Positions 1-39,498 of a DNA stretch of 39,498 bases are shown here, piece after piece. The notes beneath the pieces were generated by a model. The model made no database searches. It was not told where the DNA came from and was given only the letters and a program-made list of their open reading frames with translations. The translations under genes and the position numbers were made by a program. The stretch spans positions 1-39,498 of the forward strand of contig PABA01000014.1 in NCBI GenBank assembly GCA_002699025.1. Reading direction: 5' to 3'. This DNA comes from Sandaracinus sp. GTDB taxonomy: Bacteria > Myxococcota_A > Polyangia > Polyangiales > Houyiibacteriaceae. Every line of letters begins with the position of its first letter. Within the stretch, counting starts at the first letter, position 1.

Positions 1-47
1 CCGGCGGCGAGGGCTGGGGCGGCGGGCTCTTTCGCCTCGCGGCGCAT
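1..47 (-). CDS. possible 5' end of a minus-strand gene leaving the window
   Basis: Reading leftward on the minus strand, an ATG at 47-45 opens 15 sense codons (M-R-R-E-A-K-E-P-A-A...) before the window ends. A GGGGTGG stretch lies just upstream of it. It would be the downstream neighbour of the crtU-like gene on the same strand. The fragment is too short to identify, and it could be chance in DNA of this composition. Confidence 0.25.
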   Translation of the reverse strand, partial: MRREAKEPAAPALAA

Positions 48-59
48 GACCACCCCACG

Positions 60-245
60 ACCCCTCGCTGCTCTCCGCGAACGCGGCCGGTCCGCCCGCC
101 GGCTGGCTGCCCCCGGCGGAGAGCGGACGGCGGAGAGCGGACGGCCGCGCGAGCGAAGCGAGCGCTCCCACGTGCCCGAGTTCCCCGTCCCCCCAGCGAG
201 CGAAGCGAGCGCTCCGAGAAGCGAGCGAAGCGAGCGCCCCAGCCG
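60..245. repeat. single degenerate copy of the modular intergenic repeat
   Basis: This stretch carries the three modules of the window's main repeat family in order. First comes a palindrome-like CTCCGCGAACGCGGCCGG near 76-93. Next are heptameric GCGGAGA/GCGGACG units (about 117-150). Last come several GCGAGCGAAGCGAGCG-type palindromes (about 155-240). The same order is seen at 2480-2600, 3266-4469 and 29525-30125. I see no gene here; the short open frame across it is repeat translation. Confidence 0.6.
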
Positions 246-280
246 CCCGGCGACGCGCCGCAGGCGCGGCTCCGGGCGGC

Positions 281-1702
281 TCAGAGGCGGAGCGCGCTGA
301 GGAGGCCGGTGGCGGGCGGGCGATGCACCGGCTCGGCGTCGCGGCGGAGGAGCACGTTGGCGCCCAGGAAGCCGCTCGAGACGGCGCGCTCCATGAGCGC
401 CGAGGGGAAGGGGAGGCGCACGAAGTCGCCGGCGAGCACGACCTCGGGGAGCGCGGTCCGCACGGTGGGGCGGCGCGCGTGGCTGCCGGGCGGGAAGGCC
501 GGGCAGTCGCGCTCGAGGAGGAAGCGCTCGTCGAGCACGCGCGCGGTCCGCGTCTCCGGGTAGTGGGTGTGGAGCCCGGTGAGCAGGTCGGCGCGGATGG
601 CCTCCTCGCCGAGGTGCGGCGGGATCGCGTAGCCGTGGAGCTCGACGACGGAGCCGCCGGTGCGCTTCGCCCAGGCGCGGCTCTCGTCCTCGACCTTCTC
701 GTAGACGCTGATGTTCTCGAGCAGGCCGGTCTGCGCCGTGCCAGCGAAAGCGGGGCGCTCCGGGCGCACGGGCCGATCGAGCCAGAGGCGCCAGACGGCG
801 AAGGGCCAGGTCACCTCGAGCGCGCCGATCTGCCCCCGGAGCGGCTCGCCGAGGTCGGGCGAGGCGGCGGCGAGGGCGCGGAGCCCGGGCACGTTCAGCG
901 CCAGCACGAGCGCGTCGGCCTCGAGCGTCGCGGGCCCGCCTTCGCCCCGCAGGTGCACGCGGAGCGGCTCGCGCTCGACCCGCTCCACGGCCGCGCCGAG
1001 CCGGAAGCGCGCGCCCCGCGCCTCGAGGTACGCCCGAAGCGGATCGAAGAGCGCCGCCGAGAAGGGCCGGTCGAGCGTGTCGAAGAGGAGCCCGTCCGGG
1101 TTGCCCGTGAAGTAGAAGTGGAACTGCATCAGCAGCTCGCCGGCGGAGAACTCCTCCTCCGGGTTGAAGAAGCTGTGCGCGAAGACGCCGAAGAGGAGCT
1201 CCTTCGCCTCCTCCGGGAAGCGCAGCGAGCTCAGGTACGCGGCGGCGGAGACGTGGTCCCAGCGCGCGTAGGTGTGCGGCCCGTAGCCGAGCATGGCCGA
1301 CGTGCGGAGCGCGCGGACGCGGAGCAGGTCGCGGAGGCCGAGCGTGTCGGTTCGGCGCACGAGCTCGACGATGTTCTGCGGCGTGCGCGTGGGGAGGTCG
1401 CGGAAGGACTCGGCGCGGCCGCCGGGCGCGTAGATCGGGTAGTCCGCCTGCGGCGTGAGGTGGGCGAGCGTCGGGTCGACGCGCCGCATCAGCGCGCGGA
1501 GGTTGTGGTACTGGCGGAAGAAGGCGTGGAAGCCGCGCTCCATCTGGAAGGGCGTCCCGTCGGCGAGCGTGTCCGGCCAGGCGCCGGCCCGGCCGCCGAG
1601 GAAGCGCTCCTTCTCGACGACGGTCACCTCGGCGCCCCCCTCGGCGAGCACGGTGGCCGCGGCGAGCCCGGCGAGCCCGCCGCCGGCGACGACGACCTTC
1701 AC
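281..1702 (-). CDS. crtU: CrtU-like carotenoid desaturase/methyltransferase (FAD oxidoreductase)
   Basis: A 473-residue flavoprotein of the phytoene-desaturase superfamily. An N-terminal dinucleotide-binding motif GGGLAGLAAA (residues 7-16) is followed by the acidic end of beta-2 (VVEKE) and the FLGGRAG motif. The segment RGFHAFFRQYHNLRALMRR (56-74) is characteristic of isorenieratene synthase-type CrtU enzymes. These convert beta-ionone rings to aromatic rings by desaturation and methyl migration. The C-terminal FAD-binding segment is LPEVVLAGDFVRLPFPSALMERAVSSG-like. The start is GTG 1702, overlapping the stop of the upstream methyltransferase gene by 4 nt (GTGA), so translation is probably coupled. 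The CrtU call is from family resemblance. A related carotene oxidoreductase is possible, and no crtE, crtB, crtI or crtY gene is in the window. Confidence 0.8.
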   Translation of the reverse strand: MKVVVAGGGLAGLAAATVLAEGGAEVTVVEKERFLGGRAGAWPDTLADGTPFQMERGFHAFFRQYHNLRALMRRVDPTLAHLTPQADYPIYAPGGRAESFRDLPTRTPQNIVELVRRTDTLGLRDLLRVRALRTSAMLGYGPHTYARWDHVSAAAYLSSLRFPEEAKELLFGVFAHSFFNPEEEFSAGELLMQFHFYFTGNPDGLLFDTLDRPFSAALFDPLRAYLEARGARFRLGAAVERVEREPLRVHLRGEGGPATLEADALVLALNVPGLRALAAASPDLGEPLRGQIGALEVTWPFAVWRLWLDRPVRPERPAFAGTAQTGLLENISVYEKVEDESRAWAKRTGGSVVELHGYAIPPHLGEEAIRADLLTGLHTHYPETRTARVLDERFLLERDCPAFPPGSHARRPTVRTALPEVVLAGDFVRLPFPSALMERAVSSGFLGANVLLRRDAEPVHRPPATGLLSALRL

Positions 1703-2406
1703 GGCTTCCTCGCGACGAAGGTGTGGACGATGCCCTTCTGCCAGCCGCCGGCCTCGTGCACGCGGACCTGCCGGAAGCCCGCGCGGAGGAGGCGCCGCCG
1801 GAGCTGCTCGGCCCGGTCGAAGGCGAGCACGGAGCGGCGAAGGTAGCGGTAGATGTCCGCCGTGCCGGCCGTGAGCAGGCCGCCGGGGACGATCACGCCG
1901 AGCGTCACGGCGTTCCAGGTCCAGCGCGCGCGGGCCGAGCCGTCGAGGCTGTACTCGTGGACGGCCAGCAGGCCGCCCGGGCGGAGGAGGGCGAGGACGT
2001 TCGCGAGGCCCCGATCCGGGTCCGGGAGGTTGCGGAGGCCATAGGCCATGAAGACCGCGTCGAAGGGCCCCTCGACGCCGGCGGCGGCCGGATCGGTGGC
2101 GTCGCCGAGGACCCAGCGCGCGTCGAGATCGGTCTTCTGGCGGGCCTTGGCGAGCATGCCCTCGGAGGCGTCGAGGGCGACCAGCTCGCCGGTGGGGAAG
2201 GCGTCGCGGAGGGCCGCGGTGGAGAGGCCGGTGCCGCAGCAGAGGTCGAGGACGCGCGGGGGGCCATCGCTCGGCGGGAGCGGCTCGAGGCGCGCCGCGC
2301 TCTCGCGGAGGTGGCGCCGGTAGCCGGGGTTGGCGCCGGTCAGCAGGTCGTAGGTGCCGGCGATGCGGTCGAAGGCGCGCGGCACCGCCGCTTTCGCGAG
2401 AGGCAT
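1699..2406 (-). CDS. crtT: UbiE/CrtT-like SAM-dependent methyltransferase
   Basis: A 235-residue class I methyltransferase. The UbiE-type N-terminal motif FDRIAGTYDLL is at residues 12-22. SAM motif I, VLDLCCGTGLSTAAL, starts at residue 52. An acidic residue follows in VALDASEGML, and motif II-like FDAVFMAYGLRNLPD resembles menaquinone/ubiquinone C-methyltransferases. The C-terminus (GWQKGIVHTFVARKP) also fits UbiE relatives. It is the first gene of a two-gene unit with the crtU-like gene (4-nt overlap). Streptomyces carotenoid clusters place a methyltransferase (CrtT) beside CrtU, so a carotenoid or carotenoid-quinone substrate is the inference. No Shine-Dalgarno is visible; TAACCC lies 7-8 nt before the ATG. 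A housekeeping UbiE role cannot be excluded. Confidence 0.75.
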   Translation of the reverse strand: MPLAKAAVPRAFDRIAGTYDLLTGANPGYRRHLRESAARLEPLPPSDGPPRVLDLCCGTGLSTAALRDAFPTGELVALDASEGMLAKARQKTDLDARWVLGDATDPAAAGVEGPFDAVFMAYGLRNLPDPDRGLANVLALLRPGGLLAVHEYSLDGSARARWTWNAVTLGVIVPGGLLTAGTADIYRYLRRSVLAFDRAEQLRRRLLRAGFRQVRVHEAGGWQKGIVHTFVARKP

Positions 2407-2479
2407 GGCGAGGGGTTAGGGCGGCGGGGGAGGGGGAGCAAGCGGGAGCCTCCCGGCGTTCGTGGGGCCTCGGCGAGCG

Positions 2480-2605
2480 CCGCGAGGGACCCCGCGCCAC
2501 GAACGCGGCCGCCGCGCCGCCCGACGGACAGCGGCGCCGGACAGCGGCGACGGAGAGCGGGCGGCGGAGAGCGGCGGGCGGCGCGAGCGGCCGCGAGCTC
2601 GGGAG
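2480..2605. repeat. degenerate copy of the modular intergenic repeat between divergent genes
   Basis: The gap 2407-2641 between the divergent methyltransferase and TetR genes is mostly one imperfect copy of the repeat family. CGCGAACGCGGCCGCC-like sequence is followed by GGACAGCGGC, GGAGAGCGGGC heptamer-like units and a GCGCGAGCGGCCGCGAGC end. The order matches the copies at 60-245 and in the 3.3-4.5 kb array. Confidence 0.55.
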
Positions 2606-2633
2606 TCGACAGGGGAGGGGCTTCCGGTAGGCT
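2606..2633 (+). promoter_or_regulatory. candidate promoter of the TetR gene (near-leaderless)
   Basis: TCGACA (2606-2611, one mismatch to TTGACA) and TAGGCT (2628-2633) are spaced 16 bp. The expected transcription start falls within a few bases of the ATG at 2642. There is no convincing ribosome-binding site, so a leaderless mRNA is likely. This is assigned by eye only. Confidence 0.4.
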
Positions 2634-2641
2634 CGGGCGGG

Positions 2642-3265
2642 ATGGAGACCGACCGCGCCGCGAAGCCCGTCGCCTCGAGCAGCAGCCGGCCGCCGCGAGG
2701 CCGCGACAAGCGAAGGGCGCTCGTCTCGGCGGCGCGGGACGCGCTCTACGAGCTCGGCCTGAAGAAGACGACGCTGGCGGAGGTCGCGCGGCGGGCCGAG
2801 GTGCCGCTCGGCAACGTCTACTACTACTACAAGAGCAAGGGCGCGCTGATCGGCGCCGTCATCGAGGCGCGGCGCGGGGAGCTCGAGGCGGAGCTCGAGG
2901 CATGCGCCGGGGCCGGGGCGCCGCGGGAGCAGCTCTGCGCTTTCCTGACGGCGCAAGCGCGCGGGGCGGAGACCAAGGCGCGCCTCGGCTGCCCGCTGGC
3001 GACGCTCGCGCAGGACCTCCGCAAAGGGGAGCACCCGCGCGCGGGGGAGGCGCGGGCGCTCCTCGAGCTGCAGCTCGGCTGGCTCGAGGCGCGCTTCCGG
3101 CGCGAAGACGACGAGGAGCGACGCAGCGGGCGGGCGCGCGAGCTCGCCGAGCAGCTCCTCGCCGCCGTCCACGGCGCCTTCGTGCTCGCGCATGCCTTGG
3201 ACGACCCGAGCGTGGTCCGGCGCCGCATGGGCGCGCTCGAAGGCTGGGTCGTCGCGCGCACCTGA
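2642..3265 (+). CDS. TetR/AcrR-family transcriptional regulator
   Basis: A 207-residue protein with a typical TetR N-terminal helix-turn-helix. RDKRRALVSAARDALYELG leads into TTLAEVARRAEVPLGNVYYYYKSK (about residues 41-64), and the YYYYKSK recognition-helix end is diagnostic. The ligand domain contains GCPLATLAQDL, similar to AcuR/YjdC-type regulators. ATG 2642 is preferred over the longer open frame because the upstream part is only repeat sequence. It is transcribed divergently from the crtT/crtU pair, the classic arrangement for a regulator of the neighbour, but no operator was identified. The 1.2-kb repeat array begins directly at its TGA stop. The ligand is unknown. Confidence 0.88.
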   Translation: METDRAAKPVASSSSRPPRGRDKRRALVSAARDALYELGLKKTTLAEVARRAEVPLGNVYYYYKSKGALIGAVIEARRGELEAELEACAGAGAPREQLCAFLTAQARGAETKARLGCPLATLAQDLRKGEHPRAGEARALLELQLGWLEARFRREDDEERRSGRARELAEQLLAAVHGAFVLAHALDDPSVVRRRMGALEGWVVART

Positions 3266-4469
3266 CGCTCGCTGCCCGCTCGCTGCGCTCGCTGCGCTCG
3301 CTGCGCTCGCTGCTGTCCGCCGTCCGCTTTCCGCTGTCCGTGGCGGCTGTCCAGCGTGGAGGGCGGTGGCCGCGTCCGCGGAGGGGGCGGGCAGTCGCGT
3401 GCTCGCTGCCCGCTCGCTGCGCTCGCTGCTGTCCGCCGTCCGCTTTCCGCTGTCCGTGGCGGCTGTCCAGCGTGGGAGGTGGCGGCCGCATCCGCGGAGG
3501 GGCGGGCAGTCGCGTGCTCGCTGCGCTCGCTGCCCGCTCGCTGCGCTCGCTGCCCGCTCGCTGCGCTCGCAGCTGTCCGCCGTCCGCTTTCCGCTGTCCG
3601 TGGTGGCTGTCCAGCGTGGGGGGCGGCGGCCGCGTCCGCGGAGGGGGCGGGCAGTCGTGGGCTCGCTGTGCTCGCAGCCGTCTGCCGTCCGCTTTCCGCT
3701 GTCCGTGGCGGCTGTCCAGCGTGGGGGGCGGCGGCCGCGTCCGCGGAGGGGCAGTCGCGGCGTTTGCATCGGCTGCCCCCCTGACTCCGCGAAGCGCCGC
3801 GCCGGTCGAAGAACCGCGGCGGACCGCGGACGGCGGACCGCGGAGGGCCGCGACCGAAGGGAGCGCGAGCATCGGCTGCCCCCTGACTCCGCGAAGCGGC
3901 CGCCCCCCGCGCCGGTCGAAGAACCGCGGCGGACAGCGGAAAGCGGAACGCGGACGGCCGCAACCGAAGGGAGCGCGAGCGTTGGCTGCCCCCTGACTCC
4001 GCGTACGCGGCCGCCCCCCGCGCCGGTCGAAGAACCGCGGCGGACAGCGGAGAGCGGACGGCGGACGGCCGCGACCGAAGGGAGCGCGTGCGTCGGCTGC
4101 GCCCTGACTCCGCGTACGCGGCCGCCCACCGCGCCGGTCGAAGAACCGCGGCGGACAGCGGAAAGCGGAAAGCGGACGGCCGCGACCGAAGGGAGCGAGA
4201 GCGTCGGCTGCCCCCGAACTCCGCGAAGCGGCCGCCCACCGCGCCGGTCGAAGAACCGCGGCGGACAGCGGAAAGCGGAACGCGGACGGCCGCGACCGAA
4301 GGGAGCGCGAGCGGACGGCCGCGACCGAAGGGAGCGCGAGCGTCGGCTGCCCCCGAGCTCCGCTTACGCGGCCGCCCACCGCGCCCGTCGAAGAACCGCG
4401 GCGGACAGCGGAAAGCGGAAAGCGGACGGCAGCGAGCGCAGCGAGCGGGCAGCGAGCGGGCAGCGAGCG
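3266..4469. repeat. two opposed tandem arrays filling a convergent gap
   Basis: No gene is present in these 1.2 kb. The left half (3266-3770) has four units starting at about 3316, 3432, 3576 and 3681 with a TCCGCCGTCCGCTTTCCGC core. The right half (3780-4440) has six units of about 110 bp with GGTCGAAGAACCGCGGCGG cores at about 3801, 3911, 4022, 4133, 4243 and 4383. The right half is the other orientation of the same module order: CTCCGCGTACGCGGCCGCC palindrome, GTCGAAGAACCGCGG, GCGGAAA/GCGGACA heptamers, GCGAGCG palindromes. Both ends run exactly to the stop codons of the flanking genes, and the first 22 nt after TGA are the same on both sides. Long open frames across it are artefacts. Confidence 0.9.
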
Positions 4470-6437
4470 TCAGCGAGCGCAGAGGGCGCGGAGGCGGAGG
4501 AGCTCGCCGACGCTCCAGGCCTGGAAGGGCGTGCCGCGCGGGGTGAAGGGCGGGGTGGCGTCGGCGATCTCCGAGACGTGCCCGACGCCGGCCTCGTCGA
4601 GGTGCGCCTCGAGCGGGGCGAGGAAGCGCTCGCGGGCCTCGGCCTTCGCGGCGTCCGTCGACCCGCGCACGCGCAGCCAGGCCTCCACGAAGGGGCCGAG
4701 GAGCCAGCCCCAGGCGATGCCCTGGTGGTAGCTCCCGTCGCGCTGCCGCACGCCGCCCTCGTAGCGCCCGACGAAGTCCGGGTGCGCCGGGTCGAGGCTG
4801 CGCATGCCGAGCGGGGTCCAGAGCTTCTCCTCGGCGAGGTCGACGACCCGCCGCGCCGCGTCATCGTCGAGGAGCGGCCGGGGGAGCCCGCCCACGGCGA
4901 AGAGCATGTTCGGCCGGATGGACGCGTCGCAGCGCCCGGGCTCGTGGTCGGCGTCGATGACGTCGAAGAGCCCGCCGGTCTCCGCGCAGGGGAAGCGCGC
5001 GAGGAAGCTCGTCGCCGCGAGCTCCCGGAGCGCGTGGTACTCGGTGAAGCGCGGCGCCACCACGTCGAGCGCGTTCACCCAGAGCGCCTGGATCTCGACC
5101 GGCTTGCCGATGCGCGGCGTGACGACCCAGTCGCCGACCTTCGCGTCCATCCAGGTGAGCTGCACGCCGGGCTCCCCGCAGGCGACGAGCCCGTCCTCGT
5201 CCACGCGGATGCGGTAGCGCGTGCCGCGCCGGTAGCCCTCGACGATCGCGCGCGCCGCCTGGAGCAGCACGTCGACCTCGCCCTCGCTCGCCGGCGTGCC
5301 GCTCTCGCGCCGCGCGCGCAGGTACTCGCCGACCACGACCACGTACCAGAGCGAGGCGTCGACGCTGTTGTACTCGGGTGTGTCGCCGGCGTCCGGGAAG
5401 CGGTTGGGGAGCATGCCCTCGGAGACGGCGCCGGCCCACTCGCGGAGGATGCGCCCGGCGCGGTCGAGCTGGGGGCCCACCGCCGACTGCGGGGCCAAAC
5501 AGAGGCCGCGGAGCGCGATGAAGGTGTCGCGGCCCCAGTCGCCGAACCACGGGTAGCCGGCGATGACGCTCTCGCCGCGGCCGCGCTGCACGACGTAGGC
5601 CTCGGCGGCGCGGTGGAGCGGGTCGGCGAAGGCGCGGCGGCGCGCGGCCTCCTCGCGGCGGAGCGCGGCGGGGGGCGGGGTCTCGACGCCCTCGGGGGCG
5701 AAGAGGAGCTCGGCGCCTTCCTCGTGCGCGGCGAGGTCGAAGCTCAGCTCGCCGGGGGAGAAGAGGTCCTCGAGGTGGTCGAGGCCGCGCTCGCGCTCGC
5801 GGGCGAGGAGGAAGCGGTGGTACCAGCTCGGCGCGTGCCGGTAGGCGCCGTTGGTGCGCGCGACGACGCCCGGCTCGTGGCCGGGCGAGGCCCAGGCGAT
5901 GGTGGCGGCGGTCGGGTCGAAGCGGACGGCGGCGTCGCGGGGGTGCGCGCCCATGAGCGCGTGGAAGAAGCGGCCGGCGAGGAGCGGGCGGACGAGGAGG
6001 CGGGAGGGGCCCTCGCCTTCCTCGCGGATCCAGCGGAGGACGGAGAGGGGGCGGCCGCGCGGGACGAAGAGCTCCTGGCGGAGGCGCGTGCCGTCGGGGA
6101 GGGCGAAGCGCCAGGTGGGCCAGGGCTCGGGGGCGAAGGCGGCGAGGTGGTCGACGCCGCGCGGGTGGAGGACGTCGTCGGCGTAGCGCTGCGTGCTCAG
6201 GGGGAAGCGGCCGCGGGCGGTCTCGACGAAGGCCTCGAGGCCGGCGACCAGGAGCACGCGCTCGGCGGGGGGCTTCTTCGCGACGAGGAGCAGCCCGTGG
6301 TAGCGGCGCGAGCGCGGGCCGGCGACCGTGCCGCTCGCGAACCCGCCGAGGCCGTCCGCCTCGAGCCACTCGCGCCGCTCTTCCCGCGCGGCGTCCACCC
6401 GATCCCCGTGTGCGTGCGCCCCGTCCGCGTGCTCCAT
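4470..6437 (-). CDS. glycogen debranching enzyme, amylo-alpha-1,6-glucosidase type
   Basis: A 655-residue cytoplasmic enzyme (no signal peptide) that hydrolyses alpha-1,6-linked glucose stubs of glycogen. The N-terminal domain opens with EWLEADGLGGFASGTVAG and RRYHGLLL (about residues 23-52), the hallmark of bacterial/archaeal debranching enzymes of the GDE_N type. The C-terminal (alpha/alpha)6-barrel carries GYPWFGDWGRDTFIALRGL, EYNSVDASLWYV and SYHQGIAWGWLLGPF, conserved in the amylo-1,6-glucosidase family. The length is normal. It lies 36 bp downstream of the glycosyltransferase gene on the same strand, so the two are probably co-transcribed. The ATG at 6437 has no Shine-Dalgarno but has TAGCCT seven bases before it, hinting at its own leaderless transcript. 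Its stop codon abuts the repeat array. Confidence 0.9.
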   Translation of the reverse strand: MEHADGAHAHGDRVDAAREERREWLEADGLGGFASGTVAGPRSRRYHGLLLVAKKPPAERVLLVAGLEAFVETARGRFPLSTQRYADDVLHPRGVDHLAAFAPEPWPTWRFALPDGTRLRQELFVPRGRPLSVLRWIREEGEGPSRLLVRPLLAGRFFHALMGAHPRDAAVRFDPTAATIAWASPGHEPGVVARTNGAYRHAPSWYHRFLLARERERGLDHLEDLFSPGELSFDLAAHEEGAELLFAPEGVETPPPAALRREEAARRRAFADPLHRAAEAYVVQRGRGESVIAGYPWFGDWGRDTFIALRGLCLAPQSAVGPQLDRAGRILREWAGAVSEGMLPNRFPDAGDTPEYNSVDASLWYVVVVGEYLRARRESGTPASEGEVDVLLQAARAIVEGYRRGTRYRIRVDEDGLVACGEPGVQLTWMDAKVGDWVVTPRIGKPVEIQALWVNALDVVAPRFTEYHALRELAATSFLARFPCAETGGLFDVIDADHEPGRCDASIRPNMLFAVGGLPRPLLDDDAARRVVDLAEEKLWTPLGMRSLDPAHPDFVGRYEGGVRQRDGSYHQGIAWGWLLGPFVEAWLRVRGSTDAAKAEARERFLAPLEAHLDEAGVGHVSEIADATPPFTPRGTPFQAWSVGELLRLRALCAR

Positions 6438-6473
6438 GGCGCGAGGCTACCAGGGGACGCGGGCGGCCGTTGC

Positions 6474-7448
6474 TCAGCCCAGGAACTCGGCGATCAGCGC
6501 GCGCCACTGCTCGCGCCAGCGCGCCTCGTGGAACTCGCGCAGGGCTTTCGCGCGGCTGGCGGCGCCCATCTTCTCGGCGAGGCCGTCGTCGCTCAGGAGC
6601 TGCTGGAGCGCCTCGCGGGCCTGGTGGCCGTCGTCGACGACGAAGCCGTTCACGCCGTGCTCGACGTAGCGCTCGATGCCGGGCAGGCGGAAGCTGACGA
6701 GCGGGAGGCCGGTCATCATCGCCTCGATCAGGGTGATCGTGTACTCCTGCTCGCCGTCGTGGAGGTAGACGCGGGCGCGCCGGAGCTCACGCTGCAGGTC
6801 GGCGTACTCGTAGACCTCCTGCTCCGGGTCGAGGTGGTCGACGTGGAGGAAGGGGAGCCCCTCGGTGGCCTCCGGGACCGCCCACCAGTGCCAGCCGCGG
6901 TCCTTCCAGGAGTGGATGATGGAGAGCACGCCGCCCTCGAGCGTGCTCGGCGCGTAGGCGTCCGGGTCGAGGCCGAGGGGCACGTAGGGGACGTCGACGC
7001 CGTAGGTCTCCTTCAGCCAGGCGACCGTGTTCGGGTAGAAGCTGACCACCGTGAAGTCGTCGCGCGCGAGGAGCTCGTCCCACTCGTGGCGCTCGAGCTC
7101 GGCGACCTTGGCGACGCGGTAGAGCTTCGGCAGCTCGCGGCGCTCGCGGAAGAGCTTGAACTGCCAGTTGAACATCAGCCACGCCATGTCGTAGCGCTCG
7201 GGCCAGCCGCTCCGGGCCGGGTCGTCGAGGAGGCGCGCGTAGTCGGCGGGGCCCCAGTCCAGGTGCGCCTCGTCGAAGGCCGGGAGCACGTTGTGGACGT
7301 TCGGCGGCTGGGGGCGCCAGTAGTGGAACTGGTCCCAGTGGCCGAGGAACCAGGTCGGCAGGCCGACGCGGCAGAAGTGGTACTGGACGCCCGGGTGCGT
7401 GGGGACGATCAGGAGCTGGGGGTCGTCGCCGGTGGTGGCCTCGCTCAT
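6474..7448 (-). CDS. GT4-like glycosyltransferase
   Basis: A 324-residue cytosolic GT-B fold glycosyltransferase. The C-terminal nucleotide-sugar half contains GEQEYTITLIEAMMTGLPLV (about residues 231-250) followed by PGIERYVEHGVNGFVVDD, typical of group-1 (GT4) transferases, including the E-x7-E type region. The N-terminal half is more divergent (VPTHPGVQYHFCRVGLPTWFLGHWDQ). It is upstream of and probably co-transcribed with the debranching enzyme, so a role in glycogen, trehalose or another storage or envelope glucan is inferred. The acceptor and donor cannot be read from the sequence. ATG 7448 is chosen because the upstream sequence is repeat. Confidence 0.8.
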   Translation of the reverse strand: MSEATTGDDPQLLIVPTHPGVQYHFCRVGLPTWFLGHWDQFHYWRPQPPNVHNVLPAFDEAHLDWGPADYARLLDDPARSGWPERYDMAWLMFNWQFKLFRERRELPKLYRVAKVAELERHEWDELLARDDFTVVSFYPNTVAWLKETYGVDVPYVPLGLDPDAYAPSTLEGGVLSIIHSWKDRGWHWWAVPEATEGLPFLHVDHLDPEQEVYEYADLQRELRRARVYLHDGEQEYTITLIEAMMTGLPLVSFRLPGIERYVEHGVNGFVVDDGHQAREALQQLLSDDGLAEKMGAASRAKALREFHEARWREQWRALIAEFLG

Positions 7449-7489
7449 GCGGAGGCTCCTACCACGCGGGCGCGGGGGCGCGAAGCCCG

Positions 7490-7638
7490 GCGGCGGCGAG
7501 CTCGGCGCGGCGTGACGACGTCGGTCCGGGGACCGCGACCTCGGCGTGGCGACCTGGGTGCGGTGGCGGCGACCTCGGCGCGGCGAGCTCGGCGCGGCGA
7601 CCTGAGTGCGGTGGCGGCGAGCTCGGCGCGGTGACGAC
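7490..7638. repeat. low-complexity GGCGAGCTCGGCGCGG repeat
   Basis: The gap between the small lipoprotein stop and the glycosyltransferase start is built of imperfect GGCGAGCTCGGCGCGG / GGCGACCTCGGCGCGG units and a twice-used CCTG(A/G)GTGCGGTGGCGGCGA segment. The sequence differs from the main repeat family. It ends directly at the lipoprotein stop codon. Confidence 0.6.
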
Positions 7639-8016
7639 TCAGCGCGGCGGGGCGAGGGCGTCGGGGCTCTCGCGCGTGCTCTCCCCGCCGTTCTGCCGGC
7701 CGCTCTGCCGGTCGCTCTCCTGGTCGTTCTGCCGGGCGGCCTCGCCACCGGCGGCGGAGGCGTCCGCGCGGGCGGCCGGCTCCTCCTCGCTCACCCCGAG
7801 GCGCTCGCAGGCGTCGCGGTTCGGGCAGCGGTAGAGGGCGCGCTGGCCGCAGCCCTCGACCTCGAAGACGTCGATGGCGATGGGGGTGGCGGTGATCTCC
7901 TGCGGCGGGCAGCCGAGGTCCCGGGACGCCCAGTGGCGCGCCGTCGAGCGCGCCCCGCCGCAGGCCGTCAGGCCGACCAGGGCGACGAGCCCGACGAGGG
8001 AGGCGAGCGAGCGCAC
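7639..8016 (-). CDS. small lipoprotein with Cys-rich myxobacterial domain
   Basis: With start GTG 8016 the product is 125 residues. The signal peptide is RSLASLVGLVALVGLTAC with a lipobox ending in Cys. It is followed by a short domain (WASRDLGCPPQEIT...FEVEGCGQRALYRCP) whose DLGCP and V-x-GCG-x-x-A-x-Y-x-C pattern I associate with small myxobacterial lipoproteins of unknown function. The C-terminal third is hydrophilic Q/S/E-rich and probably disordered. A TTG at 8091 would add 25 residues that make a poor signal peptide, so the GTG is preferred. It is divergent from the amidotransferase/transglutaminase fusion gene, with starts 95 bp apart. Confidence 0.65.
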   Translation of the reverse strand: MRSLASLVGLVALVGLTACGGARSTARHWASRDLGCPPQEITATPIAIDVFEVEGCGQRALYRCPNRDACERLGVSEEEPAARADASAAGGEAARQNDQESDRQSGRQNGGESTRESPDALAPPR

Positions 8017-8111
8017 CTCCCCAGCGTGCGCCGGCGCCCGTTCGGCGGCAACGCACGGCGCGATCGGCGCGGCGGTGTTTTCCGTTGCCAAGGCGCCTCC
8101 GCGACTGAACG

Positions 8112-10025
8112 ATGGGCGCCGTGTCGAGCCACCTCCTGGGCATGTCTTTCGACGCGGCGGCCTCGCCGTCCATCCACCTGCGCCGCTCCGACGACGACCG
8201 GGAGGCCGCCGGCTGGGGCTTCGCCTGGTACCCGATGGACGACGCGGCGGCGACCGTCCTGAAGGACCCGAAGGGCACGCACGAGACGCCGCTCGCGTGC
8301 GTGCTCCGCGACTGGGACCGCTTCCGCTCCTGCGTCTTCGTCTGCCACACGCACGGCGCCGCCAAGCGCATCACCCAGCAGGACACGCCGCCCTTCCAGC
8401 GCTCCCACGCCGGCCGCGACTTCGTCTTCGCGCACTCCGGCGACCTCGGCCGGGACCTCGGCGAGACGCTCCCGCTGACCAATCCGTCCATCGAGCCCGT
8501 CGGGCGCACCGACTCGGAGCACGCCTTCTGCTGGCTGCTCGGGCGCATGGTCGAGGTCGGCGCGCGGAGCCTGGCGGACGTCGGCTGGGCGAAGCTGCAC
8601 GGCTGGCTCGGCGAGCTGAACGAGCGCGGCACGGGGAGCTTCCTCCTCAGCGACGGGCACGACGTGGTCGCCTACTGCGATCGCGCGGGCGCGCACCCGC
8701 TCTGGCGCGTCCGCCGGACGCCGCCGCACCGGCGCATGGTGCTCAAGAGCGAGAAGATCGTCCTCGACCTCGACAACCCGCACGACGTGAACCGGGAGAT
8801 GGCGATCGTCTCGGGCACGCGGCTGAGCGAGGTGGAGAGCTGGAAGCGCATGGCGCCGGGCGCGATGGTGGCGATGCGGCGCGGCGTCTTCATCTGGTCG
8901 AGCGTCGAGGACGAGGACGTGCGGGCGGCCCCGGAGGCGGCGGCGGAGGCGGCGCCGGCCCTCGGCATGCTCTGGACCGAGACCAGCGTCGGGAGCGTGC
9001 CTGCGCCGACGGCCGAGGGAGCGCGGGGCGAGGCGCGGCAGGCGACCGAGGCGAAGCGGGAGCAGTCGCGCTTCCGGGCGGCGCCGACGCCGCGGGCGAG
9101 GAGCACGCGGGACGAGGCGGCCGAGGTGCGGCGTGAGGGGCGCGTGCTCACCGTCGACCACGAGACCATCTACCGCTACGAGGAGCCCGTCGAGCTCTCG
9201 GCGCACCTCTATCGGCTGCACCCGGTGCACGACCTGCGGCAGGACGTGCTGGACTACCAGCTCGAGATCAGCCCGCCGGGGGCGGCGCGGCGGGCCGAGG
9301 ACGTGTTCGGCAACGAGGTCCTGAGCTTCAAGATCGAGCGGCCCTATTCGGAGCTCTGGGTGCGGGCGCGCTCGCGGGTGCGCGTGCGGCCGCCGGATCC
9401 CCTGGCGCCGCTGAAGCGGGCGACGATCCCGCTCGTGTGGATGCCCTGGCAGCGGCAGATGATGACGCCCTACCTCTTGCCGCCCGAGCTGCCGGAGACG
9501 CAGCTCCACGCGCTGAGCGAGTACGCGATGGGCTTCGTGGAGCGGAACGACTTCGACCTCATCGAGACGCTGAAGGACCTGAACCTGAGCATCTACCGGG
9601 ACTACCAGTACCGGCCCGGGTCGACGCTGCTCGAGACCTCGCCCTTCACCGTCTTCGTGCGGCGCGAGGGCGTCTGCCAGGACTTCGCGAACCTCTTCAT
9701 CTGCCTGTGCCGCCTGCTCGGCGTGCCGGCGCGCTACCGGGTCGGCTACATCTTCACGGGGGCCGACTACGACAACCAGATCCAGTCCGAGGCGAGCCAC
9801 GCCTGGGCGGAGGTCTACCTGCCGCGGATCGGCTGGCGGGGCTTCGACCCGACGAACGGCGTGATGGCGAACCTGGACCACGTGCGCGTGGCGGCGGGGC
9901 GGAACTACCGGGACGCGACGCCGACGAGCGGGACGCTCTTCCGGGGCGGCAAGGGCGAGACGCTCGAGGCGAAGGTGAAGGTGGAGGTCGAGGAGGAGGC
10001 GCCGAAGGACGGCCGCGTGCGCTGA
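8112..10025 (+). CDS. fusion: class II glutamine amidotransferase-like domain + transglutaminase
   Basis: A 637-residue two-domain protein without a signal peptide. Residues 1-265 resemble YafJ/GATase type 2 proteins: SHLLGMS, GWGFAWY, a VFAHSGDL segment and TDSEHAFCWLL. The usual N-terminal catalytic Cys is replaced by Ser (S6, or S3 if the GTG at 8121 is used), and the usual H-N-G is H-S-G (108-110), so glutaminase activity is doubtful. After an A/E/R-rich linker (266-345) comes a transglutaminase N-terminal domain (VDHETIYRYEEPVELSAHLY). The transglutaminase core that follows has an intact Cys522 (EGVCQDFA), His563 (SHAWAEVY) and Asp579 (GFDPTNG). This core suits a cysteine protease or amide-forming enzyme; the target is unknown. 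No Shine-Dalgarno is evident at either start. Confidence 0.85.
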   Translation: MGAVSSHLLGMSFDAAASPSIHLRRSDDDREAAGWGFAWYPMDDAAATVLKDPKGTHETPLACVLRDWDRFRSCVFVCHTHGAAKRITQQDTPPFQRSHAGRDFVFAHSGDLGRDLGETLPLTNPSIEPVGRTDSEHAFCWLLGRMVEVGARSLADVGWAKLHGWLGELNERGTGSFLLSDGHDVVAYCDRAGAHPLWRVRRTPPHRRMVLKSEKIVLDLDNPHDVNREMAIVSGTRLSEVESWKRMAPGAMVAMRRGVFIWSSVEDEDVRAAPEAAAEAAPALGMLWTETSVGSVPAPTAEGARGEARQATEAKREQSRFRAAPTPRARSTRDEAAEVRREGRVLTVDHETIYRYEEPVELSAHLYRLHPVHDLRQDVLDYQLEISPPGAARRAEDVFGNEVLSFKIERPYSELWVRARSRVRVRPPDPLAPLKRATIPLVWMPWQRQMMTPYLLPPELPETQLHALSEYAMGFVERNDFDLIETLKDLNLSIYRDYQYRPGSTLLETSPFTVFVRREGVCQDFANLFICLCRLLGVPARYRVGYIFTGADYDNQIQSEASHAWAEVYLPRIGWRGFDPTNGVMANLDHVRVAAGRNYRDATPTSGTLFRGGKGETLEAKVKVEVEEEAPKDGRVR

Positions 10026-10367
10026 GCGCGCGCCGAGGCCGCCTGCGTCGAGCGGGCCCGGTGGCCGCGTGCGCCAAGCGGGCCCGGTCGCCGGCGCCCC
10101 GGCCGAGCCCGAGTCCTGCGGGCGCGGTTTCCTCTCGACTTCGAGTCCTGCGGACGCTGTTTCACGCTGAAACCGGGTCCTGCGGGCCCTGTTTCAGGTG
10201 TTGCAGGGAGGCGGGGTTTCCTTCGCGGGGGGCGGGCGAAGGGGCGTTTCGGCGGAGGAGGGAGACGGGTCTCGTCTCGTATCGCGAGGGATACCGCCGT
10301 ACCTCTATTCGAGTACGCCGATTCGACCATGGAGCGGCGCCCGGGGGCGCGCTAGACCTCGAGCCTC
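10026..10367. repeat. gene-free gap with a 32-bp, three-copy array
   Basis: The gap holds three exactly spaced copies (10113, 10145, 10177; period 32) of GTCCTGCGG followed at a fixed offset by GTTTC, with variable tails. The second copy contains GTTTC-ACGCT-GAAAC, a short hairpin. Two further GTTTC words follow off-register. From 10270 to 10330 the sequence becomes less GC-rich and has GTATC/GATAC arms (10279-10294). TAGACC at 10353-10358 may be a -10 box for the next gene. No open frame here looks coding. Confidence 0.65.
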
Positions 10368-11564
10368 ATGCTCTCTCGCGCGCTGCCGTCCCTCTGCGCC
10401 CTCGCCCTCTCGGGCTGCTTCTACAACTCCGCCTGGCACCAGCAGGCGGTCTCCGAGCGCCGCGTCGCCGAGAGCGCCACCCCCGAGCGCGTCGAGGTCG
10501 CCACCCGCGCCGAGCGCCGCCGCCGCCCCCTGCGCCTCCGCGCCTACATCAGCCCCCGCTACCGCGGCGAGGTGAGCGGCGCCATGGCGCACGTCGAGGA
10601 CCTCGTCGATCGCGCCTCGGAGCTCACCGAGGAGGCCCTCGGCGCCGGGCTCGTCGTCGCCGAGGTCGTGCGCTGGGAGCTCGACGCGGAGGAGGAGATC
10701 GGCGCGTCCCTCGACCGGCTCCAGGCCCTCGACCCGGCGGAGGACGTCGACCTCGTGGTGGGCTTCGTCGGCTCCCTCGCCATGGTCGAGACGAGCATCG
10801 AGCAGCTCGGCCGGGCGCAGCTCCTCGGCAGGCACATGGTCATGCGCGCGCCGAACGACGCGGTGGAGGGGCGCGCCATCGAGCGGAGCTTCTCGCGCCT
10901 GAGCCGCGAGGAGAAGCTCCGGCTCCGGCGCCGGCGCAAGGACCACCGCGAGCTGGTGGTCTTCCTCCACGAGCTCGGGCACACGCTCGGAGCGATCCAC
11001 GTGCGCGATCCGGGCGCGCTCATGCACGCGCGCTACTCGGAGGACGTGGACACCTTCTCTTCGCCCACGCTGGCGCTGATCCGCGCGACCCTCGAGGAGC
11101 GGGTCGCGCCGCCGGAGGAGCGCGACCCGCAGCGCCTCGCCGAGTCGCTCCGCGCCGTGCTCGAGACGCAGGAGATCGCCTTCCACCCGTCGGACCACGC
11201 GCAGATGCTCGAGGGGCTCGAGGGCTGGGTGGCGGCGATGGCGCAGGCGTCCGCGGCCGAGGCGTCCCGGGCGGCCGAGGCGCCGGCGGCCGCCTCCACC
11301 GCGGCGGAGCCGCCGCCCGCGTCCGCCCTCGCCGGGCTCGACGAGGAGGAGGCGCGGCGCTTCCGGGCGGCGAAGGCGCTCGCGGACGGCGGGGACGTGC
11401 GTGGCGCCTGGGACGCGCTCGCGCCCCTCGTCGAGGCGCGGACCGATCACTACGCGGTCCAGGAGCTCGCCTGCGAGCTGACCATGAGCGGGCTCCGCGC
11501 CCACCCGGCGCGCGAGGCGTGCCAGCGCATGGTCGAGCTCGCCACGCAGCCTTCGGGCTCGTGA
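10368..11564 (+). CDS. lipoprotein with metzincin-like HEXXHXXGXXH zinc site
   Basis: A 398-residue predicted lipoprotein with signal MLSRALPSLCALALSGC and mature Cys17. The zinc motif HELGHTLGAIH (201-211) has three His ligands and a catalytic Glu202. It is followed by a Met-turn-like ALMHA (Met219), as in metzincin metalloproteases (archaemetzincin/M10-like). The C-terminal part after about 300 is A/E-rich, then helical and TPR-like (AKALADGGDVRGAWDALAPL). It probably acts on envelope-exposed or external protein; the substrate is unknown. The upstream 32-bp array separates it from the transglutaminase fusion. The next gene starts 120 bp after its stop and may be co-transcribed. Confidence 0.8.
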   Translation: MLSRALPSLCALALSGCFYNSAWHQQAVSERRVAESATPERVEVATRAERRRRPLRLRAYISPRYRGEVSGAMAHVEDLVDRASELTEEALGAGLVVAEVVRWELDAEEEIGASLDRLQALDPAEDVDLVVGFVGSLAMVETSIEQLGRAQLLGRHMVMRAPNDAVEGRAIERSFSRLSREEKLRLRRRRKDHRELVVFLHELGHTLGAIHVRDPGALMHARYSEDVDTFSSPTLALIRATLEERVAPPEERDPQRLAESLRAVLETQEIAFHPSDHAQMLEGLEGWVAAMAQASAAEASRAAEAPAAASTAAEPPPASALAGLDEEEARRFRAAKALADGGDVRGAWDALAPLVEARTDHYAVQELACELTMSGLRAHPAREACQRMVELATQPSGS

Positions 11565-11683
11565 CGCTCGGGCCCGGTCTGTCTCCTCGTCGCTCCGCCC
11601 GTCCACCCGGCCCGGCCGGACTCTCGACTCGTCCTGTCGCCATGACCGCCCCCAGGAGGCGTGCGGGCCGGCGCCGAGGTGCC

Positions 11684-12841
11684 ATGCTCCGCCCCGTGAC
11701 CGCCCCCCGCGCCGCCGCCGCGCTCCTCCTCCTCGGCCTGCTCGCTCCCGCCGTCGCCCACGCCGACGAGGGCGACTGGCAGGCCACGCTCGCCGGAGGC
11801 TTCGAGGCCTGGTTCCCCGAGCAGTCCGGCGGCCACGGCTGGGCCCTCTTCGATCTCCAGGGCGGCGACGTCGCCGGCGGGCGCTTCCGGCTCCACTACA
11901 ACACCGACACGCTCCACCTCGCCCTCGAGCGCATGGAGCTCGGCACGCCGAAGGTGCAGCTCACGGCCTGGCTCCGCGGCCAGGCGATCTTCGCCGGCTT
12001 GCTCATGGACTACTACCAGAACGGCCAGAGCCGGCCGGAGCTCGCCTTCTACGCGAGCTACGTCCAGGCGGGCACGGAGTGGAAGTGGCTCCCCGCCGAC
12101 CACCACTCCCTCGCCCTCGAGCTGAGCCTCCGCCGCTGGTTCTTCCGCGAGACCTCCGACACGGCCGAGACCCTCGCCCTCCCGCCGGAGGCCTGGGTCT
12201 TCGAGCCGCGCCTCGCCTACACCTTCTGGAAGATCCGCGCCCCCGCCGAAGAGTGGGAGCCCCACCGCTTCTTCCCGCGCGTCCAGGGCGTCGCCTTCGG
12301 CCTCCGCCTCGGCCTCGACGTCCGCTCCGACTCGCGCGCCTGGGGCCGGGCCTCTTCCACGCGGAACGACCCGGGCGACGTCATCTTCTCCGCCCACCAA
12401 TGGCTCCGCGCCGGTGTGGAAGCGCACCCCCTCGTGCGCCTCCAGCTCGAGCAGCACGCGAGCTGGGGCGAGGGCCAGGACGACCTCACGCGCCACCGCG
12501 CCGGCGGCATGAACCCCTACGTGATCGCGATCCCGGGGCTCCCCTGGGCGGCGATCCTCAGCGAGCGCCTCTTCGCCGCGCAGCTCAGCGTGCACGTGAA
12601 GATCGCGCCCGACTCCCGCCACGAGCTCGGCGCGCTCTTCGCCGCGGGCGCCTTCAACGACCTCGACCGGAGCGGCGCCCTCGACACCTTCGACTTCGCG
12701 GCGGGCGCCGGCGCCTTCGCCGATCTCCGCTTCGGCCGCTGGCAGATCCACCTCCGCTTCGCGGGCGCCATCCCCCTCGACTGGCTCAGCGGCGATCCCT
12801 GGCTGAGCGCCCTGCTCACCCTCGGCGCGCGCCTCCGCTGA
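11684..12841 (+). CDS. predicted outer-membrane beta-barrel protein, unknown function
   Basis: A 385-residue exported protein. The signal peptide APRAAAALLLLGLLAPAVAHA is cleaved before DEGDWQ. The mature part alternates hydrophobic and polar residues with many aromatic-ended strands (FEAWFPEQ, FRLHYNTDTLHLAL, LAFYASYVQAGTEWKWL) and ends LLTLGARLR, consistent with a porin-like barrel. No named family was recognised. ATG 11684 is chosen over ATG 11642 because it gives the better signal peptide and has GAGG four bases upstream. It follows the metzincin lipoprotein on the same strand. Confidence 0.75.
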   Translation: MLRPVTAPRAAAALLLLGLLAPAVAHADEGDWQATLAGGFEAWFPEQSGGHGWALFDLQGGDVAGGRFRLHYNTDTLHLALERMELGTPKVQLTAWLRGQAIFAGLLMDYYQNGQSRPELAFYASYVQAGTEWKWLPADHHSLALELSLRRWFFRETSDTAETLALPPEAWVFEPRLAYTFWKIRAPAEEWEPHRFFPRVQGVAFGLRLGLDVRSDSRAWGRASSTRNDPGDVIFSAHQWLRAGVEAHPLVRLQLEQHASWGEGQDDLTRHRAGGMNPYVIAIPGLPWAAILSERLFAAQLSVHVKIAPDSRHELGALFAAGAFNDLDRSGALDTFDFAAGAGAFADLRFGRWQIHLRFAGAIPLDWLSGDPWLSALLTLGARLR

Positions 12842-13165
12842 GGCCGAGCTCGTCGAGCGAAGCGCGAGCGCGGCGGGCTGGCGGAACGTTCGCGGAGCCC
12901 CGAGGTCCGCGCGGCCCGCTGGGTGTGGCCTGCACGGTGTGGCCCGCAGGGTGCTGCCCTCGCGGTGCTCCCGGCGCGGTGCCGCCCTCAGGGTGCTGGC
13001 CGCACGCTCTCGCCCGCATGCTGCCGTCCGCGCGGTGCGGCCCGCGCGGTGCCGACGCCGCCCGAAGGGCGCCATTTCCTCGCGCGGATTTGCCTTTTCC
13101 GCGCGAGGTCTTGCGTTTTCCGCGCGAGCCCTTGCGTTTTGCCGCGCGATTGGCGAAGGGGAGCC
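12842..13165. repeat. gene-free gap: GGTGYGGCC repeats, then 21-bp phased TTTT tracts
   Basis: From 12910 to 13050 there are imperfect 15-18 bp units alternating CGCGGTG, CAGGGTGCTG and GGCCCGC words. From 13088 to 13150, three copies of TTGC(G/C)TTTT(C)CGCGCGAG start at 13090, 13111 and 13132. That is exactly 21 bp apart, about two helical turns, just before the DUF4259 gene. No coding frame is credible. Confidence 0.6.
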
Positions 13166-13582
13166 ATGGCTTTCGACGGACCGACGCCCTTCGACGGAGA
13201 CCCCGTGTACATGTACCTCGACGAGGTCGAGTGGGATCAGCCGGACGATGTGGTGCGGGCCATCCGCGAGGCCTTCGAGCAGACCCGCGAGGAGCCCTAC
13301 GTCGAGGTGGACGAGGGCGTGTGGGCCTGGGCCGCGGCCGAGATGGTCGCCATCGCCCTCGGCCGGCCGCCCAAGGAGGCGCCCCCCGAGCCCTGGGGCC
13401 CGGCTGCCGAGCGCCTCGGGAAGTCCCGCGCCGAGCAGCTCAAGACCGCGGCCCTCGCGGCCCTCGAGGTGGTCGTCGACGACGAGCGCTCGGAGATCGC
13501 CGAGCTCTGGAACGAGCGCGACGACGCCCCGCAGTTCGCCGAGCACGTCGCCCCGCTCCGCGCCCGCCTCGGCCGCCGCTGA
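13166..13582 (+). CDS. DUF4259-like protein
   Basis: A 138-residue soluble acidic protein. The N-terminal PFDGDP...YLDEVEW, the central WAWAAAEMVAIALGRPP, and the later LKTAALAALEVVVDDERSEIAELW match the pattern of DUF4259 proteins, whose function is unknown. It has a strong ribosome-binding site (AAGGGGAG) three bases before ATG 13166, unlike most genes here. Upstream are the 21-bp phased TTTT repeats. It stands alone, convergent with the EctB-like aminotransferase across a repeat-filled gap. Confidence 0.7.
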   Translation: MAFDGPTPFDGDPVYMYLDEVEWDQPDDVVRAIREAFEQTREEPYVEVDEGVWAWAAAEMVAIALGRPPKEAPPEPWGPAAERLGKSRAEQLKTAALAALEVVVDDERSEIAELWNERDDAPQFAEHVAPLRARLGRR

Positions 13583-13879
13583 GCGCGGACCCAGGACGAT
13601 CGCCGAGAGCCCGTTCGCGTGAGCGGGCGAGGCCGGGAGCCGCGTGGGCGCTCGGTCCGCACCCCCGTGAGCGCGCCCAGCGAGCTGGAAGGCCGGGAGT
13701 CGCGTGGGCGCTCGGTCCGCCCCCCGTGAGCGCGCCCAGCGAGCTGGAAGGCCGGGAGCCCGTCGCGTGAGCGGGCGAGGCCGGGGACCGCGAGGGCGCT
13801 CTGTCCGCTCCCGTGAGCACGCCCAGCGAGCTGGAGCGCCGAGAGCCCGCCGCGCGGGGCGGGCCCCCGGCCCCGACGC
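13583..13879. repeat. GTGAGCG...GCCGGGAG imperfect tandem repeats in a convergent gap
   Basis: Five variable-length units begin with GTGAGC at about 13619, 13667, 13726, 13767 and 13813 (41-59 bp each). They share CCAGCGAGCTGGAAGGCC, GGGAG and GGGCGCTCGGTCCGC blocks in changing combinations. The repeats end with the hairpin at 13845-13864. Confidence 0.7.
13845..13864. terminator. GC-rich hairpin, possible bidirectional terminator
   Basis: GCCCGCC (13845-13851) and GGCGGGC (13858-13864) form a perfect 7-bp stem with a 6-nt loop. It sits between the convergent DUF4259 and EctB-like genes, 16 bp past the EctB-like stop. There is no T-tract, so intrinsic termination is uncertain. Confidence 0.35.
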
Positions 13880-15151
13880 TCAGCCGACGACGGCGTCGAT
13901 GGACGCGGCGAGCTGATCCATGCCCGCCTTCAGGTCCGCGTCCGGGATCGTGAGCGGCGGGATCAGCTTGATCACCTTGCCGCCCCCGCAGCTCCCGATG
14001 AGGAGCCCGTTGTCGAAGGCATGCTTCACGACCTTGCCGGTGACGTCCGCGTCGCCGAGGTCGATGGCCTGCATCATGCCGCGGCCGCGCACCTGCATCG
14101 GGTGCTTCGAGGCGTGTTTCTTCGCGATCGCCTCGAGCCCCTCCTTCATCTGCGCGCCCATCGCCCGCACGCCCTTCAGGAAGCCCTCGTCTTCGAAGTA
14201 CTCGAGGGCGATCTTGCCGGCGACGAAGCTGAAGCCCTGCCCGCGGAAGGTCCCCGTGTGCTGCCCGGGCTTCCAGTGATCGTCGTGCTCGGGCTTGACG
14301 AGGTTCATCGCGAGCGGCGTGCCGAAGCCGCCGATGCCCTTGGCGAGCGTGACGATGTCCGGGTCGAGGCCCATGTCGTCGAAGCTGAAGTAGCGGCCCG
14401 TGCGCCCGCAGCCGGCCTGGATGTCGTCGAGGATGACGAGCGAGCCGAGCTCCCGGGCGAGCTTCTGGATCCCCAGGAGGAACTCCTTGCTCGCGACGCG
14501 CACGCCGCCCTCGGCCTGGATCGGCTCGAGGAGGAAGGCCGCCGGCTTCGCGAGGCCGCTCGAGGGATCGGTGAAGGCCGCGCGGAGCTCCTCCACCACG
14601 TTCATGCCGCAGCCGAGCGTGCAGCCCATGCAGGGCGTCTCGCAGCCGAAGGCCTTCCGCTGCACGTTCTCGAGAGGCACGCCGGCGGCGGTCCGGAAGT
14701 GCGCGTTCGCCGTGGCCGCGAGCGAGCCGAGCGTCATGCCGTGGAAGCCGTGCGTGAAGGCGACCACCTCGCGCCGCCCGGTCACCATGCGCGCGAGCTT
14801 CAGCGCCGCCTCGACGGCGTTCGTGCCCGTCGGCCCCATGAACTGCATGCGGTGCTTCATCCCGCGGGGCTCGAGGATGGTCTTCGCGAAGGCCTCGAGG
14901 AACTCGGCCTTCACGGTCGTGTGCATGTCCAGGCTGTGGGCGACGCCGTCCTTCTGGATGAACTCGATCAGCGCCTCTTTCATCTTCGGGTTGTTGTGGC
15001 CGAAGTTCAGGACTCCGGCGCCGGCGAAGAAGTCGATGTAGGACTTGCCGTTCTCGTCGACCTGGCGCGCGTTGGACGCGCTCGCGAACACGGTCGGATA
15101 GATCCGGCAGTAGCCCCGAATGGCCGACTCCCACTCCTCGAACACACTCAT
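13880..15151 (-). CDS. EctB-like diaminobutyrate--2-oxoglutarate aminotransferase (class III PLP)
   Basis: A 423-residue class III aminotransferase. It begins with the EctB-like MSVFEEWESAIRGYCRIYPTVF segment. It carries GPTGTNAVEAALKLAR (106-121), FTHGFHGMTLGSLAAT (132-147), the cofactor Asp in ILDDIQAGCGRTG (240-252) and PLP lysine Lys271 in TLAKGIGG. EctB transfers an amino group from glutamate to aspartate semialdehyde, the first step of ectoine synthesis. No ectA or ectC is in the window, so it may be orphan or serve another pathway such as a siderophore or peptide. A C-x3-C-x2-C-x3-C cluster (170, 174, 177, 181) in the variable loop is unusual. A good ribosome-binding site (GAGGAGA) precedes ATG 15151. 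Confidence 0.85.
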   Translation of the reverse strand: MSVFEEWESAIRGYCRIYPTVFASASNARQVDENGKSYIDFFAGAGVLNFGHNNPKMKEALIEFIQKDGVAHSLDMHTTVKAEFLEAFAKTILEPRGMKHRMQFMGPTGTNAVEAALKLARMVTGRREVVAFTHGFHGMTLGSLAATANAHFRTAAGVPLENVQRKAFGCETPCMGCTLGCGMNVVEELRAAFTDPSSGLAKPAAFLLEPIQAEGGVRVASKEFLLGIQKLARELGSLVILDDIQAGCGRTGRYFSFDDMGLDPDIVTLAKGIGGFGTPLAMNLVKPEHDDHWKPGQHTGTFRGQGFSFVAGKIALEYFEDEGFLKGVRAMGAQMKEGLEAIAKKHASKHPMQVRGRGMMQAIDLGDADVTGKVVKHAFDNGLLIGSCGGGKVIKLIPPLTIPDADLKAGMDQLAASIDAVVG

Positions 15152-15360
15152 CGTCTCTCCTCGTTCGGGCGCCCGTGAAAGGCGCGGCGGAGGCCGCATC
15201 GCCGCTCGTCGGCGTCGGGCGCTCCTCCCCGGAGGACGCGCCGCGCGGCCCGTTTCCCCACATGTACCATGCGACGCGGCGCGGCCGTGGGCGGCGTCCG
15301 GATCCGCGTCGAGACGGGGCGGTCGGGTCGGCGCCGATCCCGGGGCCCGGGCCGTCCGGC

Positions 15361-16602
15361 TCAGCGGCAGGCGCGGCGCCGGATCAGCTCGCCGAGCCGA
15401 TCGGTGATGCCCCGGAGCGCTCGGTCGAAGCGCGGCTCGCAGATGCTCTGCACGACGCCGCTCTCGCCGAAGCCCCGCACCGCCTCGACGATGCGCCGCG
15501 CCGGCACGGCGAAGCCCGTGCCCTCGAGGTCGCAGGCCGGCAGGAGGAAGCCGGGACGGTCCGGGTTCTCGCGGACCTCCATGCGCGGGTCGTCGAGCAG
15601 CGCCTCGTAGTCGACATCCGTCGGGTCGCCGACGAGCTCGGGGGGCACGCCGGTGATCGCCGAGAGCAGGAGGTCGTCGGGGCGCGCCTTCAGCGAGCGG
15701 AGGGCGTCGACGAAGCGGGGGACCGGCTGGAGCGCCTCCGGGTAGGTCACGCAGCGCAGGTTCCCGCCGGCCCGCTCGCCCCCCGGGAAGCGCTCGCTCT
15801 CGAGGTCGAAGAGCTCCGGATCGGCCACCGAGCAGTCGTCCTCGTCCGTCACCAGGACCACGGCGAGCACCGCGCCCTCGCGCACGAAGCCGGCGTTCGC
15901 GCCGTCTCCCTGGCCGACGCCTTCGAGGAAGCGCACGGGGCCGTCCGCCGGGAGGAGCGCCTTCAGCGTCGCCTCGAGCGGCTGCTCGAAGCCGCAGCCG
16001 TCGTCGCCGACCACGGCCAGGCAGGCGAAGTCGGCGGCGAAGGCGTCCGCGTCCGCGCCGGACCCGGGCACGAAGGCGAGGAAGCCCGGCACCGCGCCGG
16101 CGCAGCCGGGCCCGCGGAGCTGGGAGCGGAGCACGCCGCCCGATCCATCGCCGGGGCGCACCTCGCATCCGCCGATGGCGCCCGGGTCGACGCCCGGGGC
16201 GCCGAGGTTGGTGGTGAGGACGCCGACGCGCAGGTCGTCCACGGGCTGGACGTCGCCGCGGCCGTCGCCGTCCAGATCCCCCGTGGCGAGGGTGCGGACG
16301 AGCGAGGGGAACTGGTCGGCGAGCGCCGCCTGCTCCTCCGCCATCGAGCCCGAGTCGTCGACGACGAAGAGGAGGTCGACGAGGAGCGGCGGGCCCTCGA
16401 GCACCGGGTCCGGGCCGGCGTCGCAGCCGCGGCCGGCGTCCTCCGCCGCGCCGGCGTCGCGGTCCGGGGGGAAGGGGAGGATGCGGACGTCCGGGCGCGT
16501 GCCCGCGTCGTCGAGGGAGTGGGGGGCCGAGGCGAGCTCGCGCGAGGCGTAGCAGCCCACCGAGAGGAGCAGCGCGAGGGCGCCGAAGCGAAGGCGGAAC
16601 AT
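15361..16602 (-). CDS. lipoprotein with von Willebrand A-like domain
   Basis: A 413-residue predicted lipoprotein (signal RFGALALLLSVGC, mature Cys17) with a D/A/G-rich linker. A vWA-like fold then begins with LLVDLLFVVDDSGSM, giving a complete metal-ion site motif D-x-S-x-S (82-86). LRVGVLTTNLG and AVVLVTDEDDCS follow the usual strand order. Cysteines are frequent (GCEVRPGD, PGCAG, FACLAVVGDDGCGF), suggesting disulfides in an exported domain. The role is probably surface adhesion or protein binding; the family is common in myxobacteria and uncharacterised. A candidate sigma70-type promoter and a CAGGCT box lie upstream of ATG 16602. Confidence 0.8.
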   Translation of the reverse strand: MFRLRFGALALLLSVGCYASRELASAPHSLDDAGTRPDVRILPFPPDRDAGAAEDAGRGCDAGPDPVLEGPPLLVDLLFVVDDSGSMAEEQAALADQFPSLVRTLATGDLDGDGRGDVQPVDDLRVGVLTTNLGAPGVDPGAIGGCEVRPGDGSGGVLRSQLRGPGCAGAVPGFLAFVPGSGADADAFAADFACLAVVGDDGCGFEQPLEATLKALLPADGPVRFLEGVGQGDGANAGFVREGAVLAVVLVTDEDDCSVADPELFDLESERFPGGERAGGNLRCVTYPEALQPVPRFVDALRSLKARPDDLLLSAITGVPPELVGDPTDVDYEALLDDPRMEVRENPDRPGFLLPACDLEGTGFAVPARRIVEAVRGFGESGVVQSICEPRFDRALRGITDRLGELIRRRACR

Positions 16603-16654
16603 GAGCCGAGCCTGGCACCGGGTGCTCCGTCAGCAACCGTGAATGACGTTATTC

Positions 16655-16685
16655 TGTATACGGTTGGTATTCGAACGTGTTTCAA
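16655..16685 (-). promoter_or_regulatory. candidate promoter for the vWA lipoprotein gene
   Basis: On the minus strand TTGAAA (16685-16680) and TATACA (16660-16655) are separated by 19 bp in an unusually A/T-rich island of this GC-rich region. The predicted start lies about 45 nt before ATG 16602. The spacing is longer than optimal, so this is tentative. Confidence 0.35.
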
Positions 16686-16750
16686 CGTCCCTGTCGCGAA
16701 GGGGTTTTCGTCCGCACGCTCCGAGTCGCCCGCTCGTGACGGGGAGAGTA

Positions 16751-16760
16751 CCGTATACGG
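16751..16760. promoter_or_regulatory. palindromic box CCGTATACGG (possible operator)
   Basis: A perfect 10-bp palindrome. A second, truncated box GTATACGG is at 16656-16663, overlapping the candidate -10 region of the vWA lipoprotein promoter; the boxes are 97 bp apart. The gap 16603-16907 holds nothing else recognisable besides this A/T-rich island. Confidence 0.35.
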
Positions 16761-16907
16761 ATCGGGATGGGGATCGGAGCCGCCGGCCTTCGTTCCGGGA
16801 GCCGCCCGGGGCGGTGCTCGCGCCTCCGAACGCGTGCCCTCGCGCCCTGGTCGCATGCCCCCGCGGTCTCGAGCTGCGACGCGCCTCGGCCGGCGCCCCC
16901 CGCGCCT

Positions 16908-18557
16908 TCAGCGGACGAGGCCGAGCGCCTCGAGCTCCGCGCAGCGGCCCTCGCGCACCTCGCTCGCGGTCGTCGCCGGCTCCGTGAAGATCCGGTAGCT
17001 CGGCGCGGCCGGGTCGAAGGCGGGCCAGCCGGCGGGGTCCTCGCCGCGGGCGAAGGCGAGCCAGGCGTCCTGCATGGTCGTGACGAGGGCGGCGTCCGCC
17101 GGGACGGGCGTGTAGCGCGGGAGCTCCGCGAGGTTGTCGAAGACGTAGAAGATCTCGAGCCCGTGGAAGGCGCCGAGCGCCGCGGCGCCGGTGAGCGTGT
17201 GGGTGAAGTGGTAGGCGCGGCTCGGCGCGCTGCCGCCGGCGGCCTGGGCGGCGAAGGCGTTCGCCGGGCAGATGAACGCGAGGTCGCTGTAGAGGGCCTC
17301 GTAGGCGGCCTTCGGCGAGGCGAAGTCGCTCGCCGGGTAGAGGGCGAGGAGCTCGTCGGCGAAGAGCGGCACGGTGCGGCGCACGAGATCCTCGTAGGCC
17401 ATCGCGGTGGGCACGGGCACGGCGGCGACGAAGGTCTTCGCCTCGTCGGCGTTGCTGCCGATGAGGATGGGCTTGTCCGGCGCGCTCCCGTCGCCGAAGC
17501 GATCCCAGGTCTCCGCCGGCAGGAGGTCGCCGTCGACGGTCGGCCCCACGTCCGGCAGGCCGAGGCCGCTCGAGGAGGCCATCCAGGTCGCCTCGACCAG
17601 CGCCTCCGCGTCGAGGGCGCGAAGGCAGGCGAGCGGGTCGGCCTCGTCGGCGCAGCCGGCGGCGGCGGTGATCTCCGCGCCGCGCTCGAGGGCGCTGACG
17701 GGCTCGGTGAGCGTGGTCCCGTCGAGGAGCGGCCAGCCGTAGCAGCCGCCGCCGCTCTGCACGATGGCGCGGTCGAAGAGGCCCTCGGCCGCCGGCGCGC
17801 CGAGGAGGGCGCAGACGCTCACGCCGCCGGCGGACTCGCCGAAGATCGTCACCGCATCCGGGTCGCCACCGAAGGCGCCGATGTTCCGCCGCACCCACTC
17901 GAGGGCGAGGACCTGATCGCGGAGGCCCATGTTGCCGGCGACGCCCGCCTCGCTCTCGGCGACGAGCTCCTCGGAGGCGAGGAAGCCGAGCGCGCCGACC
18001 CGGTAGTTCAGCGTGACCACGACCACGTCGCCGCGCTGGACGAGCGCGTGGCCGTCGTAGAGGGGGAGGCTCCCGGCGCCCTGCACGAAGCCGCCGCCGT
18101 GGATCCACACCATCACCGGGTGCGGCCCCTCGCTCGCCGGCGCGAAGACCTGGAGCGTGAGGCAGTCCTCCTCGCCGACGGGCGCCGTGCCGTCCCGCTC
18201 GCGCTGCGGGCAGATGGGGCCGTTCGCCGTCGCCTCGCGCCAGCCCTCCCAGCCCGGGTGGGGTCGGGGCGGGCGGAAGCGGAGCTCGCCGACCGGCGGC
18301 GCCGCGTAGGGGATGCCGCGCCAGACGCGCACGCCGTCCTCCAGGGCGCCGACGAGGGCGCCGCCTTCCGTGAGCGCGGTCGGCCCCTCGATCGGCGGCG
18401 GGCCCGCGTCCCCCGGCGGCCCCGCGTCGGCGCCCGGCATGGCGTCGGGGGAGGTGGCGTCGGGGGAGGAGGCGTCGAGGCCCGCGTCCGGGGTCGGCGC
18501 GTCGTCGTCGCCGCAGGCGAGTGCGGCGAGCAGGAGGAGGGTGGTGGCGGTGCGCAT
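16908..18557 (-). CDS. type-B carboxylesterase lipoprotein
   Basis: A 549-residue secreted esterase of the carboxylesterase type B (cholinesterase-like) family. The signal TATTLLLLAALAC gives mature Cys15, then GDDD and a P/D/A/G-rich tether (to about 55). Family motifs are WRGIPYAAPPVGELRF (79-94), EDCLTLQVF (130-138), the oxyanion loop WIHGGGF (151-157) and the nucleophile elbow GESAGG with Ser242. The acid is probably Glu372 (SNADEAKTF) and the base His465 (AFHGLEIFYVF). All three catalytic residues are present, so it should hydrolyse carboxylic esters outside the cytoplasm. No Shine-Dalgarno is seen; AGAACCCTCGCC lies just before ATG 18557. Confidence 0.9.
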   Translation of the reverse strand: MRTATTLLLLAALACGDDDAPTPDAGLDASSPDATSPDAMPGADAGPPGDAGPPPIEGPTALTEGGALVGALEDGVRVWRGIPYAAPPVGELRFRPPRPHPGWEGWREATANGPICPQRERDGTAPVGEEDCLTLQVFAPASEGPHPVMVWIHGGGFVQGAGSLPLYDGHALVQRGDVVVVTLNYRVGALGFLASEELVAESEAGVAGNMGLRDQVLALEWVRRNIGAFGGDPDAVTIFGESAGGVSVCALLGAPAAEGLFDRAIVQSGGGCYGWPLLDGTTLTEPVSALERGAEITAAAGCADEADPLACLRALDAEALVEATWMASSSGLGLPDVGPTVDGDLLPAETWDRFGDGSAPDKPILIGSNADEAKTFVAAVPVPTAMAYEDLVRRTVPLFADELLALYPASDFASPKAAYEALYSDLAFICPANAFAAQAAGGSAPSRAYHFTHTLTGAAALGAFHGLEIFYVFDNLAELPRYTPVPADAALVTTMQDAWLAFARGEDPAGWPAFDPAAPSYRIFTEPATTASEVREGRCAELEALGLVR

Positions 18558-18940
18558 GGCGAGGGTTCTGCCAGCCGAGTGTGAAGCGCATCTGAAGCGG
18601 CCGAAAGACGCGCGCGACTCGAAGCGACGGGCGGGCGGCGGCGCGGCTCGAAGCGATGCGCTCGCGGCGGCGCGGCTCGAAGTGATGGGGGGCGGCGCGG
18701 CTCGAAGCGATGCGGACGCGATCCGCGGGCGAGCGTCGACGGGTACCTCCGAAGCGATGCGTGAGCGGCGCGCGACTCGAGACCGCGCGCGGGGAGGACG
18801 CGTCGAGGCGATGCGCGAGCGGAGGCGCGGCTCGAGGACGCCCGCGACCCGCCTGCGCCGACGGCGGAGGCGACGCCGCCGCGCGCCCCCTTCGCTTCGA
18901 CCCGAGCGAATACCGGGCGCCGCGCGCCGTCGCAGAAGAC
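18558..18940. repeat. gene-free gap with CGCGGCTCGAAGCGATG repeats
   Basis: Between the divergent esterase and beta-propeller genes, CGCG(G/A)CTCGAAGCGA(T/C)G-like units recur at about 18611, 18642, 18671 and 18697. Degenerate versions continue to about 18835, often as GGCGATGCGNGAGCGG. No promoter could be assigned with confidence; GAATACC at 18908-18914 is the most A/T-rich word upstream of the 18941 start. Confidence 0.6.
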
Positions 18941-20227
18941 ATGCTTCGTTCCCTCGCGCTCGCCTTCGCGCTCTCGCTCGGCACCTCCTTCGCCGCCGCC
19001 CAGTCGATCACGAGCTTCGGCCCCGGCGACGAGCTCACCTTCGTCCGCGACGTCGTGCCCGCGCCGGGCGGCGGGCTCTACGTCGCCGGCCGCACGCTCG
19101 GCCGCTTCACCCCCGGCGAGACGACCGGCCTGCCCGGCGACGCCTTCGTCGTCCGCCTCGACGCGGCGGGCCAGATCGTCTGGGCGCGCCAGTGGGGCGA
19201 CCGGCGCCACCAGGCCGCGACCGCGCTCGCGCTCGACGGCGACGAGCTCCTGGTGGCCGTCGCGGAGAACGGGAACGGCGATCGGCTCTTCCGGGGCGTG
19301 CCCGCCTACGGCACGGCCATACTGCGCCTCGGCTCCGACGGCAGCGAGCGCGGCCACTTCCCCGTCGACGCGCTCGTCCACGACATCGCCCTCGGCTCCG
19401 GGGGACGCGTCGCCGTCTGCGGGCGGAAGGTCGAGCTCCAGCGCGGCACCGTCGACTTCCACCTCGCCGTCCACGAGCGCGACGGACGGCGCCGCTGGCT
19501 CCACACCGAGCGCTCGCGCCGCAGCGACGAGTCCTGCCGCGCCGTCGCCTGGCGGGGCGAGCGCGTGGTCGCCAGCGGCTGGGTGAGCGCCCCCCGCGGC
19601 GAGGTCCCGCGCACGCGCCTCACCCGCGCCGCCTCGGTGCACGACGACGCCCAGCTCGGCGTCGAGCCCATGTCGCGCCCCATGCTCACGGCCGCCTTCG
19701 ACGCGCGCCGCGGCCGCCGCCTCTGGGCGCGGGTCTGGCGCGGCGGGGACCACCGGCCGCATGGCCTCGACGTCGGCGCCGACGGCACCGTCTGGGTCGC
19801 CGCGCAGGTCGATCGCACCTGGACCGCGCCCAACCGCTGGAACGCCTCGCTCGTCGCCTACGGCCCGGACGGCCGCCACCTCCACACGACGCACCGCGAG
19901 GTCGGCGACCAGGCGCGTGGCTTCGACGCCGTCCAGGCGCGCGACGACGGGGCCCTCTGGATGATCAGCCCGCGCTTCGGCTACATGAACCCGCGCCAGA
20001 CCGCGCTCGGCATCCCGGCGGCGAACCGCATCGGCCTGATCGCCGTCTCGCGCGACGGCCGCGCGCGCCTCGTCGGCGAGAGCGAAGCGTTCCGGCGGGC
20101 CGGTGGCTTCGCGCTGGTCGGTGGCCAGGCCCAGCTCGTGGGCGTCGGTTGCGTCGGCCAGCGTTGCAGCGCCCTGGTCGAGCGCTGGCCCCTCGCCACC
20201 GCCGCGGAGCCCACCGCGAAGGAGTGA
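18941..20227 (+). CDS. secreted beta-propeller-like protein, unknown function
   Basis: A 428-residue exported protein. The signal peptide LRSLALAFALSLGTSFAAA is followed by QSITSF. The mature part repeats blade-like units with VPAPGGGLYVAGRTLG, FVVRLDAAGQIVWARQWG, AILRLGSDG, DIALGSGGRVAVCGR, AFDARRGRRLWARVW and DVGADGTVWVAA. This is the 'quantity, value, D-x-x-G, W/L' rhythm of PQQ/SBBP-type beta-propellers. There is no anchor, so it is probably periplasmic or secreted. ATG 18941 is chosen by the signal peptide; the longer frame runs through upstream repeats. An 18-bp tandem repeat follows its stop. Confidence 0.7.
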   Translation: MLRSLALAFALSLGTSFAAAQSITSFGPGDELTFVRDVVPAPGGGLYVAGRTLGRFTPGETTGLPGDAFVVRLDAAGQIVWARQWGDRRHQAATALALDGDELLVAVAENGNGDRLFRGVPAYGTAILRLGSDGSERGHFPVDALVHDIALGSGGRVAVCGRKVELQRGTVDFHLAVHERDGRRRWLHTERSRRSDESCRAVAWRGERVVASGWVSAPRGEVPRTRLTRAASVHDDAQLGVEPMSRPMLTAAFDARRGRRLWARVWRGGDHRPHGLDVGADGTVWVAAQVDRTWTAPNRWNASLVAYGPDGRHLHTTHREVGDQARGFDAVQARDDGALWMISPRFGYMNPRQTALGIPAANRIGLIAVSRDGRARLVGESEAFRRAGGFALVGGQAQLVGVGCVGQRCSALVERWPLATAAEPTAKE

Positions 20228-20263
20228 CGCGCCGCTTGGAGCGCGCGCCTGCAGCGCGCGGCT

Positions 20264-20389
20264 GCAGCGCCCGAGTGGACTGCAGCGCCCGAGTGGACGG
20301 CCGCGCCCGAGTGGACTGCAGCGCCCGAGTGGACGGCCGCGCCCGAGTGGACCGCAGCGCCCGAGTGGACTGCAGCGCCCGACCGGACG
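20264..20389. repeat. 18-bp tandem repeat, seven copies
   Basis: Seven contiguous 18-bp units alternate GCAGCGCCCGAGTGGACT and GCCGCGCCCGAGTGGACG types (last copy CGACCGG). They lie between the convergent beta-propeller gene and the coiled-coil gene. Alternation of two variants suggests expansion of a 36-bp dimer. It is in frame as a six-residue repeat but lies outside any credible gene. Confidence 0.85.
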
Positions 20390-20406
20390 GCGGGCGCTGC
20401 GCACCC

Positions 20407-20814
20407 TCAGGCGGCGTCTTCCTTCGCGAGCGCCAGCTGGGCGTCGTCCTTCTTCGGCGCCGACGCCTTCTTCCGCGTGCTCTTGCGCTTCTTCTTCTTG
20501 GGCTTCGCCGCCAGCGTCAGCCCGTCGAGCCGGGCGAGGAGCTCCTCGTCCTCCGACGCGAAGACGCGCGCGTAGTCGACGGCGCGGCGCGCGAGCTTCT
20601 GGAGCGCCGCCCGCTCCCGGTCGAGCTCGGCGCGCGCCTGCTCGAGCGCCGCGAGCCGCGCGTCCACCTCCTCCTGCGCGCGCTGCACCTCCGCGCAGCC
20701 CTCGAGGAGCGTCTCGAGGTCGAGATCGGGGAAGCGCACGCCCTCGAGCGTGTCCTCTTCGAAGAGCGAGACGACCTCGCGAACGGAGGTCGATACGGCC
20801 GGGTGACTGTCCAT
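20407..20814 (-). CDS. small coiled-coil protein with Lys-rich C-terminus
   Basis: A 135-residue cytoplasmic protein of unknown family. Residues 30-85 are a predicted coiled coil (LETLLEGCAEVQRAQEEVDA...ELDRERAALQKLARRAVDY). The end is strongly basic (KPKKKKRKSTRKKASAPKK), like histone H1-type or nucleic-acid-binding tails, and the last residues are acidic (KEDAA). ATG 20814 is preferred to a TTG at 20850. It is divergent from the trypsin-like lipoprotein. A DNA- or RNA-associated structural role is only a guess from the tail. Confidence 0.65.
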   Translation of the reverse strand: MDSHPAVSTSVREVVSLFEEDTLEGVRFPDLDLETLLEGCAEVQRAQEEVDARLAALEQARAELDRERAALQKLARRAVDYARVFASEDEELLARLDGLTLAAKPKKKKRKSTRKKASAPKKDDAQLALAKEDAA

Positions 20815-20941
20815 GTGTTCAGTGATGCCGTGGGGGCGCCGCGCCGTCAAACATTATCTGCCCGCGTCGCATCCGCCGCGGCGCGAGCAGAGCCCCGGGG
20901 GCGTGGTGCGAACGCGCGCTTTGGGGAATGCTCTTCTCGCC

Positions 20942-21958
20942 ATGCCCCGCCCGCTCGCGCGCGCCGCGCTCCTCCTCGTCCTCGCCGGCTGCGCCGCCGA
21001 CGTGGGCTCCGCCACCCAGCCGGTCGTCTACGACGTGGACGATCGGCTCGACGTCTTCGAGCACCCGGACGCCACGCTCCGGGCCCTCGCGCGCGACGCC
21101 GTCGTCGCCTTCGTCCCCCGCGACGCCGTCGATGACGCGGACCCGACGAACATCCAGCTCGTCGGCGAGCGCTACGCAGACGCCTTCGATCTCTGCGAGG
21201 ACGTCCGCTTCGCCGACCAGCTCACCCCCGCCGCCTGCTCGGGCACGCTCATCGACGAGGACCTCGTCCTCACGGTCGGCCACTGCGTCCCCGACCAGGC
21301 CACCTGCGAGGGCTACCGCTTCGTCTTCGACCATCTCCTCGAGGCCGAGGGCACGGTCGCGACCGTCGAGGCCGACGACGTCTACGACTGCGCCGAGGTC
21401 GTCATGCACCGCGGCGGGGCGGACGTCGCCGTCGTGCGCCTCGACCGCCCGGTCGTCGGCCGCACCCCCGCGCCCGTCCGTCCCGGCCAGACGTTCCTCG
21501 CGCCCGGCGATCCGGTGGCGATGATCGGCTTCGGCGCCGGCCTCCCGGCGAAGATCGACGACGGCGGCGTCGTCCTTGAGGGGCGCGTCGGCGAGAGCTT
21601 CTTCGTCGCGAGCGTGGACGCCTTCGGCGGCAACTCCGGCTCGGGCGTCTTCGACGCCGAGGGGCGCGTCGTCGGCATGCTCTCGAGCGGCCTCGACGAC
21701 TTCGTCTACGACGGCGCCTGCGGCCGGGTGAACGTCATCGAGGCGCCCGACTCGAGCGCCGGCGACGGCGAGACCATCGCCTACGCCTGGAAGGCCATGC
21801 ACGCGCTCTGCCGGGAGGACGTCGACACGGAGCTCTGCGCCGAGCCCGCCTCCTGGTGCCTCGACTGCGACGACGGCTGCGCCGCCGCCCCCGCCCGACA
21901 CGGCGCCGGCCTCGCGCTTCCCCTCCTCGCCGCCCTGCTGCTCCGCCGCCGCCGCTGA
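20942..21958 (+). CDS. trypsin-like serine protease lipoprotein with C-terminal TM/RRRR tail
   Basis: A 338-residue S1 (chymotrypsin-fold) protease. The signal RAALLLVLAGC ends in a lipobox (mature Cys17). The catalytic triad is complete: His114 (LTVGHC), Asp161 (GADVAVVRL) and Ser232 (GGNSGSGV). Cysteines around His and near the end suggest disulfides. The tail, CDDGCAAAPARHGAG then a hydrophobic segment LALPLLAALLL and RRRR, resembles the MYXO-CTERM sorting signal of Myxococcota. Having both a lipobox and this tail is odd, since either alone would anchor it. The start ATG 20942 gives the signal peptide. Confidence 0.87.
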   Translation: MPRPLARAALLLVLAGCAADVGSATQPVVYDVDDRLDVFEHPDATLRALARDAVVAFVPRDAVDDADPTNIQLVGERYADAFDLCEDVRFADQLTPAACSGTLIDEDLVLTVGHCVPDQATCEGYRFVFDHLLEAEGTVATVEADDVYDCAEVVMHRGGADVAVVRLDRPVVGRTPAPVRPGQTFLAPGDPVAMIGFGAGLPAKIDDGGVVLEGRVGESFFVASVDAFGGNSGSGVFDAEGRVVGMLSSGLDDFVYDGACGRVNVIEAPDSSAGDGETIAYAWKAMHALCREDVDTELCAEPASWCLDCDDGCAAAPARHGAGLALPLLAALLLRRRR

Positions 21959-22165
21959 CGCGAAGGCCGCTCCATGGCGGCGCTCGCCGGGCCGAGTTCA
22001 CGAGCCGAGGTCCCGTTCGAGCGCTGCAGGGCGACGCGTCGGGCAGGCGCTCCGACCTCACGCGGTCGGCCATCTCGCTCCGCGCTCGACCCCCACGGTG
22101 CTACCGAGCCGACGCCCCGGGGGATGCGCATCGGTCTCGTCGGGCGCTCGACAGAAGTCGAGGTA

Positions 22166-22210
22166 TGTGTTTATTTGAAGACTGTGTTTAGTAAACACAT
22201 CGTGTATAAA
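22166..22210 (+). promoter_or_regulatory. A/T-rich operator-promoter of the AbiE-like module
   Basis: The half-site TGTGTTTA occurs at 22166-22173 and 22183-22190. The second forms a perfect inverted repeat with TAAACACA at 22192-22199 (one-base centre). Promoter-like words TTGAAG (22175-22180) and TATAAA (22205-22210) lie in the same A/T-rich stretch but are not optimally spaced. AbiEi antitoxins are known to repress their own operons by binding inverted repeats, so this is the likely operator. No ribosome-binding site precedes ATG 22212. Confidence 0.65.
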
Positions 22211-22211
22211 A

Positions 22212-23273
22212 ATGCCATCTCGCCGGTCCGCCGATAGTATCGAAGCCTTCGCGCCCTACGCGGAGCAGCTCCGCGCGCTCCCCTTCGTTCGCCGCGTGGA
22301 TCCCCGCGCCGTGAACGGGATGCGAGGTGAAAGGCAGCTCGACCTCGTCGCCGACATCCGGCTCTCCGACGGCACGCGGCAGCGCAGATGTGTCGAGGTG
22401 AAGAGCTCCCACCTGGACCGGAGCGCAGCCCACCATGTTCGCGCTCTCTTCGGCGACGACCCCGACGAATGGCTCCTCGCCGCTCCCCATATCGGCGCCC
22501 CCCTCGGCGACGCACTGGAGGCCGAGGGCGTCCAGTTCATCGATCTGGCAGGCAACTGTCACCTCCGCTTCGGGGACGCCTACCTGGCTCGCGTCCAAGG
22601 CCGCTCGCCCGCGAAGCCCCCGGCGCGCAGCAAGAGCCTCCGGAGCGCTGGCTACCAGGTGCTCTTCGCCCTCCTCGTTCGTCCCGAGCTGGTCGAAGGG
22701 ACCCAACGCGAGGTCGCCGACGCAGCGGGAACCAGCCGCCAGCCGGTCATCGATCTCTTCGAGCGTCTCGTGGAGGAGCGCATCCTCGTTCGCCGCGGCC
22801 GGCGCCACGAGTGGGTCGAGGAGCGACCGCCTGCGTTGCTCGATCGCTGGCTCGCCGGCTACCGCTCCCACGTCCGTCCACGACTCGACGAAGGCCGCTA
22901 CCGCCTCGCTGCCGAGACCCCGGAGGCGCTCGAGGCTCACCTCGATGCCCAACTCGGCGAATCCGTACGCTACGGCGGAACGGCGGCTGCACATCGCCTG
23001 GTGGGCCACTACCGCGGCCCGCTCACCGTCGCCTACCTCGGCGCCCCGACAGCCAAGCTCCTCCGAGCCCTGCGCGCCCGCCCAACCCGCGAGCCGGAGC
23101 GTTCGGGCGACCTGCTCTGGATGCGCCCCTTCGGCACCGCGTCCGTCGAGGGCGCCACCGAGGACACGGTTCACCCGCTCCTCGTCTATGCCGAGCTGAT
23201 GAGCGACCCCGACCCGCGCGCCGGCGAGAGCGCCCGCCGGCTTCGCGAGAGGTACCTCGCGTGGTCGTTCTGA
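22212..23273 (+). CDS. AbiEi-like antitoxin/transcriptional regulator (type IV TA)
   Basis: A 353-residue cytoplasmic protein. The N-terminal third (VDLVADIRLSDG-like segment, RRCVEVKSSHLD, then EGVQFIDLAGNCHLRFG, residues 40-125) resembles the N-terminal domain of AbiEi_2/COG4861-type regulators. A winged helix-turn-helix follows (GYQVLFALLVRPELVEGTQREVADAAGTSRQPVIDLFERLV, about 150-195). The C-terminal part matches the rest of that family (LTVAYLGAP, LLVYAELMSDPDPRAGE). It overlaps the nucleotidyltransferase gene by 13 nt. In type IV systems the antitoxin represses the operon and counters the toxin without known stable binding. A/T use at third positions is visibly higher than in the neighbours, suggesting transfer. 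The family call is from memory of motifs. Confidence 0.75.
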   Translation: MPSRRSADSIEAFAPYAEQLRALPFVRRVDPRAVNGMRGERQLDLVADIRLSDGTRQRRCVEVKSSHLDRSAAHHVRALFGDDPDEWLLAAPHIGAPLGDALEAEGVQFIDLAGNCHLRFGDAYLARVQGRSPAKPPARSKSLRSAGYQVLFALLVRPELVEGTQREVADAAGTSRQPVIDLFERLVEERILVRRGRRHEWVEERPPALLDRWLAGYRSHVRPRLDEGRYRLAAETPEALEAHLDAQLGESVRYGGTAAAHRLVGHYRGPLTVAYLGAPTAKLLRALRARPTREPERSGDLLWMRPFGTASVEGATEDTVHPLLVYAELMSDPDPRAGESARRLRERYLAWSF

Positions 23274-24010
23274 CCGACGAGCAGCTCGCCGCCCTGCGCG
23301 ACGTTCGCGCGGTCTGGCCCGACGCCGACTTGCTCCTCATCGGCGCCCAGGCGCTCGCCGCCCACATCGACATGAGCCATCGGCACACGGAGGATCTCGA
23401 CCTCGCTGTCGCCGTTTCCCTGGCCGAGTTCCCCGCGGAGCTCCCACATCGTCCTGGCTGGGAGCAGCACCCCAAGCGGACCCACCACTTCATCAGCCCC
23501 TGCGGGGAGTCCGTCGACATCGTCCCCGCGGGTCCCGACCTCCGATCCAGCGGCACCCTCGAATGGCCGGACGGCCATACGATGAGCCTCGTCGGCTTCG
23601 ACCTCGCGTTCGCCCATGCCGACGCCATGAGGTGGGACGACGTCGAGCTTCTCCTCCCCTCGGCTCCGACGCTCGCCTTGAAGATGCGCGCCTGGCTCGA
23701 CCGGCCCGTCGAGCGCGAGAAGGATCTGCGTGACCTCGCTCAGCTCTTCCAGCAGCACGTCGGTGAGGACGATGCGCGCCGTTGGGAGGACGAGGTGCCG
23801 GAGGACCTCGACTTCGAGGTCGTCTCGGCCTTTCTCCTCGGCCGCGACCTCGCCGCCATCTGCGACGCCCTCCATCGCCCCCACCTCACCCTCTTCTTCG
23901 AACGGCTACGTCCCGCCAAGCTCGCCGCGGCCACCACGGCTTGGGTCTCCGACCCATGGGTTCGGGCCCACCGAACCCTCCTCGCCCTCCGGCGCGGTTT
24001 GGCGTTCTGA
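23261..24010 (+). CDS. AbiEii-like nucleotidyltransferase toxin (type IV TA)
   Basis: A 249-residue DNA polymerase beta-like nucleotidyltransferase. It has LLLIGAQALAAHI (24-36) and the metal-binding pair Asp45/Asp47 in HRHTEDLDLAV. The later LALKMRAWLDRPVEREKDLRDLAQL carries the Lys and K-D residues of the AbiEii/MenT toxin motifs III-IV. The canonical G-S of motif I is G-A here. Start GTG 23261 has GAGAGG eight bases upstream and overlaps the antitoxin stop by 13 nt. Relatives block growth by GTP binding or by adding nucleotides to tRNA acceptor ends. The substrate here is unknown. Together with the antitoxin it may act as phage defence by abortive infection. Confidence 0.75.
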   Translation: MVVLTDEQLAALRDVRAVWPDADLLLIGAQALAAHIDMSHRHTEDLDLAVAVSLAEFPAELPHRPGWEQHPKRTHHFISPCGESVDIVPAGPDLRSSGTLEWPDGHTMSLVGFDLAFAHADAMRWDDVELLLPSAPTLALKMRAWLDRPVEREKDLRDLAQLFQQHVGEDDARRWEDEVPEDLDFEVVSAFLLGRDLAAICDALHRPHLTLFFERLRPAKLAAATTAWVSDPWVRAHRTLLALRRGLAF

Positions 24011-24022
24011 CGACCGTCGATC

Positions 24023-24035
24023 GGGGCTCGGCCCC
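24023..24035. terminator. small hairpin in the convergent gap after the toxin gene
   Basis: GGGGC-TCG-GCCCC lies in the 35-bp gap between the toxin stop and the stop of the convergent outer-membrane gene. It could stop transcription from both sides. There is no T-tract. Confidence 0.35.
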
Positions 24036-24045
24036 CGCCGCGCGC

Positions 24046-24972
24046 CTACCAGAGGATGGTGGTGCCGGCGCCGAGGGTGGGCGGGTCGCCCTGGTCGGTG
24101 AGGCGGGCGTCGGCGCTGAGGTCGAGCTGGACGCGGGGGGCGACGCGCCAGGTGAGGCCGCCGCCGAGGTGGACGCGCCAGACGCCGCCCTCCTGCTTGA
24201 GCGCGTAGCTCTGGACGTAGAGGCCGAGCACGTCGAGGGCCTGCCAGGAGAAGGCGAGGCTGCCGCCGCCCTCGAGGAGGCGGCGCGTCTCGCCGGTCGC
24301 TTCGTCGAGGGCGGAGGAGACGGAGGCGACGAGGTTGGCGGTGAGCGTGAGCGGGCCCCAGACGCTCCAGTCGGCGTTGAGGTCGGCGAAGAAGCCGGCC
24401 TCGGGGGCGCCGAATCCATCCGTGCCGAGCGGGAGGCTCACCTCCCAGTCCATGCTCAAGGCGAGCGCCTCGACGGGGCGGCCGCCGATCTTGAAGCCCA
24501 CGCTCGGGTCGCCCGCGCCGCCGCGCGCGTCGGCTCCGTCGGCGAACACGAGGACGCCGCTCGGGCCGCGGACGCGCGCCTCGAGCCAGTCGAGGAGGCC
24601 GACGCGGAGGGAGAGGTTCGGGAGGGCGAGGGTGCGCTGGTCGTCGTCGAAGGACGCGGCGAGGCCGAGCTCGCTCGTGAGGTGGCCGACGGCGGCGACG
24701 GTGGTGGTGTTCGAGAAGCCGGGGCGGTCGGAGGAGAAGACGGGCGGGTCGCTCGGAGTGGCCTCACTCGGTGGCGGGTCGCTCGGAGTGGCCTCGCTCG
24801 GTGCGGCCTCGGTCGGCGCCGAATCGCTCGGAGTGGCCTCACTCGGAGTGGCCTCGCTCGGTGGCGGGTCCCCCTCCTGCGCGCCGACCTCCTGCGCCTG
24901 GGCGAGGCCCGGGGAGGCGACCAGCAGCATGGCGAGCCACACCCCGTTCGCTCTGCTCCGTCCCGTACCCAC
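24046..24972 (-). CDS. predicted outer-membrane protein with Pro/Ser/Ala repeat linker
   Basis: A 308-residue exported protein. Start GTG 24972 gives signal peptide GTGRSRANGVWLAMLLVASPGLAQA. Next comes a low-complexity linker (about residues 31-85) of PSEATPSD-type repeats, encoded by an 18-21 bp DNA repeat at 24740-24870. The rest is beta-strand rich (FSNTTTVAAVGHLTSELGLAASF, LSLRVGLLDWLEARVRG, VSLPLGTDGFG, LTANLVASVSSALD) and ends GAGTTILW with an aromatic last residue. This is the pattern of transporter-type barrels in the Phenol_MetA_deg-like group. The linker may span the periplasm or peptidoglycan. It is divergent from the next gene, with starts 147 bp apart. Confidence 0.72.
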   Translation of the reverse strand: MGTGRSRANGVWLAMLLVASPGLAQAQEVGAQEGDPPPSEATPSEATPSDSAPTEAAPSEATPSDPPPSEATPSDPPVFSSDRPGFSNTTTVAAVGHLTSELGLAASFDDDQRTLALPNLSLRVGLLDWLEARVRGPSGVLVFADGADARGGAGDPSVGFKIGGRPVEALALSMDWEVSLPLGTDGFGAPEAGFFADLNADWSVWGPLTLTANLVASVSSALDEATGETRRLLEGGGSLAFSWQALDVLGLYVQSYALKQEGGVWRVHLGGGLTWRVAPRVQLDLSADARLTDQGDPPTLGAGTTILW

Positions 24973-25119
24973 GCCGCTCGGTACCAAAGGCGACGCGGCC
25001 GCGGCAAGCGCGGCGCCGAAGGGAGCGCTCTCACGCCGCGAAGCGTCGGGCTCCTCCAGCCCCCGCCGGATGGACGACGTCACGCGCGACGCCGGCGCCC
25101 GCGCGGTACCCTCGCGGCG

Positions 25120-25929
25120 GTGTTCCTCGCGACGGTGAAGGTCCTGCTCTGGACGACCCTCTGCCTCGCGCTGAGCGCGTTCGTGATCGGCAAGGCGATC
25201 GCGGCGCTCCGGCGGGGGGAGCCCTATCGCTTCGGCTTCCTCGACGGCGGGCTGGTCGGGCAGGGGAAAGAGGCGGACCCGCGGATCGTGATCGGGGGCG
25301 CGCTCGCGTACCTGCTGCTCGTCGGCGGGCTCCTCGCCTGGCCGCTCGGCTTCTACGACTGGCTCGGCGGGCTGACGAGCCCGTGCCGGGACGTGCTGCC
25401 GCTCGAGGAGGTGCGCGCGCTCGGTGGGGAGGGCTTCGCCGAGTCGCATCATTTCGCCCTGGACACCTCGTGCAGCTGGACGGCGACGACGCCGGACTTC
25501 GCGCGCGTGGAGGTGGAGCTCGACGGGCGGCTCGGCCGCAACCTCGGCTACCGGCTCGACGCGGAGCAGGCGGGCGCGCGGCGGGAGTCGGCGCGGGTGG
25601 GGCCGGACCTCTACCGGGTGGACCGGCCGCGGGAGACGGTCTTCCTCTTCACGCGCGGGCAGGGCGGGGGGACCGTCACGCTCTCGCGGGCGCACTTCGA
25701 CGAGGAGGCGCTCGGCGCCGTCCGGGCGCGGCTCGAGGGGCTGGACGCGAGCCTGGTCGAGGGCTTCGTGGAGGCCGAGCGCGAGCTCGCCACGCCCGCG
25801 CCGGCCTGGCGCCGCTACCTGCCGCTGATCCTGCTGCTGCTGATCGTGTTGGCGATCGTGGGCGCGGTGGTCTTCACGATGCGGCGCCGGCAGAAGCTGC
25901 TCCGGCGGGCGCTCGACGACGACGAGTAG
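25120..25929 (+). CDS. membrane protein with three TM helices, unknown function
   Basis: A 269-residue integral membrane protein. TM1 is at about residues 5-27 (VKVLLWTTLCLALSAFVIG). TM2 is at about 58-80 (IGGALAYLLLVGGLLAWPLGF). TM3 is at about 232-254 (YLPLILLLLIVLAIVGAVVF), followed by the basic tail RRRQKLLRR. The region between TM2 and TM3 is a soluble, probably extracytoplasmic beta-rich domain with two cysteines (SPCRDVLP, DTSCSW). No family was recognised. Start GTG 25120 is inferred from the frame, and TACCCT lies six to eight bases before it. It is divergent from the outer-membrane gene. Confidence 0.65.
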   Translation: MFLATVKVLLWTTLCLALSAFVIGKAIAALRRGEPYRFGFLDGGLVGQGKEADPRIVIGGALAYLLLVGGLLAWPLGFYDWLGGLTSPCRDVLPLEEVRALGGEGFAESHHFALDTSCSWTATTPDFARVEVELDGRLGRNLGYRLDAEQAGARRESARVGPDLYRVDRPRETVFLFTRGQGGGTVTLSRAHFDEEALGAVRARLEGLDASLVEGFVEAERELATPAPAWRRYLPLILLLLIVLAIVGAVVFTMRRRQKLLRRALDDDE

Positions 25930-26140
25930 TACCCCTGCCCCGGCGCGTCGACGCGACCGGTCGATGCGATCCGGGCCTCCCGGAGCCATCGCGGCGTCGC
26001 GCGCTCGACGCGGAGAATGTGGCTCGACCACCTGGGTGAGGCGGTTTTCTCACATGATCTCGGACGTCCCCAACTGGGGAGTGGTAGCGTCCTCGCCGGC
26101 CTCGCGGGGGCCTTCCGGACCCGTGAGAAGAGGAGGGAAC

Positions 26141-27115
26141 ATGAGGAATCGACTGGTCTTGCTCACCGCCATCGCGGGGGTCGTCGCTGGATGCGCGGCC
26201 GATCCGTGCGACCTGATGGAGAACGCGGACGGCAGCTACACGCTCTCCTGCCCGGACTCCGACCCGATCACGCTGCGCGACGGCATGGACGGTACCGACG
26301 GCATGGACGGTACCGACGGCATGGACGGAATGGATGGCGAGGACGGGACCGCCTACCTCATCCGCACGGAAGACGAGCCCGCCGGCGAGAACTGCGTGAA
26401 CGGCGGCATCGCCGTGCTGGTCGGGCCGGACGACGACGGCAACGGCGCGCTCGGCGACGGCGAGGTGACCTCCACCCGCTACGTCTGCGACGGAGCGAAC
26501 GGCGCCGACGGGGAAGACGGCACGCCCTCGCTGATCGCCACCGCCGACGAGCCGGCCGGCATGAACTGCGAGTTCGGCGGCGTCGTGATCACCTCGGGCC
26601 TCGACGCGGACGGCTCGGGCACGCTCGAGCCGGCCGAGGTGAGCTCGACCCAGTACGTCTGCGACGGGGCCGGCGGGGCGGGCGTGGTGCTCGATTTCCC
26701 GAGCGAGGACTCCAGCCTCGACAACACCTTCACCGTCGAGCCGCTCGGTGCAGGGGGCGGCGGGGCCGCCTACGTGGCCGGGAGCTCCGTCAGCGAGAGC
26801 TTCACGGACACGGGCCTGCCGAGCGTCACGGGGCTCACCTACGAGTTCGAGATGGACGACAGCACCAACTCGTCCTGCCCCGTGGGCACGTTGAGCTTCG
26901 ACATCGTGCTCAACGGGGTCACGGTCGACAGCTACTCCTTCGAGGGGGGCTCGGACATGGGCACGATCGGCTTCTCCGGCGGGGCGATCTTCCCGGCCAT
27001 CGATGGCGGCGCGACCGGGGACTACGACCTGGAGATCGTGGCCAACGAGACGGTCTGCGGCGGCGGCGGCTCGTACAACTGGTTCGCGGGCGGCGCCTTC
27101 GTGCTCCGGCCCTGA
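26141..27115 (+). CDS. lipoprotein with collagen-like stretch and two EF-hand-like repeats (DUF7151-like)
   Basis: A 324-residue lipoprotein with signal LVLLTAIAGVVAGC (mature Cys18). It has a G-x-D triplet run (48-69) and two copies of a repeat with DEPAGxNCxxGG, a calcium-loop-like segment, and YVCDG. The loops are complete EF-hand-type 12-mers, DDDGNGALGDGE (97-108) and DADGSGTLEPAE (155-166). The second half is a beta-rich domain (TYEFEMDDSTNSSCPVGTLSFDIVLNG). The duplicated repeat matches what I know as DUF7151 in Myxococcota surface lipoproteins. A very strong ribosome-binding site (AGGAGG) precedes ATG 26141. A surface or adhesive role is inferred. Confidence 0.8.
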   Translation: MRNRLVLLTAIAGVVAGCAADPCDLMENADGSYTLSCPDSDPITLRDGMDGTDGMDGTDGMDGMDGEDGTAYLIRTEDEPAGENCVNGGIAVLVGPDDDGNGALGDGEVTSTRYVCDGANGADGEDGTPSLIATADEPAGMNCEFGGVVITSGLDADGSGTLEPAEVSSTQYVCDGAGGAGVVLDFPSEDSSLDNTFTVEPLGAGGGGAAYVAGSSVSESFTDTGLPSVTGLTYEFEMDDSTNSSCPVGTLSFDIVLNGVTVDSYSFEGGSDMGTIGFSGGAIFPAIDGGATGDYDLEIVANETVCGGGGSYNWFAGGAFVLRP

Positions 27116-27136
27116 GGCGAGCCCGGTGTCGTGAGG

Positions 27137-27170
27137 AGGCCCGGTGGCGCCACGGTGCGCTGCCGGGCCT
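27137..27170. terminator. hairpin terminator between convergent genes
   Basis: AGGCCCGG (27137-27144) pairs perfectly with CCGGGCCT (27163-27170). Inside the loop is the palindrome GTGGCGCCAC. It lies 21 bp after the EF-hand lipoprotein stop, in the convergent gap with the kinase gene. The following bases (TCGTCGTGTG) are only mildly T-rich. Confidence 0.5.
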
Positions 27171-27279
27171 TCGTCGTGTGCGCCCAGGGGGGACCGCGCG
27201 GGGCGCGCCGCGGTCGTCCCGGGGCGCGAGAGCAGGGCGAGGGCACTGGGCGAGGGCAGAGGGGTCGGAACGAAGGGGC

Positions 27280-29478
27280 CTACTCGGTCACACGGGCGAC
27301 GAAGGTCCAGTCGATCTCCTCGAGCTGGTCGAAGAGCACCAGCTCGTTCCCCACGCGGACCCAGCCGGTGCCCTCGGCGCGGACGGCCTCGGCGACGGCG
27401 GGCTCGACGCGGCGGCTCTCGACGGTGGCGTCGCCGTGGAGGCTCACGCCGAGCTCCTCGCTCTGCTCGCTCGTGTCGACGATCTCGCGGAGGTCGCCGT
27501 CGAGCAACGCCGTCCGGCGCCAGCCCGGGAGGTCGTCCATGCGCATCAGCGCGGCGAGGTCGTCGAGCGCCATGTCGGCGCCGGCGACGCCCTGGAGCGC
27601 GCCCTCGGCGTCGCGGATCGCGCGGTTGCAGGGCACGAGGATCGCGCTCCCGCTCGCGTCCGGGTAGGGCGGCCCGAAGCGCGGCCCGTGCGTCTCCCGG
27701 TTGGCCACGTACCAGGGGCGCCGGCGCGGGTCGTAGGCGGTCGGGAAGGGGAGGTAGCCCGGGTAGTTCACGAGCAGGCCGTCCTCGAAGCCGGCGTAGG
27801 TCACGTGGAGCGGCGTCTGCCCCTCCCAGAGGAGCGCGTCCCGTTCGCCGGTCGGCAGGTGCGGCGCGCCGGCGTCGAAGCTCGCGAGGAGCACGTCGCG
27901 GAAGACGTCGCTCATGGGGCCGAGCGCGGCGAGGGTGGCGCGGGGGCCGGCCTCGTCCTCGCCCGGGGGCCAGAGGTAGCCCGTGTCGACGAAGCTCACG
28001 TCCATGCCGTAGCGCGCGTGCGGGCGCGCGTGCTCGAGGGCTGGGCCGCGCTCGGCGAGCCAGCCCACGGGCGCGTAGCCGGGCGGCAGGGGCGGCGCCG
28101 CGTCCCGGTCTCCGCTGGCGCGCGCGAGCCGCTCCTCCACGCGCGCGCCGAGCCCCTCCACGAGGGCCTTCACGCGGGCGAGCCGCTGGTCGAGGGCCTG
28201 GCTCCGGCGCACGACGGCGCCGCTCATGGCGCTGAGGCGCTCCGACTGCGCGGCGGCCTCGCGCTGCGCCTCCACCGTGCTCCAGAGGCTCGCCGCGACG
28301 GCGCCGGCGAGGAGCGTGAGCAGGGCGAAGACGACGGCGAGCGTCACGCCCGGGCGCCGGCTGAGGCGCCGCCAGAGGCGCCGCGCGAGCGAGTCGCGGC
28401 GCACGGAGAGCTCCTCGCCGCGGAGCCAGCGCCGGAGCTCGTCCGCGAAGGCGTCGACGCTCGGGTAGCGCGCCTCCGGTCGCGGCTGCGTCGCGCGCTC
28501 GACGATGGCGACGAGCCCCGGGTCCGGCTGGCCGCCGCCCACGACCTCCTCCATCGGCTCGCGCTCGCCGGTCACGGCCTTGCCGAGCCGGGCCACGTGC
28601 GGGCCCATGCGCGGCGGGCGGAGCGTGACGAGCTCCTGGAGCATCATGCCGAGGGCGAACTGGTCCGACGCCGGGCCATGCTCCTCGATGCGCCCCATGG
28701 CCTGCTCGGGCGGCATGTAGCTCGCCGTGCCGATCACGTCGCCGGCCTGCGTCTCCGTGCTCGCGTGGACGCTGATCGAGCCGGACTCGGTGACGCCCTC
28801 GCGCTCGGGGAGGCCGCCCTCGTCGGGCGCGGAGACGACGTCCGGGCGGCCGAGGACCTTCGCCACGCCCCAGTCGACGACGTAGACCTCGTGGTGCTCG
28901 CCGAGGAGGACGTTCTCCGGCTTGAGGTCGCGGTGGACGACGCCGCGGGCGTGCGCGTAGGTGATGGCGTTGCAGACGTCGAGGAAGCGCTCGAGGCGCG
29001 ACTCGAGGGCGTGCTCGTCGTCGAGGCGCCCCTCGCGGGCCTGCGTCGCGCAGTCGGCGAGGTAGCGGTGGAAGGTCCGTCCGCCGAGGAGCCGCATGGC
29101 GAAGGCGGGGGCGCCGCTCTCCACCTCGAGGCCGTAGACGGGGACGATGTTCGGGTGCTCGAGCTGGGCGCCGACCTGGGCCTCGAGGAGGAAGCGCTGG
29201 AGCGCGGCGCTGCGCTCGCGGAGCTCGCGGGCGAGGACCTTCACGGCGACCAGGCGGCCGAGCTGCTTGTCGCGGGCGGCGAGGACGCGGCCCATGCCGC
29301 CGCGGCCGATCTGCTCGGTCACCTCGTAGGCGTCGCCGAGGCCGCGGCCGACGTCGCCGTCCCAGCTCTCGTCGACGTCGCGGAGCTCGAGCTGCGTCTT
29401 CCTCTCGCCGCCCTTCGGGGCAGCGTCCGCCTCGGTGAGCAGGGTCGGCGCGACGCCGAGATCGTCGGGTGAGGCCAT
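27280..29478 (-). CDS. transmembrane Ser/Thr protein kinase with C-terminal Cache sensor
   Basis: A 732-residue receptor-like kinase. The kinase domain (51-350) has the Gly loop IGRGGMGRV (57-65), Lys80 (VAVKVL), HRDLKPEN (182-189, catalytic Asp184), D-W-G (202-204) in place of D-F-G, and GTASYMPPEQA for the substrate loop. After a basic stretch comes one TM helix (378-398). The C-terminal extracytoplasmic part has a coiled segment (402-455) and a dCache/PDC-like sensor with YDPRRRPWY (582-590), PYPDASGSAILVPC and a second lobe to the end. It probably senses a small molecule outside and signals by phosphorylation. ATG 29478 is chosen because the upstream frame is repeat. Five repeat units lie directly upstream. 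Confidence 0.92.
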   Translation of the reverse strand: MASPDDLGVAPTLLTEADAAPKGGERKTQLELRDVDESWDGDVGRGLGDAYEVTEQIGRGGMGRVLAARDKQLGRLVAVKVLARELRERSAALQRFLLEAQVGAQLEHPNIVPVYGLEVESGAPAFAMRLLGGRTFHRYLADCATQAREGRLDDEHALESRLERFLDVCNAITYAHARGVVHRDLKPENVLLGEHHEVYVVDWGVAKVLGRPDVVSAPDEGGLPEREGVTESGSISVHASTETQAGDVIGTASYMPPEQAMGRIEEHGPASDQFALGMMLQELVTLRPPRMGPHVARLGKAVTGEREPMEEVVGGGQPDPGLVAIVERATQPRPEARYPSVDAFADELRRWLRGEELSVRRDSLARRLWRRLSRRPGVTLAVVFALLTLLAGAVAASLWSTVEAQREAAAQSERLSAMSGAVVRRSQALDQRLARVKALVEGLGARVEERLARASGDRDAAPPLPPGYAPVGWLAERGPALEHARPHARYGMDVSFVDTGYLWPPGEDEAGPRATLAALGPMSDVFRDVLLASFDAGAPHLPTGERDALLWEGQTPLHVTYAGFEDGLLVNYPGYLPFPTAYDPRRRPWYVANRETHGPRFGPPYPDASGSAILVPCNRAIRDAEGALQGVAGADMALDDLAALMRMDDLPGWRRTALLDGDLREIVDTSEQSEELGVSLHGDATVESRRVEPAVAEAVRAEGTGWVRVGNELVLFDQLEEIDWTFVARVTE

Positions 29479-29524
29479 GGGCGACGCCGACACCCTATCG
29501 AAGCCGGCCCCACGGGGGCCAGTC

Positions 29525-30125
29525 GCTCCTTGCGCTCGCGCTGCGCGCTCGCGGCCGTCCGCTGTCCGCTGTCCGCTTTCCGCCGCGGCTGTTCGGCGGG
29601 AGGCGGGGCGGTGCCGCGTACGCGGAGGGAGGGGGCGGACGTGCTCGCTTGCGCTCGCGCTGCGCGCTCGCGGCTGTCCGCTTTCCGCTTTCCGCTTTCC
29701 GTCGCGGCTGTTCGGCTGGAGGCGGGGCGGTGCCGCGTGCGCGGAGGGAGGGGGCGGACGTGCTCGCGCTCGCGCTCGCGCTGCGCGCTCGCGGCTTTCC
29801 GCTTTCCGCTGTCCGCTTTCCGTCGCGGCTGTTCGGCTGGAGGCGGGGCGGTGCCGCGTACGCGGAGGGAGGGGCGGACGTGCTCGCGCTCGCGCTCGCG
29901 CTGGGCGCTCGCGGCCGTCCGCTTTCCGCTGTCCGCTTTCCGCCGCGGCTGTTCGGCTGGAGGCGGGGCGGTGCCGCGTACGCGGAGGGAGGGGGCGGAC
30001 GTGCTCGCGCTCGCGCTGCGCGCTCGCGGCTTTCCGCTTTCCGCTTTCCGCTTTCCGTCGCGGCTGTTCGGCTGGAGGCGGGGCGGTGCCGCGTACGCGG
30101 AGGGAGGGGGCAGGCGTGTCCCTGC
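29525..30125. repeat. second large array of the modular intergenic repeat (about 118-bp units)
   Basis: Five units of about 110-120 bp occupy the gap between the kinase start and the hydrolase stop. Each has TCCGCTT/TCCGCTG heptamers, a (C/T)CGCGGCTGTTCGGCTGGAGG segment, GGGGCGGTGCCGC, CGCGTACGCGG (one copy CGCGTGCGCGG), AGGGAGGGGGCGGACGTG, and GCTCGCGCTCGCGCTGCGC. A degenerate last copy fades at about 30160. The module order equals that of the 3266-4469 array. Around 30176-30196 is a GTGCACGTGCACGTGCACGT run. No coding frame is credible in 29479-30252. Confidence 0.88.
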
Positions 30126-30252
30126 TCACTGCTGTTCGGCTGGAGGTGGGGTGCTCCGTGCAGGAGAGGAGACGGTCGTGCACGTGCACGTGCACGTCTC
30201 ACGAGGACGGGGGCTCGCGGGGCACGGAGGGCGTGCGGAGAGCCCCTCTAGT

Positions 30253-32211
30253 CTAGTCGTCGTCGGCGTCGGCGTGGGGGAGGCCGAGCTCCTCGTAGGG
30301 GTCGACGATCTCCGGCGTGCCGGTCTCCCAGTAGGTCTCGAGGAAGTGGAACCAGGCGTGCTGGGCGACCTCGCTGAGCGTGAGGTTGATGTGGTTCGCC
30401 TGCACGGGCTCGTCGCCGCCCTCCGGATCCTCGACCGTGTCGAACTGCTGGAGCGCCGCCGAGCGCGTCCCGCCCGCGGCGTTCATGGCGAGCGGCGCCG
30501 CGTCCAGGAGCGTCAGCCCCGGCGCGTCGTCCACCTGCGGCGGGAGGAGGCCCACGCCGATGGAGCGCGCGAAGGCGTAGTTCGCGCCGTTGGTCACGAT
30601 GCCGTCGTCCTTCGCCACGTGGATGAGCACGTGCGGCGCCTCGGTGTCGTTGACCCGACGCGCGAGGATGTGCTGCGCCCAGCTCGCCGCGTCGCCCCGG
30701 TCGAGGATCGTCTGGATGATCGGGAAGGCCCGGTCCTCCTGCCCCTGCCGCCACTCGCGCGGGATGAGCGCGCGGCGCACGAGCGCGAAGCCGCCCATCG
30801 GGTCGGTGATGAGCTGTGAGATCCGCCCGCCCGGCATGCCGAGGATGCTGATCGAGAAGGCGTCCGTGAGCGCGAGGAGCTCGCCGCCCATGATCCCGCC
30901 GAGGCTCACGCCGACGTAGGCGAGGCGCTCGCCGTCCACGTCGGGCTCGCCGTCGCCGTCGAAGTCGGGGCCGGTCTGGAGCAGGCGCGCGACGTGGAGC
31001 TTGTCGAAGGTCGACTGGCGGAAGTGGTCGCGCGCGAGGAGCCCCTCGAACTGCTGCGTCTCCGGGTCGGCGGCGAGGAAGGCGAGGGTGGCGTCGAGGC
31101 CGGAGAGGGGCGGGCTCGGGCCGGTCGGGTGCCCGTCGTGGAGCACGGCGCTCACGCCGACGACGGCGATGCCGCGCGGGCCGGCGTTCACGGCGAGCGT
31201 GCGCGGGTGGCCGGCGGCGCTGGCGGTGATGCCGTGGCCGAAGAGCGCGGTCGGGTAGGGGGCCTCGAAGCCGGCGTCCGCGGGCGGGAGCCAGACGTGG
31301 AGCTCGAGCTCCCACTCGGCCTCGGGCTCGGCGTCGCGGAGGACGCCGTCCGGATCGCGGTAGTCGGCCGCGGGGAAGCGCGCGACGCAGTGGCGGAGGC
31401 CGTCCGACTCGACCTCGCACTCGCTCTCCGTGAGGGCGAAGTCCTCGTCGGGGCGGGCGGCGATGTGTTCGGCGACGGCGACGGAGTCGGCGGTGATGGT
31501 CTGCGTCGGGTAGACGACGAGGGCCGCGAGGTCGTCGGGGGAGCCGATGGCGCCGAGCTCCGTGAGCGCCTCGAGGGCGCGGGCGGTCTCGGCGTCGGGG
31601 GCGGCGAGGGCGTCCACGAGCGGGGCCGAGGCCTCCATGCAGCCGGCGACGGTGGCGTCCGCGAGGTCGCGGGTGACGAAGAGGGCGGCCCAGGCCTGCT
31701 CGGGGAGCGGCGTCTGGGGGATGAGGAAGAGGGTCTCGTCGCGGTCGGTGGTGCGGACCTCGACGTCGACGAGGGTGGGGGCGCCGTCCGCGGGGAGGGC
31801 GAGCAGGCCGAGGCGCGCGTCGTCCGCGCCGGCGAAGGCGGGGAGGGCGTCCGGGTCGAAGGGGGTGCTGAAGCGGGCGAAGGCGGCGGCGTTCACGCCG
31901 AAGCCGTCGAGGTCGCCGAGCTGGTCGGTGAAGAGCTGCTCGTAGGAGCCGTACTCCTCGATGACGGGGAAGGCGTCGCGGGTGACGGCGAAGCGGAAGC
32001 CGGTGGGGGTCTCGGCGTCCTCGGCGAGCATCTCCGGGTTGGGGAAGGTGGAGAGGTCCCCGGTGCCCGGCGCGAAGGTCCAGGTGGCGCAGCCGGGGGC
32101 GCTCGCGTCGGCGGTCGGCCCGGCGTCCGGGGCGGGGCCGGCGTCGTCGTCGCCGCAGGCGGCGAGCAGGAGCGTGAGGGCGAGCCCGGCGAGGCGTGCG
32201 GCGCGAGACAT
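30253..32211 (-). CDS. large alpha/beta-hydrolase-fold lipoprotein
   Basis: A 652-residue lipoprotein. The signal ARLAGLALTLLLAAC ends in Cys19, followed by GDDDAG and a D/A/P tether. The middle domain precedes an alpha/beta-hydrolase core: PTALFGHGITASAAGHPRTLA (HG oxyanion region), then YVGVSLGGIMGGELLALT with nucleophile elbow G-V-S-L-G and Ser436. A probable acid lies in HVAKDDGIV, and the His is probably in QANHINLT or AQHAWFHFL. The overall size and surface-lipoprotein design recall VolA-type lipases, but that is only a resemblance. TAGAAA lies nine bases before ATG 32211, and no Shine-Dalgarno is seen. Confidence 0.8.
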   Translation of the reverse strand: MSRAARLAGLALTLLLAACGDDDAGPAPDAGPTADASAPGCATWTFAPGTGDLSTFPNPEMLAEDAETPTGFRFAVTRDAFPVIEEYGSYEQLFTDQLGDLDGFGVNAAAFARFSTPFDPDALPAFAGADDARLGLLALPADGAPTLVDVEVRTTDRDETLFLIPQTPLPEQAWAALFVTRDLADATVAGCMEASAPLVDALAAPDAETARALEALTELGAIGSPDDLAALVVYPTQTITADSVAVAEHIAARPDEDFALTESECEVESDGLRHCVARFPAADYRDPDGVLRDAEPEAEWELELHVWLPPADAGFEAPYPTALFGHGITASAAGHPRTLAVNAGPRGIAVVGVSAVLHDGHPTGPSPPLSGLDATLAFLAADPETQQFEGLLARDHFRQSTFDKLHVARLLQTGPDFDGDGEPDVDGERLAYVGVSLGGIMGGELLALTDAFSISILGMPGGRISQLITDPMGGFALVRRALIPREWRQGQEDRAFPIIQTILDRGDAASWAQHILARRVNDTEAPHVLIHVAKDDGIVTNGANYAFARSIGVGLLPPQVDDAPGLTLLDAAPLAMNAAGGTRSAALQQFDTVEDPEGGDEPVQANHINLTLSEVAQHAWFHFLETYWETGTPEIVDPYEELGLPHADADDD

Positions 32212-32627
32212 CGCCGCGTTTTCTAACAGCGATCGCGGGGCGAAGCCGCCCTTTCGGCACCAGGTGTCCGCTTTTTGCGCTCGCCCACTGGAAGAGTGCG
32301 GGGACGCTGCAAAAGCGCCCAACAACCCCGTGCCCATGCCCGTGCCCGAACCCGAGCCCAGCGGCCCCAGGACGCGGCCTCGAGATCCCGTCCCCGACCG
32401 CGTCCCGTCCCCGACCCCGACCCCGTCCCCGACCGCGTCCCGTCCCCGACCGCGTCCCGTCCCCGACCGCGTCCCGTCCCCGACCGCGTCCCGTCCCCGT
32501 CCCCGTCCCCGTCCCCGTCCCCGTCGTGGCGAACCCAGCGCGCCCCAGCCATGCCCGAACAGAACCGCCCCCCCGCCGTCCGCCCGTCCGCCCGCGCCGA
32601 GCCCCGGGCGGCGCGGACGCGGATTCC
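32212..32627. repeat. gene-free gap with CCGTCC/CCGACC microsatellite
   Basis: From 32330 to 32370 there are GCCCGTGCCCG-type hexamers. From 32385 to 32525 are CCCGTCCCCGAC hexamer units with 18-bp CGACCGCGTCCCGTCCC super-repeats, ending in a pure CCGTCC run (32496-32524). At 32268-32320 a loose inverted repeat pairs CGCTTTTTGCG with GCTGCAAAAGCG. The gap separates two divergent genes; the ECF-like promoter starts at 32628. Confidence 0.75.
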
Positions 32628-32656
32628 TTGCAACGTTCCTCGGGTCGCCCCGCACC
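32628..32656 (+). promoter_or_regulatory. candidate ECF-sigma promoter of the surface-repeat gene
   Basis: TTGCAACGTTCC (32628-32639) and GCACC (32652-32656) are spaced so that 16 bp separate TTGCAACG from GCACC. The same two elements with identical offset occur before the sigma-factor gene (34476-34504). The predicted start lies only a few bases before GTG 32668, implying a nearly leaderless message. Confidence 0.6.
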
Positions 32657-32667
32657 GAGAAGACACG

Positions 32668-34443
32668 GTGACCCGAACGACTCTCCTCCTGGCCGCCGCG
32701 CTCGCCCTCCCGAGCGCGCTCCTCTCCTCCCGCGCGGACGCGCAGGCCGCCCTGCTCGTGCTCGGCGACGACGCGCGCCTCGACGGCCTCGCGAGCACGC
32801 TCCAGGTCGAGCTCGCCGGCGAGGGCTGGCAGGTCGCCCAAGGCCCCTCGCCCGTCGGGGGCACGCCGCTGCAGCGCGCTGGCGACGCCCAGCAGTGCGC
32901 GGCGGAGCGCGGCGCCCGGGCCGCCTTGTGGGTCGAGACGGGCCCCGAGGGCGGCGCCCTGCTCCAGGTGGTCGACGTCGACGGGAGCGCCCCCCGGCAC
33001 GCCCCGCTCCCCGCGCCCCTCGACGCGGTCGAGGCGCGCACCTTCGCGACCGTCGCGGCCAGCCTCCTCGACGAGCTGGCGGCGCCCCCGCAGCGCCTCC
33101 GCGTGCGCGTGCAGGTGGCGGTCGAAGCCGAGGACGGGAGCCGCTTCGTGGTCGAGGAGGGCTCCGCGAGCGTGCGCGCCGGCGAGCGGAGCGCGACCGT
33201 GGAGCTCGGGGCCGAGGCGGAAGGCGCGCCCCCCACGGAGGCGCCCCCGGTGGACGAGCTGTCTGCCGAGCCCCCGCGGGAGCCGCTCCCGCCCCCCGCC
33301 GCGCTCCAAGGCGACGCCGCGCCCCTCGCCTCGCCCGCGGCCTCCCCCGTCTCTCCCGCCGCCGCCCCGCCGAGCGACGGCCCCCACGTGGTCGTCGGCG
33401 TCGACTTCGCCCCTTTCGTCGGCATGTCCTCGGCGCCCTGGGGCCGCGGCCGCCGCAACCTCAGCGTCGGCCTCCTCGCCGCCTGGTCGAGCGAGGTCCA
33501 CGGCGTCGGCCTCTCCGGCGGCGCCAACTTCGTCACCGAGCGCCTCGACGGCGCCCTCCTCGGCGGCGGCGCGAACTTCCTCTTCGGCGACGGCGCGGGC
33601 GTCCTCGCCGCCGGCGGCCTCAACCTCCAGCGCGGCGACCTGGTGGGCGCCGCCCTCTCCGGCGGCGCGAACCTCCCCCTCGGCCACGTCGAAGGCGTCC
33701 AGGCGGCCGGCGGCCTCAACTGGGCCGAGTCCGTCACCGGCGCCCAGCTCGCCGGCGGCGTCAACATCGCCCGCGGCCGCGTCGACGGCGTCCAGGCGGC
33801 CGGCGGCCTCAACGTCGCGCGCGGCGGCCGGGGCCTCCAGATCGCCCCCCTCAACATCCAGCGCGAGCGCTTCGATGGGGTGCAGGTCGGCGTCGTCAAC
33901 GTCTCCAAGGGCGCCGACTTCGCCCTCGGCCTCGTCAACATCGTCCAGGGCGGGCGCACCCACCTCGAGCTCAGCGCCACCGCCGAGGGCTTCGCCTTCG
34001 CCATGGTCAAGCACGGCGGCGCCCACTGGCACTACCTCTACTCCCTCGGCGGCCGCCCCTTCTCGAACGGCGACGACGACGCCGCCTGGGCCTTCGGGCT
34101 CGGCATCGGCGCCCACGCCACGCTCACGGAGCGCTGGTTCCTCGACGTCGATCTGCTCGCCCACTACCTCCACGACGGCGAGGGCACCGACGAGCTCACG
34201 AACGAGATCGGCCACGAGGCCCTCTCCCAGCTCCGCCTCGTCGCCGGCGTCGAGGTGCTCCCCCGCGTCGCCCTCGTCGCCGGCCTCTCCCTGAACGTCC
34301 TCACCGCCTACGAGGACGACAGCCGCTACGCGCCCTGGGCGGTCGACCTCCGCGACCACGTCCCGGCGGAGGAGCTCGACCTCCGCGAGGACTGGAGCGT
34401 CCACATCTGGCCGAGCGTGCTCCTCGGCGTGCAGTTCTTCTGA
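32668..34443 (+). CDS. LA_2272-like surface repeat protein
   Basis: A 591-residue exported protein. Start GTG 32668 opens a signal peptide TRTTLLLAAALALPSALLSSRADA. Residues 30-150 form a small alpha/beta domain (LLVLGDDARLDGLASTLQVEL). Residues 180-235 are a P/A-rich linker. Residues 265-431 are about ten units of 16-20 residues built on G-x-Q-x-A-G-G-x-N-x-A-x-G-x-V (VQAAGGLNWAESVTGAQLAG, GVVNVSKGADFALGLVNI). These resemble the LA_2272-type surface repeat. The C-terminus is barrel-like and ends LLGVQFF with terminal Phe. It is therefore probably an outer-membrane protein. Its TGA overlaps an ATG in TGATG, but the sigma gene more likely begins at GTG 34515. Confidence 0.78.
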   Translation: MTRTTLLLAAALALPSALLSSRADAQAALLVLGDDARLDGLASTLQVELAGEGWQVAQGPSPVGGTPLQRAGDAQQCAAERGARAALWVETGPEGGALLQVVDVDGSAPRHAPLPAPLDAVEARTFATVAASLLDELAAPPQRLRVRVQVAVEAEDGSRFVVEEGSASVRAGERSATVELGAEAEGAPPTEAPPVDELSAEPPREPLPPPAALQGDAAPLASPAASPVSPAAAPPSDGPHVVVGVDFAPFVGMSSAPWGRGRRNLSVGLLAAWSSEVHGVGLSGGANFVTERLDGALLGGGANFLFGDGAGVLAAGGLNLQRGDLVGAALSGGANLPLGHVEGVQAAGGLNWAESVTGAQLAGGVNIARGRVDGVQAAGGLNVARGGRGLQIAPLNIQRERFDGVQVGVVNVSKGADFALGLVNIVQGGRTHLELSATAEGFAFAMVKHGGAHWHYLYSLGGRPFSNGDDDAAWAFGLGIGAHATLTERWFLDVDLLAHYLHDGEGTDELTNEIGHEALSQLRLVAGVEVLPRVALVAGLSLNVLTAYEDDSRYAPWAVDLRDHVPAEELDLREDWSVHIWPSVLLGVQFF

Positions 34444-34475
34444 TGGCGACGCGCCCCCGACCGCCGACTCCTTTT

Positions 34476-34504
34476 TTGCAACGCTCCACCCCTGCGGCGG
34501 CACC
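34476..34504 (+). promoter_or_regulatory. candidate autoregulated ECF promoter of the sigma gene
   Basis: TTGCAACGCTCC (34476-34487) and GCACC (34500-34504) repeat the 32628-32656 arrangement at the same offset. The -35-like word follows a T-run (34472-34477). The distance to the GTG start (27 nt after the first element) is almost the same as at the surface-repeat gene (28 nt). Confidence 0.6.
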
Positions 34505-34514
34505 AAGCCCTCGC

Positions 34515-35114
34515 GTGGCGAACGATCCCCCGACGCGCCCCCGTCCCGTGGACGACCCGGCCTTCCCCGCGCTCGAACGGCTCCGCGCCGCCGAGCCGCG
34601 CGCGCTCCAGGCGGCCCTGCGCATCCTGCTCCCGGACGTGCGCCGTTGGCTCCAGCGCCAGCTCGGCCAGCGCCCGGACCTCGACGACGCCACCCAGGAC
34701 GCGCTCCTCGCCCTCGCCGAGGCCCTCCCGCGCTTCGAAGGCCGGAGCGCCGTCCGCACCTTCGCCCACCGCATCACGCTGCGCGTCGCCTACCGCTACT
34801 TCGGCAAGCGCAAGCGCGACGAGGGGCTCCAGCTCGTGCCGCCGCCGCCCGACGAGATCGACCCCGAGTCGCGCGCGATGGACCGGGAGGCGCTCCGCCG
34901 CCTCTACCGCTGCCTCGACCGGCTCCCCCCCAAGCGCCGCGTGGCCTTCGTGCTCTGCTGCGTCGAGGGGCTCGCGCCGAGCGAGGCCGCGGAGGTCGCC
35001 GGATGCTCGGCGAACGCGATGCGCACGCGCCTCAGTCATGCGCGCGCGGAGGTGGCGCGCCGGCTCAGCGGCGACCCCTACATGAAGACCCTGGCCCAGC
35101 GGAGGCGCCCATGA
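34515..35114 (+). CDS. ECF-like sigma-70 family RNA polymerase sigma factor
   Basis: A 199-residue sigma factor with only regions 2 and 4. Region 2 is at about residues 55-101 (DLDDATQDALLALAEALPRFEGRS, RTFAHRITLRVAYRYF). Region 4 is at about 127-186 (LRRLYRCLDRLPPKRRVAFVLCCVEGLAPSEAAEVAGCSANAMRTRLSHARAEV). GTG 34515 is chosen because the promoter motif lies at 34476-34504. ATG 34443, overlapping the previous stop, would give 24 extra low-complexity residues and would be upstream of that promoter. Its stop overlaps the FecR-like gene by ATGA, so the pair is translationally coupled. Confidence 0.88.
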   Translation: MANDPPTRPRPVDDPAFPALERLRAAEPRALQAALRILLPDVRRWLQRQLGQRPDLDDATQDALLALAEALPRFEGRSAVRTFAHRITLRVAYRYFGKRKRDEGLQLVPPPPDEIDPESRAMDREALRRLYRCLDRLPPKRRVAFVLCCVEGLAPSEAAEVAGCSANAMRTRLSHARAEVARRLSGDPYMKTLAQRRRP

Positions 35115-36535
35115 GCGACGAGCTGCTGGACGTGCTGGGCCGCATCGCCGCCGACGACGCGCCGCCGCCCCTCGAGGAGGCGGAGGCCGAGCGGATGATC
35201 GCCCGGGCGCTCGCGGGCGCGCCGGGGTCGGAGGAGGGCGGCGAGGCCCCGGCCCCGGTGCGCCGGCCGCGCGGGGCCGTCTGGGCGCTGGCCGCGGCCG
35301 CCGCCGTGGGGCTCGCGCTCGGGCTCGGCTGGTGGCTCGGCGCCGCGGGCGGCGAGGTCCCGCTCGAGGCGCGCCTGCCGACGGGCGACGCGGTGGTCGC
35401 GGCGCCGGGGGCCGTCTTCGAGCTGGCCGCGCTGAGCGAGCGGGAGCGGCGCGTGGAGCTCGCGCGCGGGACGGTGCTCTTCGACGTCACGCCGCTCGAG
35501 GAGGGGCAGCGCTTCGAGGTGGTGACGCCGGACGCGGTCGTGCGCGTGCGCGGGACGGTCTTCTCGGTGGAGCGCGGCGCGCGGACGCGCGTGCGCGTCT
35601 ACGAGGGGCGCGTGGAGGTCGAGGCGCGCGGGAGCGGGCGACGCCTGGAGGTGGCGGCCGGGCGCATGTGGGACGCGCGCGACGCGGCCGCGGCGACGGC
35701 GCTCGCGGAGGGCCCGCTGACGGAGGCGGGCGAAGCGGCGGCCGCGCGGCGCGCGGAGGCGGCGCGGCTCGCGGAGACCGGACGTGCGGAGGCGCGGCTC
35801 GTGCAGACCGGACGCGCGGGGACCGGACGCGCAGCGGACCGACGCACGCAGGTCGTCGAGCGGGACCGTGACGGAGAGCCCGAGCGCGACCAAGGGCGCG
35901 AGGCGCTGGCCGGGCCGGAGCGCGCCGGTCACGCGGAGCCGCTCCTCCCCGAGAGCGACGACGCGCGCCTCGCTCGAGAGCTCCCTCGCGCCGGCCGCGG
36001 AGCGGGCCCGGACGAGCCCGCGCGCGTCGAGCCGCTGGCCGACCTGGGCGCCGCCGCCCTCGCGCCCGCGGAGGCCCCGAGCGCCCGGGAGGCGAGCGCG
36101 GGGACCGGGCGGCGGCCACCGACGCGCCGCGCCGTCCGGGGCTGGCTCGTCGAGGGCCGCTACGCCGAGGCGCTCGAGGAGGCGCGCCGCCGTGGTTGGG
36201 GCGAGCTGGAGGCCGACGCGCTCCAGGCCCTCGGCCGCTTCGACGAGGCCGCCGACCGCTGGGACGGGCTGGCCCGCCGCGGCGACGCCCACGCCGCCTA
36301 CGCCGCCGCGCGCCTCCGCTTCCGCCACCTGGAGGACCCGGCCGGCGCCCTCGCCTCGCTCGACGCGGCCCCGGACGGCTCGCCCCTCGACGAGCGCGTG
36401 CTCGGCCTGCGCGCGCGGCTCCTCCTCCGCCTCCACCGCGCCGACGAGGCCGCCGCCGTCGCCCGCCGCTACCTGAGCCGCCACCCGAACGGCGGCCTCG
36501 CCGAGTGGATGCGGGCGCTCCTCGATCAGGACTGA
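35111..36535 (+). CDS. FecR-like anti-sigma/sigma regulator with C-terminal TPR-like region
   Basis: A 474-residue single-pass membrane protein. The short cytoplasmic N-terminus (1-54) probably binds the sigma factor. The TM helix is AVWALAAAAAVGLALGLGWWLG (56-77). The periplasmic FecR domain (about 88-185) has ARLPTGDAVVAAPGAVFELA, VELARGTVLFDVTPL, FEVVTPDAVVRVRGTVFSVE and VRVYEGRVEV. The region 195-330 is E/R/A-rich low complexity, encoded by imperfect repeats at 35740-35870. The end (about 340-474) has TPR-like helices (GRYAEALEEARRRGWGELEADAL, LLRLHRADEAAAVARRYLSRHP). It overlaps the sigma gene by 4 nt, the usual sigma/anti-sigma layout. Confidence 0.87.
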   Translation: MSDELLDVLGRIAADDAPPPLEEAEAERMIARALAGAPGSEEGGEAPAPVRRPRGAVWALAAAAAVGLALGLGWWLGAAGGEVPLEARLPTGDAVVAAPGAVFELAALSERERRVELARGTVLFDVTPLEEGQRFEVVTPDAVVRVRGTVFSVERGARTRVRVYEGRVEVEARGSGRRLEVAAGRMWDARDAAAATALAEGPLTEAGEAAAARRAEAARLAETGRAEARLVQTGRAGTGRAADRRTQVVERDRDGEPERDQGREALAGPERAGHAEPLLPESDDARLARELPRAGRGAGPDEPARVEPLADLGAAALAPAEAPSAREASAGTGRRPPTRRAVRGWLVEGRYAEALEEARRRGWGELEADALQALGRFDEAADRWDGLARRGDAHAAYAAARLRFRHLEDPAGALASLDAAPDGSPLDERVLGLRARLLLRLHRADEAAAVARRYLSRHPNGGLAEWMRALLDQD

Positions 36536-36780
36536 GGGCAGAGACCCGTGCCCGTGCCCCTGCCCCTGCCCGTGCCCGCTCGGCGCTCGCCGCCCCTTCC
36601 GCGCCGCCCCTTCCGCGCCGCCCCTTCCGCACCGCCCCTTCCCGCACCGCCCCTTCCCGCACCGCCCCTTCCGCACCGCCCCCCCGAGCCCGCACTTCGG
36701 GCACGGCCAGGCGTCCGACCCCTGCCGGGAGACTCCACTCACGCCCACCGACCCTCCCCCCGCCTGATACCCTCCCAGCC
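36536..36780. repeat. CCCGTGCCC and CGCCCCTTCCGCAC repeats
   Basis: After the FecR-like stop come hexamer-like CCCGTGCCC/CCCCTGCCC units (36546-36580). Then follow six or seven 14-16 bp CGCCCCTTCCGCACC units (36591-36690). ATACCCT lies eight bases before the next ATG. Confidence 0.7.
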
Positions 36781-37341
36781 ATGCGCTGGTGGTTGTGTGC
36801 GTCCTTTCTCCTCTCCCTCGCGGCCTGCGGCGACGACGACGGCGGAGGGACCGACCCGGGCGGCGACGCGGGCGCGACCGTGCTCCCGAGCATGTGCGAC
36901 GACGGGCCGCTGGCCGAGCCCATCGCCGGTTGCGCGCCGGCCCTGCTCCCGAGCACGGGCGACCCCTACGAGGACTGCTTCCGCCGCATCAACCAGTTCC
37001 GCGCCGAGTGCCAATGCCTGCCGCCCCTGGCGCGCTGGGAGGAGGGCGAGGGCTGCGCGGACATGCACGCCGAGTACGACTCGACGCGCGATCCGCACGA
37101 CGGCTTCCGCGATCGCATCTGCCCCGAGGGCGGCAACGCGCAGAACGAGTGCCCCGGCTGGCCCTCCGTGAACGCGACCATCGACGGCTGCCTGCAGGCC
37201 ATGTGGGACGAGGGCCCGGGCGAGGACTTCAACGCCCACGGCCACTACATCAACATGAGCAGCACGCGCTACACGATGGTCGCCTGCGGCTTCTACACCA
37301 CGCCCGACGGCCGCGTCTGGGCCGTGCAGAACTTCCGCTGA
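36781..37341 (+). CDS. CAP-domain (SCP/PR1-like) lipoprotein
   Basis: A 186-residue lipoprotein: signal RWWLCASFLLSLAAC (Cys16), then GDDDGGGTDPGG. A cysteine-rich CAP domain follows: CFRRINQFRAECQCLPPLARW, CADMHAEYDSTRDPHDGF, GHYINMSSTRYTMVACGFY and RVWAVQNF. The H-x-H/G-HY-x-N-M and VACG-x-Y patterns are family features. CAP proteins bind lipids or act in secretion and adhesion; no specific role can be read here. It lacks a visible Shine-Dalgarno. It lies downstream of the sigma/FecR operon after a repeat, so it may or may not be in the same regulon; no TTGCAACG motif precedes it. Confidence 0.82.
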   Translation: MRWWLCASFLLSLAACGDDDGGGTDPGGDAGATVLPSMCDDGPLAEPIAGCAPALLPSTGDPYEDCFRRINQFRAECQCLPPLARWEEGEGCADMHAEYDSTRDPHDGFRDRICPEGGNAQNECPGWPSVNATIDGCLQAMWDEGPGEDFNAHGHYINMSSTRYTMVACGFYTTPDGRVWAVQNFR

Positions 37342-37404
37342 CGCGGCCACCGCGCGCGGGCGTCGCTCACGGCCGGTCGCGCTCGTCGCCGCGCGCCTCG
37401 TCGC

Positions 37405-37758
37405 TCACTCGCCGCCGCCGCGCCGGTTGCCACCGAGCAGCTCCCAGAGCGCGCTCGCGTAGCCGCCGTCCCCGTCGATCGTCACGGCGGGCCGGGTGCG
37501 CACCGTGCCGACGGCCACCGTCGCGTCGGTCTCCGCCGTGACGCGCACGGCGCCGCCGCCCACGGCCGCTCTCCCGGGCCCCTCGACGCGCCGCTCCCCG
37601 GCCGGGGCCGCGACGCGCACCCGCCCCTCGCCGATCAGCACGTACCCCCCGACGGGCACCCGCAGGCGCATGGACGCGCCGGCTGCGAGGCGTCGCCAGC
37701 GGCGCACGGCGCGATGGGCCCACTCGGGCTGGGGGAGGGCACGTCGATTGCCGCGCAT
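37405..37758 (-). CDS. small protein of unknown function
   Basis: A 117-residue protein without signal or membrane segment. An Arg-rich N-terminus (RGNRRALPQPEWAHRAVRRWRRL) precedes short beta-strands (MRLRVPVGGYVLIGEGRVRV, GAVRVTAETDATVAVGTV), suggestive of a small sandwich or cupin-like domain. The tail is GNRRGGGE. It is divergent from the Gly-rich lipoprotein and convergent with the CAP lipoprotein. No family was recognised. In such GC-rich DNA it could be a chance frame, but its residue pattern looks protein-like. Confidence 0.5.
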   Translation of the reverse strand: MRGNRRALPQPEWAHRAVRRWRRLAAGASMRLRVPVGGYVLIGEGRVRVAAPAGERRVEGPGRAAVGGGAVRVTAETDATVAVGTVRTRPAVTIDGDGGYASALWELLGGNRRGGGE

Positions 37759-37779
37759 GGGTGTCGAGCGGGGCCCCGG

Positions 37780-37814
37780 GTGACGGCGGGGCGCCCGAGG
37801 GGCTAGAATGCCCC
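37780..37814 (+). promoter_or_regulatory. candidate sigma70 promoter with -10 box inside a palindrome
   Basis: GTGACG (37780-37785) and TAGAAT (37804-37809) are spaced 18 bp. TAGAAT is flanked exactly by GGGGC (37799-37803) and GCCCC (37810-37814), so the -10 box is the centre of an inverted repeat that could be an operator. It lies 28-33 bases before the Gly-rich lipoprotein start. Confidence 0.45.
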
Positions 37815-37842
37815 GATTCGGGGGGGACACGTCGACCGCTTC

Positions 37843-39339
37843 ATGACTCGCATCACGCTCTTCCTCACGGCGCTGCTGGCCCTCGGCTGCGGCGTCGATC
37901 GTTCCGGCCTCGGTCCCCGCATCACCGGAGACGCCGCGTTGCCGGATGGCGGCGGCGGCGTGGACGGCGGCGGCGTGGATGGCGGCGGCGTGGACGGCGG
38001 CGGCCTCGACGCGGGCCCGGGTGACGACGCCGGGCCGATGGACGCGGGCCCGGACGCCGGCGCGATGGACGCGGGCACGGACGCCGGGCCGATGGACGCG
38101 GGCACGGACGCCGGGCCGATGGACGCCGGCTGCATGGCGGACACCTTCCGCTGCGTCGGGGACGATCTCGAGCGCTGCGTCGACGGCGGCTTCGTCCTCG
38201 AGGAGACCTGCGCCCTCGGCTGCACGGAGACGGGCGGCGCGCGCTGCCTCGTGTTCGTGCCGTCGAACGTCGGTGGCGACGTCGACTTCCTGGAGACCGA
38301 TCCGGTGACCATCGGCGACGAGAGCTGGGACACGGACGACTGCGGAGACATCCCCTACGACTCGCTGGTCGTCGCGCAGGGCGACGGGGAGCTCGAGCTC
38401 TGCGTGGTGCGCTTCGGGGACGTGACCTTCGAGGGCGAGCTGCGCACGAGCGGCGACCGGGGCCTGGTCGTGCTCGCGTCCGGCGATCTGACGGTCGCGT
38501 CGGGGGCCGACATCGACGTCGCCTCGCGCGGGCGCACCGGCGGGCCGGGGGGAGGCGACGGCGCCCGGGAGAACGGCAGCGGCGTGGGCGGGCTCCACCC
38601 CGGCGGGAACGGCGACCACGTGGGCACCGTCTCGGACGGCGGCGGCGGTGGCGGCGGCTTCTGCGGCGCGGGCGGCGCGGGAGGCGAGGGCGGCTCGGCG
38701 AGCGGCGGGTCGGCGGGCGGATCCGAGGCCGGGGGCTATCTCCTGGTGCCCCTCCGCGGCGGCTCGGGGGGCGGCGTCGGCGGCACGGGGGAGAGCGCGG
38801 GCCGCGGCGGCGGCGGCGGCGGCGCGCTCCAGCTGAGCGCCCGGGGCGTCCTCACGATCGACGGTCAGATCGACGCGGGCGGTGATGGAGGCAACGGCGG
38901 CGAGGACGGGACCTTCTCGGACACCAACATCGGTGCGGGCGGCGGCGGCGGCTCGGGCGGGGGCGTCCTCCTCGAGAGCGCGGTCGAGGTCCGCTTCGGC
39001 GGCAGCGACGAGATCTTCGCGAGCGGCGGCGGCGGCGGCGGCTCGGCCTCGTGCCGGGAGCGCGGCTTCGGGGAGAACGGCGACGACGGGAACACGCTCC
39101 CGGTCCCGCTCGGGGGCGAGCAGGGGCGCGCGTGCATCGGCGGGGCGGAGTTCGGCTCCGACGGCGGCGACGGTGGCGTCGACGGGGACGCGGAAGGCGG
39201 CGGGAGCGACGACACGGACGGCGCCAACGGCGGCGGCGCGGGGGGCGGCGCCGGCTGCGTCGTGCTGAGCGCGCCGGCGATCGGGACGCCCGCCACGCAG
39301 ACCGGCGTGCTGCGGATGACGACGCCGACGATCGAGTAG
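37843..39339 (+). CDS. Gly-rich surface lipoprotein with D-A-G repeat tether
   Basis: A 498-residue lipoprotein (signal RITLFLTALLALGC, Cys16). A repetitive tether DGGGVDGGG then DAGTDAGPM units (about residues 30-95) is encoded by 27-36 bp DNA repeats at 37950-38115. A small Cys-rich module follows (CMADTFRCVGDDLERCVDGGFVLEETCALGC). Next is a long beta-helix-like domain with Gly-rich loops (GGGGGGGFCGAGGAGGEGG, ALQLSARGVLTIDGQIDAGGDGG, GGVLLESAVEVRF). The pattern is familiar from myxobacterial cell-surface proteins of unknown role. ATG 37843 follows a G-rich stretch and the promoter at 37780-37814. Confidence 0.8.
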   Translation: MTRITLFLTALLALGCGVDRSGLGPRITGDAALPDGGGGVDGGGVDGGGVDGGGLDAGPGDDAGPMDAGPDAGAMDAGTDAGPMDAGTDAGPMDAGCMADTFRCVGDDLERCVDGGFVLEETCALGCTETGGARCLVFVPSNVGGDVDFLETDPVTIGDESWDTDDCGDIPYDSLVVAQGDGELELCVVRFGDVTFEGELRTSGDRGLVVLASGDLTVASGADIDVASRGRTGGPGGGDGARENGSGVGGLHPGGNGDHVGTVSDGGGGGGGFCGAGGAGGEGGSASGGSAGGSEAGGYLLVPLRGGSGGGVGGTGESAGRGGGGGGALQLSARGVLTIDGQIDAGGDGGNGGEDGTFSDTNIGAGGGGGSGGGVLLESAVEVRFGGSDEIFASGGGGGGSASCRERGFGENGDDGNTLPVPLGGEQGRACIGGAEFGSDGGDGGVDGDAEGGGSDDTDGANGGGAGGGAGCVVLSAPAIGTPATQTGVLRMTTPTIE

Positions 39340-39397
39340 AGGGCGCGCGCCGACCGGGCGCCTCGCCGCGGCCTCGAGCTCGTCGGTGCGCCCGGGC

Positions 39398-39498
39398 GTC
39401 GCACCCTGGCGTCGCACCCGGCCGTCGCACCCGGCCGTCGCACCCGGCCGTCGCACCCGGCCGTCGCACCCGGCCGTCGCACCCGGCCGTCGCACCCG
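39398..39498. repeat. 13-bp tandem repeat running off the window
   Basis: GTCGCACCCGGCC repeats with an exact 13-bp period at 39398, 39411, 39424, 39437, 39450, 39463, 39476 and 39489. The first two copies are slightly diverged. It follows the Gly-rich lipoprotein stop by about 60 bp and continues beyond the right edge. Confidence 0.92.

Follow-up and report, generated by a model that had tools for sequence, protein, structure and literature searches.

Intergenic repeats described at gene boundaries

REP/BIME elements are dispersed, intergenic and present in many copies, many of them near stop codons, and the same holds for the repeat family reported here. According to one report that cites earlier work, REPs located within 15 nt of a stop codon lower translation (PMC12306157). 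REP/BIMEs are built from alternating palindromes, whereas the present units are repeated in tandem on the same strand; their dyad is short and their folding does not exceed that of dinucleotide shuffles, which gives no sign of a stable palindromic hairpin. A RAYT-driven REP system was rejected for lack of the Y1 transposase (PF01797), which had 0 matches in the genome carrying the repeats (95.9% complete) and was detected in 5 of 14 control genomes.

MIRUs (mycobacterial interspersed repetitive units) measure about 40-100 bp. The units of the present family, of about 95-110 bp, are likewise tandem and intergenic and, set beside MIRUs by description, both are apparently mobile minisatellites of similar size found at gene boundaries. 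A published description has MIRUs inserting at start codons together with a coupled ORF (PMC12548453); in this comparison by description, the present repeat differs in being non-coding and anchored on stops. The TAACTGA heptamer repeats of Beggiatoaceae are abundant intergenic direct heptamers located just upstream of start codons in several phyla (PMC4679880). Both families contain direct heptamers in intergenic DNA, placed preferentially with respect to genes, but the TAACTGA repeats have another sequence, a start-side location, a distribution over several phyla and no described 100-nt unit. A search of the literature on myxobacterial intergenic repeats returned nothing relevant.

Two facing arrays between convergent genes

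The window, i.e. the whole stretch of 39,498 nt that was analysed, is contig 25 of a draft Sandaracinus sp. genome of 9.24 Mb in 238 contigs. The following features were delimited in it:

70..164, - strand: single unit of the repeat family
2462..3265, + strand: TetR-family regulator gene (Pfam TetR_N; the start may be 2642)
3266..3294, + strand: module A lead-in, immediately after the TetR stop (CGCTCGCTG/CCCGCTCGCTG repeats)
3295..3751, + strand: four sense units after the TetR gene
3752..3777, no strand: junction between the facing arrays
3778..4447, - strand: six units, sense relative to the debranching-enzyme gene upstream of them
4448..4469, - strand: module A lead-in, immediately after the debranching-enzyme stop
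4470..6437, - strand: glycogen debranching enzyme gene (GDE_N, GDE_C)
29540..30109, + strand: second array of the repeat family, five units

The TetR gene stops at TGA 3263-3265 (+), followed by CGCTCGCTGCCCGCTCGCTGCg, and the debranching-enzyme gene at TGA 4470-4472 (-), followed by CGCTCGCTGCCCGCTCGCTGCc. The first-pass annotation had reported 22 identical nucleotides after both stops; the identity is real but extends over 21 nt, one fewer than claimed. The shared stretch is a low-complexity tandem of CGCTCGCTG/CCCGCTCGCTG (9/11-mers), and different versions of module A open other arrays. Alignment of the units bore out that the same modules follow in the same outward order on both sides. 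The 1.2-kb gap indeed consists of two facing arrays meeting near 3775, the + units ending at 3751 and the - units beginning at 3778. A repeat search of the window retrieved a perfect inverted pair of 30 nt (3266-3295 / 4429-4458) and another of 82 nt at 84% identity (3401-3482 / 4376-4457). A simple inversion of one array, which had been suggested as the alternative origin, is unlikely since module A and the spacer are not the same in the inner units of the left side as in those of the right.

The debranching enzyme is not truncated by the array, as its alignment to a 55% identical family homologue reaches residue 654/655. The use of relatives as empty sites was discarded because the homologues are too distant (GDE 55% at best). 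The array at 29540..30109 is directed away not from a stop but from a start, that of the gene at 27280 (-).

Unit architecture, copy number and taxonomic range

The unit measures ~95-110 nt and comprises, from 5' to 3', module A, four TCCGC 5-mers, a variable spacer and GCCGCGTTCGCGGAG; tandem units succeed one another with a start-to-start distance of 105-144. In the aligned units, module A is of low complexity and occurs in several versions (CGCTCGCTGCGCTC..., CCTCCCTTCGGTCGGGATGC, CGCTCCCTTCGGTCGCGAGGCG). The heptad block reads GC-NN-TCCGC-NN-TCCGC-NN-TCCGC-NN-TCCG with a 7-nt spacing. The spacer of ~40 nt is variable and falls into two subfamilies, and GCCGCGTTCGCGGAG is a dyad containing an inverted GCGGA. 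TCCGC is almost invariant whereas the NN pairs in between and the ~40-nt spacer vary. This constancy is partly a matter of ascertainment, since the units were found by profile and the positional and composition analyses were anchored on two heptads; the fairer contrast is that of NN with TCCGC inside the same block. The TCCGC heptads and the GCCGCGTTCGCGGAG dyad were kept while the spacer diverged.

At the RNA level, the mean folding z was -0.1 and -1.3 (sense) in the two subfamilies, with similar values on the other strand. Covariation was sought in the aligned units and found on neither strand. No intrinsic terminator (G+C hairpin followed by a U-tract) was detected within 3266-4469 and Rfam families gave 0 matches in the window at the gathering score.

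The heptad pattern TCCGCYNTCCGCYNTCCG has 626 matches in the genome of origin against 0 for a reversed control pattern, which places the family beyond chance. In total, 236 units were counted in 2.54 Mb of this genome. A first set of 1.47 Mb (74% G+C), sampled mostly around matches, held 202 units in 80 arrays; a second set of 1.07 Mb, in which most stretches were contig starts selected blind and a few had been included for their known matches, held 34 units in 16 arrays. From the unit counts in the two sets, the genome is estimated to contain ~300-400 units. Many contigs start in or near an array (C7, C60, C158, C172, C176, C193, C204, C233); the assembly thus probably breaks on the repeat, and the copy number may be underestimated.

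Among 114 relatives of the same family and order, seven showed 1-3 matches to TCCGCYNTCCGCYNTCCG and the rest 0. Of 377 genomes sampled across the phylum, those with at least 6 matches (e.g. G196, G386, G293) show, among the matches listed, mostly head-to-tail simple heptamer runs. About 490 genomes were searched, and the repeat is restricted to a single species among them. It is lineage-restricted, non-coding, interspersed and amplified in tandem.

Orientation and position relative to genes

Genes were called with a purpose-written simple codon-model caller rather than a standard one, and starts are less certain than stops. In all 19 intergenic regions containing both orientations (17 in the first set and 2 in the second), the arrays face inward (-> <-). 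Where arrays of a single orientation adjoin a stop, the 5' (module A) end is the one nearer the stop in 28/32 cases (p=2e-5), at a median distance of 11-14 nt. This rule was followed by 5/6 arrays in the second set alone, a set too small by itself for confirmation. Beside starts, the 5' end was nearer the start in 11/16 one-orientation arrays, which is not significant (p=0.21); an 'edge-in' rule at starts was not replicated, with 11/13 in the first set and 0/3 in the second. A general strand skew after stops was rejected as the source of the orientation, spacers without units showing no skew.

Among spacers of at least 60 nt, units were present in 13% where genes converge, in 5% where they are codirectional and in 3% where they diverge, the discovery part being sampled around matches. 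The proposal that the element is attached to gene ends holds in part: support is strong at stops and the facing arrays agree with it, but an exclusive attachment to 3' ends is unsupported since codirectional gaps contain equal numbers of antisense and sense arrays (10 of each) and some arrays also lie in divergent gaps. As a separate observation, TAG is commoner at stops next to arrays (14/39) than at the remaining stops whose spacer is at least 60 nt (97/532; p=0.011).

Possible function and origin

Rho-utilisation (rut) tracts need an A-poor, C/T-rich RNA composition. The repeat resembles Rho-dependent terminators in composition only, with a C-rich, A-poor tract after the stop codon: the 76 nt following unit-bearing stops contain 3.4% A, 42% C and 20% T (C/G 1.24), against 10.8% A, 39% C and 12% T (C/G 1.04) after other stops. 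As to function, the repeat is best read, with modest confidence, as a rut-like 3'-end sequence. The unit would be read in sense by the polymerase leaving the gene. Module A and the heptads, which form the A-poor, C/U-rich first half of the unit, would serve as a Rho-utilisation tract, located in RNA free of ribosomes immediately beyond the stop, and the G-rich dyad GCCGCGTTCGCGGAG downstream as a pause site. Facing arrays would prevent read-through into the convergent gene opposite, and tandem copies may have arisen by slippage or unequal recombination. Arguing for this reading are the inward facing (19/19), the stop anchoring (28/32), the A-poor, C/T-rich flanks, the enrichment in convergent spacers, the constancy of TCCGC and the intact debranching enzyme; arguing against it are the parity of antisense and sense arrays, the absence from relatives and the lack of any structure signal. 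The element is not required, given that ~87% of convergent spacers carry no units.

About as probable, and equally tentative, is a selfish interspersed repeat that inserts preferentially at gene edges and would grow in tandem and persist where harmless without any host function. The narrow range (one species), the many spacers devoid of units, the antisense arrays as frequent as sense ones in codirectional gaps and the plentiful unrelated intergenic repeats elsewhere in the genome are consistent with such an origin. However, strict inward facing and stop anchoring would need a directional insertion mechanism, no Y1 transposase was found in the genome, and the constraint on heptads and dyad suggests that something recognises them. 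If strict inward facing and stop anchoring are functional, a 74% G+C genome would have taken up a repeat family for use as modular 3' boundaries; otherwise, an insertion mechanism sensitive to gene direction would be indicated.

Recognition by a DNA- or RNA-binding protein, with heptads comparable to the Beggiatoaceae TAACTGA repeats, is unlikely: the exact 7-nt spacing of TCCGC with free NN and the inverted GCGGA of the dyad would suit a binding site, but this spacing is out of step with the DNA helical turn and no candidate protein was identified. There is also little probability that the family insulates genes in a species-specific manner, as a directional unit recognised when the polymerase leaves the gene and installed outward at gene boundaries by a direction-aware insertion mechanism. 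A MITE-like inverted pair (-> <-) inserted in short spacers, whose arms then grew in tandem or of which one was lost, would account for the orientation in the 19 two-orientation regions and for outer tips often lying near both genes. It is nonetheless improbable, and insertion with loss of one arm was rejected, being weakened by the spacers flanking one-orientation arrays, where weak copies are on the same strand (12 matches) and traces of a facing arm are few (2 matches). Finally, an RNA hairpin terminator, 3' stability or mRNA-folding element, as suggested by the first-pass annotation and by the dyad GCCGCGTTCGCGGAG and its location after stops, is very improbable, since the units are no more stably folded than their dinucleotide shuffles and show no covariation, and no terminator-like site with a U-tract lies within 3266-4469.

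Other repeats in the same genome

On contig C111, two + arrays flank ~1.6 kb (5061-6673) containing an Rhs-like C-terminal fragment and a 387-aa ORF. An autonomous transposon between these arrays was rejected, the ORFs including the Rhs-like tail and no transposase being recognised by eye. In the window, the gene at 18710-20227 is followed, directly after its stop, by a different repeat, an 18-mer array (CTGCAGCGCCCGAGTGGA) at 20228-20405. A further dispersed motif, consisting of TTACCAGCGGGCCC and then a variable hairpin, occurs close after stop codons (C8:55827, C111:992, C5:94184). Long intergenic arrays of hexamer type (GCTCGG/GCTGGC) were seen in several places on contig C61, e.g. at 11006-11309 and 67289-67639. 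Tandem repeats of all kinds make up 11-17% of the non-coding DNA on six contigs.

Follow-up and report, generated by a model that had tools for sequence, protein, structure and literature searches.

Transglutaminase-like proteins joined to an amidotransferase-like domain without its catalytic cysteine accompany an ATP-grasp/Alpha-E/DUF2126 gene cluster

Architecture and start of the fused gene

The window analyzed here is a 39,498-nucleotide stretch of a Sandaracinus sp. genome (contig PABA01000014.1), and the gene under study lies on its plus strand at 8112-10025, where a check of the open reading frame and its translation confirmed a frame that is open from ATG 8112 for 637 amino acids. It encodes an amidotransferase-like domain followed by a transglutaminase-like half, with the following features:

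8112-10025, plus strand: complete frame encoding the fused protein (from ATG 8112, 637 amino acids)
8121-8123, plus strand: GTG, the likelier start codon (start codon in the same column in relatives L007, L008, L009 and L027)
8127-8930, plus strand: YafJ-like class II amidotransferase domain (GATase_4), residues 6-273, predicted pseudoenzyme (Pfam E-value 6e-66; Z-score 29.6 to 1te5; Cys in 0/87 fused homologues)
8127-8129, plus strand: codon of Ser6, which occupies the catalytic Cys position (sequence and structural alignment)
8433-8441, plus strand: H108-S109-G110, replacing His-Asn-Gly (alignment)
8931-9146, plus strand: linker, mostly with pLDDT below 50 (model residues 269-337, which are window residues 272-340)
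9147-9380, plus strand: Bact_transglu_N domain, residues 346-423 (Pfam E-value 4e-22)
9561-9851, plus strand: Transglut_core domain, residues 484-580 (Pfam E-value 8e-20; Z-score 27.1 to 3isr)
9675-9677, plus strand: Cys522 codon, catalytic triad (invariant, 87/87)
9798-9800, plus strand: His563 codon, catalytic triad (invariant, 87/87)
9846-9848, plus strand: Asp579 codon, catalytic triad (invariant, 87/87)

The GATase_4 match and the two transglutaminase Pfam matches place this domain assignment far above chance; an NCBIfam scan of the window protein returned zero families above the cut-off. The protein was modeled with AlphaFold2 from an alignment of 57 sequences (the window protein and 56 relatives, omitting the loci from the genome search as well as L021, L059, L071 and L080), and the model has a mean pLDDT of 82.5 with a stretch below 50 between the domains. 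Among solved structures, those closest in sequence are 3isr, a putative cysteine protease of Cytophaga hutchinsonii with a transglutaminase-like fold, and 1te5, a YafJ-like protein of Pseudomonas aeruginosa. In structural alignments the N-terminal half of the model matches 1te5 over 245 residues (Z-score 29.6), and model residues 337-629 match 3isr over 268 residues (Z-score 27.1; sequence match 4e-15); the GlmS and PurF domains match the N-terminal model with Z-scores of about 20. The window protein thus contains a class II-type Ntn fold (Pfam PF13230 and the structure matches), as a prior sequence-only reading of this DNA had claimed, and an unrelated fold is not what the structures indicate. 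It shares with 1te5 the fold, the GATase_4 family and the GWG, HxG and TDSE motifs; its C-terminal half shares the fold of 3isr, but unlike that protein it carries an additional amidotransferase-like domain in front. Because the linker is predicted at low confidence, the model does not indicate contact between the two active sites.

The start codon bears on which residue could form the mature N-terminus. The four relatives that are 67-69% identical to the window protein have a start codon in the column of GTG 8121 (GTG in L007, L008 and L009, ATG in L027), whereas ATG 8112 is without a counterpart in them, and GTG 8121 is therefore the likelier start; the sequence-only reading had supposed it under one of its two options. 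Initiation at this codon and removal of the methionine would leave Ser5 at the mature end, with Ser6, the equivalent of the catalytic cysteine, in second place. Residue 5 is Ser or Thr throughout the clade of the window protein.

The catalytic cysteine is absent from the fused homologues

Homologues came from two sources: scanning a single genome of each species yielded 80 loci, and of the 282 phylum genomes searched at an E-value of 1e-20, 51 match some part of the window protein. After a duplicate of the window protein (L001) and rows identical to another over a stretch were dropped, the residue alignment comprised 95 rows, 89 fused and 6 standalone; the count at residue 6 left out L059 and L071, whose N-termini are unreadable, and thus covers 87 fused rows. 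Column 6 of these 87 homologues contains Ser (47), Thr (14), Pro (13), Gly (7), Ala (2), and Asn, His, Arg and Ile (1 each), and in no case Cys, whereas Cys is present in all four readable rows of the standalone YafJ relatives (two of the six rows are unreadable at this position). A hydroxyl residue (Ser or Thr) therefore stands at the place of the nucleophile in 61/87 homologues, and the other 26 have one of the seven non-hydroxyl residues listed. The window protein itself has Ser6, as the sequence-only reading had noticed. In the structural alignments this serine (model residue 3) is the first aligned pair, opposite residue 1 of GlmS and of E. coli PurF, and it pairs with residue 2 of EgtC; these residues we take to be the catalytic cysteines, with which the entry title 'EgtC_C2A' is consistent. 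Lack of the nucleophilic cysteine thus characterises the fused family throughout, and not the window protein alone. The serine is not generally conserved in its place (47/87).

The departures extend to other active site residues. The Asn-Gly pair of class II amidotransferases forms part of the oxyanion hole. The window protein has H-S-G instead of H-N-G, a replacement that had been read correctly from the sequence, and this asparagine is kept in 49/89 fused rows and lost in 40/89. The histidine of the NTHP motif (column 93) is present in 25/89 fused rows, and the window protein is the sole one of the 89 with a proline there. Column 81 holds Arg in the standalone YafJ proteins and His in the window protein and its clade. 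The aspartate of the TDSE motif, Asp134, which together with the column-81 arginine we presume to hold the glutamine, is present in the window protein and retained in 83/89 fused rows. In 14/87 rows Arg81, His93, Asn109 and Asp134 are all retained beside Thr (8 rows) or Ser (6 rows) at position 6. The transglutaminase half presents the opposite picture, as Cys522, His563 and Asp579, the triad and numbering given by the sequence-only reading, are present in each of the 87 rows that cover them.

A sequencing error or a peculiarity of the window was considered as the source of Ser6 and ruled out, since all five members of its clade have Ser at this position. The genome also encodes proteins of class II amidotransferase type that keep an N-terminal Met-Cys (L002, L004 and L005), and the Cys-less protein is therefore not its sole copy of the fold.

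The fusion is widespread and its N-terminal domain is under purifying selection

All three Pfam domains are present in each of the 57 proteins scanned (the window protein and its relatives, from many phyla), and the amidotransferase-like/transglutaminase fusion, whose breadth the sequence-only reading had left to be established, is widespread. A tree of the GATase domain was built by a quick method from 92 rows, leaving out the incomplete L059, L071 and L021; 33 of its 89 inner branches are starred. All 86 fused rows group together in a single starred clade opposite the 6 standalone rows; this outgroup is small, and the tree has four long rows. Rows with Pro at residue 6 make up a clade of 12, with the long row L074 in addition, and those with Gly a clade of 7; residue 6 must have changed at least 15 times on this tree.

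Nonsynonymous divergence (dN) in the GATase domain was lower than synonymous divergence (dS) in all 12 fused pairs tried, including those with Pro (dN/dS values 0.05/1.11 and 0.08/0.32), Gly (0.10/0.69 and 0.08/0.35) and Ala (0.10/0.68) at residue 6. The domain is thus constrained in these pairs although it has presumably lost its chemistry: with Pro, Gly or Ala at residue 6 these lineages are incapable of acting through an N-terminal nucleophile, and selection on the domain is nonetheless purifying. The comparison of the window protein with L007 gave 0.24/0.58, a ratio of about 0.4 that is the highest among the pairs tried, and dN was below dS in both domains. By residue conservation the GATase domain is under weaker constraint than the transglutaminase half, with a mean identity to the window protein of 41% as compared to 61%, and with 6/257 invariant columns as compared to 46/281. 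The six invariant columns of the GATase domain (P19, G36, G110, G131, E136 and P204) look structural.

The fused gene family is associated with the ATP-grasp/Alpha-E/DUF2126 cluster

Passages of PMC5666114 and PMC6376114 name Iyer et al. 2009 as the source of an ATP-grasp/Alpha-E/transglutaminase/Anbu gene cluster with a possible role in peptide synthesis or tagging; the authors of PMC6376114 (2017) knew of no experimental confirmation of the published hypotheses on this role. Bact_transglu_N, Alpha-E and CP_ATPgrasp are also said to keep company in a passage of PMC3597751. In our data at least one of DUF2126, CP-ATPgrasp and Alpha-E is encoded in the fetched stretch at 58/70 fused loci of the per-species scan, and among the 40 loci of at least 15 kb, 32 have at least one partner gene and 20 have all three. 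At the Kiloniella locus (L055) the fused gene adjoins a divergent transglutaminase-DUF2126 gene and lies upstream of the CP-ATPgrasp and Alpha-E genes, and Pfam confirms all four cluster genes.

The same association is seen across genomes. Among the 282 genomes of the phylum, Alpha-E is present in 31/32 with the fusion and 16/250 without it (Fisher p 2e-28, ancestry ignored), and DUF2126 in 31/32 and 8/250, respectively (p 1e-32, ancestry again ignored). The 32 fused genomes were picked by hand from the table of matches at E 1e-20 as those with both halves in neighbouring places; less certain among them are G172, in which the halves lie on two contigs, and G067, which has the N-terminal half only, at a contig end. 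At the level of the family the fused gene belongs to the known, uncharacterised CP-ATPgrasp/Alpha-E/transglutaminase-DUF2126 cluster, a membership that is new here. A description of the fusion or of its missing nucleophile was not found in searches of open-access papers, and Iyer et al. 2009 may describe the fusion.

The window is an exception in its gene order. The partner genes are absent from it and from the fetched stretches of the near relatives L007, L008 and L027, and two of the three are present at the locus of the near relative L009. In the window's own genome they lie on another contig, C38, where Alpha-E (C38:42447-43391) and CP-ATPgrasp (C38:43499-44617), the genome's only matches to each, accompany a transglutaminase-DUF2126 gene. 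The first DUF2126-like stretch on this contig is followed by another, divergent one at about 12427-14427 of L129 (G000:C38:36000-54000), and second DUF2126-like matches also occur in several related genomes.

Anbu was sought with a single query taken from one genome, presumably Anbu as judged by its sequence and place, so that distant Anbu may escape the search. This query finds Anbu-like genes in 6 of the 282 genomes, and 4 of these 6 have the fusion; on this one-query search, the idea that the fusion stands in for Anbu was rejected. The window's genome gave zero matches to the query at 1e-8. Pfam Proteasome was set aside as a probe because frames as long as HslV and proteasome subunits matched it too.

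Function of the N-terminal domain

The sequence-only reading had left two options for the N-terminal domain, a serine that acts as nucleophile after processing or a binding module from which the transglutaminase would receive glutamine or gamma-glutamyl groups. The binding module is favoured by the family-wide residue pattern: Cys is found in none of the 87 homologues, 26 have a residue that is no nucleophile, the HNG asparagine is lost in 40/89, and the domain remains under purifying selection. A maintained pseudo-amidotransferase is the best reading, and we infer that the domain would be without glutaminase activity. What goes beyond the sequence-only reading is that the cysteine is lost throughout the family, that the gene is linked to the ATP-grasp/Alpha-E/DUF2126 cluster, and that the window protein departs at Arg81 and the NTHP histidine as well.

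We propose, as the probable account, that a working transglutaminase-like domain is joined to a non-catalytic module of YafJ-like descent within a peptide-making or peptide-modifying system that also comprises Alpha-E, the circularly permuted ATP-grasp ligase and the transglutaminase-DUF2126 amidoligase. With its Cys-His-Asp triad, the C-terminal domain would be the working enzyme and may hydrolyze or transfer an amide or gamma-glutamyl bond in something the ligases produce. A YafJ-like class II amidotransferase ancestor would have lost its catalytic cysteine before the family spread, and the Cys-less domain would then have been retained so that the transglutaminase tethered to it has its substrate, or a partner protein, held or docked nearby. 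Of this account, the domain make-up, the absence of Cys across the family, the intact triad, the purifying selection and the linkage and co-occurrence with the cluster are observed, and the reaction and the ligand are proposed. More tentatively, and with less than even confidence, the domain could be a receptor, a class II glutaminase pocket that abandoned catalysis before the family reached its many bacterial phyla, which recognizes a glutamine or gamma-glutamyl (amide) tag made by the ATP-grasp and DUF2126 ligases and tethers it to the transglutaminase-like enzyme that removes or transfers it. The glutamine or gamma-glutamyl reading draws on the retention of Asp134 and the ancestry of the fold, and by analogy the entry for EgtC C2A with its natural substrate, as titled, suggests that such a pocket may hold a ligand without the cysteine; loss of Arg81 in the window clade weakens the glutamine reading there. 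Further observations argue against parts of this account: Ser or Thr in 61/87 homologues, 14 of which also keep Arg81, His93, Asn109 and Asp134, would fit a Ser/Thr hydrolase, the gene lies apart from the cluster in the window, L007, L008 and L027, and the linker between the domains is predicted at low confidence, with contact between active sites not indicated.

We consider it improbable that the domain is instead an active Ntn hydrolase with Ser or Thr in place of Cys, in which removal of the methionine exposes the nucleophile and the fused protein comprises two sequential enzymes. Such an enzyme would account for the hydroxyl residues, for the 14 rows with an otherwise intact site, and for the start codons: in 26/56 proteins residue 6 directly follows the nearest upstream start codon, and in the window clade the mature end left by a start at GTG 8121 is itself Ser or Thr. 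One residue intervenes in 15/56 (including L007, L009 and L027), four to seven in 14/56 (5 to 8 codons from the start), and no upstream start codon was found within reach in L022 (1/56). A hydrolase is difficult to reconcile with the 26/87 homologues that have non-nucleophilic residues in a domain still under purifying selection, and with a group of Ser-bearing relatives whose N-terminus is extended by 5-8 residues. The window protein fits it poorly, because Asn109, Arg81 and His93 are replaced and Ser6 would be second after the likely start. An N-terminal serine nucleophile is thus disfavoured for the family as well as for the window protein, where Ser5 precedes Ser6 even with the GTG start that the sequence-only reading had attached to this option. 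It is less improbable in the Ser or Thr lineages in which residue 6 comes immediately after the start codon, and in the 14 rows with an otherwise intact site.

Alternatively, the domain could be a structural piece with no role in ligand binding, retained for folding, dimerisation or docking to the Alpha-E or ATP-grasp protein. This explanation, which we rate unlikely, agrees with the variable active site columns beside the six invariant, structural-looking ones and with the far greater conservation of the transglutaminase half, but a pure scaffold would have no need of Asp134, the presumed glutamine holder that is kept in 83/89 rows. That the window protein is merely a drifting relic, apart from its cluster, is highly improbable: although the window lacks partner genes, the protein's vestigial site departs further than that of most relatives and its GATase ratio against L007 is the top of the pairs tried, the 637-codon frame is open, the triad is intact, dN is below dS in both domains, and partner genes are present elsewhere in the same genome.

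The maintained pseudo-amidotransferase has a precedent in beta-lactam synthetase, one of the fold matches (1mb9 and 1jgt, Z-scores of about 12), whose class II amidotransferase domain is vestigial and has lost its cysteine; the synthetase domain of that enzyme is unrelated to transglutaminases. The YafJ-like amidotransferases differ from the fused proteins, which have Cys in 0/87 members and are joined to a transglutaminase domain, and the window protein is in addition without the Arg, the NTHP His and the HNG Asn. In line with the cluster of Iyer et al. 2009, as it is outlined in the passages cited above, the fused gene of most relatives adjoins CP-ATPgrasp, Alpha-E and transglutaminase-DUF2126 genes; unlike it, the transglutaminase carries a pseudo-amidotransferase domain, just 4/32 fused genomes have an Anbu-like gene, and the genome of the window keeps its fused gene apart from the partners. 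As the cluster is widespread, a selected but probably dead domain of glutamine-site descent, joined to the cluster's transglutaminase in many phyla, offers a clue to its chemistry, pointing to a ligand of the glutamine or gamma-glutamyl type in a small, testable module. The name glutamine amidotransferase is unsuited to the fused proteins in annotation.

Other features of the window

Upstream of the fused gene, on the opposite strand, 4470-7748 encodes a glycogen debranching enzyme (GDE_N/GDE_C) and a group 1 glycosyltransferase, genes with no evident link to it. Downstream, the protein encoded at 10368-11564 on the plus strand has a weak metallopeptidase match (Reprolysin_5 1e-6, Matrixin 1e-5). 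Repeat arrays with units of about 105-260 bp occupy 3251-4447 (TRF scores up to 878) and are crossed on both strands by long open reading frames that are probably not genes. A second array, at 29525-30118, consists of 121/241-bp units. Short motifs of its consensus recur in the array at 3251-4447, and the two are possibly one dispersed repeat family. A 13-bp tandem repeat at 39391-39498 (8 copies, 96% matches) reaches the end of the window.
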